A DNA stretch of 58,758 bases from the NCBI GenBank assembly GCA_016874035.1, contig VGVM01000009.1:1-58758 (forward strand), read 5' to 3'. Position numbers and translations under genes: made by a program. This stretch comes from Gemmatimonadota bacterium (GTDB taxonomy: Bacteria; Gemmatimonadota; Gemmatimonadetes; Gemmatimonadales; Gemmatimonadaceae). The notes beneath the pieces are model-generated. The model saw nothing but the letters and a program-made list of their open reading frames with translations. It ran no database searches and had not been told where the DNA came from. Positions 1 to 58,758 of the stretch are shown one piece after another (the first letter of the stretch is position 1; the number at the start of each line of letters is the position of its first letter).

Positions 1-2
1 CC

Positions 3-143
3 CTTGGCGGGATCCTCGGCGCGTACCTCGGCTCAGGCGTGCGTCAGGCCAGCTTCATGCCGCCGACGACGGCGCAGCGCGCGCAGTTGTCGGATGCCAA
101 GCGAGCGCTGGCGGACATCGAGCGCGCGATCGCGGGTCGGTAG
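3..143 (+). CDS. C-terminal fragment of an unidentified protein
   Basis: An open frame enters from the left edge and ends at a TAG at 141-143, giving the last 46 residues of a protein. The visible piece starts with a glycine-rich segment (LGGILGAYLGSG), which suits a short membrane-inserting or glycine-zipper segment, then a polar helix rich in Ala, Arg, Asp and Glu ending in AIAGR. Codon use matches the neighbouring genes, with strong G/C in third positions, so I take it as real rather than a chance frame. Its function cannot be told from this fragment. It converges on the lipoprotein gene that ends 19 bases downstream. Confidence 0.5.
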   Translation, partial: LGGILGAYLGSGVRQASFMPPTTAQRAQLSDAKRALADIERAIAGR

Positions 144-162
144 CGACGCGAGATACGCGTCG

Positions 163-603
163 CTACCGCCGATAGGTCATCGGCAGGCCGCCGATCGCGA
201 TCGTCAGCGTGCTCGCCGTATAGGTCCCCGCCGACGCCTCGGCGGCGCCGGCGAACGTGGCCTGAACGGCGCCCTTGTTGGCCGTAAACGTGCCGCCCTG
301 GGGCACGCTGGTCATCGAGACTTGCCCGCCGGTCGTGTTCCGGACGGTCGAGACCTCGGTGAAGAATCCGCTCGACAGGAACACGAGCGTGCCTCCGGTC
401 AGCTCGGACTTGTCCGCGCCGTTCTGGTCAATCAGGTAGGGAAGTGGCGAGTTGCCGACCTGCTGCAAATTCCACGTGCCGACCACCGACGCGCTTGCGG
501 ATGCCGTGGGCGCCGATGAATCGCCGCTGCACGCGGCCACGGCGGCGGTGAGCCACAGGCCGGCAGCGGCGACGACGATCAAGCGCGGCGAACGACGAGT
601 CAT
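163..603 (-). CDS. Small secreted lipoprotein, function unknown
   Basis: This 146-residue protein begins with a basic n-region, a hydrophobic stretch and a lipobox ending AAVAAC, so it should be cleaved by signal peptidase II, lipidated on the cysteine near residue 25 and anchored to a membrane. After a Ser/Ala-rich linker the mature part begins VVGTWNLQQVG and is predicted to be mostly beta strand. Similar small 'VGTWNL' lipocalin-like lipoproteins are common in Gemmatimonadota, but I do not recognise a defined function. A TACATT hexamer lies ten bases before the ATG, consistent with a very short leader. The gene is divergent from the metallohydrolase that follows. Confidence 0.75.
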   Translation of the reverse strand: MTRRSPRLIVVAAAGLWLTAAVAACSGDSSAPTASASASVVGTWNLQQVGNSPLPYLIDQNGADKSELTGGTLVFLSSGFFTEVSTVRNTTGGQVSMTSVPQGGTFTANKGAVQATFAGAAEASAGTYTASTLTIAIGGLPMTYRR

Positions 604-676
604 GGTGCCTGCGAATGTAGCGCTGCGGGGCCGCCCCTACCTAACGTTGACTCGAACGCCCACCGACTCCGTGCCC

Positions 677-1621
677 ATGTTCACGCGCCTTCGTTCGGCC
701 CTCCCACTCATGCTATTGCCGCTCATGCCGCCTGCGCCGCCGGGTCCGGCGGTGCAGCCGGCGGCACGAACGCAGGTCGTGATGCTCGGCACGGGCACCC
801 CGATCCCGGATCCCGAACGCGCGGGGCCATCGGTCGCGATTGTCGTTGATTCGGTGGCGTACCTGTTCGACGCGGGTGTCGGCGTGATGCGCCGTGCCTC
901 GGCGGCCGGTCGCGCCGGCGTGCGGGCGTTCGCTGCGCAGAACGCGCGGGCGCAGCCGAATCCGCGGTTTGCCGCGGTGTTCATCACGCACCTGCATTCG
1001 GACCACACGATGGGGCTCGCCGACGCGATCTTCACGCCGTGGATTCAGGGGAAGCGTGAGCCGGTGGACATCTACGGGCCATCCGGCCTGCAGTACCTCG
1101 TCCAGACCATCCTCGACGGGAATGCGGAGGACATCCGGGAGCGCGTCGCCTCGCCGGGCGGGCCGTCGCGCGAAGGCTGGCAGGCGCGAACGCACGAAGT
1201 AGCGCCGGGCGAGATCTTCCGCGACGAACGCGTTCGGATTCGCGCATTCCAGGTGCCGCACAGCGAGTGGCCGAATGCGTACGGCTACCGCGTGGACACG
1301 CCGGATCGCTCGATCGTCATCAGCGGCGACACGCGCGAATCCGAGGCGATCATCAACGCCTGCAACGGGTGCGACGTGCTCATCCATGAGGTGTATTCGG
1401 ACTCCGGGTTTCGCACGATTCCGGCCGGGCGTCAGCCATACCATGCGGCCGCCCACACGCCGGCCACGGTGGTCGGGCGCGTGGCGACACGTGCGCGCGC
1501 GAAGCTCCTGGTGCTCACGCACCAGTTGTTCTTCGGCGCGTCGGATGAGCAGCTCCTGCGCGAAGTGCGTTCGACGTTTTCCGGCCGCGTCGTGAGCGCG
1601 AAGGACCTCGACGTGTATTGA
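677..1621 (+). CDS. Secreted metallo-beta-lactamase-fold hydrolase (RNase Z-like)
   Basis: The 314-residue protein carries the metal-binding HLHSDH motif at about residues 105-110, preceded by a VVMLGTGTPIPDPERAGPS segment typical of the RNase Z/arylsulfatase-like branch of the metallo-beta-lactamase superfamily. Further metal ligands are visible in SGDTRES and in the late LTHQLF segment. The open frame extends upstream to 452, but the ATG at 677 is chosen because it starts a clean signal peptide (MFTRLRSALPLMLLPLMP) and avoids overlap with the divergent lipoprotein. Export makes a tRNA-processing role unlikely; a periplasmic phosphodiesterase, lactonase or sulfatase-like role is more plausible. 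The substrate is unknown. Confidence 0.8.
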   Translation: MFTRLRSALPLMLLPLMPPAPPGPAVQPAARTQVVMLGTGTPIPDPERAGPSVAIVVDSVAYLFDAGVGVMRRASAAGRAGVRAFAAQNARAQPNPRFAAVFITHLHSDHTMGLADAIFTPWIQGKREPVDIYGPSGLQYLVQTILDGNAEDIRERVASPGGPSREGWQARTHEVAPGEIFRDERVRIRAFQVPHSEWPNAYGYRVDTPDRSIVISGDTRESEAIINACNGCDVLIHEVYSDSGFRTIPAGRQPYHAAAHTPATVVGRVATRARAKLLVLTHQLFFGASDEQLLREVRSTFSGRVVSAKDLDVY

Positions 1622-1683
1622 ACACCCGTGCCGCCGGTCGCCGTTGCGGTGACGCGGCGCGCGATTAGGATTCGTTCACATGT

Positions 1684-1782
1684 AGCCGACGGGGGTGCCC
1701 GCCGCGCCGCGCAGAGCCGCGCGCCGGGCTGAGATCAAACCCCATAACCTGATCCGGTTCGTACCGGCGGAGGGAGTACGGC
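1684..1782 (+). promoter_or_regulatory. TPP (thiamine pyrophosphate) riboswitch
   Basis: The hallmarks of the THI element occur in order: GGGGTGC at about 1692-1698, CTGAGA at 1729-1734 (pyrimidine-sensing arm), ACCTGATC at 1747-1754 and GGAGGGA at 1769-1775 (pyrophosphate-sensing arm). A closing P1 helix can form between GCCG at 1685-1688 and CGGC at 1779-1782, directly against the ATG at 1783. The GGAGGGA that belongs to the conserved core is also the only Shine-Dalgarno-like sequence for the downstream gene, so ligand binding should hide the ribosome site. This predicts translational repression by thiamine pyrophosphate. No separate terminator hairpin is seen. Confidence 0.93.
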
Positions 1783-3879
1783 ATGACGCGCCCACAGGCG
1801 ATAGCCGCGCAGTGTGTTGTCCTGGTCATTGCCAGCGTGCTGGCACCAAGCGGAGCACGTACACAAGGCGGTCGGCCGCCATCGGCGGACTCGGTAGCCC
1901 GCCGCGACTCGCTGGCCACGGTCATCGTGCGGGCGGTTCGGCCACGGGCCGATTCATCGGCCGCGGCCACCGTACTCGGTCGCGATCAACTCTCGGCCAC
2001 CAGCTACGGGCAGGATGCGCCGCTCGCCCTGCTGCGAACGCCATCGCTGACCGCGTATTCAGATGCCGGGGGGCCCTCTGGCTACAGCTACCTCCGCATT
2101 CGCGGCATTGACCAGTCGCGCGTGGCGATCACGTTCGATGGTGTGCCGTTGAACGACCCTGAGGATCAGGTCCTCTACTTCTCGAACGTTCCGGACATCC
2201 TGGGGAGCGCCGCGTCGGTCGTTATCGGGCGCGGAGCGTCAATCGGAGCCGCGGGGACGGCGCCATACGCCGCCTCGCTCGATATCCGGAGCCGATCGCC
2301 CGCCACGACGCCGCGTGGCGCATCGTTTCGGGCGCTGGCGGGGTCGTTTGGCACGTGGCAGACGGCGGTCGAGGGCGCGACAGGCCTTTCCCGAGCCGGG
2401 TTCGCTGCGCTCGGCCGGTTCACCCGGCAGGGCACGGATGGCTATCGCGAGCATTCCGGAAACGACGCATGGTCGTGGCACGGGTCCGCTGGGTGGTTCA
2501 CGCCGACCCAAGCGCTTCGGATCAGCGGGTTCGCGGGCTCATCCGGAACACAACTCGCGTACCTCGCAGCCGCCGAGTCTGACCTCCGCGTCAATCCGCG
2601 GGCGAATCCGCTGAGCCGCGCCGAGGGAGATCGGTTCGGCCAGCAGATGGTTTCGGTACAATACGCTGCGGAACTCAACAATCGCTTCCGCGCATCGCTG
2701 CAGGCGTATCGCAACTCGGCCGCCGGCGCCTACGACGTGTCGTTTGGCCCAGCAGAAGGCGGAGGCCTGTCGCTGGCGAACTACTCCCTGCGGCATATCT
2801 GGACGGGTGCGACCGCGGCGGTCGAGAGAAGCTGGCCGAACTTCGCCGCGACGCTCGGCGCGTCGGCGTATGACTACCACCGTGATCACTCGATGGCGAT
2901 GCGACCGACCCTCACGTCGCCCGAGTACGCAAACACCGGCGTCAAGCGCGAGACCGCTGCGTTTGGGCGTGCCATGTGGCGGGCCGGTCGAGCGCAACTC
3001 ACCGCCGACCTCGCGTACCGCGCGCCAACGTTCCGGTACCGCCCGTCCCAGAACGCCGGGATCGCGCCGCTGCAGGCCGGCTGGTCGTTTGTCAGCCCCC
3101 GAGCCGCGGCGACCGTGGAACTCTCGCGCGGGCTGACGCTGATGCTTGCGACCGGCACTACGTCGCGCGAACCGGCGCGTGGCGATTTGTTCGCCGGCGC
3201 GGACGACGTGAACTCGACGAACGTCGCGGGCCTCACGCCGCTCACTCGGGTGCGCCCGGAGCGCGTGTGGGACACCGAAGCCGGGCTGCGGTGGGCTGGG
3301 CCGTCCGGGGTGCTGAAGGTGAATGCGTTCGCGATGGAGTTCACCAATGAGATCGCGCCGATCGGGACGCTCAGCGTAACCGGGCTGCCGTTGCGCAAAA
3401 ACGTCAGGCGGAGCTACCGCCGCGGCATCGAAATCGAGGGCAAGCGTCACACGACCCTCGGCACGGTTCACGCGAACGGCTCGTGGCTGCAGGCGCGCCT
3501 CGCGGAGTTCGTGGACGATGCGTCGGGTGTGCGCTACACGGATGTTGCGCCACTGCTGACTCCGCGGCTCCTGCTGAACGCTGAGTGGCGGGGGCGCGAG
3601 TGGCGTGGATTGGTCGCGAGTGTGGCCGTTCGCCGCCAGGGCGCGAGTCAACTCGCCAACGACGGCAACGCGGAGCTTCGCGCGCCCGCGTTCACGATCG
3701 CCGCCACCTCGTTGGCATTCGCCCGCGGCGCAGCGCAGTGGCGCATCTGGATTGACAACCTGTTCGGCACGACGGCATACCCGAGCGGCTACACCGACGG
3801 GACGGCGCGGTACTTCTATCCCGCCGCGGGGCGCTCAATCACGGTGTCAGTCCGCCTGGCCACGCTCGGCGCCCGGTAG
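1783..3879 (+). CDS. TonB-dependent outer-membrane receptor, probable thiamine uptake
   Basis: The 698-residue protein has an N-terminal signal peptide, a plug domain (from about residue 50 to 170, with the typical LRIRGIDQSRVAITFDGVPLND segment) and a C-terminal 22-strand-type barrel region ending in an aromatic-rich segment. TonB receptors move scarce nutrients across the outer membrane using energy passed from the inner membrane by TonB-ExbBD. The substrate is inferred from the TPP riboswitch immediately upstream: riboswitch-controlled TonB receptors are known as thiamine or thiamine-precursor transporters, mainly in Bacteroidetes. No other thiamine gene lies next to it. The last 33 bases overlap the convergent membrane protein gene. 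Confidence 0.9.
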   Translation: MTRPQAIAAQCVVLVIASVLAPSGARTQGGRPPSADSVARRDSLATVIVRAVRPRADSSAAATVLGRDQLSATSYGQDAPLALLRTPSLTAYSDAGGPSGYSYLRIRGIDQSRVAITFDGVPLNDPEDQVLYFSNVPDILGSAASVVIGRGASIGAAGTAPYAASLDIRSRSPATTPRGASFRALAGSFGTWQTAVEGATGLSRAGFAALGRFTRQGTDGYREHSGNDAWSWHGSAGWFTPTQALRISGFAGSSGTQLAYLAAAESDLRVNPRANPLSRAEGDRFGQQMVSVQYAAELNNRFRASLQAYRNSAAGAYDVSFGPAEGGGLSLANYSLRHIWTGATAAVERSWPNFAATLGASAYDYHRDHSMAMRPTLTSPEYANTGVKRETAAFGRAMWRAGRAQLTADLAYRAPTFRYRPSQNAGIAPLQAGWSFVSPRAAATVELSRGLTLMLATGTTSREPARGDLFAGADDVNSTNVAGLTPLTRVRPERVWDTEAGLRWAGPSGVLKVNAFAMEFTNEIAPIGTLSVTGLPLRKNVRRSYRRGIEIEGKRHTTLGTVHANGSWLQARLAEFVDDASGVRYTDVAPLLTPRLLLNAEWRGREWRGLVASVAVRRQGASQLANDGNAELRAPAFTIAATSLAFARGAAQWRIWIDNLFGTTAYPSGYTDGTARYFYPAAGRSITVSVRLATLGAR

Positions 3880-4215
3880 GACGCCATACGCAGCGCGCCC
3901 CAACACCGCCGCGCAAACGGCGGCGAGCCCGGCAAATGCCAGCGTCAGGACGTACACCGCGCTCGGGCGAACCTGCAGGACGCCGCCGAGCAGCGCGGCG
4001 ACTTCAGTCGCCGGTCCAACCATGGCGTTCCACGCGATGAGCCCGCCCCAAGCGAGAATCGCGGCGAGCCCGGCGACGATTGGGCCACCGCGGTCGCGGG
4101 CGGTCATGTACCCGAACGCCGCAGCAGCTACCGGGACCATCCACCAGGCGATGAACGTACCGGCCGCGAAGGCGGCGGCGACCAACACGGTGCGGAGGAT
4201 CAGGGCGCGGGTCAT
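3847..4215 (-). CDS. Small integral membrane protein, function unknown
   Basis: This 122-residue protein is strongly hydrophobic, with about four membrane segments: near residues 5-22, 24-38, 45-65 and 85-112. It starts MTRALILRTVLVAAAFAAG, and a short charged tail (GAERGQAD) ends the protein. It is convergent with the thiamine-type TonB receptor and overlaps it by 33 bases, and it lies 20 bases downstream of the acylase gene on the same strand, so it may be the last gene of that transcript. I recognise no family motif. Because it is on the opposite strand, the TPP riboswitch does not control it. Confidence 0.6.
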   Translation of the reverse strand: MTRALILRTVLVAAAFAAGTFIAWWMVPVAAAAFGYMTARDRGGPIVAGLAAILAWGGLIAWNAMVGPATEVAALLGGVLQVRPSAVYVLTLAFAGLAAVCAAVLGRAAYGVLPGAERGQAD

Positions 4216-4235
4216 GGAGTTCGCATGGGCGGGCG

Positions 4236-6779
4236 CTACGGCCGGAGTACCAGGCGCGCGGTGCGCTGCGATCGGGTGAGTTCGCCCGCGGCGCGCGGGG
4301 TGCGCAGCGAATCCAGCGATCCCGCGCTCCAGCGGCCGAGCAGGTCATCGTAGCGGGGGCTAACGGGATTCCCGGACTGCCCGCCCGGGTAGATGCCCCA
4401 GGCCCGGACTGGGTTACCGAGCTCCACTACCATCCGCCAACTCGCGCTGTGGTTGCCGTCGCCGGAAGACGGCGTGAGCGAGCCGGGCCCGCCGGCGGGG
4501 ATCGGTACGTTGGGGCGCGAGAGCGGCGAGTTTGGGAGCAGCAGGTGGCGCACGTTGGCTCGGCGCGTGGCGCCGCGTGCCCAAGCATCGCCCAGCGGCC
4601 CGAGCCGAGAGTTGACCGATCGCCACGCATCGCCCAGCGCGCGCCGCAGGATGTCGTCGCGATGTTCACGAATATCCCGGGTCGAGCGATCATCCCACCA
4701 CTCGCTTTCGGGCTGGCGCAACAGTCCCGCGAGAATGGACGACTGCGGCGTGTCCACGCGGCGCCGCGCGCCCGCCGGCGATCCGCCGGAAGGAGACGCC
4801 GGAAGCAGGAGTTCATCCCACGTGAGCGCGGCGAGTTCCGCCATCAGCGCCTCAAACAACACGGGCGCGCGTTCTTCGGCGCGATAACTGCGGTTCCACG
4901 AGTCAAGCAGCGCCGCGGCCGATGCGAGGGCCGTGTCGCCGCTTGCCGCGGCCACGACGGCTGGTACAAACCACTCCGGCTGCGCGCTGTACGCGTCAAC
5001 CTGCATCAGTCGCATGCTGTTCGGCGTCGCGGCGGAATCCGCGCGCAACAGCGTGTTGATCCGCATGGCGCGCCAGGGCGACGGCCAATCAGCGCCCAGG
5101 AAACGCCGGTCCACCCGCGGGTCTTTCGGTTGCTGGTTTGCGGACGACGCGAATCCTTGAGGGGGATCGTACGCCTGCGGGTAGTCCTGCACCCGCCAGC
5201 GACCCTGCCAGTCGTTCTCCGATCGCGAACCGTCAATGAGCACGTCCCCGCGCGGCGCCTTCGCCGAGCGAATCGGAAAGAGTCCGGTGGAGCGGAGCCC
5301 GATGTGCCCGGCGGAATCGGCCAGCGCAAAGTTCTGCGCGGGCGCATTGAACGAGTCGAGTGCCGTCAGCGCGTCGCGCACCGAGCTCGCCATCGCGACG
5401 CCGAACAGCGGCCGGATCGCGTCGTGCCCGTCGGTCACCGTCCAGCGCCGCGAGATCCACTTGCCGTCTCGGTGGAGCATCGGTCCGCGGTGCGTCTCGC
5501 GGATGGTGTCCACGGCGACGCTGCGCCCCCGGTTGTCGCGAATGGTCTCGACCCGCAGTCTCAGCGGTTTCCATTCGCCATCGAGTCGGTATTGGGTGGG
5601 CGACGCGCTGTCGTTGACCGTCTCCACGAAATAGTCCGCGACGTCCGCGCCCGTGTTCGTCACCGTCCAGGCCAGGGCCCGGCTGAAGCCGATCGGCGGT
5701 ATTGGCGCGCCCAGCAGCGTGGCGCCGTACACGTCGAGTGTGTCGGGCACGACGATGTGGGCCTGATACCAGATGGCGGGGAGCGAGAGCGCGAGGTGTG
5801 GGTCGCCCGCGAGCAGCGCGTGGCCGCTCGCGCTACGACGCGGTGAGACAACCCAGTTGTTGCTGCCGACGGCGGCGTCGTCGAGGTAACGCCTGCGTTC
5901 GTCGGCGCTCGCAACATCGTCGGATCCGGTGAGTGCCTCGCCCCATGGCGATACTCCTGCTGCGCGCTCGCTCGTAGCGACTTGCGGCGCCCTTGGCCGC
6001 GGTGGTGGTAACGGCTTCCAGTCGGCGCGCACGCCTGCCGTGCCGTTCGGCTGGATCGGGTCCTGGAGCGGGTGCTCGGCCGGGAACAGGGCGTCGGCTG
6101 CTTCGGCGCCGACGAGTTCCTCGATGGTTGGTCGCCTCAGCTCACTGTCGGAGTACCCCAGCGTGAGCCCCATCCGCATGAAGAGGTAGGCAGTGTAGCG
6201 TGGCTCCCAGCGCTGTGGTGCCTTGCCCATGAGGCGAAACTCGAACGGCAGTGCCGCGCGCGGCATCGCATCGATGTAGGCATTGACCCCTTCGGCGTAC
6301 GCAACGGCGAGTCGCTTGGCGACGGACGTGTCGGGAAACGCGGACCATGCACGGTCCGCAGCATCCGCCAGTCCCTGCGCCCGGGCCGTGCGGTCAAGTG
6401 GCGCCGCCCGCGCACCCGCGAGCTCGGCGATCGTCCCGGCGACGGCGCGCGTCTGCAGTTCCAGCTGAAACAGGCGATCGCGCGCATGGACATAGCCGAT
6501 CGCGCGGGCCGCGTCGTGCACGTTGGACGCGAAGACGTGCGGGACGCCGCGCTCGTCGTACTCGACGGTGACAGCACCGGTCAGGCCGGGGATGGCGCCG
6601 CTGGCGTCTGCTGGGAGTGTGGCGGCGCGAGCGAGCGCCCAGACGCCGTTCGCGGGCTCGAGCAGTCCGCCCAAGGGCGGCGCCGTGCCGATCGGGCGAG
6701 AGCCGACGTAGAGCACGGCGCCCAGTGTCACGGCGGCGAGGGCGACAGTGGCGGGGCTAGAGCGGCGCGGCGTTGGCAC
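4236..6779 (-). CDS. Penicillin acylase family N-terminal nucleophile hydrolase
   Basis: The protein (about 847 residues) belongs to the penicillin/cephalosporin/acyl-homoserine-lactone acylase family. Members are made as one chain, exported, and cut in front of a serine that becomes the nucleophile. Here the cleavage site is AAVGSNNWVV with the serine near residue 306. The typical VEYDERGVPHVFA and YVHARDRLFQLEL segments lie in the alpha part, and GDPHLALSLPAIWYQ follows the serine. The open frame runs up to a TTG at 6932, but I prefer the in-frame GTG at 6779, which starts a signal-anchor-like segment and leaves room for the divergent promoter. The natural substrate (lactam, quorum signal or other amide) cannot be told. 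Confidence 0.85.
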   Translation of the reverse strand: MPTPRRSSPATVALAAVTLGAVLYVGSRPIGTAPPLGGLLEPANGVWALARAATLPADASGAIPGLTGAVTVEYDERGVPHVFASNVHDAARAIGYVHARDRLFQLELQTRAVAGTIAELAGARAAPLDRTARAQGLADAADRAWSAFPDTSVAKRLAVAYAEGVNAYIDAMPRAALPFEFRLMGKAPQRWEPRYTAYLFMRMGLTLGYSDSELRRPTIEELVGAEAADALFPAEHPLQDPIQPNGTAGVRADWKPLPPPRPRAPQVATSERAAGVSPWGEALTGSDDVASADERRRYLDDAAVGSNNWVVSPRRSASGHALLAGDPHLALSLPAIWYQAHIVVPDTLDVYGATLLGAPIPPIGFSRALAWTVTNTGADVADYFVETVNDSASPTQYRLDGEWKPLRLRVETIRDNRGRSVAVDTIRETHRGPMLHRDGKWISRRWTVTDGHDAIRPLFGVAMASSVRDALTALDSFNAPAQNFALADSAGHIGLRSTGLFPIRSAKAPRGDVLIDGSRSENDWQGRWRVQDYPQAYDPPQGFASSANQQPKDPRVDRRFLGADWPSPWRAMRINTLLRADSAATPNSMRLMQVDAYSAQPEWFVPAVVAAASGDTALASAAALLDSWNRSYRAEERAPVLFEALMAELAALTWDELLLPASPSGGSPAGARRRVDTPQSSILAGLLRQPESEWWDDRSTRDIREHRDDILRRALGDAWRSVNSRLGPLGDAWARGATRRANVRHLLLPNSPLSRPNVPIPAGGPGSLTPSSGDGNHSASWRMVVELGNPVRAWGIYPGGQSGNPVSPRYDDLLGRWSAGSLDSLRTPRAAGELTRSQRTARLVLRP

Positions 6780-6896
6780 AGGCAGGGGAATGTGGCGTGG
6801 AATTGGCCCGGGTGCGCCGTATGCGCGCAAGGGTACCCCGGGGGGCGCGCTCCCGAGCGGCAACCGTCCGTGCAGGGGGGGGGTCGGCGCCAAGTG

Positions 6897-6926
6897 ATGA
6901 CAAATCCCCCCTAGCGCAGGTACACT
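6897..6926 (+). promoter_or_regulatory. Candidate sigma-70-type promoter of the susC/susD pair
   Basis: ATGACA at 6897-6902 and TACACT at 6921-6926 are separated by 18 bases and lie in a short AT-richer patch upstream of the SusC gene. This would give a leader of roughly 50 bases. The leader ends in an AGGGAG ribosome-binding site at 6971-6976, seven bases before the ATG at 6983. Confidence 0.4.
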
Positions 6927-6982
6927 ATACAACGGACATTACCCCGGTTCCTTCTTTACCCCACCAACTGAGGGAGAAGCAG

Positions 6983-9900
6983 ATGAGTGATTCGCTGCCC
7001 CGCACGCTCGTGCGGGCTCTCGTCCGTGCCGTCGCGCTGTCAGTTCTTGTCGCGATTCCGGCACTCGCCCAGGGCACCATCGTCGGCCGCGTCGTTTCCG
7101 AGGAAGGCAAGCAGCCCCTCGGCGACGTCCAGCTGCTCGTCGAGGGCACGACGATCGTGACCACGACGAACGCCGAGGGACGGTTTACGCTTCGCAATGT
7201 GCCCGTCGGGCCTCGCGTAGTGCGTTCCTTCCGCGTCGGTTTCACCCCGCAGAAGAAGCCGGTCACGATCGTCAGTGGCCAGGCGGCGACGCTCGAGTTC
7301 GAGATGGTCGCCTCGATCGTGAAGCTGCAGGAGGTCGTGACGACGGCGACCGGCGAGCAGCGGCGCGTCGAGCTCGGCCACGCGGTCGCGACCGTTGACG
7401 CCGCGAAGAAGATCGCGGAGGCCCCCATCAAGAACATGGGTGACCTCCTCGTCGCGAAGGCGCCCGGCGTACAGGTGCTGCCGGCCAACATGACCGGCGG
7501 CGGCAGCCGCGTCCGCATTCGTGGCACCAGCTCCTTCTCGCTCTCGAACGACCCGATCTACATCATTGACGGCATCCGGATGACGTCGACCTCCGCCGGT
7601 GGCATCGGCGTGGGCGGTACGGCCCCGAGCCGCGTGAACGACATCAACCCGAACGAGATCGAGAACATCGAGATCGTGAAGGGACCGTCGGCGGCCTCGC
7701 TCTATGGCACGGACGCCGCGAACGGCGTCATCGTGATCACCACCAAGCGTGGTCGCGCGGGCCGCACGAACTGGAACACGACGTACGAGCACGGCAAGAT
7801 CGCCGACCTGAACCAGTACCCGACCACGTACGCGATCCTGGGCAAGACGCCGGGCAGCACGACGCAGCGTCGCTGCTTCACACGTGAAGTCGCGTCTGCC
7901 GGGTGCGTGGTGGACAGCACGACATCGCTGAATATCTACGACGACCCGTGGACGACCCCGCTGAAGCGCGGTCAGCGCGACCAGATGGGCGTGCAGGTAA
8001 ACGGCGGCACCGAGCAGACGCGCTACTTCATGTCGCTCGACGTCCAGAAGGAAGTGGGCCCGTTCGGCCTGCCGGCCATGAGCAAGTTCCGGCTGGACTC
8101 GCTGAACACGAAGATCGAAGACCACATGAAGCGGCCAAGCCAGCTGGAGCAGGGCTCGTTCCGCACGAACGTGAATGCGGCGCTGAGCCCGAACCTGGAT
8201 GTCGGCGTGACCAGCATGTTCACCCGCCTCGAGCAGCGGCTGCCCCAGGTGGACAACAACGTCAACAGCTTCTGGTACAACGGCATGATCGGCCCCGGCT
8301 TCAAGGGCGCCGGTCCCGGCTACACGGGCATCGGGACGCTCGGCCAGCCGTTGTATGGCTGGGCCGGCTTTACGCCGACCGAGATTTTCCAGCGTCTGGC
8401 GCAGCACGGCGTGCAGCGCACGATCATCGGGACGAACATCAACTACCGTCCGACGAACTGGATGGCGGTGCGCGGCGACTTCGGCGTGGACCTCACCAGC
8501 CGCACCGACTACGGCCTGCAGCGATTCGGTGAAGGACCCGATTTTGGCCAACAGCGGCAGGGAACGGTGACCGACGCCCGGGGCAGCACGCGCAACATGA
8601 CGGCGAATATCAACGTCACGGGCACCTGGGTGCCGCTGCCGTGGCTGAACTCGAAGACCACGCTTGGCACGCAGTACGTGAACTTCAACAACTATACGAA
8701 CTCGGCCGGCGGGACCATCCTCCCGCCCGGCGCGCAGAATGCCGGCCAGGCGACGACCCCGAACGTTTCGCAGGGCACAACGCTGGCGAACACGCTCGGC
8801 GTCTTCGTCGAGGAGCAGGTCGCCCTGTACGACCGCTTCTGGGTGACCGCGGGCGTCCGGACCGACCAGAACAGCGCGTTCGGCCAGAACTTCCAGCGCG
8901 TGTACTACCCGAAGCTGTCGGGTTCATGGATGATGTCGGATGAACAATGGTTCCCCGAGTTGCCGCTGCTGAGCAGCTTCCGGCTCCGCACGGCGCTCGG
9001 GTATGCCGGCCAGCAGCCGGGGCCGAACGACGCGCTCCGCACGTTCGCGACGACTTCCACCAGTGTTGCCGGGACCGATGTCAGCGGCCTGCTGTCGAGC
9101 GCGCTGGGCAATCCGGATATCAAGCCGGAGCGCACACGCGAGTTTGAGGCCGGTTTCGAGGCCAAGGTGTGGGACAGCCGGGTCAACATTGACCTGACGT
9201 ACTACAACAAGAAGAACACGGACCAGCTCTTCCAGCTGCCGATCGCGGGTTCGGCCGGCACGGCCGTGACCAGCGTGCTCACGAACCTTGGCGCCACGCA
9301 GAACACCGGCATCGAGGCGCTGATCAACATGCAGGTGATCGACACGCGCGACTTCGGTTGGGACCTCACGCTGTCGGCGTCGAAGAACGCCAACAAGATC
9401 GTGACGCTTGGCTTCAAGCCGAATGGCGATACGATCCCGTCGATCGGCGTGAACACCACGGTCCAGCAGCGCAGCGGCCTGCCGCTGTACAGCTACTGGT
9501 CGCGGCCGTTCACGTACACGGATCCCGACGGCAATGGCCTGTTGAACTCCGTGGACGTCACGGTGGACTCCGTCTGGCGGTTCATGGGTTACTCGCAGCC
9601 ACGTGATGAAGTGTCCATCACGAGCGGACTCGAGCTCCTCAAGCGTCGGCTGCGCATCACCATGCTTGGGGACTACAAGGGCGGTTCGAACCTGTTCAAC
9701 AACGAATCCGGGTTCCTCTGCCAGCAGTCGGTGTCGTGCCCGTACATCTCCACGCTCACCGCCTCGGTCTACGACCAGGCGCGCGCGCTGGCCTATCGCG
9801 ATAAGGCACCCCTCAACACGGCGTGGGGCTTCATCGAGCAGCTGCAGTTCTGGCGCCTGCGCGAAGTCTCGGCGGCCTACAACATGCCAGACCGCTGGGC

Positions 9901-10081
9901 CAGGACGCTGTTCCGGGGCGCCAGCGCGTCGGTCAACCTCGCCGTGCGCAACCTGAAGGTCTGGACGTCGTACTCGGGCGTGGATCCCGAGGCGAACTAC
10001 AGCCAGGGCGATACGCAGGCGACGCTGCTTACGGCCGGGCCCCCGCGGTATGTGACCCTGAAGCTCAACGTCCGTTACTAA
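6983..10081 (+). CDS. SusC/RagA-type TonB-linked outer-membrane protein
   Basis: The 1032-residue protein has a signal peptide ending near ALAQ, a carboxypeptidase-regulatory-like N-terminal domain (TIVGRVVSEEGKQPLGDVQLLVEGT, residues about 30-110), a plug domain with VRIRGTSSFSLSNDPIYIIDGIRM, and a long barrel ending in an aromatic C-terminus (LKLNVRY). This domain order defines the SusC/RagA branch, which works with a SusD lipoprotein lid to import oligosaccharides or peptides. The ATG at 6983 is chosen over upstream codons because it follows AGGGAG at good spacing and begins the signal peptide. The SusD partner starts 19 bases downstream. No adjacent glycanase or protease points to the substrate. 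Confidence 0.93.
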   Translation: MSDSLPRTLVRALVRAVALSVLVAIPALAQGTIVGRVVSEEGKQPLGDVQLLVEGTTIVTTTNAEGRFTLRNVPVGPRVVRSFRVGFTPQKKPVTIVSGQAATLEFEMVASIVKLQEVVTTATGEQRRVELGHAVATVDAAKKIAEAPIKNMGDLLVAKAPGVQVLPANMTGGGSRVRIRGTSSFSLSNDPIYIIDGIRMTSTSAGGIGVGGTAPSRVNDINPNEIENIEIVKGPSAASLYGTDAANGVIVITTKRGRAGRTNWNTTYEHGKIADLNQYPTTYAILGKTPGSTTQRRCFTREVASAGCVVDSTTSLNIYDDPWTTPLKRGQRDQMGVQVNGGTEQTRYFMSLDVQKEVGPFGLPAMSKFRLDSLNTKIEDHMKRPSQLEQGSFRTNVNAALSPNLDVGVTSMFTRLEQRLPQVDNNVNSFWYNGMIGPGFKGAGPGYTGIGTLGQPLYGWAGFTPTEIFQRLAQHGVQRTIIGTNINYRPTNWMAVRGDFGVDLTSRTDYGLQRFGEGPDFGQQRQGTVTDARGSTRNMTANINVTGTWVPLPWLNSKTTLGTQYVNFNNYTNSAGGTILPPGAQNAGQATTPNVSQGTTLANTLGVFVEEQVALYDRFWVTAGVRTDQNSAFGQNFQRVYYPKLSGSWMMSDEQWFPELPLLSSFRLRTALGYAGQQPGPNDALRTFATTSTSVAGTDVSGLLSSALGNPDIKPERTREFEAGFEAKVWDSRVNIDLTYYNKKNTDQLFQLPIAGSAGTAVTSVLTNLGATQNTGIEALINMQVIDTRDFGWDLTLSASKNANKIVTLGFKPNGDTIPSIGVNTTVQQRSGLPLYSYWSRPFTYTDPDGNGLLNSVDVTVDSVWRFMGYSQPRDEVSITSGLELLKRRLRITMLGDYKGGSNLFNNESGFLCQQSVSCPYISTLTASVYDQARALAYRDKAPLNTAWGFIEQLQFWRLREVSAAYNMPDRWARTLFRGASASVNLAVRNLKVWTSYSGVDPEANYSQGDTQATLLTAGPPRYVTLKLNVRY

Positions 10082-10100
10082 TCCCACTGAGATCACGACC

Positions 10101-11492
10101 ATGACGATTGCCAGAATCCGAGCCCGCCGCGCGGCATCCGCCGCGCTGGCGGTGGCCGTGCTCACGGCCTTTGGCGGCTGCGACCGCCTCCGGTCCGACC
10201 TCCTCGAGGCCGTTGACCCGGACATCATCCAACCTTCCACCGTGACCTCGGCCGCCGCCGCAAATGCGCTGCGTATCGGCGTGTTGTCGCGGTTCCGCGG
10301 CATCACGGCCGGCGGCGAGGCCTGGCTGCTGCCAGGTATGCTCGTCGACGAGTGGAAGTCGAGCAATACGTTCTCGCAGCACAACGAGACGGACCAGCGC
10401 AGCGTGCAGGAGTCGAACGGCACGCTGCAGGGCGTCTCCCGCGCCTTGCCACGCGTGCGTAACTCGGCGCGCGAGGCGATCAATGCCCTTCGCACGTACC
10501 GGCCGACCCCGGAGTGGGGCATTGGCCAGATGTACTTCGCCATGGCGGTCGCCGAGCTCTACCTCGCGGAGAACTTCTGCAACGGCACGCCGCTCAGTGA
10601 CGGCTCGACGGGCGCGCCCGTGTACGGACCGCCACTGACCAACGTTCAGGTGCTCAACATCGCGATCGCGCATTTCGACTCGGCGCTGGCGCTCATGCTG
10701 CCGGCGACCGATGCCAACGCCACAACGCTCGCCCAGACCATCCGCGTCCACAAGGCCCGTGCCCAGGTGGATCTCGGTCAGTTTGCGGCAGCGGCGACCA
10801 CGGTCGCGGGCATCCCGACGTCGTTCCGCGACGCCGTGGTGACGTACTCGCTGACCACGGGCGACAACCAGATCTGGTCGCTGAACACCAGTGCGAAGCG
10901 GTACACGGTCGGCGACAGCGTGGACGTGGCCGGCCGAATCATCAACGCGATTCCGTTCGCCTCGCTCGGTGACACGCGGGTGCGGACGCTCGGGTCGTCC
11001 ACGGGCACGTCGAGCCAGGGGCGCGGTTTCGACAACTCGACCAACCTGGTGGTGCAGACCCAGTACGCTCGCAGCGATGCGGCATACGTCGCGAACGGAA
11101 TTGACGCCCGGCTGATCGAAGCCGAGGCGCGTCTCCAGGCGCAGGACATCCCGGGGATGATGGCGATCCTCAACACGCTCCGCGGCGCCTCGCAGACGCT
11201 GGCGCCGGCGTACACGACGACCGTGCTCCCGGCGCTGCCGAACCCGGCAACGCAGGCCGAGGCGGTGACGTTGTTCTTCCGCGAGAAGGCGCTGTGGCAG
11301 TTCAGCCGCGGCTTCCGGCTCAACGACCTGCGGCGGCAGGTGCGCCAGTACGGCCGTACGGAGCAGGATGTGTTCCCGCGGGGGACGTTCTTCAAGTCGC
11401 TCACGCCGTACGGGAGTGACGTGAACTTCCCGGTGACGACGGACGAATACAACAACCCGGAGTTCAAGGGGTGCATGGACCGGAAAGCCTAA
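10101..11492 (+). CDS. SusD/RagB-type nutrient-binding outer-membrane lipoprotein
   Basis: This 463-residue protein has a lipobox ending LTAFGGC, placing it as a surface or periplasmic lipoprotein. Its helical TPR-like body and the late FFREKALWQFSRGFRLNDLRR segment are characteristic of the SusD/RagB family, which forms the lid over the SusC channel and captures the ligand. It follows the susC-type gene with a 19-base gap, so the two should be co-transcribed and make one transporter. The C-terminal part ends with the family-typical FPVTTDEYNNPEFKG. A G-rich and CAAC-repeat tract begins within 25 bases of the stop codon. Confidence 0.9.
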   Translation: MTIARIRARRAASAALAVAVLTAFGGCDRLRSDLLEAVDPDIIQPSTVTSAAAANALRIGVLSRFRGITAGGEAWLLPGMLVDEWKSSNTFSQHNETDQRSVQESNGTLQGVSRALPRVRNSAREAINALRTYRPTPEWGIGQMYFAMAVAELYLAENFCNGTPLSDGSTGAPVYGPPLTNVQVLNIAIAHFDSALALMLPATDANATTLAQTIRVHKARAQVDLGQFAAAATTVAGIPTSFRDAVVTYSLTTGDNQIWSLNTSAKRYTVGDSVDVAGRIINAIPFASLGDTRVRTLGSSTGTSSQGRGFDNSTNLVVQTQYARSDAAYVANGIDARLIEAEARLQAQDIPGMMAILNTLRGASQTLAPAYTTTVLPALPNPATQAEAVTLFFREKALWQFSRGFRLNDLRRQVRQYGRTEQDVFPRGTFFKSLTPYGSDVNFPVTTDEYNNPEFKGCMDRKA

Positions 11493-11512
11493 TTACGACA
11501 ACTGCGAGTTGT

Positions 11513-11602
11513 GGGTGATGGGTTGTCGGTTGTGGGTTTGGGTTTAGCGGCAACTACAACTGCAACTACAACTACAACTGCAACTACAACTACAACAGCA
11601 GA
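11513..11602 (+). repeat. G-quadruplex-like tract followed by CAACTA/CAACTG simple repeat
   Basis: Four GGG runs at 11513-11515, 11520-11522, 11534-11536 and 11540-11542 form a possible G-quadruplex. They are followed from about 11551 by some eight tandem hexamers alternating CAACTA and CAACTG. The GTTG words of the left part can pair with the CAAC words of the right part, so a long imperfect hairpin is an alternative fold. The tract lies just after the susD stop codon. Confidence 0.7.
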
Positions 11603-11606
11603 GGGG

Positions 11607-11650
11607 AAGAAAAGGGCGGGCGGTTCGGGAGAGATCCCGGGCCGCCCGCC
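11607..11650 (-). terminator. Rho-independent terminator of the nitronate monooxygenase transcript
   Basis: GGCGGGCGG at 11615-11623 pairs with CCGCCCGCC at 11642-11650, and the inner bases can extend the stem with CGGGA/TCCCG. Read on the minus strand the stem is followed by a CCCTTTTCTTCC tract, as expected for a terminator downstream of the minus-strand gene that stops at 11670. The plus-strand side has only a weak T-run, so it may serve the susC/susD transcript poorly or not at all. Confidence 0.75.
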
Positions 11651-11669
11651 GTGCTTTCAGCAACCGTAG

Positions 11670-12644
11670 TTAGCCGGCCGCGCCGAACTCGGCCACGATC
11701 TCGCGCGCGGAGCGGACGTCCGTGATCGTTTGCACGGATCGCCCGGCCTGCCAGTAGTCCGATGTGCCCTCGCGCGTGAGCGAGCGCTTGAGCGAGAACC
11801 CGGACCGCACGGCGTAGATCGCGCGCATCCAATGCTTGCTCCGCCGCCCCTTCAGCATCCAGCGGGCGATCGGGCCGGCGCGGGTGCCGGTACGGCGTAC
11901 CCACTCATTATTGATCACCGCGACGGGGACGCCCGTCAGGCGCTCGGTGAGCACGATGTCAGACTCGTTCGCGCCCACGATCGCCTGCTTGTAGCTGTCG
12001 CTCGCGGAGCACTCGGTCGTGGCGATGAACCGCGTGCCGAGCTGCACGGCCGCGTAGCCCATCTTGAGGAGCGACGCGTATTCCGCCGCCGACCCAACGC
12101 CGCCCGCGCCCACGACGGGCAGCCCGAGCGGCTGGAGGGCTTCGAGCAGGGCCTCGGGCGACATCCCGCCCGCATGGCCGCCTGCGCGGTTGTTGACGGC
12201 GATCAGGCCGTCCACGCCGCTGTCCTTGGCCTTGGCGGCCCAGCGGGCATCCACGACGTCATGGTACACCAGGCCGCCCACGGCGTGCACGCGGTCCACG
12301 ACCCACTTCGGCTTGCCCAGTGACGTGACGACGAAACGCACGCCTTCATCGAGCGCGATGTCGAGCCAGCGCGTCATCCGTTCGTGGTAATACTTCGACG
12401 ACTGTTCAATCAGCGCGTTGAAGCCGATCGGGCGGTCCGTGAGTTCCCGGATGCGCTTCATGCCCGCGCGGAAATCGTACCCATGCACGAAAGTCAGGGC
12501 GGCCGGTTGCACGATCCCGATCCCGCCTGCGTCGGATACGGCCGCGACCAGCTCGGGATTGCTGCACGGGTACATCGCCCCGCAAATGAGCGGGTATCGG
12601 ACTCCCACGTCGCGGCAGAAGCGTGCCTGCGGTGTTTCGCTCAT
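11670..12644 (-). CDS. Nitronate monooxygenase / FabK-like FMN enzyme
   Basis: The 324-residue protein matches the nitronate monooxygenase (2-nitropropane dioxygenase) superfamily of FMN-dependent TIM barrels. Visible signatures are the N-terminal YPLICGAMYPCSNPELVAAVSDAGGIG, the NNRAGGHAGG loop and VVGAGGVGSAAEYASLLKMGYAAVQLGTRF, which forms the FMN phosphate site. Such enzymes oxidise toxic nitronates or, as FabK, reduce enoyl-ACP; the sequence alone does not separate the two. The ATG at 12644 is chosen because homologous sequence starts there, although the frame runs further up. It follows the hotdog-fold gene by 16 bases and is probably co-transcribed with it. Confidence 0.85.
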   Translation of the reverse strand: MSETPQARFCRDVGVRYPLICGAMYPCSNPELVAAVSDAGGIGIVQPAALTFVHGYDFRAGMKRIRELTDRPIGFNALIEQSSKYYHERMTRWLDIALDEGVRFVVTSLGKPKWVVDRVHAVGGLVYHDVVDARWAAKAKDSGVDGLIAVNNRAGGHAGGMSPEALLEALQPLGLPVVGAGGVGSAAEYASLLKMGYAAVQLGTRFIATTECSASDSYKQAIVGANESDIVLTERLTGVPVAVINNEWVRRTGTRAGPIARWMLKGRRSKHWMRAIYAVRSGFSLKRSLTREGTSDYWQAGRSVQTITDVRSAREIVAEFGAAG

Positions 12645-12660
12645 GGGCGCACGCGCCGAG

Positions 12661-13203
12661 TCATCGGGCAGGACCGAGCCTCCACGTGACGGTCGCCCGC
12701 GCGACCACCGCGTTCTGGGCGTCGCGCACCTCGGACACAAACTCGTGCTCAGCCTCGACGGAGAGATCGGGCAGGGACGTGCGTGCCTCGGCCGTGACCG
12801 TGCCCCGCGCCTTCTTGAGGTACTCGATGCTCATGCGCGTGACGATCCCGCGGTAGCCTGCCGGGAGCGCCGTGCTCATGGCGGCGCCGCTGGTGAATTC
12901 CGCCAGGTTGGCCAGCGCGACGGCGTGGATCGAGCCCAGATGCTGTTCGATCGCGCGATGCTGGCGAATGCTGATCCGTGCATAACCCGGCTGGAGCGCC
13001 TCAACCCGGGGCCGGACGGATCCGGTGTACGGGATCGTCCAGCGGACGGCGAGGCCGAACAGCCAGCGACCGCCCGGGACGGGCTCAAGGCGTCGCCACA
13101 GGGCGAGCAGGCGCTGGCCGGCGGAATCGCCGCGTCCGACGGCGGGCGAAGGAGCCGATGCGGGCTGGAGGGAGTCGTGCGCGACCACGCCCGAAGCGTA
13201 CAC
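12661..13203 (-). CDS. Hotdog-fold (DUF4442 / PaaI-like) protein
   Basis: The 180-residue protein contains the DUF4442/PaaI-type pattern: a basic PGYARISIRQHRAIEQHLGSIHAVALANLAEFTSGAAM core followed by MSIEYLKKARGTVTAEA and a final RATVTWRLGP strand. This is the hotdog fold used by acyl-CoA thioesterases. The first 25 residues, from a GTG at 13203, are low-complexity and the start could be further in. It is upstream of, and probably in one transcript with, the nitronate monooxygenase-like gene, and divergent from ptrB with only 38 bases between starts. A thioesterase role in lipid turnover is a guess. Confidence 0.7.
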   Translation of the reverse strand: MYASGVVAHDSLQPASAPSPAVGRGDSAGQRLLALWRRLEPVPGGRWLFGLAVRWTIPYTGSVRPRVEALQPGYARISIRQHRAIEQHLGSIHAVALANLAEFTSGAAMSTALPAGYRGIVTRMSIEYLKKARGTVTAEARTSLPDLSVEAEHEFVSEVRDAQNAVVARATVTWRLGPAR

Positions 13204-13228
13204 GAGGTAGCGTCCGCGCGCACCGGGA

Positions 13229-13234
13229 TAATTT
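13229..13234 (+). promoter_or_regulatory. Candidate -10 box of ptrB (leaderless arrangement)
   Basis: TAATTT ends seven bases before the ATG at 13242, so transcription should begin at or next to the start codon. No Shine-Dalgarno sequence and no clear -35 box are visible. Confidence 0.5.
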
Positions 13235-13241
13235 CCCGGTC

Positions 13242-15281
13242 ATGAGCGCCACGCCCCCAGTCGCCCCCCGTCGTCCGACCTCAACCACGCTCCACGGCGA
13301 GGCGCGAACCGACGATTACGCGTGGATGCGGGACCGGGAAGACCCTGAGACCATCGGGTACATCAAGGCGGAAAACGCGTACACGGCCGCCGTGATGGCG
13401 CCGACCGACGCGCTGCAGAAGGAGCTCTACGACGAGATGCTGGCGCGGATCAAGGAGGACGATTCGCGACCGCCGGTCAAGCGCGGCGAATGGTGGTATT
13501 ACTCGCGAACGGAGCAGGGCAAGGCATACCCGATCTACTGTCGCCGCCACGGTGCTGCCGACGCGCCCGAGGAGGTCTTTTTCGACCAGAACGCCGCCGC
13601 CGAGGGCCATGAGTACTACCAGCTCGGTGGCCTCGAGGTGAGCCCGGATCACCGCTACCTGGCGCTGCTGGTGGACACGAATGGGTACGAGGAGTTCACG
13701 CTTCGCGTGCGGGACCTCACCACCGGCGAGTGGCTGCCCGACGCCGTGGAAAAGGTGGGCTTCGGGCTGGCGTGGGCGAGCGACAATCGCACGGTGTGCT
13801 ATGTGACGACCGACGCGGCGAAGCGGGCCTGCGAAGTCTGGCGGCATACGCTGGGCGCACCACGGACCGCCGATGTGTCGCTCTACCGCGACGACGACGC
13901 GCTGTTCAATGTGGGCGTCGGTCGGTCGCGCGACGGCGCGTGGCTCGTGCTCATGAGCGGGAGCTTCACGACCAACGAATGCTGGCTCGTGGACGCCCAC
14001 GCGCCCGACTCACCGCGTCGGCTCGTGCGAGCGCGTGAGCACAACGTGGAGTACAGCGTCGAGCCGACCCAGGACCGGCTCTACATCGTCACCAACATCG
14101 GAGGCGCGACCAACTTCAAGGTGATGGTCGCGTCGCCGGATCGCCCGTCGGAGTGGACCGACTGGCTGCCGTACCGTCCCGAGGTCTTCGTGGAATCGGT
14201 GGACGCGTTCGCGGCTCACGTGGTCATTACCGAACGGCACGACGGGCTGCGTCGGTTGCGCGTGATGCGCGGCGCCGAGGACTACTTCGTCGAGTTTCCC
14301 GAGGCCGCGTACGGTGTGACGCCGGGGTCGAACCCGGAATTCGGGACGAACCTGCTTCGCTTCACCTACTCGTCGTTGGTCACGCCGGATTCGGTGTACG
14401 ACTTCGATGTGGGGACGCGCGAACGAACGCTGCTCAAGCGCGACGAAGTGCTCGGCGGGTACGACCCGGGCGCGTATGCCGTGGAGCGCCTGATGGTGCC
14501 GGCGCGGGACGGCGCACGCGTGCCGGTCTCGCTGGTGTACAAGAAGCCGTTCGTGCGCGACGGGAAGCGGCCGCTGCTGCTTTACGCGTACGGGTCATAC
14601 GGCTACACGATGGAGGCGACGTTCTCATCCATGCGTGTGTCGCTGCTTGATCGCGGGTTCGTATACGCCATCGCGCACATCCGTGGGGGCCAGGAAATGG
14701 GCCGCGGGTGGTACGACGACGGCAAGATGCTGCGAAAGCTCAACACCTTCCACGACTTCATTGATTGTGCGGAGCATCTCGTGAGCGAGCGGTACGCCAC
14801 GCGGGGCGGGATCGTCGCGCACGGCGGGAGTGCCGGCGGGCTACTGATGGGCGCGGTGGCCAACATGCGGCCCGACCTGTGGAGCGCGGTGGTCGCCGAC
14901 GTGCCGTTCGTGGACGTGATCAACACGATGCTCGACGAGACGATCCCGCTGACGACCCAGGAATGGGAGCAGTGGGGGAACCCGAAGCTTGCCGAGCACT
15001 ACGCGTACATGCGGCAGTACTCGCCGTACGACAACGTGGAGGCGAAGCCCTACCCCGCGATCCTTGCGACAAGCGGGATCAACGACCCACGCGTCGCGTT
15101 CTGGGAGCCGGTGAAGTGGATCGCGCGGCTGCGGGCGCTCGGTACCGGCGCGCGACCCGTGCTCCTCCGGATGGAACTCGGCTCAGGGCACGGCGGCGCG
15201 AGCGGTCGCTACGAGCGGCTCAAGGAGCAGGCGTTCCGCTGGGCGTTCGTCCTGACCGAAGGGGTTCGGCCGGCCGCGTAA
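13242..15281 (+). CDS. ptrB: Oligopeptidase B (S9A family serine peptidase)
   Basis: The 679-residue protein has the two-domain prolyl-oligopeptidase layout. A seven-bladed propeller spans roughly residues 70-400 and gates an alpha/beta-hydrolase domain. The catalytic triad is visible: the serine of HGGSAGG at about 530, the aspartate of GINDPRV at about 615 and the histidine of GSGHGG at about 650. The N-terminal TTLHGEARTDDYAWMRDRED segment is typical of oligopeptidase B, which cuts short peptides after Arg or Lys in the cytoplasm. The ATG at 13242 is preferred over upstream in-frame codons because homology starts there and a -10 box sits just before it. It converges on the DUF4097 gene with three bases between stops. 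Confidence 0.92.
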   Translation: MSATPPVAPRRPTSTTLHGEARTDDYAWMRDREDPETIGYIKAENAYTAAVMAPTDALQKELYDEMLARIKEDDSRPPVKRGEWWYYSRTEQGKAYPIYCRRHGAADAPEEVFFDQNAAAEGHEYYQLGGLEVSPDHRYLALLVDTNGYEEFTLRVRDLTTGEWLPDAVEKVGFGLAWASDNRTVCYVTTDAAKRACEVWRHTLGAPRTADVSLYRDDDALFNVGVGRSRDGAWLVLMSGSFTTNECWLVDAHAPDSPRRLVRAREHNVEYSVEPTQDRLYIVTNIGGATNFKVMVASPDRPSEWTDWLPYRPEVFVESVDAFAAHVVITERHDGLRRLRVMRGAEDYFVEFPEAAYGVTPGSNPEFGTNLLRFTYSSLVTPDSVYDFDVGTRERTLLKRDEVLGGYDPGAYAVERLMVPARDGARVPVSLVYKKPFVRDGKRPLLLYAYGSYGYTMEATFSSMRVSLLDRGFVYAIAHIRGGQEMGRGWYDDGKMLRKLNTFHDFIDCAEHLVSERYATRGGIVAHGGSAGGLLMGAVANMRPDLWSAVVADVPFVDVINTMLDETIPLTTQEWEQWGNPKLAEHYAYMRQYSPYDNVEAKPYPAILATSGINDPRVAFWEPVKWIARLRALGTGARPVLLRMELGSGHGGASGRYERLKEQAFRWAFVLTEGVRPAA

Positions 15282-15284
15282 GGC

Positions 15285-16367
15285 TTACGCGCCCCGCCTG
15301 AGCCGCACGGAGCCGGAGCCCGTCTCAACCCGGATCCGCCCGTCCCCGCGGCCGACACGGCCGTGGAGCCGGCGCCGCTCGACCCGATCCACCTGGACAG
15401 GGAAGTCCGACGTGATGCCGCCCGAGCCGGTCTCGACGTCAATGTCCGCGTCGAGGTTCGTCGGCAGGGTAAGCGTCACGCCGCCGCTCCCGGACTCGAC
15501 GTCCAGAGTGCGGGGCGAGTTCCGGAGTCCGAGCGCCATGCTTCCGCTTCCGGTCTCGAGGCGGACGCGCTGCGCCGTTGACCGGTCGATCCGGACGCCG
15601 CCGGAGCCCACTTCGACGTCGAGGTCTTCCGCGGTGACGTTGTCGCCCTCGAAGCCGCCGCTTCCGCTTTCAATGCTGATTCGCCGGGCCGAGGCGTTGA
15701 ACAGGGTGATGTGCCCCGAGCCCGCGTCGGCAACGAGTTCATCCGCGCCTGTGACATCGCGGATATCCACGCTGCCGCTTCCCGTATCGAGGCGGAGCGA
15801 GCCCTTGTGACCGCTGACCGTGATGCGGGCCGATGCGACGTCAATCGAGAGGTCGCCTTCGACGCCGCGTGAGCTGGCCTCGCCAACGCCGACGTTGATT
15901 TCGACTCGCTTGCCTGTGGGGACCATGACGCGCAGGTCGGCCCAGGCCTCGGTGCCGCGTCCGCTGCCGCGCACGCGGATGCGGCGCCGGGAGTTCCACA
16001 TGCTCCGGTCGCCGTTCCAGGTGCCGTCGCGACCGATCGTGAAGTCGCTGTTCGACCAGCGGCCGATTTCCGGATAGACGATGTCGTCATCAGGGAACAT
16101 CACGCGGAGGCTGTTGACGCCGCGTACGTCGCCCGTCTCGATGTCGAGCCGGCGGGCATCGGCGCCGCGGCGGGTCACCTCGATTACAACGTCGGGGCCG
16201 GACCCGGGTTCGACCGTCACGCGGCCGACCAGGTTGTGGATGCCGACCACCGCGCCGGCGAGTGTGCGGCGGTCTGTCTGGGCGCCGGCCGACATTGCGA
16301 CCACGGCGAGCATGCTGGCCGTGACGAGCGTGGACCGACTGCCGAGGAAGCCGGGGCTTGGGCGCAT
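15285..16367 (-). CDS. DUF4097 family secreted beta-repeat protein
   Basis: The 360-residue protein has a signal peptide (ending SAGAQ) followed by a repetitive beta-strand body in which short strands alternate with turns such as VDTGSGSVDI, IESGSGGF, VEVGSGGVRI, LETGSGSMAL and VESGSGGVTL. This 'GSGS' periodicity is the DUF4097 pattern, predicted to form a right-handed beta-solenoid. The function of the family is poorly defined; adhesin-like or envelope stress roles have been proposed. The ATG at 16367 is chosen because upstream sequence lacks homology and would overlap the next gene. It lies 125 bases downstream of the DUF4159 gene on the same strand. Confidence 0.85.
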   Translation of the reverse strand: MRPSPGFLGSRSTLVTASMLAVVAMSAGAQTDRRTLAGAVVGIHNLVGRVTVEPGSGPDVVIEVTRRGADARRLDIETGDVRGVNSLRVMFPDDDIVYPEIGRWSNSDFTIGRDGTWNGDRSMWNSRRRIRVRGSGRGTEAWADLRVMVPTGKRVEINVGVGEASSRGVEGDLSIDVASARITVSGHKGSLRLDTGSGSVDIRDVTGADELVADAGSGHITLFNASARRISIESGSGGFEGDNVTAEDLDVEVGSGGVRIDRSTAQRVRLETGSGSMALGLRNSPRTLDVESGSGGVTLTLPTNLDADIDVETGSGGITSDFPVQVDRVERRRLHGRVGRGDGRIRVETGSGSVRLRRGA

Positions 16368-16492
16368 GGGCTGGATTCGGTTACGGAGTTGGGCTACCGA
16401 TCTGACAGTTGGAGGCGCCGCGGCGTTTGAACCGGGTTCTTGAGCCGAGTCGCGGTGCAGTCTGCAGCTGCGAGAGATGCGAAAAGCGCGCC

Positions 16493-17248
16493 CTAGTGCG
16501 TCAGCCCGTACACGATGTAGTTCGTCGCGAACTTGTAGGCGTCGTTCGACATGTTCATCGGGTACCAGCCCTGGCCCGACCACTCCATGTAGTCGCCGAT
16601 GTCGTTGTTGTAGTTCACGATCGCTACCAGCCGTCGCCGCCGGTCGTTGTTCTCGTAGATCCCATAGTACACGGCGCGGAACCCCTGGCTGGCGGGGTGC
16701 GACATGCCCTCGAGGTTGTCGATCGAGTAGAACGAGTTGAAGATCGGGTGGGTCTTGTCGAGCTTCGCGAACTCGAGCCCGGGGAGCACACGGCGCATGG
16801 AGCGCTCGAAGTTCTGCCACTGGTTCCCGTAGAAGTCATCCACGATCAGGAAACCACCCTTCGCGAGCCATTTCCTGAGCCCGGCCGCCTCCGCGTCGCT
16901 CGGGAGCCAGAATCCCGGCTCGGACAGGTAGGCGACCGAGTAGCGGAACAGCGCCGGGTCATCCATGTCCACGACCACGCTCTGGTCCGTGTGCGGCTTC
17001 ATGGAAGTCAGCTCCTTCACGACGTACATCAGGTGCCGTTCCATGGCGGGGTAGTCGTACTCCCAGCCGCGGCCGATGATCCACTGGTAGCGGAGCCGCA
17101 CGAAGGAGAACCGGCCGTTGTAGTCCGGGCTCGGCTCGACCATGACGGAGCCGAACCGGCCGCCGCGCCGTTGCGCGTACAGCAGGGCGGCGCTGCCGAG
17201 CAGGATCCCGATCGTCAGCAGGCCGACACGGCGCATGCGGAATCGCAT
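16493..17248 (-). CDS. DUF4159 domain protein (exported, glutamine-amidotransferase-like fold)
   Basis: The 251-residue protein starts with a signal anchor (MRFRMRRVGLLTIGILLGSAALLYAQ) and continues with the DUF4159 pattern: FSFVRLRYQWIIGRGWEYDYPAMERHLM, then DDPALFRYSVAYLSEPGFWLPSDAEAAGLRKWLAKGGFLIVDDF, ending NMSNDAYKFATNYIVYGLTH. DUF4159 proteins are often encoded with MoxR/DUF58-type genes, but none is adjacent here. The minus-strand open frame runs on past 17248 to 19054, but that part is the antisense of glnS and is not part of this gene. A TACCAT hexamer five bases before the ATG fits a leaderless start. Confidence 0.85.
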   Translation of the reverse strand: MRFRMRRVGLLTIGILLGSAALLYAQRRGGRFGSVMVEPSPDYNGRFSFVRLRYQWIIGRGWEYDYPAMERHLMYVVKELTSMKPHTDQSVVVDMDDPALFRYSVAYLSEPGFWLPSDAEAAGLRKWLAKGGFLIVDDFYGNQWQNFERSMRRVLPGLEFAKLDKTHPIFNSFYSIDNLEGMSHPASQGFRAVYYGIYENNDRRRRLVAIVNYNNDIGDYMEWSGQGWYPMNMSNDAYKFATNYIVYGLTH

Positions 17249-17300
17249 GCAGAATGGTAGGCCGCCCGGTCCGCGTGGGCCAGACCGGCGGTCGTCCGTG

Positions 17301-17306
17301 TAATTT
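17301..17306 (+). promoter_or_regulatory. Candidate -10 box of glnS (leaderless arrangement)
   Basis: TAATTT ends five bases before the ATG at 17312 and there is no Shine-Dalgarno sequence. The very short interval to the divergent DUF4159 start leaves about 60 bases for both promoters. Confidence 0.5.
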
Positions 17307-17311
17307 CCGGC

Positions 17312-19003
17312 ATGAGCGACGCTGCGCCCGAACCACGGTCCAATTTCATTCGCGACCTGGTCGCCACCGACATCGAGTCGGGGCGATTTGGCCGTCCGAT
17401 CAAGACCCGTTTCCCGCCTGAGCCCAACGGGTTCGCGCACATCGGCCACGTGAAGTCCATCTGCCTGAACTTCGGCATCGCGCGCGACTTCGACGGCGGC
17501 TGCAACCTGCGATTCGACGATACGAATCCGGAAACCGAGGACATGAAGTACGTCCGGGCGTTCGAGGAAGACGTGCGCTGGCTCGGCTTCTCGTGGGCCG
17601 GCGAGTACTTCGCCAGTGACTACTTCGAGAAGCTGTACGAGATCGCGGAGCTGCTCGTGACGCGCGGCAAGGCGTACGTGGACTCGCAGAACGCCGAGCA
17701 GATTCGCGCCGGCCGGGGCACGGTGACGACGGCGGGAACGAACAGCCCGTTCCGCGACCGTTCGCCGGAGGAAAACCTCGACCTGCTCCGGCGGATGAAG
17801 GCCGGCGAGTTCGCGGACGGCGCGCATGTGCTGCGCGCGAAGATTGACATGGCGAGCCCGAATATGATCATGCGCGACCCGCTGCTCCTGCGGATCCGCA
17901 AGGCGGCGCATTACCGGCGCGGCGACGCATGGTGCATCTACCCGCTGTACGACTTCGCGCATGGGTTGTCGGATGCGGTCGAGGGGATCACGCACTCGCT
18001 GTGCACGCTCGAGTTCAAGGACAACAACGACATCTACAAGTGGCTCGTGACCGAGGCCGGGTTCGAGCGGCCGCCGGAGCAGACCGAGTTCTCGCGGCTC
18101 GAGCTGGACTACACGGTGGTGAGCAAGCGGAAGCTGCTGCGCCTGGTGAACGAGAAGCACGTGTCGGGCTGGGACGACCCGCGCATGCCGACGATCGCGG
18201 GCATGCGGCGGCGCGGGGTGCGCCCCGAGGCGCTGCGCACGTTCGCGGATACCGTTGGCGTAAGCCGCAAGCCGCAGCGCACGGAACTGGCGACACTCGA
18301 ACACGCGATCCGCGACGACCTGAACATGGAAGTACCGCGAGTGCTTTGCGTGACAAAGCCGCTCAAGGTCGTGCTGACCAATTACCCGGAAGGGCAGGTC
18401 GAGGAGCTCGACGCCTCGTACTACCCGCACGATGTGCCCAAGACCGGGTCGCGAAAGATCCCGTTCTCGCGTGAACTGTGGGTCGAGCGCGATGACTTCA
18501 TGGAGGACCCGCCGAAGAAGTTCTACCGGCTTGCGCCGGGTCGTGAGGTGCGCCTGCGCTACGGGTACTTCATTCGTTGCGAGTCCGTCGTGAAGGACGA
18601 TGCCGGCAACGTGATCGAACTGCGCTGCACGTATGACCCCGCGACGCGCGGTGGCGACGCGCCGGACGGTCGAAAGGTGCAGGGCACCATCCACTGGGTC
18701 TCGGCGGCGCGCGCGTTGGACTGCGAACTGCGGATGTACGACCGGCTCTTCCGCGTGCCGGATCCCGAGGCGGGCGGCGACGACGTGGACTTCCTGACGA
18801 TGGTGAACCCGGAGTCGCTGGTCACGCTCTCCGGGGCGAAAATCGAACCGAGCGTGGCCCGGGATTCGGACGACGCTCGGTATCAGTTCGAGCGAACCGG
18901 CTACTTCTGGCGCGACCCGGTGGATTCGCGGCCGGAGCGGCTGGTATTCAATCGGATCGTGACGCTCCGGGATGGGTGGGCGAAGGTGGTGGGGCGGGGG
19001 TAG
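17312..19003 (+). CDS. glnS: Glutaminyl-tRNA synthetase
   Basis: This class I aminoacyl-tRNA synthetase of 563 residues joins glutamine to tRNA-Gln. It has the ATP-site motif PPEPNGFAHIGHVKS (HIGH at about residues 43-46), LRFDDTNPETED for amino-acid binding, and VVSKRKLLRLV near residue 270 as its KMSKS-type loop, followed by the WDDPRMPTIAGMRRRG segment diagnostic of GlnRS over GluRS. The C-terminal part is the anticodon-binding pair of beta barrels. Length is normal for the bacterial enzyme (about 550). Its presence means this organism can charge tRNA-Gln directly instead of relying only on GatCAB amidation. It converges on the cytochrome gene with eight bases between stops. Confidence 0.97.
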   Translation: MSDAAPEPRSNFIRDLVATDIESGRFGRPIKTRFPPEPNGFAHIGHVKSICLNFGIARDFDGGCNLRFDDTNPETEDMKYVRAFEEDVRWLGFSWAGEYFASDYFEKLYEIAELLVTRGKAYVDSQNAEQIRAGRGTVTTAGTNSPFRDRSPEENLDLLRRMKAGEFADGAHVLRAKIDMASPNMIMRDPLLLRIRKAAHYRRGDAWCIYPLYDFAHGLSDAVEGITHSLCTLEFKDNNDIYKWLVTEAGFERPPEQTEFSRLELDYTVVSKRKLLRLVNEKHVSGWDDPRMPTIAGMRRRGVRPEALRTFADTVGVSRKPQRTELATLEHAIRDDLNMEVPRVLCVTKPLKVVLTNYPEGQVEELDASYYPHDVPKTGSRKIPFSRELWVERDDFMEDPPKKFYRLAPGREVRLRYGYFIRCESVVKDDAGNVIELRCTYDPATRGGDAPDGRKVQGTIHWVSAARALDCELRMYDRLFRVPDPEAGGDDVDFLTMVNPESLVTLSGAKIEPSVARDSDDARYQFERTGYFWRDPVDSRPERLVFNRIVTLRDGWAKVVGRG

Positions 19004-19011
19004 GCCACCCC

Positions 19012-19770
19012 CTACCGCCCAACCGCCGGTCCCCTCGCTCCCTGCCGCACCCACTCGTAGATCATCTCGACTTCATAGTCCCGGAACCGGCCCACCCCCT
19101 TCAAGTGCGGGCCGCGCGCGCCAGGTGGCGGGACGGAGTCGATCAGCGCCCGCACGAGCAGGCTGGAGTCCGGCTTGAACGGGATCACCACCGGCCACGG
19201 ACCGAAGCGACTGGTGGTGAGCCCGAGATGCGACGTGAGGTTCACGGCGTCGTCGCTGCCGTGGCAGTGCTGGCACCGCCGCAGGAAGATGCTGTCGATC
19301 GACGCGTAGGGAACCTGCTGCGGCTGTAGCAGCACGACACGCGTGGGATTCTCGCGCTCGAGGTTCGGCACCTGCATCGCGTGGACGGCGTAACCGGGCT
19401 TTCGCACTTGAACGATGAAGGTCGCTGCCGGGCGTACCCCGAGTTCGGCCTCTCCGGTCGCGTTCGTTATCGCCTCGTCCAGCGAGAGCGCGTCGAGGAC
19501 ATAGGCGCGTGCGAGCGGGCGCCGCGAGTCCGCGTCCAAGACCAGGAACGGGTGCACGTTGCGCTCACCGGTCGCCGGAAGGCCACCGGTTCCGCTCACG
19601 CCGCCGCCGAGCCCGGTGATATTCGGCGGCGTGGCCGCAAGCCTCCGCGCCTGTCGCACGCTGGCAATCCATGCGAAGGCGGCAATGTGCAGCACCACGG
19701 CAATGGTCACCGTGATCACGACGTTGCGCCGGTTGGCGCGCACGGCGAAGGGCCAAGGGCGGCGCGACAT
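19012..19770 (-). CDS. Membrane-anchored c-type cytochrome with a carboxypeptidase-regulatory-like domain
   Basis: The 252-residue protein has an N-terminal membrane helix (about residues 18-37, VVITVTIAVVLHIAAFAWIAS). A beta-sandwich segment around residues 75-150 (FLVLDADSRRPLARAYVLDA... GEAELGVRPAATFIVQVRKPGYAVHAM) resembles carboxypeptidase regulatory domains. A C-terminal module has one haem-binding CQHCH motif at about residues 166-170. The end (RDYEVEMIYEWVRQGARGP) resembles the closing helix of small c-type cytochrome domains. It is divergent from a PQQ dehydrogenase with its own haem motif, so it may accept or relay its electrons; that link is inferred from position only. The ATG at 19770 is chosen because it begins the membrane anchor. 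Confidence 0.75.
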   Translation of the reverse strand: MSRRPWPFAVRANRRNVVITVTIAVVLHIAAFAWIASVRQARRLAATPPNITGLGGGVSGTGGLPATGERNVHPFLVLDADSRRPLARAYVLDALSLDEAITNATGEAELGVRPAATFIVQVRKPGYAVHAMQVPNLERENPTRVVLLQPQQVPYASIDSIFLRRCQHCHGSDDAVNLTSHLGLTTSRFGPWPVVIPFKPDSSLLVRALIDSVPPPGARGPHLKGVGRFRDYEVEMIYEWVRQGARGPAVGR

Positions 19771-19855
19771 GCAGGTGGAGCGTAGCGAGTCGCTCCTGCG
19801 CGCGACAAGGCGGGCCCTGCGTATTTTCCGGGTTCCGCGCCCGAACCCGCCTACC

Positions 19856-21973
19856 ATGCCCACCCAGACACACCACCACCGCGTCCTCCGGAGCTTTGGG
19901 CCGCTCGGCCTCGTCGTCATCGTGTGCGGTTCGGCCGCCGCGCAGCAGGCGCGTCCGCTCGCAGGGCGCACGTCCGGCTCCGCAGACTGGCCGGTGTACG
20001 GCGGCAACACGGACAACACGCACTACGTCACGCTCTCGCAGATCTCGCCGGGAAACGTCAAGAACCTCAAGGTGGCCTGGCAGTACGACACACGCGACGC
20101 CTTTGACGGGTCCGAGATGCAGTCGAACCCGATCATCGTGGGCGGGGTGATGTACGCCATGTCGCCGAAGCAGCGGGCCTTCGCGCTGGACGCGGCAACC
20201 GGGCGCGAGCTGTGGAGCTTCGATCCGACGGGCCGGCGTTTCACCGGTCCGCGGATCCGATACCGCGGGGTCGTCGTGCACGACGGGCGCGTGTACTTCA
20301 ACTACCGATACCGCCTCTTCGCGCTCGATGCCAAGACGGGACTCAAGGTCCCCGGCTGGGGCAACGACAGCGGCTGGGTGGACCTGCGCGCGGGGCTCGA
20401 TCGCCCGGTGGAGGGGCTGTCCGTCAGCGCGAGCACGCCGGGTGTCGTGTACAAGGACGTGCTCATCATCGGCACGTCGGTTCCCGAAGCGTTGCCATCC
20501 GCGCCGGGCGACATCCGCGCGTACGACGTGAAGACCGGCGCGATCCGCTGGACGTTCCACACGATTCCGCGGCCTGGTGAGTTCGGCTACGACACCTGGC
20601 CCGCCGATGCGTGGAAGGTGAACGGCGGTGCGAACGCCTGGAGCGGTGTGACCGTGGACCAGAAGCGTGGGCTGGTGTTCTTCTCCACCGGCTCGGCCAG
20701 CTTCGATTTCTACGGCGCCAACCGGCTCGGTGACAATCTCTTCGCGAACTCCATTGTCGCGCTCGATGCGAATACCGGCAAACGTGTGTGGCACTTCCAG
20801 GTCCTCAAGCACGACCTCTGGGATCGCGACCTGCCCGCGCCGCCGGCACTGGTCACGGTCACGCGGAACGGCCGGCGCGTGGATGCGATCGCACAGATCA
20901 CCAAGACCGGTCACGTCTTCGTGCTCGATCGCGAGACAGGCAAGTCAATGTTCCCGCTCGAATGGAAGCGGATGCCGACCGCATCGCTTGCCGGCGAAGT
21001 CGCGGCTGATTCACAGGTCTTCCCGGTTCTGCCGCCGCCATTTGCGCGGCAAGCGCTTGCGGAATCGGGACTCACGAACCGGACACCCGAGGCGCGCGCG
21101 AGCGCATTGAAGGTGTTTCGCGAATATCGGACCGATCACCCGTTCCAGACCCCCACGACGCAGGGAATCATCATCTTCCCGGGCGTGGACGGTGGGGGTG
21201 AGTACGGCGGTCCGGTGTTCGATCCCGAAACCGGACTCCTCTACGTCAACTCGAACGAGATGGCGTGGCTGCTCAAGATGGTGCCGCGCAATGACCGGAC
21301 GAACTATGGCATGCACTGCGCGAGCTGCCATGGCGACAATCGGCAGGGCTCGGCGGAAGGACCGCCGCTGAACGCCGTGGCGGGTCGGCTCACGCGGGAA
21401 CAGCTGACCCAGACGATTCGCGAAGGGACAGGGCGAATGCCGGCGTTTGCGTCCGCGCTCGACAACGCTGGCATCAGCGACATGGTCAACTACCTGCTGA
21501 CCGGCGTGGACGTCTCCACGACGGCCGCGACGAATCCTTTCTACACGCCTTACCGTTCGACCGGCTTCGACATCTTCCTCGATCACGAGGGCTATCCCGC
21601 CGTCGCGCCGCCGTGGGGAACGCTCAACGCGATTGACCTCAACCGCGGCGCGATCCGCTGGTCCATCCCGTTCGGCGAGTACCCGAAGCTGAACGCGCAG
21701 GGGATCCGGGGAACCGGCACCGACAACTACGGTGGCGCGATCGTCACGCGCAACGGGCTGCTGATCATCGCCGCGACGACCTACGACAACCGGATCCGCG
21801 CCTTCGACAAGCGGACGGGGCGTGTGCTCTGGGAAGCCGAACTCCCCTTCGCCGCCAATGCCACGCCTTCCACCTACATGGTGAACGGCAAGCAGTACGT
21901 GGTCGTCGCCTGCGGCGGTGGCAAGAATGGCGCGCCGAGTGGCGGTGTGTACGTGGCCTTTGCGCTCCCGTAG
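19856..21973 (+). CDS. PQQ-dependent dehydrogenase with inserted cytochrome c domain
   Basis: The 705-residue protein is an exported quinoprotein of the glucose/alcohol dehydrogenase propeller type. After a signal peptide ending near SAAAQ it shows repeated WPVYGGNTDNTHY, ALDAATGRELWSFD, ALDANTGKRVWHFQVLKHDLWDRDLPAPP and AFDKRTGRVLWEAELP tryptophan-docking repeats. A CASCHG haem motif near residue 488 is inserted late in the propeller, followed by an axial-methionine-type GTGRMPAF segment, so it should pass electrons from substrate oxidation through haem c. The substrate (sugar or alcohol) is not clear. The frame extends upstream, but the ATG at 19856 begins the signal peptide. A TATTTT hexamer lies about 30 bases before it. 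Confidence 0.88.
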   Translation: MPTQTHHHRVLRSFGPLGLVVIVCGSAAAQQARPLAGRTSGSADWPVYGGNTDNTHYVTLSQISPGNVKNLKVAWQYDTRDAFDGSEMQSNPIIVGGVMYAMSPKQRAFALDAATGRELWSFDPTGRRFTGPRIRYRGVVVHDGRVYFNYRYRLFALDAKTGLKVPGWGNDSGWVDLRAGLDRPVEGLSVSASTPGVVYKDVLIIGTSVPEALPSAPGDIRAYDVKTGAIRWTFHTIPRPGEFGYDTWPADAWKVNGGANAWSGVTVDQKRGLVFFSTGSASFDFYGANRLGDNLFANSIVALDANTGKRVWHFQVLKHDLWDRDLPAPPALVTVTRNGRRVDAIAQITKTGHVFVLDRETGKSMFPLEWKRMPTASLAGEVAADSQVFPVLPPPFARQALAESGLTNRTPEARASALKVFREYRTDHPFQTPTTQGIIIFPGVDGGGEYGGPVFDPETGLLYVNSNEMAWLLKMVPRNDRTNYGMHCASCHGDNRQGSAEGPPLNAVAGRLTREQLTQTIREGTGRMPAFASALDNAGISDMVNYLLTGVDVSTTAATNPFYTPYRSTGFDIFLDHEGYPAVAPPWGTLNAIDLNRGAIRWSIPFGEYPKLNAQGIRGTGTDNYGGAIVTRNGLLIIAATTYDNRIRAFDKRTGRVLWEAELPFAANATPSTYMVNGKQYVVVACGGGKNGAPSGGVYVAFALP

Positions 21974-21976
21974 CGG

Positions 21977-22498
21977 ATGACGCCCGCGCAGGATGATGCC
22001 CGGCGCGCGATGTGGCGCCATATCGCGCTCTACGGGGTGATCGGCGGGCTGCTCGTCGTCGCGCTGCGGGTCACCGAGTATCGCTGGCTCATCATTGACC
22101 GCTCCCTGGAGATCTACGGCGGCATCGTCGCCGCGCTGTTCGCCGGCCTCGGCGTTTGGCTCGGTGGCCGCGTCACGCGGAAGAAGACCGATATTGTCGT
22201 GAAGGAAGTGCCGGTCGAAGTCCCTGTCGAGATTCCGGTCGAGGTGCGAGTCGAGGTTCCGGTCACCGGTCCGTTTGTGCGCGATGACGCTCGTGTCAGC
22301 GCCCTTGGCCTGACCCCGCGCGAACTGGAGATGCTCGAAATGCTGGCGGCGGGGTTGAGCAACCGCGAAATCACCGAAAAGGCGTTCGTCAGCGAAAACA
22401 CGGTGAAGACGCATGTCCAGCGCGTGCTCGACAAGATCGGGCCGAGGCGACGCACCCAGGCGGTCCAGATGGCCAGGGAACAGCGCCTGATCGCCTGA
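21977..22498 (+). CDS. Membrane-anchored LuxR-type transcription regulator
   Basis: This 173-residue protein has an unusual layout. Two membrane helices (about residues 14-32 and 43-62) are followed by a basic RVTRKK stop. Then comes a Val/Pro/Glu-rich stretch at residues about 74-96, with repeated VPVEV-type units, and a C-terminal LuxR helix-turn-helix domain (LTPRELEMLEMLAAGLSNREITEKAFVSENTVKTHVQRVLDKIG). No receiver domain is present, so signal input probably comes through the membrane part or a partner. It starts three bases after the dehydrogenase stop codon and is followed by a DUF4199 membrane protein; regulator-DUF4199 pairs also occur in Bacteroidetes genomes. Confidence 0.85.
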   Translation: MTPAQDDARRAMWRHIALYGVIGGLLVVALRVTEYRWLIIDRSLEIYGGIVAALFAGLGVWLGGRVTRKKTDIVVKEVPVEVPVEIPVEVRVEVPVTGPFVRDDARVSALGLTPRELEMLEMLAAGLSNREITEKAFVSENTVKTHVQRVLDKIGPRRRTQAVQMAREQRLIA

Positions 22499-22626
22499 TC
22501 CGCTCGGTGCCGGTCGCTCTTTCGGGCGATCTTCACCGGAAATCACGAAAATCACCCTTTTGTACGACGCGAAACGCGCCGGTTCGGTCGTAGGATGCCG
22601 CGACTTCAAACCACACGGAGACTGAT

Positions 22627-23151
22627 GTGCGCAAGACCGTACTGACATTCGGGCTGTTCGCGGGTGCCGTGCTTTCGCTGGGGATGGCGGTCCCCATGCT
22701 CTTCTTCGACGATCTCGGGTTCGACACGGGCGAGATCCTCGGCTATACCACGATGGTGGCGGCGTTCGCCGTGGTGTACTTCGCCGTCCGTTCCTACCGC
22801 GAAAACGTCGGCCACGGCGTGATCTCGTTCGGCCGGGCCTTTCGCCTTGGCATCGGGATCATCGCGATCGCCAACGTCTGCTATGTCGCGACCTGGCAGG
22901 TGATCTACGCCACGGCCATGCCGGATTTCATGGAGAAGTACTCGGCGCACACGATCGAGAAGGCGAAGACGGACGGCACGCCGGCCGCCGAGCTCGAGAA
23001 GCTCACCGCGGACATGGCCAAGTGGACCGAGCTGTACAAGAACCCGCTCATCAGGTCCGGAATCACGTTCCTCGAGCCGCCGCCGGTCGGCCTGCTTGTG
23101 GTGCTCGTGAGCGCGGCCCTCTTGAGGCGAACCGACGCAACACCCGCATAG
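22627..23151 (+). CDS. DUF4199 family membrane protein
   Basis: The 174-residue protein has four membrane segments: residues about 5-27, 38-56, 72-94 and 144-165. It also has a conserved SYRENVGHGVISFGRAFRLGIGI loop and a charged helix MPDFMEKYSAHTIEKAKTDG before the last segment. This is the DUF4199 pattern. The family's function is unknown. The start is the GTG at 22627, placed after a GGAG at 22615-22618. Its position directly after the anchored LuxR-type regulator suggests the two act together, possibly with this protein sensing or sequestering, but that is inference. Confidence 0.85.
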   Translation: MRKTVLTFGLFAGAVLSLGMAVPMLFFDDLGFDTGEILGYTTMVAAFAVVYFAVRSYRENVGHGVISFGRAFRLGIGIIAIANVCYVATWQVIYATAMPDFMEKYSAHTIEKAKTDGTPAAELEKLTADMAKWTELYKNPLIRSGITFLEPPPVGLLVVLVSAALLRRTDATPA

Positions 23152-23179
23152 CTTTCGCGGCACCCCCTGAACCGGACTG

Positions 23180-24562
23180 ATGAAGGACTTCACGCAGGGT
23201 TCGATACCGCGGCACATCGTCACGATGGCACTCCCGATCTTCTTCGGGATGATCTTTCAGACCGCGTATTTCCTCGTGGACCTCTACTTCGTCGCGCAAC
23301 TCGGCGGCGACGCCGTGGCCGGCGTGGGGGCAACGGGCAACCTGCAGTTCATCATCATGGCGCTCACGCAGGTCCTGAGCGTGGGCACCATGGTGCTGAT
23401 TTCCTATGCGAGCGGCCGGAAAGACCGCGACGACGCCAATGCGGTGTTCCACCAGAGCCTGCTGATGTCCGGCGTCTGCATGCTGATCACCCTCGCGGTC
23501 GGCATGCTGTGGGGCGATGTGTACACGCAGACGCTGGCGGCTAACGCCGCGACCGCCGCCGCGGCGCACGACTACTTCGTGGCGTTCCTGCCCGCGCTGG
23601 CGCTCCAGTTCGCGCTCGCGAGCATGGGGGCGGCGCTCCGTGGCACCGGCGTGGCGAAGCCGACGATGATCGTGCAGGTGGCCTCAGTAGTCCTGAACGC
23701 CATCCTGGCCCCCGTGCTGATCGCGGGCTGGGGCACCGGCAAGCCACTCGGTGTGTTCGGCGCCGGGCTGGCGTCCGCGATTTCGTTCGCGGCAGCGGTC
23801 GTGATGATGTTGCTCTATTTCCGGAAACTCGAGCACTTCGTCGAGTTCGACGCCGCGAAGCTCCGGTTTGACTGGAGCGTCTGGAAGCGAATCCTCAAGG
23901 TTGGCTTGTCGGCCGGCGGGGAGTTCGCGCTCATGTTTGTCAGCATGGGAATCATCTACCTCATCATCCGAGATGCGGGTGCGGAGGCGCAAGCCGGATT
24001 CGGGATCGGCGGGCGCGTGATGCAAGCGCTGTTCATCCCGTCCATGGCCGTCGCCTTCGCCACGGCACCCGTGGCCGGGCAGAACATCGGGGCAGGGAAC
24101 ATCCAGCGGGCGAAGCAAACGTTGTTTGTGGGGCTCGCGATGGAGACCGCGGTGATGATCGTGCTGACGGTCATCGCGCAGGTCGAGGGCGACACGCTCG
24201 TTGCGCTGTTCAGCCGCGACGCAGCCGTGATTGCCGTCGGGGCCGGGTTCCTGCACATCATTTCGCTGAACTTCGTGGCCCAAGGCGTGATCTTCACGCT
24301 CTCGAACATGTTCCAGTCGCTCGGCAACACGCTCCCTGCGATGCTGAGCAGCGGCATTCGTGTGTTGAGTTTTGCGATCCCTGGTTGGTGGCTGCACAAC
24401 CAGCCCGGGTTCGAGTTGCGGAAGCTCTGGTACCTGTCAGTCGCCACCGTGACGCTGCAAATGTTCATCAGTGCCGGCTTGATGGTGCGCGAGTGGCGGA
24501 AGGCGGCGGTCCGAATCGCCCGGACGGCGCCGAGCACGGTGCCGGACCCAGCGGCGGCGTAG
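23180..24562 (+). CDS. MATE family multidrug/sodium antiporter
   Basis: The 460-residue polytopic protein has the twelve-segment MATE architecture with two similar halves. The N-terminal MALPIFFGMIFQTAYFLVDLYFVAQLGGDAVAGVGATGNLQFI segment and the later GGRVMQALFIPSMAVAFATAPVAGQNIGAGNIQRAK segment are characteristic. MATE proteins export cationic drugs, dyes or metabolites in exchange for Na+ or H+. It follows the DUF4199 gene by 28 bases on the same strand, so it may belong to the regulator-DUF4199 transcript. It converges on the SGNH hydrolase gene. The exported compound cannot be inferred. Confidence 0.92.
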   Translation: MKDFTQGSIPRHIVTMALPIFFGMIFQTAYFLVDLYFVAQLGGDAVAGVGATGNLQFIIMALTQVLSVGTMVLISYASGRKDRDDANAVFHQSLLMSGVCMLITLAVGMLWGDVYTQTLAANAATAAAAHDYFVAFLPALALQFALASMGAALRGTGVAKPTMIVQVASVVLNAILAPVLIAGWGTGKPLGVFGAGLASAISFAAAVVMMLLYFRKLEHFVEFDAAKLRFDWSVWKRILKVGLSAGGEFALMFVSMGIIYLIIRDAGAEAQAGFGIGGRVMQALFIPSMAVAFATAPVAGQNIGAGNIQRAKQTLFVGLAMETAVMIVLTVIAQVEGDTLVALFSRDAAVIAVGAGFLHIISLNFVAQGVIFTLSNMFQSLGNTLPAMLSSGIRVLSFAIPGWWLHNQPGFELRKLWYLSVATVTLQMFISAGLMVREWRKAAVRIARTAPSTVPDPAAA

Positions 24563-24608
24563 CCGCCGGTCGCATGGCAAGCGTGGCCAGCGGCCGGTAG
24601 CGCGCAGC

Positions 24609-25319
24609 CTACGGGCGGCGGAGCGCGTCCGCGATCGCGGACTGGGCCAGCGGGGCCATCAGTCGGTATCCGGCAAGATTGGGGTGGACGCCGTCGTTGC
24701 CGAGGTCCGCGCGCAGGCCGTTCCGCTCATCACGCATCGCTGCGTGATAGTCGAGGTACACCGCCCCCTTTCCGGCGGCGATGGTGCGCAGCATCCCGTT
24801 GAGCGCAACGATCTTCGGGGCAGGCTCGAGTCCGCGTTTCCACGGGTAGTCGTACACCGGGAGCACCGAGCACAGGACAACGCGAATGCCGTTCGCGCGT
24901 GCGATCTCGGTCATGGACGCAATGTTGTCCGCGATCATCTCGAGCGTGCTTGGGCCCGTGTTCCCGGCGATGTCGTTCGTCCCTGCGAGGATCACCACGG
25001 CGGCCGGCTTCAGCGCGACGACGTCCTGGCGAAATCGCACCAGCAGCTGCGGAGTGGTCTGTCCGCTGATGCCGCGGCCGACGTACGGCTTGCCGGGAAA
25101 CATCGCGGAGAAATGCGGAGCCCAGCTCTCGGTGATGGAGTTGCCGAAGAACACCACGCGCTGCTCGCCCGGCTTGGGCGCGCCAAGCGTCGCGTTCGCG
25201 TCGCGGTAGCGGGCGAGGTTGGCCCAGTCGGTGGGGCTCGGCGGTTGTGCGGGCAGCGTCCCGAGCGCGACAGCCATGCAGAGGGCAAGCGAGCAGTAGC
25301 GGGTCACGCGTGCAATCAT
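24609..25319 (-). CDS. Secreted SGNH/GDSL-type esterase
   Basis: The protein (236 residues from the ATG at 25319) has a signal peptide ending TLPAQ and the four SGNH blocks: VVFFGNSITES (nucleophile serine near residue 61), the glycine of VGRGISGQTT, the asparagine of GTNDIAG and DGVHPN near the C-terminus with the catalytic Asp and His. Such enzymes remove acyl or acetyl groups from lipids, sugars or peptidoglycan. An upstream ATG at 25358 is possible but would put 13 polar residues before the signal peptide. It lies about 100 bases from the divergent amidohydrolase. The substrate is unknown. Confidence 0.88.
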   Translation of the reverse strand: MIARVTRYCSLALCMAVALGTLPAQPPSPTDWANLARYRDANATLGAPKPGEQRVVFFGNSITESWAPHFSAMFPGKPYVGRGISGQTTPQLLVRFRQDVVALKPAAVVILAGTNDIAGNTGPSTLEMIADNIASMTEIARANGIRVVLCSVLPVYDYPWKRGLEPAPKIVALNGMLRTIAAGKGAVYLDYHAAMRDERNGLRADLGNDGVHPNLAGYRLMAPLAQSAIADALRRP

Positions 25320-25426
25320 AAACCCGGATCGGCCTGCTGTCGAAGCCGACCTGTTCATCCCGGCAGGTAAGCCGAGTATCGTTGAGTCATGAACGGTTCA
25401 GCCTGTTGTGACCGCGGACGGTGCAA

Positions 25427-26713
25427 ATGATCCGTCCCCGGTTGATTGCAGCCTTGGCGCTGCTCCTTACGCCCGTGGCGTCGATTCGCGCCCAGCGCGG
25501 CACGCTTGTCCCGATCTTAATTCGAAACGTCAGCGTCATAGACGGCACGGGCGCCGCACCGCGCGCCGGCATGGATGTCGTGCTCGCTGACGGCAAGATC
25601 GCTCAGGTCGTGCCAAGCGGGCGGGCGACGGGCGCGGTCCCGGATTCCGTGATTGACGGCCGCGGCGGGTTCGTGATTCCCGGCCTCTGGGACGCCCACG
25701 TGCATCTTGGAACCGGCGCTTGGGGCGACCGGGCGGCGCTCCTGCGCAACGCACTGCTCGGCGGCGTGACGAGCGTGTACGACATGGCCGGCGACACGCG
25801 CGCAACGAGCGACCTCCAGCGTGCCGTGATCACCCGCGAGATCGCTGGGCCGAGCATCTATTATGTGGCGTTGATCGCGGGGCCGGCGTTCTTCACGGAC
25901 CCGCGCGTGCTCGATGCGTCGCGCGGCTATGCGCCCGGCGCAGCGCCGTGGGCGCAGTCGGCTACGGCGGGCAGCGATTGGGTCAGGATCATTGCGACTG
26001 CACGCGGAACCGGCGCGACGGCCATCAAGCTCTACACTGACATGGATTCCACGTCGGTCACGCGTGCGACTGCTGAGGCGAAGCGGCAAGGGCCGAAGGT
26101 CGTCGCACACGCGACGACCTTTCCGGGTTTGCCCAGCGACCTGGTCGCCGCCGGTGCCGACATGCTGGCGCACTCGCCGTATCTCGTGTGGCAGGGAAGC
26201 CCGCGCACGGCGGACTTTCCGGCGCGCGGCCGCGGGAACTTCGCGGGGGTTCCGGTCGCGTCGCCGAGTGTCGAGCGGCTGCTGCAGTCAATGAAGGAGC
26301 GCGGCACGGCGCTCAACGCCACGCTCTGGGTGTTCGACCGCCAGGCCAATGACGATGTGGGTCGGGCCCGGCTGGCGTGGAGCAATGCGGTCACCAAGCG
26401 GGCGGCGGAACTCGGCGTGCGCATCGTGGCTGGTACGGACGGACTGCTCGGCGACCAGCGGGACCCGCTGCCGTCCATTCATCGGGAACTCGAGTTGCTC
26501 GTCAACGGCGCGGGGCTCAGGCCGCTTGACGCGATCGCAGCCGCGACGCGAAACGCAGCGTGGTCGGCGGGAGTTGAGTCAACGGTCGGCACGATCGCGC
26601 CGGGAATGGTGGCGGACCTGCTGCTGCTCGAGAAGGATCCAACCGTGGATATCAGGAACACCAGGTCGTTGCGCGTGGTGTTGCGCGAAGGCCGCGTCGC
26701 GAGGATGCAATAG
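25427..26713 (+). CDS. Secreted metal-dependent amidohydrolase
   Basis: The 428-residue protein belongs to the amidohydrolase superfamily (imidazolonepropionase/prolidase-like branch). It has a signal peptide (MIRPRLIAALALLLTPVASIRAQ), an N-terminal beta-sandwich, the metal-binding HVH in FVIPGLWDAHVHLG, further likely ligands in VVAHATT and MLAHSPYL, and the aspartate of VAGTDGLLG. Such exported enzymes hydrolyse cyclic amides or Xaa-Pro dipeptides. A GTG two codons earlier (25421) is an alternative start; the ATG gives the cleaner signal peptide. The next gene starts four bases after its stop, so the two are one transcription unit. Confidence 0.87.
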   Translation: MIRPRLIAALALLLTPVASIRAQRGTLVPILIRNVSVIDGTGAAPRAGMDVVLADGKIAQVVPSGRATGAVPDSVIDGRGGFVIPGLWDAHVHLGTGAWGDRAALLRNALLGGVTSVYDMAGDTRATSDLQRAVITREIAGPSIYYVALIAGPAFFTDPRVLDASRGYAPGAAPWAQSATAGSDWVRIIATARGTGATAIKLYTDMDSTSVTRATAEAKRQGPKVVAHATTFPGLPSDLVAAGADMLAHSPYLVWQGSPRTADFPARGRGNFAGVPVASPSVERLLQSMKERGTALNATLWVFDRQANDDVGRARLAWSNAVTKRAAELGVRIVAGTDGLLGDQRDPLPSIHRELELLVNGAGLRPLDAIAAATRNAAWSAGVESTVGTIAPGMVADLLLLEKDPTVDIRNTRSLRVVLREGRVARMQ

Positions 26714-26716
26714 CAC

Positions 26717-27232
26717 ATGAAACGATTCGCCTTGGCTTCCGTGACCCTGGTGCTGCCTGTGCTTGCCGCAGCGCAGGGCGCCGCACCGCCGACCTACGCG
26801 CCGCCGGAAGCCGATCGGCGCGCGATCCAGGCCGTGGTGGATTCGGCACTTCAGTTCATCACCGATGGAAACGCGATCGGTCTCACCGACCTCATGGTTC
26901 CTGAAGCGCAAGTCTATTCAATTCGCACGCGTGAAGGTCGTCTTGCGTATGCCATGCGCACGCGCGCGGCCGATCGAGAGCGAACCGGCGGCGCACCCGT
27001 TGTTGAACGCGGGTTCGACACACGCATCATGCTCGCCGGCGGCATGGCGATGGCGTGGGTGCCGTACGACATCTACGTGAACAACGCCTGGTCGCACTGC
27101 GGCGTGGATGTGTTCGTGATGCTGCGCGTCGGCAGCGGATGGCGGATCGCGAACCTCACGTACAGCGTGGAGCAACCGCCGGCGTGCCGGCCACATCCGG
27201 ACGGGCCGCCCAAGGGGATGAAGGGGCCGTAG
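26717..27232 (+). CDS. Secreted NTF2-like (SnoaL/DUF4440-type) protein
   Basis: The 171-residue protein has a signal peptide (MKRFALASVTLVLPVLAAAQ). Its ADRRAIQAVVDSALQFITDGNAIGLTDLMVPEAQVYSIRTREG segment is typical of the cone-shaped NTF2-like fold, with late strands AWVPYDIYVNNAWSHCGVDVFVMLRVGSGWRIANLTYSV. Such domains bind small hydrophobic ligands or act as small enzymes. It is co-transcribed with the amidohydrolase (gap of three bases). Two cysteines are present (in NAWSHCG and QPPACR); whether they form a disulfide is unknown. No catalytic assignment is possible. Confidence 0.75.
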   Translation: MKRFALASVTLVLPVLAAAQGAAPPTYAPPEADRRAIQAVVDSALQFITDGNAIGLTDLMVPEAQVYSIRTREGRLAYAMRTRAADRERTGGAPVVERGFDTRIMLAGGMAMAWVPYDIYVNNAWSHCGVDVFVMLRVGSGWRIANLTYSVEQPPACRPHPDGPPKGMKGP

Positions 27233-27366
27233 GGCCCGCCGCGGAATCGGTAAGTCTCGCGGAATTCGGGTAACGCATTTCCGCCTCCAACTGGCGATCA
27301 TGCTCAGCGGAGGTAGCGAGAAGCGTTCTTTCAGGTTGTCGCCCAGCCCGTCGTGTACGTGCGCGT

Positions 27367-27450
27367 ACCCGAATGGCGGAACTGGTAGACGCATACGCCT
27401 GACAGACGTGTGCCCGAAAGGGCGTGCGGGTTCGAATCCCGCTTCGGGTA
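27367..27450 (+). tRNA. Leucine-type (class II) tRNA with anticodon GAC
   Basis: The 84-base sequence folds into a complete cloverleaf. The acceptor is ACCCGAA with TTCGGGT, and the discriminator is A at 27450. The D-arm GCGGAACTGGTAGACGC is typical of bacterial tRNA-Leu. There is a long variable arm (GCCC, GAAA loop, GGGC) and a T-arm GCGGG with TTCGAAT and CCCGC. The anticodon loop reads CTGACAG, so the anticodon is GAC, which is a valine anticodon; one base change from GAG (leucine) would explain it. The base pair under the loop is C-A instead of a Watson-Crick pair, and the first acceptor pair is A-U rather than the usual G-C. CCA is not encoded. The class II body and D-arm say leucine; the anticodon says valine. 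Confidence 0.88.
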
Positions 27451-27501
27451 CGGCCTCCGGCTACCACCTTGACTGCTATGGTTCGTTCAGTACTATCAAG
27501 C

Positions 27502-27541
27502 CACGTCTGTCAAGCGTGTGCCTTCGGCCTCATCGCCGAAG
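27502..27541 (+). other. Inverted copy of the tRNA anticodon segment plus a small hairpin
   Basis: CACGTCTGTCA at 27502-27512 is the exact reverse complement of TGACAGACGTG at 27400-27410 in the anticodon arm of the upstream tRNA. It is followed by a hairpin with a seven-base stem, CTTCGGC at 27522-27528 pairing with GCCGAAG at 27535-27541. Both lie between the tRNA and the terminator and would be part of its primary transcript. An 11-base match may be chance. Confidence 0.45.
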
Positions 27542-27547
27542 CACGAA

Positions 27548-27583
27548 CCCCCGCCAAGCACATGCTTGGCGGGGGTTTCGCTT
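27548..27583 (+). terminator. Strong Rho-independent terminator after the tRNA (probably bidirectional)
   Basis: CCCCCGCCAAGCA at 27548-27560 pairs perfectly with TGCTTGGCGGGGG at 27563-27575, followed by TTTCGCTTT on the plus strand. It ends the tRNA transcript. The pntB gene converges on it from the other side, and on the minus strand the stem is followed by a weaker TTCGTGCTT, so it may stop both. Confidence 0.85.
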
Positions 27584-27607
27584 TCGCGCTCACGACGATC
27601 TGCTGGC

Positions 27608-29095
27608 CTAGTGCCCCTCGTCCAGCGCCTTGATCTCCTTCACCAGGTTGCCGAGCACACCCTTCGCGTCGCCGTAGATCATCAGGGTGTTGTCCTTGGT
27701 GAACAGCGGGTTCTCGACGCCGGAGAATCCGGTGCCCTTGCCGCGCTTCACCACGAACACGGTCTTGGCGGTCCACGGCCGGAAGATCGGCATGCCGAAA
27801 AGTGGCGATGACTTGTCCTCCTCGGCGTCCGGATTCACGATGTCGTTGGCGCCGATGATCACGGCGACGTCCGCCGTCTGGAGCACGCGGTTCGCGTCGT
27901 CCACATCCGTGAGCAGCGCGCCGTAGTCAATGCCCGCCTCGGAGAGGATCACGTTCAGGTGCCCGGGCATCCGCCCGGCAACCGGGTGAATCGCGTACGT
28001 GACCTGGCCGCCCTTCTTCTGGATGAGCTCATGCAGCTCGCGGCAGGTATGCTGCGCCTGCGCGACCGCCATGCCGTAGCCGGGCACGATCACCACGCTG
28101 CCGGCGTAGGCCAGCTGCGTCGCCGCGTCCTCCGACGTGATGGTCTTGGGTTCCTTCACCGGGCCGCCCGCCTTCGCGGCTGCGCTTGGCGCCGATCCGA
28201 ACGCGCCGAAGATGATGTTCGCGAAGCTGCGGTTCATCGCCTTCGACATGATGATCGACAGGATGAAACCGCCTGCGCCCTCGAGCGCGCCCGCGATGAT
28301 CAGCACGTTGTTGCCGATCGCGAATCCGGTCGCACTCGCCGCGAGACCGGCATACGAGTTCAGCAGCGAGATCACCACGGGCATGTCGCCGCCGCCGATC
28401 GGCAGCACCATGCTCACGCCGAGGAACAGGCCGAGCCCGAGCACCGTGTAGAACGCCCAGGCCTGCGTGGGGTCGTAGGTCAGGACGCCAAGTGAGAGCA
28501 GCGCCACCGCGATCAGCGTGATGTTGAACGCGTTCTGCCCCGGGAACGTGATGGGCCGACCGGTGATCAACTCCTGCAGCTTGCCGAACGCCATGAAGCT
28601 GCCGGTCACCGTCAGCGCACCGAACAACACCTCGAAGCCGACGGCGAAGGCAATGCCGTGGTTCATGCCCGGCATCACGCCATTGACCATCTCGAACGCA
28701 TGGCGGTACTCGACGACGCCGACCAGCGTCGCGGCGATCGCGCCAAATGCATGCGAGAACGCCACGAACTGCGGCATGCTCGTCATGGCGACCTTCATCG
28801 CCATCGGGTAGCCGATGAGCGCCCCGAGGATCAGGCCGGCGATGATCCACGTGTACGTGATGATGCCGGAGTGGAGCAGCGTGCCGATGACGGCGAACAG
28901 CATGCCGAAAGCGGCCTGCTGCATGCCGAGCCGCGCTTGCGTCGGCTTGGTCAGCGACCGGAGGCCGAGGATGAACAGGATCGACGCCGCGAGGTACGCA
29001 CCCTGCACGATCCAGTCGCGCGTGGTGAGCGGCCCGCCCAGTGTCTCCGCGGCGGGCACCGGGATCGCGGCGAACAGCGAAGCGAGTACGCTCAC
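27608..29095 (-). CDS. pntB: NAD(P) transhydrogenase, beta subunit
   Basis: The 495-residue PntB is the membrane and NADP(H)-binding subunit of the proton-translocating transhydrogenase, which uses the proton gradient to reduce NADP+ with NADH. About nine membrane segments fill residues 25-280. The C-terminal domain III carries the NADP-binding signature VVIVPGYGMAVAQAQH (a Rossmann loop) and ends KRGKGTGFSGVENPLFTKDNTLMIYGDAK. Length is close to that of known PntB. The start is a GTG overlapping the upstream stop in a GTGA, so it is translationally coupled to pntAB. A terminator hairpin lies downstream. Confidence 0.96.
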   Translation of the reverse strand: MSVLASLFAAIPVPAAETLGGPLTTRDWIVQGAYLAASILFILGLRSLTKPTQARLGMQQAAFGMLFAVIGTLLHSGIITYTWIIAGLILGALIGYPMAMKVAMTSMPQFVAFSHAFGAIAATLVGVVEYRHAFEMVNGVMPGMNHGIAFAVGFEVLFGALTVTGSFMAFGKLQELITGRPITFPGQNAFNITLIAVALLSLGVLTYDPTQAWAFYTVLGLGLFLGVSMVLPIGGGDMPVVISLLNSYAGLAASATGFAIGNNVLIIAGALEGAGGFILSIIMSKAMNRSFANIIFGAFGSAPSAAAKAGGPVKEPKTITSEDAATQLAYAGSVVIVPGYGMAVAQAQHTCRELHELIQKKGGQVTYAIHPVAGRMPGHLNVILSEAGIDYGALLTDVDDANRVLQTADVAVIIGANDIVNPDAEEDKSSPLFGMPIFRPWTAKTVFVVKRGKGTGFSGVENPLFTKDNTLMIYGDAKGVLGNLVKEIKALDEGH

Positions 29096-29418
29096 TTGGC
29101 GGCCTCCGCCTTCTTGTCGGCCTGCTCCTTCGCGTTACCGGCCTTCTCACCCTTGAACATGGCGAGCATGCGATCGGTGATCAAAAACCCGGCCACGACG
29201 TTCGTGGCGGCGCAGACCACCGCGATGAAGCCAAGGATCGTCGCGAGCTTGCCGTACTGCCCGCCGGCCGCCACGATGGCGCCCACAAGCGAGATCCCAG
29301 AGATCGCATTCGTCGCCGACATCAGCGGCGTGTGCAGGAGCGGCGGCACGCGCTGGATCACGATGAACCCGACGAAGCCGGCGAGGATGAAGACGTAGAG
29401 TTGGAAGATCTGGAGCAT
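29092..29418 (-). CDS. pntAB: NAD(P) transhydrogenase, alpha subunit membrane part
   Basis: This 108-residue protein is the separate membrane piece of the alpha subunit found in three-gene transhydrogenases. Helices lie at residues about 4-22, 36-51 and 56-80, with the conserved VPPLLHTPLMSATNAISGISLVGAI segment that packs against PntB to form the proton path, then a charged Lys/Glu/Ala-rich tail. It overlaps pntB by four bases. Upstream, towards pntAA, lies a short tandem 7-base repeat and no clear ribosome-binding site. Confidence 0.95.
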   Translation of the reverse strand: MLQIFQLYVFILAGFVGFIVIQRVPPLLHTPLMSATNAISGISLVGAIVAAGGQYGKLATILGFIAVVCAATNVVAGFLITDRMLAMFKGEKAGNAKEQADKKAEAAK

Positions 29419-29430
29419 GACGGGAGAGTA

Positions 29431-29461
29431 GGTAGTAGGTACTAGGTAGTGGGTAGTAGGT
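29431..29461. repeat. Tandem 7-base repeat between pntAA and pntAB
   Basis: GGTAGTA, GGTACTA, GGTAGTG and GGTAGTA follow each other, with a partial fifth unit. The tract occupies most of the 47-base gap between the two transhydrogenase genes, just before the pntAB start on the minus strand. Confidence 0.8.
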
Positions 29462-29465
29462 GACC

Positions 29466-30554
29466 CTACGCTTTCACCATCATCGGCCCAGTGATCTCGT
29501 CGGACTCCTCGAGCACGAGGTTGCCGTCCTTGATCACGTGATTCAAGAACGTCAGCACGTTGCGCGAGTACATCTGCGAGGCGTGAAAGCCGGCTGTGCT
29601 CGGCAAGTTGACCGGGCCGATGATCGACACACCGTGCACGACAACCGTTTCGCCGGCCTTCGTCCCTTCGGCGTTGCCACCAGTCTCGGCGGCGAGGTCC
29701 ACGATGACGGACCCCTGTTTCATGCCGCGGATCGCGGCGTCGGTGATGAGAACCGGGGCCTTCTTCCCGGGGATGGCCGCTGTCGTGATGACCAGGTCCA
29801 TGTCTTTCACGTGGGCGGTGATCGCGCCCTGCGTATCCAGCTGCTGCTTTGCCGTCTGCGCCTTGGCGTAGCCGCCGTCGCCGACGGCCGATACCGCGGC
29901 CAGGTCCAGCTTCATCAGCGTTGCGCCCAGCGACAGGATCTGCTCGGCGGCCGCGGGCCGCACGTCAAAGCCGGACACGAGCGCACCGAGGCGCCGTGCG
30001 GTGGCGATCGCCTGCAGGCCGGCCACACCCGCGCCGATCACGAAGACCTTGGCAGGGGCGAGCGTCCCGGCCGCAGTCGAGAGCATCGGAAGCAGCTTTG
30101 GCAGCGCGCCTGCGCCGAGCAACACCGCCTTGTAGCCGCTCACGGTCGCCTGCGACGACAGGACGTCCATGGACTGCGCGCGTGTTATCCGGGGCACCCG
30201 CTCGAGGGCAAGCAGGCGGACCTGACGGGCATTCAGGGCAGCCAGGGCGTCGGGCTGGCCGGTGGGCGCCCAATACGAAACGAGCGCCGATCCGGAGGGC
30301 AGGGCGCTCGCCTGGGCGGCGGTGACCGGTTGGACTTTGCAGGTGGCGGCCGCACCTGCAACCGTGGCTGCAAAGTCAGGCGCGATCGTCGCGCCCGCCT
30401 TTACGTACTGGTCGTCGGTAAACCCGGAGGCAAGCCCGGCGTCCCGCTCGACTGCGACTGTATGGCCACCCTTCACCAGCTTGGCAACGCTCTCGGGGAC
30501 CAGTCCGACGCGGGTTTCGCGCGGTGTTGTTTCCTTGGGTACGGAGATGTGCAT
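29466..30554 (-). CDS. pntAA: NAD(P) transhydrogenase, alpha subunit NAD-binding part
   Basis: The 362-residue soluble subunit binds NAD(H) and is related to alanine dehydrogenase. Visible are the N-terminal MHISVPKETTPRETRVGLVPESVAKL, the Rossmann motif KVFVIGAGVAGLQAIATARRLGALVSGFDVRP, and the mobile-loop region VITTAAIPGKKAPVLIT. With pntAB and pntB it forms the complete enzyme, a main source of NADPH for biosynthesis. It is the first gene of the minus-strand operon. A TATTTT hexamer six bases before the ATG and no Shine-Dalgarno sequence suggest a leaderless transcript. Confidence 0.95.
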   Translation of the reverse strand: MHISVPKETTPRETRVGLVPESVAKLVKGGHTVAVERDAGLASGFTDDQYVKAGATIAPDFAATVAGAAATCKVQPVTAAQASALPSGSALVSYWAPTGQPDALAALNARQVRLLALERVPRITRAQSMDVLSSQATVSGYKAVLLGAGALPKLLPMLSTAAGTLAPAKVFVIGAGVAGLQAIATARRLGALVSGFDVRPAAAEQILSLGATLMKLDLAAVSAVGDGGYAKAQTAKQQLDTQGAITAHVKDMDLVITTAAIPGKKAPVLITDAAIRGMKQGSVIVDLAAETGGNAEGTKAGETVVVHGVSIIGPVNLPSTAGFHASQMYSRNVLTFLNHVIKDGNLVLEESDEITGPMMVKA

Positions 30555-30560
30555 CGCGGA

Positions 30561-30566
30561 AAAATA
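30561..30566 (-). promoter_or_regulatory. Candidate -10 box of the pnt operon (leaderless arrangement)
   Basis: Read on the minus strand, TATTTT ends six bases before the ATG of pntAA at 30554. A TSS at the usual distance would fall on the start codon itself. Confidence 0.5.
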
Positions 30567-31341
30567 CGCCGCGGTAATGACTCGCGGCGCGATCGGCGGT
30601 CTCGCCGTCCCAGCCGGTTCTCAGCGGCGCCTCAGCCTCGCTTGAGCGGTGCGTCAGCCGGCGATCCAGTGGTTGCGCACGGGAACCGTCGAGCCGGGGC
30701 AGGCGAATGTCAGCGGAGAACCCCGGCGTGTCAGATTGACCGGGGGTGCTTCGTGCTCGTGTTGGATGGACGCCCAGGTTCTGGCAGGTCACGCACGAAC
30801 AACTGTGCGCCGGAGCCCGGAAACTTGGCTCAGTCCGGAGCGCTGGTGCGGCGAGCTCGCGTTGGCCGGAACGGGCCGGACGATGGCTCAGGAAAGCTGG
30901 GTTGTGCCGTCATTTCTCCGCAGAAACCGCAAAATTTCTTACTCATTCTCCACCTGAGTTGTTGGTTGCATACCTATGCAACCAACAGTCACGACATGCA
31001 TCGCGTAACTCCATGCCAAATGCACACTTGTCAGACTGTGTATAAAGTGAATTGTCGTGCAGTCAAACCCTGTGAATATTCAGAATCCCGGTGAATACAG
31101 GCTTGGTGCATGCAGGCGTTGGCCTTGCATGTCACAAACGCGACTGTGAACAGCGTGGTGCTGGAAACATGACGATCTCGTTGCGCCAGGCTCAATTGGC
31201 GGCCCGTGATCGCGGCCAGTCCTGGCTAGCTGATCGCGATTGAACTGGAGGCTGCCCACCGTGATCCCACGCAGCCGATTCCGCCAAAAGCCGACCGAAT
31301 CGCAGCCCCGGGCTGCATGCCAACTCAGCGGATTTCGGCGC
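30567..31341. other. 775-base stretch without a convincing gene, partly lower in GC
   Basis: Neither strand has a frame with the strong third-position G/C bias seen in the neighbouring genes; the frames that cross it look like chance or antisense frames. The part from about 30920 to 31150 is clearly richer in A and T than the rest of the window (for example ACTGTGTATAAAGTGAATTG and GTGAATATTCAGAATCC). It holds a strong palindrome at 30960-30987 and a weaker inverted repeat (CATGCAGG and CCTTGCATG) at about 31109-31131. It may be a remnant of transferred DNA, a regulatory region or an unrecognised RNA. Confidence 0.5.
30960..30987. repeat. Near-perfect 28-base palindrome
   Basis: TGTTGGTTGCATA at 30960-30972 is followed by CC and then by its exact reverse complement TATGCAACCAACA at 30975-30987. 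The 13-base arms with a two-base centre suit a dimeric protein-binding site. There is no T-run after it, so it does not look like an intrinsic terminator. Confidence 0.85.
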
Positions 31342-32379
31342 CTAGACGGACGCCGGCTCGAACCCCATCTGGCGCAACCTCGCGATGCGGGACGCCATGG
31401 GTGGGTGGGTCGCCAGGAGATCGCTTACCCGGCCTTCGCGGCGGCTGGACCGCCACCCCAGGGGGTCCGCAATGCACAGGTGGGCGACACCGTGCTTGAT
31501 GGACTTTGTCGGGGCGGCGGCTTGCTCGATCTTTTCGAGGGCTGAGGCCAGGGCCAGGGGGTTCCGGGTGAACTGGGCGCTCATGGCGTCCGCCAGATAC
31601 TCGCGTTTCCGGCTGATGGACATGGCCAACAGGCGAGTGACCAGCGGAGCCAGCAGCCAGCTCAGGATCCAGACCACGATGAGAACGACAATCAGTGGCC
31701 CGAGGTCGTTCTTCTTCCGGCCGCCGCCACCACCCCCGCCGCTAAACCCGCCGCCGTGGCGCCTGCTATGGGACCCGTGCCACAGCATGCGCCCAATGCC
31801 GTCCGCAATCAGGGCGATGGCGCCTCCGAGCCCGGCCACGAGCGTCATCAGCTGTACGTCGAGGTTCTTGATGTGCCCCATCTCGTGGCCCACGACGGCC
31901 TGCAGCTCGTCCCGGTTGAGCGTGGTCATGAGGCCGCGGGTCACCGCGACGTGCGACGCGTCGAGCTTCATGCCGGTCGCGAATGCATTCGGGTCGTCAT
32001 CGTCAATCACCCAGACCGTCGGGCGCGGAATTCCAGCGGCGATCGCCATTTCGTCCACGACGTTCGAGATGGTTCGCTCGTCCTGCGTGGCCGGCTCGTC
32101 GAGACGCTGGGCGCCGGTGGACCACAGCACCTTGCTCGCACCGGAGCGACGGATGTTGACCACCAGGCCGCCGGCAATCAGCACCATGATGGCGCCGAGC
32201 ACCGGGAAACCGTGGCGATACTGCTCCGGCGGGAGCCCTTTGGTGTATTCGTAGGCGATCCAGTCGCCACCGAGGCCAAGCCAAAGGAAGAACACGACAA
32301 ACCCAGCGACCAACCAGCGCGATTTGCGCCGGTTGGCTTCCTGCTGGGCAAACAGGTTGGTGGCTTCGAAGTCGGTCAT
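31342..32379 (-). CDS. htpX: M48 family membrane zinc metalloprotease (HtpX-like)
   Basis: The 345-residue protein has N-terminal membrane helices (residues about 20-37 and 60-75) and the zinc-binding HEMGH motif near residue 164 in a QAVVGHEMGHIKNLD segment. Two further hydrophobic segments flank a glycine-rich loop (GGGFSGGGGGGG), and the third zinc ligand lies in SRKREYLADAMSAQ. HtpX-type proteases degrade damaged membrane proteins. The pairing with lemA, 29 bases upstream on the same strand, is common. The long glycine run is unusual for HtpX and resembles the glycine tails of LemA-associated TPM-domain proteins. Confidence 0.92.
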   Translation of the reverse strand: MTDFEATNLFAQQEANRRKSRWLVAGFVVFFLWLGLGGDWIAYEYTKGLPPEQYRHGFPVLGAIMVLIAGGLVVNIRRSGASKVLWSTGAQRLDEPATQDERTISNVVDEMAIAAGIPRPTVWVIDDDDPNAFATGMKLDASHVAVTRGLMTTLNRDELQAVVGHEMGHIKNLDVQLMTLVAGLGGAIALIADGIGRMLWHGSHSRRHGGGFSGGGGGGGRKKNDLGPLIVVLIVVWILSWLLAPLVTRLLAMSISRKREYLADAMSAQFTRNPLALASALEKIEQAAAPTKSIKHGVAHLCIADPLGWRSSRREGRVSDLLATHPPMASRIARLRQMGFEPASV

Positions 32380-32408
32380 CCGGCGGTCGCCAGCTGGCGC
32401 GCGCCGCG

Positions 32409-32987
32409 CTACGCCTTCTTCATCGAGAGATCCACCTTCGGCACGGCGCGCTCGGCCTCGTCGGTGATCTCCCAGAGTTCCGCGGGCACCGCGCGGGCAA
32501 AGCCGGCCACAAGCGCGGTGGGGAACTGGTGCTGTTCGGTGTTGTAGAGCGTCGCGGTGTCGTTGTACAGTTGCCGCGCGAACCCGATCTTGTTCTCGGT
32601 TGACGTGAGCTCCTCCTGGAGCTGCCCGACATTGGCGGTGGCCTTGAGGTCGGGATACGCCTCGACGACGGCCATCAGCCGGCCAAGCGCGCCGGACAGA
32701 TGGGCTTCGGCGGCCGCCATCTGGCCCACGCCCTGCAGGTTGGTGCCCGCGCCGGCGCTGATGGCTTTGTTTCGGGCTTCGATCACGTCCTGAAGCGTTC
32801 CGCGCTCGAATTGCATGGCGCCTTGTACCGCCTGGACGAGATTCGGGATCAGGTCGTGGCGGCGCTTGAGCTGGACGTCAATCTGCTTCAGCGCATTCTG
32901 GGTCTGGAACTTCAGTGCGATCAGACCGTTGTATGCGCCGATCACCCACAGCATGACGGCGAGCACGACAACAATCGGAACGATCAT
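32409..32987 (-). CDS. lemA: LemA family membrane protein
   Basis: The protein (192 residues from the ATG at 32987) starts with one membrane helix, MIVPIVVVLAVMLWVIGAYNGLIALK. The helical LemA domain follows: QIDVQLKRRHDLIPNLVQAVQGAMQFERGTLQDVIEARNKA and later ENKIGFARQLYNDTATLYNTEQHQFPT. LemA proteins have an N-out helix bundle and are often encoded next to HtpX-type or TPM-domain proteins; their exact role is open. The frame runs further up to a TTG and an ATG at 33026, but family members begin at this membrane helix. It is co-transcribed with htpX. Confidence 0.9.
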   Translation of the reverse strand: MIVPIVVVLAVMLWVIGAYNGLIALKFQTQNALKQIDVQLKRRHDLIPNLVQAVQGAMQFERGTLQDVIEARNKAISAGAGTNLQGVGQMAAAEAHLSGALGRLMAVVEAYPDLKATANVGQLQEELTSTENKIGFARQLYNDTATLYNTEQHQFPTALVAGFARAVPAELWEITDEAERAVPKVDLSMKKA

Positions 32988-33090
32988 TCCCACGAGGGAC
33001 TCCTGCGGAAAGGGTACGCCAAGCATGGCACCCCAATCGGAGTGCCGCAATCACTACGCAGGCATCGCGCGAACGTTTCGGTCACCGGCA

Positions 33091-33119
33091 AGCAAAACGG
33101 CCGGCGGGTGGCCGGCCGT
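33091..33119 (-). terminator. Rho-independent terminator of the small membrane protein gene
   Basis: ACGGCCGGC at 33097-33105 pairs with GCCGGCCGT at 33111-33119. On the minus strand the stem is followed by TTTTGCTT, so it ends the transcript of the gene that stops at 33144 and separates it from lemA-htpX. Confidence 0.8.
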
Positions 33120-33143
33120 CCAGGTAAAGCCAAGCGGTGCGCG

Positions 33144-33326
33144 CTACGCCTGCTGCCTCGCCTTGCGTGCCGCGAGCGCATCCTGCACCCACGCGATCGG
33201 CATGAGGAACAGCGGGGTCAGGAACAGCCCGAGCAGGCTGTTGACCCAGATGAGCGCCGTGTAGAACGCGCCCAGGCCGAGTCCTGCGATCACAATGCCG
33301 AGAGGTCCGCCGAATGACGATTCCAT
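33144..33326 (-). CDS. 60-residue membrane protein, function unknown
   Basis: The small protein begins MESSFGGPLGIVIAGLGLGAFYTALIW, with a first membrane segment, then has a second one (SLLGLFLTPLFLMPIAWV), and ends with a basic helix (QDALAARKARQQA). Third-position G/C bias and the terminator immediately downstream on the same strand support it as a real gene. It is divergent from tilS with about 55 bases between starts. I recognise no family. Confidence 0.6.
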   Translation of the reverse strand: MESSFGGPLGIVIAGLGLGAFYTALIWVNSLLGLFLTPLFLMPIAWVQDALAARKARQQA

Positions 33327-33369
33327 AAGTCTCTGCCGTCAGGTTGAGTGGAGCGCCGTGCGACGCTGG

Positions 33370-33375
33370 TATCTT
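33370..33375 (+). promoter_or_regulatory. Candidate -10 box of tilS (leaderless arrangement)
   Basis: TATCTT ends six bases before the ATG at 33382. A TTGAGT lies at 33344-33349, 20 bases upstream of it, which is long for a -35 partner. Confidence 0.5.
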
Positions 33376-33381
33376 AGCGGC

Positions 33382-34371
33382 ATGCGCCCGAGTGGTGAAG
33401 GTGGCAACGCGTCGGTGGTGCGCGTGGAGCGCGCCGTTGGCGAAGTCCCGGCCGGACGCTACCTGCTCGCGATCTCCGGTGGCCGCGATTCCATGGTGCT
33501 GCTGGATGCCTGGCTCCGGGTCCGGTCGGACGCCGTGGCTGTCGCGAGTTTCGACCACGGAACCGGCCCCAGCGCGGCGGAGGCCGTCCTCGCGGTCCGG
33601 CGTCGCGCCGCATCGCTCGGTATTCCGGTCGTCGCCGGGCTCCGCCCGCCGTCGCCGGATCACCCACCCGGTGAAGCGGAACTGCGCGAGTCGCGGCAGC
33701 GGTTCCTTCGCGCCCATGCGACGCAGTTTCGCGCACGCGTCGTCACGGCCCACTCGGCGGACGACCAGGCGGAAACGGTGTGCATGCGCATCCTGCGCGA
33801 CGCCGGCGTGCGCGGGCTGGCGGGCATGCGGGCCGAAGGCGCCGCAGTCCGCCCGTTGCTGGACGTGTCGCGCGCCGAAATCGCGGCGTACGCCGAAGCC
33901 CGTGGCGTGACCTGGGTCGAGGATCCCTCGAACGCGGCGCGGATCTACTTCCGGAATCGTGTACGTCACGACCTGCTCCCCGCGCTCGAGCGGGTCCGGC
34001 CGGGATTCCGGGAATGGCTGCTTGAGCTTGGAGAATCGGCGGCCCGTGTGCGCGCCGGGATCCGTCGCCTGGTGGATGACATGGGCGTACACGACGTTTC
34101 CAGCGCCGACGGCACGGGCGCGACTCGCGCCGTTTTCGTCCGCGCCGGGGCATTCGCGACACTACCGCCCCAGGCGGTGGCCCTGGTGTGGCAGGAAGTG
34201 GTCGCACGGGCCGGCGTGACGGTGGATTGGCGCGGCACGGAACGCCTGAGCTCGGAGTGGGCGAAACTCAAGCCGGGCAACGAGATCCCGCTCGCCGGCG
34301 GCGCGGTGGTGATCCGCACCGAAACCACGTTCGTGGTGCGGAACCGGGGGGGTACGGCGCCACTATATTAG
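33382..34371 (+). CDS. tilS: tRNA(Ile)-lysidine synthetase
   Basis: The 329-residue protein is an N-type ATP pyrophosphatase. The PP-loop LLAISGGRDSMVLLD lies at about residues 28-42, with SFDHGTG and the VVTAHSADDQAETVCMRILRDAGVRGLAGM segment typical of TilS. The enzyme converts C34 of tRNA-Ile(CAU) to lysidine so that it reads AUA as isoleucine, an essential step. The C-terminal substrate-binding domain is short. The start is placed at the ATG preceded by the TATCTT box. Its stop lies five bases before the hpt start, a pairing conserved in many bacteria (tilS-hpt-ftsH). Confidence 0.93.
   Translation: MRPSGEGGNASVVRVERAVGEVPAGRYLLAISGGRDSMVLLDAWLRVRSDAVAVASFDHGTGPSAAEAVLAVRRRAASLGIPVVAGLRPPSPDHPPGEAELRESRQRFLRAHATQFRARVVTAHSADDQAETVCMRILRDAGVRGLAGMRAEGAAVRPLLDVSRAEIAAYAEARGVTWVEDPSNAARIYFRNRVRHDLLPALERVRPGFREWLLELGESAARVRAGIRRLVDDMGVHDVSSADGTGATRAVFVRAGAFATLPPQAVALVWQEVVARAGVTVDWRGTERLSSEWAKLKPGNEIPLAGGAVVIRTETTFVVRNRGGTAPLY
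34364..34369 (+). promoter_or_regulatory. Candidate internal -10 box for hpt (leaderless arrangement)
   Basis: TATATT at 34364-34369 overlaps the end of tilS and lies six bases before the hpt ATG at 34376. It is one of the most consensus-like -10 boxes in the window. An AGGGGT right before the ATG is too close to be a good ribosome site. Confidence 0.45.
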
Positions 34372-34375
34372 GGGT

Positions 34376-34942
34376 ATGACCGCTGCTCCCGTTTTGGGCG
34401 CTTCGGCCGACCCGCGACTGCTCGGCCGCGACGTTCATCGGATCGCCTTCGATGAGCGCGCCATCAGTGCGCGCGTCAAGGAGCTGGGCGCCGAGATCAC
34501 CGCTGCGTACCCGGACGGTGACCTGCTGGTGCTCGGGCTGTTGAAGGGGAGTTTCGTCTTCCTCGCCGATCTTGTCCGCGAAATCCGGCGGCCGCTTCAT
34601 GTGGACTTCCTCGTCGCCTCCAGCTACGGCGCCGGAACGGTGTCATCCGGGTCCGTGGAACTCGTCTACGATCCTGAGACGGTGCTGGAAGGCAAGCACA
34701 TCCTGCTGGTCGAGGACATCGTGGATTCCGGGCGCACGCTCAACCGCTTGATCGCCGTGCTTGGCGAGCGAGCGCCCAAGTCCATCGAGATCTGCGCCCT
34801 GCTGCACAAGCGGATCGCCGGTGCGCTTGCGCGCGAGGCCCGCTTTGTCGGCTTCGATGCGCCCAACGAATTCCTCGTCGGGTACGGCCTCGACCACGCC
34901 GAGAACTTTCGGCACCTGCCGTACGTAGCAAGTCTGCGGTAG
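34376..34942 (+). CDS. hpt: Hypoxanthine phosphoribosyltransferase
   Basis: The 188-residue type I phosphoribosyltransferase salvages hypoxanthine (and guanine) to IMP/GMP using PRPP. The PRPP-binding motif ILLVEDIVDSGRTL is near residues 104-117, LGLLKGSFVFLADLVREI forms the first loop, and VASSYGAGTVSSG is the flexible active-site hood. The end (DAPNEFLVGYGLDHAENFRHLPYVASL) is standard for the family. It sits in the conserved tilS-hpt-ftsH order. A candidate own promoter lies at the end of tilS. Confidence 0.95.
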   Translation: MTAAPVLGASADPRLLGRDVHRIAFDERAISARVKELGAEITAAYPDGDLLVLGLLKGSFVFLADLVREIRRPLHVDFLVASSYGAGTVSSGSVELVYDPETVLEGKHILLVEDIVDSGRTLNRLIAVLGERAPKSIEICALLHKRIAGALAREARFVGFDAPNEFLVGYGLDHAENFRHLPYVASLR

Positions 34943-34980
34943 CTCCACTCGTACACTGTTGCTGTCTCCCCAAGGGTTTC

Positions 34981-36963
34981 ATGGCTAACGAATCGCAGGG
35001 CAACACGCCAAGTCCGATGAGCCGCATCTCCAAGAACCTCGCGTTCTGGATCCTCCTCATCCTCGTGCCGATCGCGTACATCCAGGGCACGAACATGCGG
35101 AACGAGGGGATCGCGAAGCTCGCGTATTCCGATTACGACGAGCAGCTGCGCGTGGACAACATCGCGAAGGTCACAATCGTCTCGGGCAAGGAACTGCGCG
35201 GCGAGTTCGTGCGGGACTACACGGCGCCGGGCAAGGCGCCGGCCAAGCGGTTCATCACGACGCTGCCGGTGACCAACTCGGACCGCGAGCTGCAGCGCCT
35301 GCGCGACAAGAACGTGCGGGTGGACGCCGAGGAGGCGCGGCCGTCGTTCGGCCAGTACCTGCTCGCCGCGCTGCCGTGGATCGTGTTGTTCGCGTTCTGG
35401 TTCTTCTTCATGCGGCAGATGCAGGCCAACGGGGCGAAGGCGTTCTCGTTCGGGAAGTCGAAAGCCAAGCTGCTGTCGGGCGACACGCCCAAGGTCACGT
35501 TCGCGGATGTCGCCGGCTGCGACGAAGCCAAGTACGACCTCCGCGAGATCATCGAATTCCTCAAGGATCCGCAGAAGTTCACGAAGCTCGGCGGCCGCCT
35601 GCCGAAGGGGGCGCTGCTCGTCGGCCCGCCGGGCACCGGTAAGACACTGCTCGCCAAGGCGGTGGCCGGCGAGGCCGGACGTCCATTCTTCTCGATGTCG
35701 GGCTCCGATTTCGTCGAGATGTTCGTTGGTGTCGGCGCGAGCCGTGTGCGCGATCTCTTCGAGCAGGGCAAGGCGCATGCGCCGTGCATCATCTTCATTG
35801 ACGAAATCGACGCCGTGGGTCGCCACCGCGGCGCGGGCCTCGGGGGCGGGCACGACGAGCGCGAGCAGACGCTGAACCAGCTGCTCGTCGAGATGGACGG
35901 CTTCGAGTCGAACGACGGCGTCATCCTGATCGCGGCGACGAACCGGCCGGACGTGCTGGATCCCGCGCTGCTGCGGCCGGGCCGCTTCGACCGGCAGATC
36001 GTGGTGGACTCACCCGACTACAAGGGCCGCGAAGGCATCCTGCGCGTGCACATGCGCAACAAGCCGATCGCTGCGGATGTGAGCATCGACGCGCTCGCGA
36101 AGTCCACGCCGGGCATGGCCGGCGCCGACCTGGCGAACCTGGTGAACGAAGGCGCGCTGCTCGCCGCGCGCCGCGACCACGACAAGATCTACATGGCCGA
36201 CTTCGAGGACGCGAAGGACAAGGTCATGCTGGGCGCGGAGCGGAAGTCGCTGGTCATGAAGGACGAGGAGCGGCGACTCACGGCGTACCACGAGGGTGGC
36301 CACGCGGTCTGCGCGATCATGGTCAAGGGCAACGACCCGCTGCACAAGGTGACGATCGTGCCGCGCGGTCGCACGCTTGGTGTCGCATACACGCTGCCCG
36401 AGGACGATCGGGTGAGCGTCACGCGCCAGCAGATCGAGGCGCGCCTCGTCATGGCGTACGGGGGTCGCGCCGCCGAGGAACTGGTGTTCGGCCACGACAA
36501 GGTGACGGCGGGCGCGGCGAGCGACATCCAGCAGGCGACGGGTATCGCGCGGCGCTACGTCGCACAGTGGGGCCTCTCGGAGGCGATCGGCCCGATCCTG
36601 GTCGGCGAGAACGAGACCGAAGTGTTCCTCGGTCGCGAGCTGCACAGTCGGCGCAACGTGTCGGAGCGCACGGCTGAGCAGGTGGACGCCGAAGTGAAGC
36701 GCGTGATCAGCGATGCCCATGGGCGGGCGCGGACCGTACTCACTGAGAATCGCGAGTTGCTTGATAAGATCGCGGCCGCATTGCTTGATCGCGAGACGCT
36801 CACGCGAGAAGACATCGCGTTGCTGCAGCGCGGGGAGGAACTCCCGCCGCGCAGTTCGCCGCCGTCGGCGCCGATCGCAGCGGACCCGGCGGCAGCGGCG
36901 CTGCCTCCGGATTTCAAGCGGGCGCCGCCGATGCTTGGCGGGCCTGAACCACGGCCCGCCTGA
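34981..36963 (+). CDS. ftsH: ATP-dependent zinc metalloprotease FtsH
   Basis: The 660-residue protein has two membrane helices (about residues 18-36 and 122-142) around a periplasmic domain. The AAA+ module follows: Walker A GPPGTGKT near 215-222, Walker B IIFIDEID near 270-277 and the second region of homology ending [12 protein letters not shown]. The M41 protease domain carries HEGGH near residue 437 as its zinc motif (HExGH; many homologues have HEAGH). FtsH hexamers pull and degrade misassembled membrane proteins and short-lived regulators. The C-terminal tail is rich in Pro and Ala. A palindromic repeat element lies right after the stop codon. Confidence 0.97.
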
Positions 36964-36974
36964 TCGCAGATACG

Positions 36975-37203
36975 ATTACTGCAACTGCCTGAGCGGGGAA
37001 ACAACGGAAACGACGGATAACTGCGGATACTGCAACTTCTGGGGTAACTGCAACTGCAACAGCAACGGCACTCACCGCGGCGGACTGAGTGCCGTTGTCG
37101 TTGCAGTGCCCAAGAAAAGCAGTTGCCGTTGCCGTTCGCCGTTGCTTGATCAGCCGTTATCCGCAGTTTCCGCCGTTTCCCCGCCAAAGCAGTCAGAGGT
37201 TGA
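36975..37203. repeat. Palindromic intergenic element, copy A
   Basis: This roughly 230-base element has two imperfect inverted arms of about 100 bases. The left arm contains GCGGGGAAACAACGGAAAC and CTGCGGATACTGCAAC. The right arm ends with the reverse-complement counterparts GTTATCCGCAGTTTCCGCC and GTTTCCCCGCC. The centre is a small hairpin, CGGCACTCA at about 37066-37074 pairing with TGAGTGCCG at 37086-37094. Words of the right arm (GTTGTCGTTGCAGT and CCCAAGAA) recur in the two copies near 48.1-48.4 kb. It fills the space between ftsH and the downstream PLP-protein gene. No coding frame is credible in it. Confidence 0.85.
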
Positions 37204-37222
37204 GCCACCGCCTAACTCCAAG

Positions 37223-37228
37223 TATTTT
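37223..37228 (+). promoter_or_regulatory. Candidate -10 box of the PLP-homeostasis gene
   Basis: TATTTT ends eight bases before the ATG at 37237. The intervening bases include AGGAG, so the transcript would be leaderless or nearly so if started here, while a longer read-through transcript could use AGGAG for ribosome binding. Confidence 0.4.
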
Positions 37229-37236
37229 CAGGAGTT

Positions 37237-37977
37237 ATGTCTTATCAGGGGTTGGCGGATCGTGTCGCCGAAGTTCGCAAGAAAATCGATGATGCCAGGC
37301 GTCGCGGGGGTCACACCCAGAACGTTCGGATTATCGCCGTCACCAAGACGCACGGGCCCGAGGCCGTGCTCGCGGCGCTCGGGGCTGGGATTACTGATAT
37401 CGGCGAGAACAAGGTCCAGGAGGCGTTGGGGAAGCAGGACGCCCTGGCCGCGCGCATCGCGATGACCGGCGGGATTCCGGTGGTCGCGAGCCGCGGTCCG
37501 GCGCCAGCGGCCCTGACCTGGCACCTGATCGGGCACCTGCAGCGGAACAAGGTGAAGCACGTGGATCGGTTCGCACTTTTCCACGCGGTAGATAGCCAGC
37601 GGCTGGCCGATGCGATCCACAACTTCGGCGTGACGTTGGCCCGCCCCTTGGACGTCTTATTGGAAGTGAACGTGTCCGGCGAAGCGTCGAAGGGCGGATA
37701 CCCACCTTCAGAGCTGGCGCGCGAAGCGGACCGCCTCAGGGCCCAGGCGGGGTTGCGGGTTCGGGGCGTGATGACGATGGCGCCGTTCGACGCTCCGGAA
37801 TCGGTCCTCCGGGAAGTGTTTGGCGGTGCGCGGCGGGCATTGGAAACAGTGCGGGGAGCAGGGCACGATGCGACTGAGCTCTCCATGGGCATGAGCGGCG
37901 ACTTCGCGGTTGCCGTCGAAGAAGGTGCGACGATGGTCCGGCTGGGCACGGTGCTGTTTGGCGAACGCGGGCAGTAG
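37237..37977 (+). CDS. yggS: YggS/PROSC family pyridoxal-phosphate-binding protein
   Basis: The 246-residue protein is a single-domain PLP-binding TIM barrel (alanine racemase N-terminal fold) that controls cellular vitamin B6 pools rather than catalysing a defined reaction. Signatures are VRIIAVTKTHGPEAV with the PLP lysine, ITDIGENKVQEALGK, WHLIGHLQRNKVKHV and the closing LSMGMSGDFAVAVEEGATMVRLGTVLFGER. The gene often lies near division genes (sepF, divIVA), and here divIVA follows 17 bases downstream. The start is preceded by AGGAG. Confidence 0.95.
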   Translation: MSYQGLADRVAEVRKKIDDARRRGGHTQNVRIIAVTKTHGPEAVLAALGAGITDIGENKVQEALGKQDALAARIAMTGGIPVVASRGPAPAALTWHLIGHLQRNKVKHVDRFALFHAVDSQRLADAIHNFGVTLARPLDVLLEVNVSGEASKGGYPPSELAREADRLRAQAGLRVRGVMTMAPFDAPESVLREVFGGARRALETVRGAGHDATELSMGMSGDFAVAVEEGATMVRLGTVLFGERGQ

Positions 37978-37994
37978 CAACTCACGAGGCAGCC

Positions 37995-38534
37995 ATGAAC
38001 GACGAGATCTTTCACCTCACGCCGGTTGATGTCCGGCGGTATGAGTTCGGGACGACGTTCCGCGGATTCGACCCGGCGCGCGTGAACCAGTTCCGTGTGC
38101 AGGTTGCGGACGAGCTCGAGCGGCTTGCGCGGATCAACCAGGATCTCGAGGCGAAGGCGCGAGGGTTTCACGAGCAGTTGCGCGCCTTCCGGGAGCGCGA
38201 CAAGGCGCTGAACGAGGCGTTGATCTCCGCGCAGCAGATGCGCGAGGACATCAAGGGCCAGGCCGAGCGTGAGGCGGAGCTGATCGTGCGCGAGGCGCGG
38301 GCCGAAGGCGATCGCCTGATCGAGGCGGCGCGCGTGGAAGTGCGCAAGCTCGAGCGAAACGCGGATGCGCTGGAACGGTTGCGCCGCAGCTACGTCGTCC
38401 AGATGCGGAAGATGGCGGAACAGCAGTTGGCCGAGTTGCAGGCGGCGGAGCACGCACCGACTCCCGCGCGCCCGACACCGGTGGACGCGTCCGAGGCGAT
38501 TGACGCCCAAGACCGCGACGGCGGCGCGAACTGA
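37995..38534 (+). CDS. divIVA: DivIVA domain coiled-coil protein
   Basis: The 179-residue protein starts with the DivIVA membrane-binding domain ([35 protein letters not shown]). A long Glu/Arg/Ala-rich coiled coil runs from about residue 35 to 155, followed by a Pro/Ala/Thr-rich tail. DivIVA-type proteins gather at curved membranes such as the pole and septum and recruit growth or division factors. They are best known in Gram-positives but occur in some diderms, apparently including this one. The gene lies between the PLP-binding protein and purine nucleoside phosphorylase. Confidence 0.9.
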
Positions 38535-38538
38535 CGCC

Positions 38539-39420
38539 ATGAGTTCGGTTTCACCGGCGCTCCCGACGCGGATCGCGGGGGCGGATGCGGCGCATCGGCT
38601 CGCGGATGTGCGTGCGGCGGCGGATGCTGTTCGCGCGCTGATCGGCGCGGGCCCTGAGGCGGTCGCCGACACGGCGATCATCCTCGGGACGGGCCTCGGC
38701 GCACTCGGCCGCGCGATCGCCGCCGAGCATACCGTGGACTACGCCGCAATTCCCGGCTTCCCGCTCCCGACCGTGGAGTCGCACGCGGGCCGCCTGATCG
38801 TCGGCACGCTCGGCGGCAAGCGCGTCATGGCCATGCAGGGCCGCTTTCATCGCTACGAGGGCTACTCCCTGCAACAGGTCACGTTTCCGGTCCGCGTGCT
38901 CCGCGCGCTGGGCGCCTCGACGCTGGTTGTGTCGAACGCCTGCGGGGGAATGCGCGAGGACTGGGCGGCGGGCGACCTGATGCTGATCCGCGACCATATC
39001 AACCTGCTGGGCGACAATCCGCTGGTCGGCGCGAACGATGAGGCGCTCGGTCCGCGGTTTCCGGACCTGTCGGAGGCCTATGACACCGCGCTCGCGGGCC
39101 TCGCGCGCGGCATCGCGGCGGCGCGCGGGATCACGTTGCGCGAGGGCGTGTACGTTGCCGTCGCCGGCCCGAACCTCGAGACGCGCGCTGAGTATCGCAT
39201 GCTGCGTACGATCGGCGCCGATGTCGTGGGCATGAGCACCGTCCCGGAAGTCATCGTGGCGCGGCACGGCGGCATGCGCGTCCTGGGCCTGTCCATCATC
39301 ACCGACATGTGCATTCCTGAAACGCTTGAGCCGGCTTCGCTGGAGAAGATCCTCGCGGTGGCGGCGAAGGCGGAGCCACACCTCACGACGCTCGTCCGCG
39401 GCGTGGTGGAGGCCCTGTGA
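38539..39420 (+). CDS. punA: Purine nucleoside phosphorylase
   Basis: The 293-residue protein belongs to the trimeric PNP/MTAP family, which splits purine nucleosides (inosine, guanosine) with phosphate. The signatures are [67 protein letters not shown] and [40 protein letters not shown] (substrate pocket with the Glu and Met residues), then the ITDMC segment. The ATG at 38539 is four bases after the divIVA stop; upstream in-frame sequence is antisense-like. It ends in a GTGA overlap with ileS. With hpt it provides purine salvage. Confidence 0.95.
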
Positions 39421-42400
39421 ACAAGCCGGCCGGCGCCGGAGCGCCACGGTTCGCCCCGCTCAGCGCGGAGCTGACCGCCGATGCGCTCGAGCAGCAGGTC
39501 CTCGACCGCTGGCGCGACGAGCGACTCGTCGAACGCGCGCTTGCGGTCGGCGCGGACGGCTCGCGCCCATCATTCGTGTTCTACGACGGACCGCCGACGG
39601 CGAATGGGCGGCCCGGCATCCATCACGTGCTCGCCCGCACGGTGAAGGACCTGGTGTGTCGGCATCGCGCGATGCGCGGGTTCCATGTGCCCCGCAAGGC
39701 CGGCTGGGACACGCACGGACTTCCGGTCGAGATCGAGGTCGAGAAGGCGCTCGGCATCAGCGGCAAGCAGGATATCGAACGCGTCGGAGTCGAAGCGTTC
39801 AACGCCAAGTGCCGCGAGAGTGTCTGGAAGTACCGCGAGGAGTGGCAGCGGCTCGTGGAACGGATCGCGCACTGGCAGGACTATGCCGCGCCCTACGTCA
39901 CGTACGAAAACAGCTACATCGAGAGCGAGTGGTGGGCCCTCAAGACGCTGTTCGACCAGGGGCTGCTCTACAAAGGCCACAAGATCCTCCCGTACTGCAC
40001 GCGATGCGGCACGGCGCTGAGTTCACACGAGGTCGCGCAGGGGTACGACGATGTCGAGGACCCGAGCGTGTACGTCGCGCTGGACCTCCAGGGCGGCGAC
40101 ACGCGTCGGCGCATCCTGGTCTGGACGACCACGCCGTGGACGCTCGTATCCAACGCGGCGCTCGCCGTGCACCCGACGCTCGCGTACGTCGAGGTGCGCA
40201 AGAAGTCCGGACGGGAATGGACGCTGATCCTCGCCGAATCGCGCGCGAGCGCGGTGCTCGGTGACGGCTGGCAGGACCGGTGGGACGTCGTCGCCACGCA
40301 TACGGGCGCGCAACTGGCCGGCCAACGATACCGTCGCCCGCTCGATTGGGCCGCGTATCCGGCCGGCGCGAACCACGAGGTCATCGTCGCCGAGGATTTC
40401 GTCAGCGCGGACGACGGCACCGGCGTGGTGCACATGTCGCCGGCGTTCGGCGCCGATGACTACGGGGCGGGGCAGCGGCACAACCTGGCCTTCCTGCAGC
40501 CGGTGAGCGCGCGCGGCGAGTTCCCGGCCGACATGCCGGTGATCGGCGGGAAGTTCTTCAAGCATGCCGACCCGCTGATCATCGAGGAGCTCAAGCGCCG
40601 CGATGTGCTCTGGAAGGCGACGACCATGACGCACTCGTACCCGCACTGCTGGCGCTGCGACACGCCGCTGCTCTACTATGCCCGCACGAGCTGGTTCGTC
40701 CGCACCACGGCATTCAAGGACGACATGATCGCACGCAACGCGGCGATCCGTTGGAACCCGCCGGAGACCGGAAGCGGTCGGTTCGGCGAGTGGCTCGAGA
40801 ACAACGTGGACTGGGCAATTTCGCGCGACCGGTTCTGGGGAACGCCGCTCCCGGTCTGGGAGTGCGACCAAACGGCAGAGCATCGGGAGGCCGTGGGATC
40901 GTACGCGGAACTCGCGGCAAAGTCCGCGCAGCCGCTGCCCGAGGGCTTTGACCCACACAAACCGTTCATCGACCGCTGGACCTGGAAGTGCGCGTCGTGT
41001 GCGGGCACCATGCGACGCGTGCCGGAAGTGATTGACGCCTGGTTCGATTCAGGCTCCATGCCGTTCGCGCAGTGGGGTTTCCCGCACGCGCCCGGGAGCC
41101 GCGAGCGAGTCGCGCGCGAGTTCCCTGCGGACTACATCGCCGAGGGCGTGGACCAGACGCGCGGATGGTTCTACTCGCTGCTCGCGATCGCCACGGGCCT
41201 GGGCGATGCGCTGCCGAACAACGCGCGCGGAACGCCGTCGCCGTACCGGTCGGTGATCGTGCACGATCACGTGCGCGACGCGAAAGGCCAGAAGATGTCC
41301 AAGAGTCGCGGCAACGCGGTGGATCCGTGGCAGGTGATGTCGCGACACGGCGCGGATGCCACGCGGCTGTTCCTGGTCGCGTCGAGCCAGATGTGGGTAC
41401 CGAAGAACTTCGACGAGCAGGTCATTCGCGACGGCGCCGGGCGGTTCCTGATCACGCTGCGGAACCTCTATCAGGGCGCGTTTGCGCAGTACGCGAACTT
41501 CGGATGGGCGCCGTCGGCTGCTGATCCGGCTCCCGCGGAGCGGCCGCTGCTGGACCGCTGGATCCTCTCGCGACTGGCCGGAGTCGAGGCCACCGCGAAC
41601 GACCTGCTGGAGCGTTACGATGCGACGGGCGCGGCCCGCGCGATCATGCAGTTCGTGGACGACGATGTCTCGAAATGGTATGTACGACTGGCGAAGCGGC
41701 GCTTTTACGACGTGGATTCCGCGGATAACCGGGCCGCGTTCGCGACGTTGCACGAAGTGCTGGTCGTTTCGTGCCGGCTGCTCGCGCCCTTCGCGCCGTT
41801 CGTGACGGACTGGATGCACACGGAACTGACGGGCGAGTCCGTGCATCTCGCGCCGTACGTGCGGGCCGGCCGCCCAGGGCCGGATGCCGCGCTGGACGAG
41901 GCGATGGCCGCGATCCGGTCGCTGGCCTCCGCCGGACGCGCGGCGCGGGAGACCGCCCGCGTGAACGTGCGGCAGCCGCTCTCGCGCATGGTGTGCGTGA
42001 CCGGCACCGTGTCGACCGCGGCGCAGGCGCACATTCCCGCGCTCGTTCCGGTGCTGGCGGCCGAGCTGAACGTCAAGGCGGTCGATTTCGCGACGAGCGC
42101 CGATGCGCTCGTGACGCTGGAGGCGAAGCCCAACTTTCGCGCACTGGGCAAGGTCTTCGGAAAGTCCACGCCGGCCGCGGCCGCGACGATCGGGGCGCTC
42201 GACAACGCGGCGCTCCAGCGGTTCGAGCGCGGCGAACGCGTGGCGATCGAGTCCGGCGGCGTGTCGCACGTGCTCACGCCCGAGGATCTCACGATCGTCC
42301 GCAAGGCCAGCGGGGCGCTTGTGGTTCAGCAGGAAGGCGCGCTGTTCGCGGCGATCGACCCGACCGTGACACCGGCGCTCCGGGCCGAAGGGGTCGCGCG

Positions 42401-42647
42401 TGAACTGATCAGCCGCACCCAGCGCCTCCGCAAGGAAACCGGGCTCGCGGTGAGCGATCGTATTATTCTCCACATCGCCGGGCCGACGCTGGTCCTGGAT
42501 GCGGTGGCGGTGCACCGTGACTGGGTCGCCGGCGAAACGCTCGCGCGCGACCTGGTGCTGGGTGCCGGCATGACGCCGGGGTTGGCGGCAGTGGACGTCG
42601 AGCTGGAAGGCGCGACGGCGCAGGTTGCTCTCACGAGGGACGGATGA
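39417..42647 (+). CDS. ileS: Isoleucyl-tRNA synthetase, long eukaryote-like type
   Basis: The 1076-residue class I synthetase charges tRNA-Ile. The ATP motif is [21 protein letters not shown] (HIGH equivalent at about 67-70) and the KMSKS loop is [15 protein letters not shown] near residue 625. A large CP1 editing domain with a [15 protein letters not shown] entry segment, the class-specific [22 protein letters not shown], and a long C-terminal domain mark it as the archaeal/eukaryote-like (IleS2) class rather than the E. coli-like class, which is about 940 residues long and has GWDCHGLPIE. IleS2 enzymes are generally less sensitive to mupirocin. The start is a GTG overlapping the preceding stop. 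It overlaps the next gene by ATGA. Confidence 0.95.
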
Positions 42648-43069
42648 CCATGACCAAGCCGCCGGCCGGCGCGAAGGCGTTCAAGCCGATGAACAAGAAG
42701 AACCTCGCCTACTTCGAGAAACGACTGCTCGAGGAGCGCAAGCGCGTGCTGAAGGAGCTGGGACACTTCGACGAGGCGTTCGGCAACACGCTGCAAAGCT
42801 CCGACGGCGACCTGTCGTCGCACTCCTTCCACATGGCGGACCAGGGTACGGACGCGATGGAGCGGGAGAAGGCGTTCCTGTTTGCGAGCAAGGAGGGGCG
42901 GTTCCTCTGGCACGTGGACGAGGCGCTGCGGCGGCTGTACCGAAAGCCCGAGGCGTTCGGCCAGTGTCACAGCTGTGGCGGCGAGATCATGTACGAGCGC
43001 CTCGACGCGCTGCCGCACGCCCGGTATTGCATCGAGTGCAAGACCAAAGAGGAAGATGGCAAGCGGTAG
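42644..43069 (+). CDS. TraR/DksA-type zinc-finger protein
   Basis: The 141-residue protein has an N-terminal coiled coil (YFEKRLLEERKRVLKELGHFDEAFG), an acidic middle SSDGDLSSHSFHMADQGTDAMEREKAFLFASKEG, and a C-terminal four-cysteine zinc finger (CHSCGG near 107 and CIECK near 129). This is the DksA/TraR layout. Such proteins enter the secondary channel of RNA polymerase and alter promoter open complexes, often with ppGpp. Here its place between ileS and lspA is a recurrent arrangement in several phyla. Both ends overlap neighbours (ATGA with ileS, 14 bases with lspA), so translation is coupled. Confidence 0.92.
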   Translation: MTMTKPPAGAKAFKPMNKKNLAYFEKRLLEERKRVLKELGHFDEAFGNTLQSSDGDLSSHSFHMADQGTDAMEREKAFLFASKEGRFLWHVDEALRRLYRKPEAFGQCHSCGGEIMYERLDALPHARYCIECKTKEEDGKR

Positions 43070-43595
43070 TCCGTTTGCGTTTCGTCGGCTGTGCGCGACA
43101 ATCGTCCTTGCGGTCTTCGCGCTCGACCAGCTTACCAAGTGGGCGGCGCTGGAGTGGCTGACGCCGGCGTATATCCCGCACCGGGTGGTCGGTAGCGTGG
43201 TGCGCCTGACCCTGGTGTACAACCCGGGCGCCGCGTTCGGCTTCCACCTGGGCGAGCACTCGCGGTGGATCTTCACGGGGCTGACCGTCGTCGCGCTGGG
43301 CGTGCTGTGGCGGCTGTACCGCGAGACACTGGCCACGGACCGCCCGCGTGCGGTGGCATTGGCGCTCGTGGGCGGTGGCGCCTTCGGCAACCTGCTGGAC
43401 CGCCTGCGTTCGCCGCAGGGCGTCGTGGATTTTATTGACATCGGGTACGCGGGGTTTCGCTGGCCTACGTTCAACGTCGCCGACATCGCGGTGAGTTGCG
43501 GCGCCGCGTTGCTGGCGTGGGTCCTTTGGCGCGAAGAGCCCGCCCGTGAAGCGCCGGCAGGCGACCATGCCGCAGACGCTCCGATTCACGGCTGA
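43056..43595 (+). CDS. lspA: Lipoprotein signal peptidase (signal peptidase II)
   Basis: The 179-residue protein has four membrane helices and the conserved blocks of the family: VFALDQLTKWAALEWL, LTLVYNPGAAFGFHLG, GGGAFGNLLDRLRSPQGVVDFIDIG and FNVADIAVSCGAAL. The catalytic aspartates lie near residues 115 (NLLDR) and 143 (NVADIA), matching the known pair. It removes signal peptides from lipidated prolipoproteins such as the SusD-type protein and the small lipoprotein in this window. The ATG at 43056 lies inside the end of the preceding gene; the upstream extension of the frame is antisense-like and rejected. Confidence 0.95.
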   Translation: MASGSPFAFRRLCATIVLAVFALDQLTKWAALEWLTPAYIPHRVVGSVVRLTLVYNPGAAFGFHLGEHSRWIFTGLTVVALGVLWRLYRETLATDRPRAVALALVGGGAFGNLLDRLRSPQGVVDFIDIGYAGFRWPTFNVADIAVSCGAALLAWVLWREEPAREAPAGDHAADAPIHG

Positions 43596-44541
43596 CGACG
43601 CGAGGCGCCTCGACGCACTCGTCTCGCGCCTCGCCTCCATCTCCCGCACGCAGGCCGCGACCCTGATCGCCACGGGTCGGGTGCGCGTTGACGGGCGCGC
43701 CGAGCGCTCGAGCTTCGTCCCCGCGGTCGGGGCCCTGATCGAAGTGGACGTGCCGGAACCTGAGTCGCGCCCCGTGCTGGCCGAGAACATCCCGATCACC
43801 GTCGTGTACGAGGACGACGCGCTGATGGTCGTCGAGAAAGCCGCCGGGATGGTCGTGCATCCCGCACCGGGGCACTGGAGCGGGACGCTGGTCAATGCGC
43901 TGAAGGGTCGCGGCCAGGCGCTGCCGCAGGAATCGGACGAAGCCCGCGCCGGGCTGGTGCACCGACTCGACAAGGACACCTCCGGGCTGTTGATCATCGC
44001 CAAGACCGACCGCGCGCACCGCATCCTGTCCAAGGCCATCGCCGAACGACGGGTGATCCGACGGTATGCCGTGCTGTCGTGGGGACATCTCGACCGCGAC
44101 CGCCTCACGGTGGACCGGCCGCTCGGCCGGGACCCGCGCGATCGCAAGCGGATGGCGATCGTCGAATCGGGGCGGGCCGCCAAGACGGACTTCACGCGAC
44201 TTGCGCGGTTCACCAGCTGCGAACTGCTGCGGGCCCACCTCCATACGGGCCGTACGCACCAGATCCGCGTGCACCTGGCCTCCGTGGGTCACCCGGTCGT
44301 TGGGGATGACACGTACGGCGGCGGGGGGGCGCGCCGCCTCGTCGGATTGCCGCCCAAGCGGCAGTTCCTGCACGCCGCCTGGCTCCTGTTTCAGCACCCG
44401 GAAACCGGCGCCCAACTGGAGTTCCGCTCGCCGCTCCCCCGCGACCTGCACGAGTCGCTGATCACGGTGTCCGAGATGCCGGAGTTGATTGCCCACCCGG
44501 ACCCCTTGGACTACCTTGCCTTCTATAGAGCGGACGACTGA
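43567..44541 (+). CDS. rluD: RluA family pseudouridine synthase (RluD-like)
   Basis: The 324-residue protein has an N-terminal S4 RNA-binding domain (RRLDALVSRLASISRTQAATLIATGRVRVDGR) and a catalytic domain with the aspartate in GLVHRLDKDTSGLLIIAKT, near residue 135, followed by LLRAHLHTGRTHQIRVHLASVGHPVVGDDTYGG. It makes pseudouridines in 23S rRNA, probably in helix 69 if it is a true RluD. A GTG at 43546 is a possible earlier start; the ATG at 43567 gives a normal N-terminus. It overlaps lspA by 29 bases, continuing the coupled operon, and the broken cheW overlaps its end. Confidence 0.93.
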   Translation: MPQTLRFTADDARRLDALVSRLASISRTQAATLIATGRVRVDGRAERSSFVPAVGALIEVDVPEPESRPVLAENIPITVVYEDDALMVVEKAAGMVVHPAPGHWSGTLVNALKGRGQALPQESDEARAGLVHRLDKDTSGLLIIAKTDRAHRILSKAIAERRVIRRYAVLSWGHLDRDRLTVDRPLGRDPRDRKRMAIVESGRAAKTDFTRLARFTSCELLRAHLHTGRTHQIRVHLASVGHPVVGDDTYGGGGARRLVGLPPKRQFLHAAWLLFQHPETGAQLEFRSPLPRDLHESLITVSEMPELIAHPDPLDYLAFYRADD

Positions 44542-44802
44542 TTTCACTGGGCGTCGGCTGCTGCGATTCACGGCGGCAGGGATGTGTCGTGCGCCTGTGA
44601 TCTCGATGCGGTCCGCGAGGTGGTTCGGGGTCGCCCAATGGCCCGGCTTCCGGGTGCTCCGGCGGCTGTCCGCGGGATCGTCAACCTGCGGGGGACCTTG
44701 TTGACGGTGGTGGACCTGTCGGTGCGGTTCGGGGCGGCCCCAGCCGGTGTTCCGCGGGTGCTGTTGGTGGTCGAGGGCGCTGGCGCACGTGCTGCTGCCT
44801 GA
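44534..44802 (+). pseudogene. cheW: Broken cheW (N-terminal part only)
   Basis: A CheW-like coupling protein can be read in pieces. In one frame the bases from 44534 give TDFTGRRLLRFTAAGM, as expected just after a start codon, but the start position reads ACG instead of ATG. After about 44581 the homology continues in another frame as CDLDAVREVVRGRPMARLPGAPAAVRGIVNLRGTLLTVVDLSVRFG and then LLVVEGAG, which covers only the first half of a CheW domain. It then meets the CheD remnant at 44775-44788 and stops at 44802. The lost start, one frameshift and missing second half make it a pseudogene, unless the sequence itself holds assembly errors. Confidence 0.7.
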
Positions 44803-45130
44803 GTCGTACAACGGCGATGCCGAGGCGGTGCCGGGGCGGTTCGCGTCGACGGCGGTTCCCCTGGTGGTGGACGCGTCGCGCGGGGCCGGAGCGCCGGGGC
44901 CGTACACCGCGAAGATCGTGGGCGGCGCGACGCTCTTTGCGGATGTCCTCACGACGCATGGACGCGTCGGTGAGCGAAACGTCTGGGCGACCCGGGCGGC
45001 GCTCACGACGGCGTCGATCGCGGTCGTGGCCGAGGACGTCGGCGGCACGACCGGCCGTTCGCTCTGGTTCGATATCGGCACCGGCGAGGTCACCGTGCGC
45101 CCGACGGGAGGCGAGCCGCGTGTCATCTGA
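44775..45130 (+). pseudogene. cheD: Broken cheD (lacks the catalytic N-terminus)
   Basis: From about 44778 a frame encodes ALAHVLLPESYNGDAEAVPGRFASTAVPLVVDA, KIVGGATLFADV, GERNVWATRAALTTASIAVVAEDVGG and TGRSLWFDIGTGEVTV. This is the later two-thirds of CheD, the receptor glutamine deamidase. The family's N-terminal part with the catalytic cysteine (the GSCV segment) is absent; only the active-site histidine in LAHVLLP remains. No proper start codon leads this frame, since the sequence in front belongs to cheW in another frame. The stop overlaps the cheB start. It cannot be an active deamidase as it stands. Confidence 0.7.
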
Positions 45131-46253
45131 CCCGCGCACGGTGCTGATCGTGGACGACAGCGCGCTGATGCGTGCGGCCATCCGCGACCTGATCGCCGAG
45201 CTGCCGGGCTTCTGCGTGATCGGCACGGCCTCGGACGGGCGCGAGGGAATCGCCGCGGTTCGCGACCTGCGCCCGGACGTCGTGACCCTCGACGTCGAAA
45301 TGCCGGAGCTGGACGGGCTCGCTGCGCTCGCGGCGATCATGCGCGAGTCGCCGCGGCCGGTCGTCATGTTGAGCGGCGCCGATGCCGACCGCGGCGTGGA
45401 CCTGACGATTCGCGCGCTCGAACTCGGTGCCGTGGACTTCGTGCGCAAGCCAGGCGGCGGCGTGGACGCCGCGTCGCTCCGCGAACGGCTGGACGCCGCG
45501 CTTCGCGCGGCGGTGGCGGCGAACGTCGGCGCTGTTGCGCGGCCCAGCCTTGCATCGGTGCACATGCCCACGCCACAGGCGGTCGCGACTGTTCCAGTGG
45601 CCGCGCGGAGCGCGGCGCGGGCGGCCGTGACGATCGTCGCCTCGACCGGGGGCCCGAAAGCGCTGGCCGACGTGGTCGCCGGCTTGCCGGAAGGACTCGA
45701 TGCGGCCGTGCTGATCGCGCAGCATATGCCGCGCGGCTTCACCACCGGGCTCGCCCGCCGCCTCAACGACCTGTGCGCCCTCCCGGTGCGCGAGGCGCGG
45801 CACGGCGAGGTCGCGATGGCCGGGTGCGTGTACCTCGCTCCCGGCGGACAGCACCTCACGGTGCGCGCACGCGAGGCCGGTGCGGAACTGGTGCTCGAGG
45901 ATTCCGCCCCGGTGTGGGGCGTGAAACCGGCCGGCGATCCGCTGTTCGTGACGGCGGCCCACACGTTTCGCCAACACCTCGTGGGCGTGGTGCTCACGGG
46001 CATGGGGCGTGACGGCGCGCTCGGCCTCTCCGCGGTCCGTGAGTCCGGCGGCGGGGCCATCGTTGAGGACGCGACGACGGCCGCGGTGAATGGCATGCCG
46101 CGCGAGGCGCTGACCCTTGCCGGCGCGGACCTCGAACTCGCGCCGCAGGACATCGGCGCGGGGATCGTGCAGCTGCTGGCCGCACGCACGGCAGGTCCGT
46201 CGGGGGTTGCCGCGGGGCGGAATTCCGGTGGCGCGCGGCGGGTGGCCGTATGA
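45120..46253 (+). CDS. cheB: Chemotaxis methylesterase/deamidase CheB
   Basis: The 377-residue protein joins a receiver domain to a methylesterase domain. The receiver has VLIVDDSALMR, the phosphate-accepting Asp near residue 58 in VVTLDVEMPELDGL, and VRKPGG. The esterase triad is visible: Ser of IVASTGGP near 175, His of IAQHMPRG near 202 and Asp of TGMGRDGALG near 298, close to the E. coli positions. CheB removes methyl groups from chemoreceptors to reset sensitivity. The start is a GTG at 45120 overlapping the end of the cheD remnant. It overlaps the next cheW by ATGA. cheA, cheR and a receptor gene are not in this window. Confidence 0.93.
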   Translation: MSSDPRTVLIVDDSALMRAAIRDLIAELPGFCVIGTASDGREGIAAVRDLRPDVVTLDVEMPELDGLAALAAIMRESPRPVVMLSGADADRGVDLTIRALELGAVDFVRKPGGGVDAASLRERLDAALRAAVAANVGAVARPSLASVHMPTPQAVATVPVAARSAARAAVTIVASTGGPKALADVVAGLPEGLDAAVLIAQHMPRGFTTGLARRLNDLCALPVREARHGEVAMAGCVYLAPGGQHLTVRAREAGAELVLEDSAPVWGVKPAGDPLFVTAAHTFRQHLVGVVLTGMGRDGALGLSAVRESGGGAIVEDATTAAVNGMPREALTLAGADLELAPQDIGAGIVQLLAARTAGPSGVAAGRNSGGARRVAV

Positions 46254-46711
46254 CGGTTGCCGCGTTGCACGAGCTACATGCGGTCGCGCGCGTGGGGAGC
46301 GAGCGGCTCGCCTTCGCCGTGCGTGATGTCGAGGCGGTGCTCGATGCGCCGACGCTGCTGCCCGTCCCGGGCGCGAACGGCGGCCTTGTGGGCCAGGTCG
46401 AGCATCGCGGGGAGACGCTGCGTGCGCATCGCCTCGCGGATCTCCTGGCGGTCCGGGGGTCCGCGACGCCCGGGACCGTGCTGATCGTGGTTCGCGGCAC
46501 GCGCCGGATCGCCCTGTGTGTTGACGACGTCGAGGACCTGGCCGCGGTGCAGGGCGACCGCATTCGTGCCGTCCCACACGGGCTCGATCCCGCCGGCGTA
46601 CTTCGCGGGATCTGGCTCGGGCCGTCCGCGGGCGATCCCATGGCGGGCCTGGTGGACGCCGATGCAATCATTGCGGCCGTGCTTTCGGAACGCACGGGGC
46701 AGGCCGCATGA
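46250..46711 (+). CDS. cheW: CheW-type coupling protein
   Basis: The 153-residue CheW-like protein has the two-barrel fold pattern: VARVGSERLAFAVRDVEAVLDAPTLLPVPGANGGLVGQVEHRGETLRAHRLADLLAV, then TVLIVVRGTRRIALCVDDVEDLAAVQGDRIRAVP. CheW links receptors to the kinase CheA. The sequence departs from classical CheW, with VGQVEHRGETLRAHRLADLL where VNLRGxxxPVxDL is usual, so it may be a specialised coupling protein. It overlaps both neighbours by four bases (ATGA at each end), so its level is tied to CheB and the next CheW. Confidence 0.85.
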   Translation: MTVAALHELHAVARVGSERLAFAVRDVEAVLDAPTLLPVPGANGGLVGQVEHRGETLRAHRLADLLAVRGSATPGTVLIVVRGTRRIALCVDDVEDLAAVQGDRIRAVPHGLDPAGVLRGIWLGPSAGDPMAGLVDADAIIAAVLSERTGQAA

Positions 46712-47190
46712 GCAGCGAACGAGTGCCGCTCGTCACCTTCCGCGTGGGCGACACCACGTACGCGGCGGACGTCCTCTCGGTCGAGCGGGTGATTCCGTTC
46801 ACGCCGCCCCGCGCGATCCCGAATGTCCCCGTGTGGCTCGATGGCGTGATCGACCATGCCGGCCGCGCCGTGCCCGTGATTGACCTGCGGGCGCGGTTCG
46901 AGCTGCCGCCCGCCGCGCCCGACGTCCTGCGCCGCATCGTGATCTTTTCGAACGGGACCGACTCAGTCGCTGCGATCGTGGATGCGGTGGAGGAGGTCTC
47001 GACCGTGGCAGCGGCTGACCTGACGGAACCGCCGGCGATCTTTCGTGGCCTGGCGAAGCAGTACCTCCGCGCGCTGGTGCGCCGGAACAGCGACGTGATC
47101 GTCGTGCTGGACGCGGCGCAGCTGCTGAGCGCACGCGAGCGAATTGTGGTGGACCAAGCGATGGCGGAGAGCCCGACACATGGCAGATGA
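46708..47190 (+). CDS. cheW: CheW-type coupling protein
   Basis: The 160-residue protein is more classical: VTFRVGDTTYAADVLSVERVIPFTPPRAIPNVPVWLDGVIDHAGRAVPVIDLRARFELPP, then RIVIFSNGTDSVAAIVDAVEEVSTVAAADLTEPP. It has the hydrophobic pocket residues used to bind CheA and receptors. It is the second intact CheW in the cluster; with the broken copy upstream the ancestral cluster had three. Different CheW proteins often serve different receptor arrays. Its end overlaps the TPR gene by 11 bases. Confidence 0.9.
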   Translation: MSSERVPLVTFRVGDTTYAADVLSVERVIPFTPPRAIPNVPVWLDGVIDHAGRAVPVIDLRARFELPPAAPDVLRRIVIFSNGTDSVAAIVDAVEEVSTVAAADLTEPPAIFRGLAKQYLRALVRRNSDVIVVLDAAQLLSARERIVVDQAMAESPTHGR

Positions 47191-48052
47191 GACACTCGCG
47201 CAGTACAAGGCCCGCTACACCGAGATAGACGGCCGTCTCGACGCGGCGGCGGGATCGGGTGCGGACGACGCGTCCCGTGCCGCGATCAAGGCCGAGATCA
47301 TCGGCCTGTTCAAGTCGGTCGAGCAGCAGGTCAACGAACTCACCGCGCTGAAGGACCAGATCAAGGCGCTCGTGGACAAGTGGAAGACGCTGCAGGGCGC
47401 CGCCGCGCCGTCGCTCGCGCCGCAGTTCACGGCGGAGAAGCCCGTGGTGGTCGCGGATCACATCGGCGCCTCGACGTTCATCGAGAAAGGCTGGAGCCGC
47501 CTGTCGCTCGGCGACTACGAGGGCGCGGAGACCGCCTTGCTCAAGGCCATCGAGCTCGCGCCCGGAGACCCGCAGAGCGTGGCGCTGCTGGGCTGGGCGC
47601 AGATGCTGAATGAGAAGTACGACGATGCGCTCCTGAACTTCCAGCAGGTGCTCGCGCGGCAGCCGTCCAACGCGCTCGCGCGCATCAACGTCGGTTACAT
47701 CTGCCTCAAGAAGGGGGTGTTCGGGGAGGCGATCGAGCACCTCTCGAAGGCGATCCGCCTGGACAACGACAAGAAGGCGACGCTCTACGCCCATTTCTAC
47801 CTGGGGCTCGTTTACCTCGAGCGCGAGATGTTCGAGGATGCCCAGGTGTTCTTCCAGAAGACGCTGACGCTGGGTCCGAACCTGATCGAGGCGTACTACG
47901 AGCTGGGGAGGGCGTACTGGTTCAACGAGCAGGAGGCCGAGGCGCGGGACGCGTGGAAGCAGGGACACGCCGCGAACAAGTTCAATCCGTGGGGAAAACG
48001 ATGTGCCGAGATGCTCGCCACGGTTGATGGGGGCGGGCAGCCGCTTAAGTAG
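47180..48052 (+). CDS. Tetratricopeptide-repeat protein linked to the chemotaxis cluster
   Basis: The 290-residue protein starts with a coiled-coil helix (ADETLAQYKARYTEIDGRLDAAAG... KSVEQQVNELTALKDQIKALVDKWKTLQ). About five TPR units follow from residue 100: IEKGWSRLSLGDYEGAETALLKAIELAPGDP, ALLGWAQMLNEKYDDALLNFQQVLARQPSN, ARINVGYICLKKGVFGEAIEHLSKAIRLDND, FYLGLVYLEREMFEDAQVFFQKTLTLGPN and AYYELGRAYWFNEQEAEARDAWKQG. There is no signal peptide, so it is a cytoplasmic scaffold. Translational overlap with cheW suggests a role in assembling the signalling array. Two palindromic repeats follow its stop. Confidence 0.88.
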   Translation: MADETLAQYKARYTEIDGRLDAAAGSGADDASRAAIKAEIIGLFKSVEQQVNELTALKDQIKALVDKWKTLQGAAAPSLAPQFTAEKPVVVADHIGASTFIEKGWSRLSLGDYEGAETALLKAIELAPGDPQSVALLGWAQMLNEKYDDALLNFQQVLARQPSNALARINVGYICLKKGVFGEAIEHLSKAIRLDNDKKATLYAHFYLGLVYLEREMFEDAQVFFQKTLTLGPNLIEAYYELGRAYWFNEQEAEARDAWKQGHAANKFNPWGKRCAEMLATVDGGGQPLK

Positions 48053-48055
48053 CCT

Positions 48056-48240
48056 GAACTGCGACTGCCTGGGCAGGGAAGCGGCGGAAACGGCTGATCA
48101 CCGCTGATACTGCAACGGCAACTGCAAAACTTGGGGGAACTACGATGCGGGGGCGGGTTTCGGCGACTGTCGCAGTTGTCGTTGCAGTTCCCAAGAATTT
48201 GCAGTGGCAGTATCCGTAGTTATCCGCTGGTTCCCGGGTC
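48056..48240. repeat. Palindromic intergenic element, copy B
   Basis: The element starts with CTGCCTGGGCAGGGAAG, CGGCGGAAACGGCTGATCAC and GCTGATACTGCAACGGCA. It ends with the inverted counterparts GTTGCAGTTCCCAAGAATT, GGCAGTATCCGTAGTTATC and CGCTGGTTCCCGG. It lies head-to-tail with copy C, 179 bases between matching points. The arms pair imperfectly over about 75 bases around a G-rich centre. Confidence 0.87.
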
Positions 48241-48445
48241 GCCCTGCCTGGGCAGGGAAACGGCGGAAACGGCTGATCACTGCTGATACTGCAACGGCAC
48301 TACTTGGGGGAACTACGATGCTCGGCCGGGTTGCGGTGCCCGAAGCCGCCGTCGTTGTCGTTGCAGTTCCCAAGAATTTGCAGTTGCAGTATCCGTAGTT
48401 ATCCCGCCGTTTCCCCAGTTTCCCCGCTGGAGCAGTTGTAGTTTG
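48241..48445. repeat. Palindromic intergenic element, copy C
   Basis: This second tandem copy has a left arm nearly identical to that of copy B over about 55 bases (CTGCCTGGGCAGGGAAAC onwards). Its right arm, GTTGTCGTTGCAGTTCCC, AAGAATTTGCAGTTGCAG, TATCCGTAGTTATCC and CGCCGTTTCCCC, is close to that of copy B. Its outer end (GCGGGGAAAC on the reverse strand) matches copy A. It ends only a few bases before the peptidase start at 48451, so it forms most of that gene's 5' region. Confidence 0.87.
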
Positions 48446-48450
48446 AGGGC

Positions 48451-49437
48451 ATGGCGCGTCTCGCCCTGCTCGCCCTGTGGCTCTGCTGCGCGCCGGCGCC
48501 CGCCGCATCCCAGGATCCGGCAATCCCGGCCGACCTGACGCGAATATCGGATGGACGGCTCGTGATCTACGCCGGCGAATCCAATCTCGGGCTCGCGCGG
48601 AACCTCCTCGCCGACGCCGTGTCGCGCGACAGTTTTCCGGGCCTTCCGCGCCCCGTGATCCGCGCGACGATCCTCATCGCCGCCAATGAATCGCAGTTCC
48701 GGGAGTGGATCGGCCCCGGTATCCCCGAATGGGGCATCGCCGTCGCGTTCCCCGAGCAGCATCGGATCGTGATGCAGGGCCGTGATGCCGGCGCTGACGC
48801 GGGCGACCCCCGCGTCACGCTCCGCCACGAACTCGCCCACCTCGCGCTGCACGAGCGGATGGGCGCGGCGGCGCCGCACTGGTTCGACGAGGGCTACGCG
48901 TCCTATGCCGCCGGCGAGTGGGGTCGCGACGAGATCCTGGCCTCGAGTTTCGTCCTGGCCATCCGAGGGACTCCCCGGTTTGCGGGTCTCGACTCGCTGA
49001 TTTCCGCCGGCAGTGCCCGCGCGTCGCAGGGCTACGCGCTCGCCCACCGGGCGGTCGCCGACATGGCGGCGCTCGGGAACGAACGGGGGCTCGCACTGTT
49101 GTTCCAGCACTGGCCGGGGAGCAGGAACCTGGACGAAGCGCTGCGCCGGGCCTACGGGGTAACGCTGGATGGCTTCGAGGACACGTGGCGGAAGTCCATC
49201 CGCAGGCGATACGGCGTGCTGGCGCTCTTCACGGACGTCGGTTTCGCCGGGCTCGTGCTGGCGCTTGTGGTCGTCCCGTTCTGGATCGCGCGACGCCGGC
49301 GCGACCGGGGCCGGTTCAGGGCCTTGGTGGCGGCAGACGAACTGGCCGACCGCCGGGAACGGGAAAGCGCCATCGCGACCCTCCTGGGCGAGGTGGAACA
49401 AATGGGCGGTCGTGACGATCAGATTAAGGGTCCATGA
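48451..49437 (+). CDS. Secreted gluzincin-type metallopeptidase with C-terminal membrane anchor
   Basis: The 328-residue protein has a signal peptide (MARLALLALWLCCAPAPAASQ) and a zinc-protease core: RVTLRHELAHLALHERMGAAAPHWFDEGYASYAAGEWG, where HELAH supplies two ligands and the downstream Glu of DEGYA the third. This is the peptidase MA pattern. A membrane helix near residues 252-278 (VGFAGLVLALVVVPFWIARRRR) and a charged cytoplasmic tail end the protein. The substrate is unknown; a role in envelope protein turnover is plausible. The palindromic repeat ends just before its start and no clear ribosome-binding site is visible. Confidence 0.85.
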   Translation: MARLALLALWLCCAPAPAASQDPAIPADLTRISDGRLVIYAGESNLGLARNLLADAVSRDSFPGLPRPVIRATILIAANESQFREWIGPGIPEWGIAVAFPEQHRIVMQGRDAGADAGDPRVTLRHELAHLALHERMGAAAPHWFDEGYASYAAGEWGRDEILASSFVLAIRGTPRFAGLDSLISAGSARASQGYALAHRAVADMAALGNERGLALLFQHWPGSRNLDEALRRAYGVTLDGFEDTWRKSIRRRYGVLALFTDVGFAGLVLALVVVPFWIARRRRDRGRFRALVAADELADRRERESAIATLLGEVEQMGGRDDQIKGP

Positions 49438-49454
49438 AACGCGTATGTTGTTGC

Positions 49455-49484
49455 TTGACACTACCTATAGAAGGCCCGTAGAAT
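49455..49484 (+). promoter_or_regulatory. Sigma-70-type promoter upstream of the 56-residue protein and tRNA-Val
   Basis: A perfect TTGACA at 49455-49460 and TAGAAT at 49479-49484 are separated by 18 bases. This is the most consensus-like promoter in the window. The expected start point is around 49491, about three bases before the ATG at 49494. Confidence 0.75.
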
Positions 49485-49493
49485 GACCGACTT

Positions 49494-49664
49494 ATGACAG
49501 AGCCAGTTCGAGCGGCCATCAGCCGCCCCGCCGTCCGGTGGGGGGTCGCGGCTCTTGTGCTGGTTGCCGGGTACGCTGATCTCGTGCTTGGGGGCATCAC
49601 CCTCGCTCCCATCCTGCTCGTGATTGGGTATTGTGTACTGGTACCACTGGCGATTCTCGGCTGA
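49494..49664 (+). CDS. 56-residue membrane protein, function unknown
   Basis: A short frame starts MTEPVRAAISRPAVRWGVAAL, continues through two hydrophobic stretches (WGVAALVLVAGYADLVLGG and TLAPILLVIGYCVLVPLAIL) and ends at a TGA at 49662-49664. Composition, codon bias and the near-consensus promoter immediately in front support it. With the predicted TSS about three bases before the ATG it would be translated from an almost leaderless mRNA. The tRNA-Val gene follows 25 bases later and may share the transcript. No family is recognised. Confidence 0.65.
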   Translation: MTEPVRAAISRPAVRWGVAALVLVAGYADLVLGGITLAPILLVIGYCVLVPLAILG

Positions 49665-49689
49665 GACTCAGGGCAGGGCTGGAAGCGCT

Positions 49690-49763
49690 GGGCGAATAGC
49701 TCAGTTGGTTAGAGCACCTGCCTTACACGCAGGGTGTCGGGGGTTCGAGTCCCTCTTCGCCCA
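49690..49763 (+). tRNA. tRNA-Val (anticodon TAC)
   Basis: The cloverleaf is complete: acceptor GGGCGAA with TTCGCCC, D-arm GCTCAGTTGGTTAGAGC, anticodon stem CCTGC with GCAGG enclosing the loop CTTACAC (anticodon TAC, reading GUA and other valine codons), T-arm with GGTTCGAGTCC, and discriminator A at 49763. CCA is not encoded. It is a normal class I tRNA-Val, unlike the leucine-type tRNA with a valine anticodon at 27.4 kb. Confidence 0.97.
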
Positions 49764-49835
49764 TGGTAGCACCGCAGGCCGCGGGTTCGGCGTTGGGGCC
49801 GGATCCCGGGAACAACACTCGGAGGAAGGGCGTCA

Positions 49836-51671
49836 ATGACGGGTCGAACGATGGCAGGGCGTTGCGCGTTGGTCGCGCTCACAGCGGTTTCATCTGCCGG
49901 CGCCGAAGCGGTGCAGGCCCAGGCCGCTCGCGGTGCGAATCCGAATGCGCCCAAGCTCATGGTCAGCGCCTGCCGTACGGATGACAAGGCGCTCGCCGTC
50001 CTCTGCGCCGACAAGGTGCGCAGCCAGATCGAAGGCGACATCTCCTACCGGAGCATCTACGTCCGGACGAAGGATGACGTCGAGAATGCCTTGCGTCAGT
50101 CGGGCTATGACCCGGCGGTTGCGCTCGGCCCCGGCGACGCCACGGCGTTGGCGAAGACGATCTCGGCCGACCTGTATGTGGACGTGACGGTATCGAAGAC
50201 GGCCGCCGGCCTCAAGGCGACCGCGGCGGCCATCCCGCAGCGCGACGCGAACCTCGTGCAGCCGCTCGGTACGTTCGAGGGCGCCAGGATCGAGGCCGTC
50301 GCGCAGCAGATCTCGAAGTCGTTCAGCGACGTCTTCGATAAGACCTGGGAGCGCCAGAAGAACTGCTTCACGTTTGTGCGCGAACGCCGCTATCCCGAGG
50401 CGCAGAAGGCCATTGATGACGGCTTGAAGGCCAATCCGAACTCGACCTGGATGCGCTACTGCCAGCTCAACCTCGCCAAGGACCAGCGTGCCGGCGCCGA
50501 CGCGATCATCAAGGTCGCCGAGGCAATCCGCCAGTTCGACCCGATGAGCCGCACCGTGCTGTCCGAGCTCGTTCCGCGGTACGATGCCGCCGGCAACAAG
50601 GAGAAGAAGCTGGCCGCGCTGCAGGACCTGCAGAAGGCCGACCCGACGAACTCCAGCCTCCAGGCGCAGATCGCGAACGACATCGCCGCGATGGGCGACT
50701 TTGAGAAGGCGCTGCCGATCGTGCAGAAGGCGGTCGCGGACAATCCCGGCGACTTGAACCTGATTCGCACCTATTGGAACGTGTTGATCGCCCTGAACCG
50801 GACCAAGGAAGCGATCCAGGTCGGCGACGAGATGGTCAAGCTCGACACGGCGGCGGCCGACTCCGCGTATTACTCGCGGTCGTGGCGCATGGCCGGCCAG
50901 ATTGCCGATACGGCGAAAGCGATCTCCCTGCTGCACGCCGCCGGGGCCAAGTTCCCGAAGGTCGTGGAGTTCCCGCGTACCGAGTCGGCGCTGCTGCGCG
51001 CGACCGGGAAGACTGCGGAGTCGGTCGCGGCTGCGAAGCGCGCGCTCGCAGCGAACCCAAATGAGCGCGGGATGCGGGCGAGCCTGGTGCTCGGCTTGCT
51101 CGGCGAAAGCCCGCCGAACTTCGATGGCGCGATGGCCATGGTCAAGGAAATGCAGGCCGCAAAGGAAGACTCCGCGACCGTTGCCGGATCTGCTGTCAGC
51201 ATCGGCAACCGCATGCGGACCAGCCTTGCGGCGGACAGTGTGCGCGCGAAAGGCGGGGACGCGGAAGCGGTGAAGGCGGCGAGCCACAAGGTGTACGCCA
51301 CAACCGCTTGGGCTGATTCGCTGGCCAAGGGCACGCCGACCGCGGCGCAGGGCAACTTCGTCATGGGTGTCGCGGCGATGTCGCTCGGACAGATCTACCT
51401 GACCGAAGCCGGTGACATCGGTCGAAAGCTCAGCGATGATATCAAGGCACAGAAGCCGGATGCGGCGAAGCAGCGCGCCATGATGGCCGAGGCGTATCCG
51501 CGTGCATGTGCGCTCACCAACAAGGCGAACGAGTACATGACCGTCGCCTCGGGCGCCGTTCCGCAGGGCGGCCGGTTTGCCCCGGACGCCGCACGGCAGG
51601 CGATGGGCGCGATCCAGCAGATGAATCCGTACATCGAGCAAATGACCAAGGCGTACTGCAAGGCGCCGTAG
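49836..51671 (+). CDS. Exported tetratricopeptide-repeat protein, function unknown
   Basis: The 611-residue protein starts after GGAGGAAGG and has a signal peptide (cleavage likely near VQAQA). Residues about 45-160 form a domain that resembles the N-terminal region of secreted TolB/CsgG-like lipoproteins (VLCADKVRSQIEGDISYRSIYVRTKDDVENALRQSGYDP... LAKTISADLYVDVTVSKT). From about residue 175 onward TPR-like helices follow (RRYPEAQKAIDDGLKANPNS, KALPIVQKAVADNPGDLNL, KTAESVAAAKRALAANPNE). It is probably periplasmic. A strong terminator lies just downstream. The function is unknown. Confidence 0.8.
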   Translation: MTGRTMAGRCALVALTAVSSAGAEAVQAQAARGANPNAPKLMVSACRTDDKALAVLCADKVRSQIEGDISYRSIYVRTKDDVENALRQSGYDPAVALGPGDATALAKTISADLYVDVTVSKTAAGLKATAAAIPQRDANLVQPLGTFEGARIEAVAQQISKSFSDVFDKTWERQKNCFTFVRERRYPEAQKAIDDGLKANPNSTWMRYCQLNLAKDQRAGADAIIKVAEAIRQFDPMSRTVLSELVPRYDAAGNKEKKLAALQDLQKADPTNSSLQAQIANDIAAMGDFEKALPIVQKAVADNPGDLNLIRTYWNVLIALNRTKEAIQVGDEMVKLDTAAADSAYYSRSWRMAGQIADTAKAISLLHAAGAKFPKVVEFPRTESALLRATGKTAESVAAAKRALAANPNERGMRASLVLGLLGESPPNFDGAMAMVKEMQAAKEDSATVAGSAVSIGNRMRTSLAADSVRAKGGDAEAVKAASHKVYATTAWADSLAKGTPTAAQGNFVMGVAAMSLGQIYLTEAGDIGRKLSDDIKAQKPDAAKQRAMMAEAYPRACALTNKANEYMTVASGAVPQGGRFAPDAARQAMGAIQQMNPYIEQMTKAYCKAP

Positions 51672-51693
51672 TCGGCCCAACTGGCGCACGACG

Positions 51694-51736
51694 GCGCGGC
51701 CCGCGAGCAATCACGCTCGCGGGCCGCGCTGTTTTC
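51694..51736 (+). terminator. Rho-independent terminator between the TPR gene and the cell-wall cluster
   Basis: GCGCGGCCCGCGAGC at 51694-51708 pairs perfectly with GCTCGCGGGCCGCGC at 51715-51729, followed by TGTTTT. It ends only 18 bases before the rsmH start, so the cell-wall operon must start transcription inside or just after it. Confidence 0.88.
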
Positions 51737-51741
51737 CGGCC

Positions 51742-51747
51742 TATCTT
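51742..51747 (+). promoter_or_regulatory. Candidate -10 box of the rsmH-mraY cluster (leaderless arrangement)
   Basis: TATCTT ends six bases before the GTG start of rsmH. Any -35 contact would fall within the terminator stem. The same hexamer and spacing occur before tilS. Confidence 0.5.
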
Positions 51748-51753
51748 TCCGGC

Positions 51754-52788
51754 GTGACCGACCAGTTCGACAGTCCGTACCACGCGCCCGTGATGGTGGA
51801 GCAGTGCCTGTCGCTGATCCTCGGTGATCGTCCGCCGGCAGCGGCGTCCGCGAACGTACTGGACGGCACGCTCGGCGGCGGCGGGCATAGCGCGGCGTTC
51901 CTCGCGGCCGGCGCACAAGTATCCGCACTCGACCAGGACGCCGCGGCGATCAGCGAGGCGGCAGCGCGCCTTGCCGATGCGGCGGGTGCCGGCCGGTTCC
52001 GCGCGTACGAGTGCAACTTTGCCGATGTGGGGAGCGTTGAGGCACTGGGCGCCGAGCGCTTCGACGGCATCCTGCTCGACCTGGGGGTCTCGTCACGCCA
52101 GCTCGACAACGATGCGCGCGGGTTCACGTTCCGCGAGGGCGCCAAGCTGGACATGCGCATGGCGGCTTCAGGGAACTCCAGCGGGCGTACGGCCGCTGAG
52201 CTGCTGAATGCAGCCGGTCGCGACGAGCTGCGGACGATCTTCCGAGAGTACGGCGACGACCGCCAAGCGGGGCGCCTCGCGAACGCGGTGGTGAAGCGCA
52301 GGGAGCGCGCGCCGTTCGCGACCAGCGACGACCTGGTCGGGGCAATCCGTTCGGTGTACGGGCCGCGGTCCGGGCCGGCCGAGTTCGCACGGCTGTTCCA
52401 GGCAGTGCGGATCGCGGTGAATGACGAGTTTGGCGTGCTGTCGCGCGCGCTGCCGGACCTGCGTGACCGGCTCGCGCCGTCAGGCGTCATCGTCGTGATC
52501 ACCTATCACTCCGGGGAGGACCGGCTGGTGAAGCACGCCTTCCGGGATTGGAGCATCGCCTGCATTTGCCCACCGCGGCAGCCGCGTTGCGTCTGCGGGG
52601 GCTCGCACGCGCTCGGCACCGTGCTGACGCCGAAGGCACTGACCGCCGACGAGTCGGAAGTCGCGCGGAATCCCCGGGCCCGCAGCGCGCACTTGCGCGC
52701 ATGGCGCCGCAGGGCGGAGGCCGCCGCGACACTCGCCTGGGCGGCTCCGGGAAGCCCGCTGGGCGCGCCCCCGCTCCGAGGGGCATGA
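51754..52788 (+). CDS. rsmH: 16S rRNA (cytosine-1402-N4) methyltransferase
   Basis: The 344-residue enzyme (formerly MraW) methylates C1402 in the ribosomal P site using S-adenosylmethionine. Signatures are YHAPVMVEQCLSLI, the SAM loop VLDGTLGGGGHSAAFL, FDGILLDLGVSSRQLDNDARGFTFREGAKLDMRM and VITYHSGEDRLVKHAFR. It opens the division and cell-wall cluster; the usual mraZ regulator gene is absent upstream, where an unrelated TPR gene and its terminator lie. The C-terminal tail is Ala/Arg-rich and longer than usual. The start is a GTG with no ribosome-binding site. Confidence 0.95.
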   Translation: MTDQFDSPYHAPVMVEQCLSLILGDRPPAAASANVLDGTLGGGGHSAAFLAAGAQVSALDQDAAAISEAAARLADAAGAGRFRAYECNFADVGSVEALGAERFDGILLDLGVSSRQLDNDARGFTFREGAKLDMRMAASGNSSGRTAAELLNAAGRDELRTIFREYGDDRQAGRLANAVVKRRERAPFATSDDLVGAIRSVYGPRSGPAEFARLFQAVRIAVNDEFGVLSRALPDLRDRLAPSGVIVVITYHSGEDRLVKHAFRDWSIACICPPRQPRCVCGGSHALGTVLTPKALTADESEVARNPRARSAHLRAWRRRAEAAATLAWAAPGSPLGAPPLRGA

Positions 52789-52789
52789 C

Positions 52790-53107
52790 GTGAAAGGGCG
52801 CGGGGTGATCGCCCTGGTCCTCTTCGGTTTCGTTTGCATCGCGGCAGGCGTCATATGGAGACGGAGTACCGGCATCGCGCGCGCACGCGCGGAGAGCGGC
52901 CTCGAGCAGCGGCGGGCCGCGCTTCGCGCTGAGCGCACGAAGCTCGAAGGCGACATCCGCGACGCGTCGAGCCGGGCCGCGCTCGCCCGGGTAGCCGAGG
53001 ACCGCTTGCACATGCGCATTCCGAATGACAGCCAGGTGATCGTGCTCTCGCGAAGTTCGGTGCCGGTCGTCCGCGCGGCGAACGACCCGTCCAGCCGCGC
53101 GCGCTGA
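52790..53107 (+). CDS. ftsL: FtsL-like cell-division protein
   Basis: The 105-residue protein has one membrane helix (residues about 7-23, VIALVLFGFVCIAAGVIW) and a periplasmic coiled coil (ARAESGLEQRRAALRAERTKLEGDIRDASSRAALARVAEDRLHMRIPN). This is the FtsL/FtsB layout. The call rests on layout and on position between rsmH and ftsI, since FtsL sequences are poorly conserved. FtsL bridges FtsB/FtsQ and activates FtsI-FtsW. The start is a GTG two bases after the rsmH stop. Confidence 0.85.
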   Translation: MKGRGVIALVLFGFVCIAAGVIWRRSTGIARARAESGLEQRRAALRAERTKLEGDIRDASSRAALARVAEDRLHMRIPNDSQVIVLSRSSVPVVRAANDPSSRAR

Positions 53108-53125
53108 ACGCCCGGAACGGACGTC

Positions 53126-55260
53126 GTGGCAATCTCGATCCCTCCGACTTCGGTCCCGCTTGGCCCGCAGCGTGCGCAGGCCGACCCGGCGACGCGCGCC
53201 GGCGAACCCCGCGTCCACTGGGCGCGCGCCGCGATCATGCAGGTCGGGTTCCTCGCCTTTGCCGGCGCGCTGGTCGTGCGCGCCGCGAAGGTGCAGCTGC
53301 TGGAGCGCACGGATTGGCGCACGCGGGCCACCGCGCAGCAGGTCGCCGCCACGCCGCTGCCGGCGCCGCGCGGGACGATCCTCGACGTCAACGGCGCGAT
53401 CCTGGTCGAATCACGGCAGCTGGTCAAGCTGAACGTCGCGCCGCGCGAGGTAGCCGCGACCGTCCGGAAGCGCGGGGACGGCGCCACGCGCGTGGAGACG
53501 CTCACCCGCGGGCTTGCACGCGTCGGTGTGGCACCGGAGTGGATCGCGCGAGTCCGCGATACGAGTCGCGCCTGGGTAGCGATCCCGGGCCGGTTCCTCG
53601 CCACGGACGTCGCGAGCATCACGCGGCTGCGTGGCGTGCACGCGACGCCCGCGATGGAGCGCGTACCCCCGGCGAACGATGGGCTCCGGCGACTGATCGG
53701 CCGGTCGAACGATGCGGGCGGCGCCGTGGATGGCATCGAACGATCGCTCGACGCGCTGCTGCGCGGGACCAGCGGACGCGACGCCTTGCTGCGCGACGCG
53801 CGCGGGCAGCGCATCCGGTCGCCGGACGTCGCGCCGGACGACCCGGTTCCCGGACACACGGTGACGCTGACGATCAATCAGGGGCTGCAGGACATCGCCG
53901 AGCGCGCCCTTGCCGACGCGGTGGCCACCATGCGTGCGGACGGCGGCGATGTCGTCGTGCTGGACCCGCAGACCGGCGAAGTGCGCGCCATGGCGAGCTC
54001 AAGAACCGACCCGCGTTCGGCCGGCGCCACGGCGCTCACGGAACCCTACGAGCCCGGTTCGACGCTCAAGCCGTTCGTGGCGGCGCGGCTGCTCGACATG
54101 GGGCGCGCGCGCGCCGATGAAGTGGTCAACACGCACAACGGCACCTGGATGCTCGGGCAGCGCAAGATCGTGGACGACCACCCGCTGCCGCAGATGTCGC
54201 TTACCGAAGTCATTCAGTACTCGAGCAATATCGGGATCGTGCAGTTTGCGCAGCGACTGAACCCGGCTGAGGAGTTCGGCTTGCTGCGCGACCTGGGGTT
54301 CGGCGCTCCCACCGGGATTCCGTACCCGGTCGAGGCGACCGGCACCTTGCGCTCGCCGAAGCGGTGGGACGGGCTCACCGCATCGTCGATGGCGATGGGC
54401 TACGCCGTGACCGTGACGCCGCTCCAGCTCGCGGCGGCGTACGGGGCGATCGCCAACGGGGGCGAGCTGCTCGAGCCGGCCCTGGTGCGCGAGATCCGCA
54501 CGCCCGATGGCGACCTCAAGTTCCGGCACTCGCGCCGCGTCGTGCGACGCGTGATGAGTCCGGAGTCCGCCCGTGCCCTGCGCGAGATGATGCGCGGCGT
54601 TGTCGAGAGCGGAACGGCGGTTGGGTCGAACCTCTCGACTTTCGACGTCGCGGGGAAGACCGGCACCGCGAAGCGAGTCGAAAACGGTCGCTACGCGGAC
54701 GGGAAGTACACCGCGAGCTTCGTGGGCATGTTCCCGGCGGACAATCCGCAGCTGGTGATCCTTGTCAAGCTCGACAACCCGACCAAGTCCATCTACGGCG
54801 GGCGCGCGGCTGCTCCGGTGTCGAAGGTGGTCTTGCAGGCCGCGCTGGCTGCGCGAGACGCCGCGCTCGACCGCGCGACACTGCAACCGGCGGCGCGTGC
54901 GCTCGCGGCACAGGCCCCGGCTGCGGACAGCGGCGCGCGCACGAGGGGCTCGGAGGATGCAGCTGGCACCGCCCTCGGCGAGCAGCGCACAGGCGCAGGA
55001 TTTTCGCGCCCGGCGGACGTGCGCTGGGTCGCCGACCTCCGCGCCGCGCGGCAGGCGCCGCAACCCGCGCCGTCGGCAAACGTCACCGTGCCCGATGTGC
55101 GAGGACTCCCTGTGCGGCGCGCGGTCGAAGCACTGCACCGGGCCGGATTCCGCGTCACGCTCGCAACGAGCACCTACGGCGCCGACGTAGTGGCCAAGAC
55201 GGCGCCGGCGGCGGGGACGACCATGGCGCTTGGGGCACGCGTGTCGGTGAGCGGCACACA

Positions 55261-55264
<4 letters not shown>
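53126..55264 (+). CDS. ftsI: Division-type penicillin-binding protein with C-terminal PASTA domain
   Basis: The 712-residue class B PBP is the transpeptidase that cross-links septal peptidoglycan. It has a membrane anchor (about residues 37-55), a pedestal domain with the typical RGTILDVNGAIL, and the three active-site motifs: PGSTLKPF (nucleophile serine), YSSN and KTGTA. A proline/alanine-rich linker and one PASTA domain (VTVPDVRGLPVRRAVEALHRAGFRVTLATSTYGADVVAKTAPAAGTTMALGARVSV) close it. PASTA tails are usual in Gram-positive and some other phyla's PBPs and absent from E. coli FtsI. The start is a GTG and the stop overlaps murE by four bases. Confidence 0.95.
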
Positions 55265-56795
<1,531 letters not shown>

Positions 56796-56799
<4 letters not shown>

Positions 56800-58349
56800 G
56801 CCGTAATCCGCGAAGCGGGTCCGCGGCCGGCGCGGGCATGGGCGCGTCGGGCGCATCGGCCATGGCGCCACTGCCGATGGCGAGCGCACTCCACGAGTGG
56901 CCGGAGGCAGGGCGTACGTTCTGGACGCTCCGCCGCGTTGCGGACGCACTGCGCACGCTGGCGCCAACGGCAGGCGTGGGCACGGTCTCGCGGCCCGTGC
57001 TCGGTCACGTGGTGAGCGACATGCCGATCGCGCGGATCTGGACCGACACGCGGACGGTAGAGCCGGGCGATTGTTTCGTGGCGCTGAAGGGCGAACGGTT
57101 CGACGGCGCAGACTTCGCCGCCGAGGCCGTCGCTCGCGGCGCGCGCGCCGTCGTGACGTCCGACGCGCGGCGAGTGGGTGCGCTCGGTGTCCCTGTGCTC
57201 GAGGTGACCGACACACTCGCGGCGTACGGCGCGCTTGCGCGCTACCGGCGTGCGGCCTGGCCCGGCATCGTGATCGCGGTCGGCGGCTCGAACGGCAAGA
57301 CGTCCACCAAGGAACTGGTCCGCGCGGCGCTGGGCGCACGACTCGAGGTGCATGCGACATCCGGCAACCTCAACAACCAGGTCGGGGCACCGCAGACGCT
57401 GCTCGCGCTGCCGGACGCGGCGCACGTGGCTGTCGTCGAGGTCGGGACGAACACGCCCGGTGAGATTGAGATCCTCCGCGACATCGTGTGCCCCGATATG
57501 GCGATCGTCACGTGCATCGCCGAGGAGCATTTGGAGGGCTTCGGTGACCTGGCCGGGGTGCTGCGCGAAGAGGCCGCGCTACTCGACGGCGTCGCGCTCG
57601 CGATCGTTCCCGCGGCAGAGGCGGCGTTGGTTGCCGAAGCGAAGCGACGGGCGAAGGCCGTGCTCACGGTCGGGCTGGGGCAGGGCGAGCTCGCCGCGAC
57701 CTCGCATGGGCTGGGTCCCGATGGTCGCGGGACGATGACGGTTGATGGCGTCGCAGTCAGCGTGCCGCTCCGCGGCGCGCACAGCATGGCGAACGCGATG
57801 TTCGCGCTCGCGGCTGCGCGGGCCTGTGGGGTGTCGCTCGACGACGCCGCGCGCGGATTGGCGCGCCTCGATGCCGGCGCCGTGCCGGGTATGCGCTCGG
57901 CGGTCGAGCCCATCGCGGACTGCCTGCTGGTCAACGACGCGTACAACGCCAATCCGGGTTCGGCGCGCGCGGCGATCGCGCTGCTCGACGCCGTCGCGGG
58001 CGGACGGGCGCGGGTCATCGTGCTGGGGACGATGCGCGAACTGGGTGCGGCTTCGGATTCCGCGCACGACGACATCGCGCGGGCGGCGGTGGCGTCCGGG
58101 GCCGAGCTGGTCGCCGGGATCGGCGAGTTCGCGCCGGCGCTCTCGCGCGTTGCGCCCGGCCACGCGGGCGTCGTTACCGCGCACGACGTGGACGACCTCT
58201 GGCCGACGCTCGAACGCCGGCTCCCGGCGCGCGCCGCGATCTTGCTCAAGGCGTCGCGCGGCGTGCGGCTCGAGCGCATGGTGCCACTCATTCGGGCATG
58301 GGCCGAGGAGAACGAGTCGCCCTACGCCACGCCATCCAGCGGAGACTGA
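56796..58349 (+). CDS. murF: UDP-MurNAc-tripeptide:D-Ala-D-Ala ligase
   Basis: The 517-residue Mur ligase completes the pentapeptide. After a low-complexity Ala/Gly/Ser-rich leader of about 30 residues come IWTDTRTVEPGDCFVALKGERFDGADF, the ATP loop AVGGSNGKTSTKELV, SGNLNNQVGAPQTLL, AVVEVGTNTPGEIEIL, HLEGFGDLAGVLREEAALLDGV, NAMFALAAARACGV and the C-terminal NDAYNANPGSARAAI and GTMRELGAAS, all typical of MurF. The start is a GTG overlapping the murE stop; a later start within the leader is possible. mraY follows five bases after its stop. Confidence 0.95.
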
Positions 58350-58354
58350 CCGCC

Positions 58355-58758
58355 ATGCTCTACGATCTGCTGTTTCCGCTGCAGGAATACTTCACGCCGC
58401 TCCGCCTGTTCCAGTACCAGTCGTTCCGGGCGGCCGGCGCGGCGGTCACGGCGCTGCTGCTCGCCTTTGTCGTGGGGCCACGCATCATCGTGATCCTGCG
58501 GCGGATGCAGGTGCATCAGGCCGTGCGCGACGGCACGCCCGAGTCACACCAGGGCAAGCACGACACGCCGACCATGGGCGGCTTCATCATCCTGACATCG
58601 GTGCTGCTGCCGACGTTGCTCTGGATGCGGACCAACAATCGCTACGTCTGGATCGCGCTGATCACCACGCTCTGGATGGGCGGGATTGGGTTCCTCGACG
58701 ACTACCTGAAGGTCCGGCAGCGGCGCCTCGGCCTGAAGAACGAAGGGCTGGTTGAGCG
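58355..58758 (+). CDS. mraY: Phospho-MurNAc-pentapeptide transferase, N-terminal part
   Basis: The frame starts MLYDLLFPLQEYFTPLRLFQYQSFRAAGAAVTALLLAF and runs off the right edge after 134 codons. It shows the first membrane segments and the conserved GKHDTPTMGGFIIL motif of MraY, then GIGFLDDYLKVRQRRLGLKNE, which carries the paired aspartates of the active site. MraY transfers the MurNAc-pentapeptide to undecaprenyl phosphate, making lipid I. Its position after murF is the standard order. Confidence 0.97.
   Translation, partial: MLYDLLFPLQEYFTPLRLFQYQSFRAAGAAVTALLLAFVVGPRIIVILRRMQVHQAVRDGTPESHQGKHDTPTMGGFIILTSVLLPTLLWMRTNNRYVWIALITTLWMGGIGFLDDYLKVRQRRLGLKNEGLVE

Follow-up and report, generated by a model that had tools for sequence, protein, structure and literature searches.

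The chimeric tRNAs closest to the one described here are the nev-tRNAs of nematodes (PMC4300185) and the tRNA-ProX of actinomycetes (PMC11415595). The nev-tRNAs combine a Leu-type variable arm (V-arm) with non-Leu anticodons, are charged with leucine in vitro and cause no detectable mistranslation; they are animal genes, and the sections available describe no antisense partner for them. tRNA-ProX resembles the present element in being bacterial, in having a body and an anticodon that disagree, in occurring with several anticodons and in sometimes having an unusual residue 33. It has, however, a proline body and a dedicated paralogue, ProRSx, whereas here the body is Leu-type class II and a single ordinary LeuRS is found; the text consulted makes no mention of an antisense RNA.

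Amongst toxin-antitoxin systems, the module would share with those of type VIII (SdsR/RyeA and CreTA; PMC12737573, PMC8501985) the use of two RNA partners, translation being the likely target. In CreTA, the small RNA CreT uses a tiny ORF to sequester a rare tRNA, and CreA, a CRISPR-repeat-like antitoxin of a cas locus, directs Cascade to repress it (PMC8501985). In contrast to such a mini-ORF toxin, the candidate toxin here is itself a complete tRNA whose anticodon has been switched, and its partner is predicted to pair directly with the anticodon arm. As judged from the sequence, the gene for this partner is adjacent and has its own promoter, and recognition appears to be specific, with self pairing exceeding all permuted pairings and with the modules of one genome being orthogonal. 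In terms of class, the tRNA/antisense module would belong with the RNA-RNA toxin-antitoxins of type VIII (PMC12737573). Type I systems of the hok/sok kind also have an antisense small RNA with its own strong promoter, adjoining a less accessible toxin transcript, but the module described here has no toxin protein or ORF and the target is a tRNA. We know of no toxin that is a tRNA, type VIII toxins included, and to our knowledge no small RNA is dedicated to the anticodon arm of a single tRNA. In the open-access literature, which was the scope of our search, no report of tRNA-antisense pairing of this kind was found.

Structure of the locus

The window, that is the whole stretch of 58,758 nucleotides that was analysed, belongs to a draft genome (G000) of 191 contigs and 3.08 Mb. 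ARAGORN places a tRNA with the anticodon GAC at 27367-27451 of the window, and the Rfam tRNA model scores 27367-27450 at 47.4 bits, the lowest of the 43 tRNA scores in the genome. The acceptor stem, read directly from the sequence, has 7/7 pairs beginning with A1-U72, the D-arm is of the Leu type (TGGCGGAACTGGTAGACGC), the anticodon loop is CTGACAG with a C31-A39 mismatch beneath it, the V-arm stem is GCCC/GGGC and the T stem has 5/5 pairs. The features of a tRNA-Leu are thus present (A73, A15:U48 and, as seen in the alignment, the long V-arm and the D-loop GG), with the exception of a Leu anticodon, in place of which stands GAC. Identity as a tRNA-Val was rejected since it would require a class I body without a long V-arm. 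The sequence-only reading had described a Leu body and a Val anticodon on one tRNA; this was borne out, each of the structural details it gave was confirmed, and the chimeric tRNA is real beyond reasonable doubt. That reading ended at the tRNA, and the promoter, antisense RNA and terminator that follow it (Table 1) had gone unnoticed.

Table 1. Features of the tRNA/antisense locus (positions in the window)
Feature	Position	Strand	Basis
Promoter-like pair GTAACG (27270-27275), 20-nt spacer, GATCAT (27296-27301); proposed tRNA promoter	27270..27301	+	Common to chimera loci
Class II tRNA with a Leu-type body and the anticodon GAC (Val); putative toxin	27367..27450	+	ARAGORN, Rfam, alignment
tRNA segment (anticodon arm) pairing with the antisense RNA	27391..27410	+	SW duplex
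Sigma70-like promoter TTGACT-16-TACTAT, for the antisense RNA	27469..27496	+	9/12 matches, promoter scan
Antisense stretch CACGTCTGTCAAGCGTGTGC; putative 5' end of the proposed antitoxin, an sRNA of ~80 nt	27502..27521	+	Complement of tRNA 27391-27410
Intrinsic terminator, 12-bp hairpin then TTTCGCTTTC	27548..27585	+	Fold -27.3 kcal/mol, z=-6.5

Promoters, terminator and leader

The promoter scan finds the downstream promoter of the window where 0.1 would be expected by chance, and the predicted transcription start abuts the antisense stretch. Over 21 loci, the sigma70-like promoter between tRNA and antisense has a peak at a 17-nt spacer (z=12); some promoters are weak relative to the consensus (7/12). 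The terminator of the window was not called by a simple terminator scan. In the cases inspected the antisense genes end in a terminator, and that of the window may serve the converging pntB transcript as well. There is a strong likelihood that the antisense RNA is a separate transcript.

Upstream of the chimera tRNAs the motif RTRACR-N20-YANNNT is over-represented only at a spacing of 20 (z=7.5, 18 loci); the ordinary tRNAs in the genome of the window showed no such motif. It could mark one regulator or an alternative sigma factor for all modules. Since the promoter elements of the tRNA and the antisense gene differ, the two may be under different control.

In the loci with Arg- or His-type anticodons the leader forms a conserved hairpin with compensatory changes, the loop of which (TCGCAG, TCACAG or TCGCGG) is complementary to the greater part of the anticodon loop and tracks it even in the two tRNAs with C33. 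In L178-L189 a flanking stem, GACTCG/CGAGTC (CCAACC/GGTTGG in a third type), spans the tRNA. No clear complement to the anticodon was seen in the leader of the window itself, and an Rfam search of leader and antisense found no known element beyond the tRNA. The leader hairpin, together with the two loci that lack U33, would suit a non-decoding role, for example as a tRNA-like scaffold or aminoacyl donor, with the antisense regulating folding or processing. Such a role is nevertheless rather unlikely, as U33 is kept in 27/29 chimeras, the anticodons remain intact sense anticodons and the antisense pairing is centred on the anticodon, which would be unneeded outside decoding.

Pairing and co-variation

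In the window, 19/20 positions of the antisense stretch are paired with the tRNA, including a perfect run of 11 nt (SW). Local complementarity scoring was used in place of RNAduplex on whole flanks, as the latter chains pairs without a loop penalty. Across the chimera modules, the start of the antisense gene holds a perfect complement of 11-21 nt to its own anticodon arm, with about 20 nt paired overall; the longest downstream complement is 11-18 nt in most loci of the genus and 21 nt in L169, whereas in ordinary tRNAs of these genomes (n=101) it is only 5-9 nt. The antisense usually lies 40 to 80 nt 3' of the tRNA, and at about +95 to +99 in two loci. The duplexes span the anticodon (34-36) in the first 19/19 Gemmatimonadota chimeras as well as in L151 (Phycisphaerae), L158 and L169, and over 30 distinct loci tRNA positions 28-36 are paired in 90-100%.

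Up to four Watson-Crick pair types are found per stem position across the 30 loci. Where two loci share flanking genes (G008:C218 and G016:C3), they differ in the anticodon stem, and the antisense has changed in step. Over 21 loci the scores of each tRNA with its own antisense summed to 926.5, against a maximum of 597 when partners were permuted 20,000 times, so that 0/20,000 attained the observed value; 21/21 antisense stretches fitted their own tRNA best. There was no cross-match among the three modules of the window's genome, nor among the three of G008, all of which have the anticodon GCG. The loci had been gathered by the tRNA pattern only and not by downstream complementarity. By these comparisons tRNA and antisense strongly co-vary, the paired architecture is close to certain, and we hold it to be very highly probable that a co-evolving antisense gene lies behind the chimera tRNA. 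Both genes, their pairing and co-variation, the promoter, the terminator and the within-genome specificity can all be read at the level of sequence.

Recurrence of Leu-bodied chimeric tRNAs

The genome of the window has two further Leu-type class II chimeras, one with a His anticodon (GTG, on C32) and one with an Arg anticodon (GCG, on C40). Within the genus the chimera anticodons are GCG, GTG, CGC and GAC; family and phylum scans add chimeras with Ala, Asp, Gly and Pro anticodons, so that the Leu-bodied chimeras of relatives overall have Arg, His, Ala, Asp, Gly, Pro and Val anticodons. Named records include L085, L113, L158, L167 and L169 in Gemmatimonadota and a single case, L151, in Phycisphaerae. 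The stems are well preserved, with 5/493 pairs (1%) mismatched, and we take the chimeras to be intact leucine-type tRNAs. In the genome-wide pattern scan most matches were not chimeras but tRNA-Leu genes whose anticodon loop is interrupted; those from Alpha- and Gammaproteobacteria (for example L064, L082 and L108) carry inserts of about 200-400 nt there, likely group I introns.

That the tRNA of the window is a decayed tRNA-Leu(GAG), one of the possibilities the sequence-only reading had raised, is contradicted by the intact stems and by the Leu(GAG) genes of the genus, which lie elsewhere and differ in body; since body and location both differ, it is not a decayed Leu(GAG) copy. The count of Leu and Val tRNAs which that reading had proposed shows an ordinary class I tRNA-Val(GAC) elsewhere in the genome (C24), with Val TAC and CAC, and four Leu isoacceptors (TAA, TAG, CAG and CAA), but no separate Leu(GAG) among the tRNAs of the draft assembly. 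In relatives Leu(GAG) lies inside a conserved His-Trp-Glu-Glu-Asp-Leu-Thr cluster. Besides Leu(GAG), the His, Trp, Asp, Glu(TTC) and Thr(CGT) genes of this cluster are also missing from the assembly of the window, so that the absence of Leu(GAG) likely reflects an assembly gap.

A more general form of this explanation is that the chimeras are decayed tRNA-Leu genes or spare tRNAs adrift, the downstream match being a coincidence or a local inverted duplication. The C31-A39 mismatch in the window and two remnants, G004:C3 without a T arm and G016:C2 with half a gene, would be in keeping with decay. The low rate of mismatched stem pairs, the co-varying antisense in about 30 loci, the fixed promoter spacing and the independent anticodons are not, and as a general explanation decay is refuted by the permutation and co-variation tests; we consider it most improbable.

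After the pattern had been recognised, an antisense was found in 6/8 new chimeras of the phylum scan (Asp GTC, Ala CGC twice, Arg GCG, Gly GCC and Ala GGC); none was found at L343 and L351. Of the Leu-type chimeras on viral contigs, 42 in number, two (L280 and L230) had a convincing module that extends over the anticodon region, L243 had a match to the V-arm only, and 39/42 had no antisense. In L280 (positions 1-420 of an IMG/VR contig, Gly GCC), tRNA, T-tract, TTGACT-17-GATAAT, antisense and terminator all lie within 200 nt. L280 and L230 thus extend the occurrence of the module to contigs that are classed as viral. Most Leu-type chimeras of other phyla and of phages had no antisense (including L061, L063, L069 and L087) within the 350 nt on both sides or the 160 nt downstream that were searched. 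The antisense module is accordingly distributed over the Gemmatimonadota chimeras, with two exceptions, one Phycisphaerae and a few viral contigs. L069 (4043-4379, Azospirillum cavernae) is a tandem pair of Leu-type tRNAs with the Ala anticodon TGC and an encoded CCA, without antisense, and possibly a different phenomenon. The IMG/VR records L215-L333 contain phage-type contigs with Leu-like tRNAs of 75-77 nt that have the anticodon Gln TTG or His GTG and no antisense.

Charging and codon meaning

Bacterial LeuRS recognises A73 and the tRNA core and ignores the anticodon. A73 and A15:U48 are present in 29/29 chimeras scored, and no dedicated LeuRS paralogue was found, with one LeuRS over the cut-off in 15/18 genomes and none in the other three. 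Identity bases of several of the synthetases that correspond to the anticodons are missing from the chimeras, namely C73 for His, G73 for Asp, U73 for Gly and G3:U70 for Ala, the last with two exceptions, L349 and L230, which AlaRS might charge; for L349, with the anticodon CGC, this would give the codon's own amino acid. Since LeuRS reads A73 and the core, and since the only LeuRS of each genome in which the gene is assembled is an ordinary one, the chimeras should carry leucine. The charging by LeuRS that the sequence-only reading had raised is supported in this way, and we consider it probable.

A stable reassignment of GUC was rejected: opposite the GTC codons of pntB, the aligned residue is Val, encoded by other codons, 71 times and Leu 11 times, which indicates that the genetic code is unchanged at GTC. 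If active, the three chimeras of the window's genome would between them misread 9.5% of the codons in a sample of seven genes.

Proposed function

We propose, with somewhat better than even confidence, that the identity-switched Leu tRNA is toxic when free and is neutralised by the anticodon-arm antisense RNA, the two forming a new class of toxin-antitoxin. Through its Leu body the tRNA would be loaded with leucine by LeuRS, and when free it would read foreign codons (here GUC/GUU), so that leucine would be misinserted at common codons and the proteome poisoned. The promoter behind the tRNA would drive an RNA of about 80 nt, the 5' end of which is complementary to the anticodon arm and would cover the anticodon and the flanking stem, either blocking decoding or marking the tRNA for cleavage. 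Should the short RNA be lost, through loss of the element or shut-off of transcription by host or phage, the stable tRNA would persist for longer and take effect. The anticodon would be free to change provided that the antisense follows, which would explain the many anticodons. We infer leucine charging, toxicity, neutralisation and the trigger from this arrangement; the antisense is most simply viewed as an antitoxin since a constitutively active mistranslating tRNA is expected to be deleterious. The chimera need not be toxic, however, since Leu-charged V-arm tRNAs of nematodes show no detectable mistranslation (PMC4300185). Also against the proposal are the loss of U33 in two loci, the weakness of some promoters, the G3:U70 pair of L349 and L230, and the Leu-type chimeras that have no antisense.

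The anatomy of the module would be identical if the tRNA were instead an inducible and beneficial one, which under stress inserts leucine where Val, Ala, Arg or His is encoded, with the antisense as its off-switch. In favour of such regulated mistranslation, the upstream element with the 20-nt spacer suggests a common control, and in tRNA-ProX mistranslation encoded by nature has a precedent (PMC11415595). Regulated mistranslation would, however, predict one conserved programme, whereas the presence of the module is patchy and genomes with several modules have mutually specific ones; the anticodons cover at least seven amino acids and one locus retains the antisense only. An addiction or defence element fits these observations better, and we regard a beneficial programme as unlikely, though less so than a non-decoding role.

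If the toxin-antitoxin proposal is true, the module would be a protein-free bacterial addiction or defence module made from the translation machinery. It would explain the persistence of mismatched tRNAs, would represent a natural exploitation of the neglect of the anticodon by LeuRS, and could offer programmable RNA switches for codon meaning.

Genomic context and turnover

The sequence-only reading had suggested that orthologous loci be compared. In relatives there is no tRNA beside pntB, and the element of the window is absent there. The neighbours of the locus are housekeeping genes, with no mobile genes among the ten ORFs scanned in the window. Synteny among chimera loci is mostly lacking: both flanks are common only to G008:C218 and G016:C3, and G004:C152 shares one gene.

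Two loci have lost part of the tRNA. In G016:C2 (L191, minus strand, near 8390-8660) the 5' half of the tRNA is gone while promoter, antisense and terminator are intact, and the antisense predicts that the lost loop was CTGGTAA (Thr anticodon GGT). On both sides of the locus are repeated sequences that resemble an inserted repeat. In G004:C3 the T arm is missing from a tRNA with the Val anticodon CAC. That the tRNA goes first and the antisense stays, as in G016:C2, is what would be expected of a tRNA that does harm on its own. The roles could conceivably be reversed, with the downstream RNA a toxin that sequesters a host tRNA and the chimera a decoy antitoxin, much as CreT toxins work by tRNA sequestration (PMC8501985). 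This would be hard to reconcile with an antisense that tracks the chimera's own stems, which vary between loci, and with the survival of the antisense in G016:C2 without an intact tRNA, and we give it very little credence.

Elsewhere in the window, positions 1681-1792 match a TPP riboswitch at 54.9 bits, just over the Rfam gathering score.
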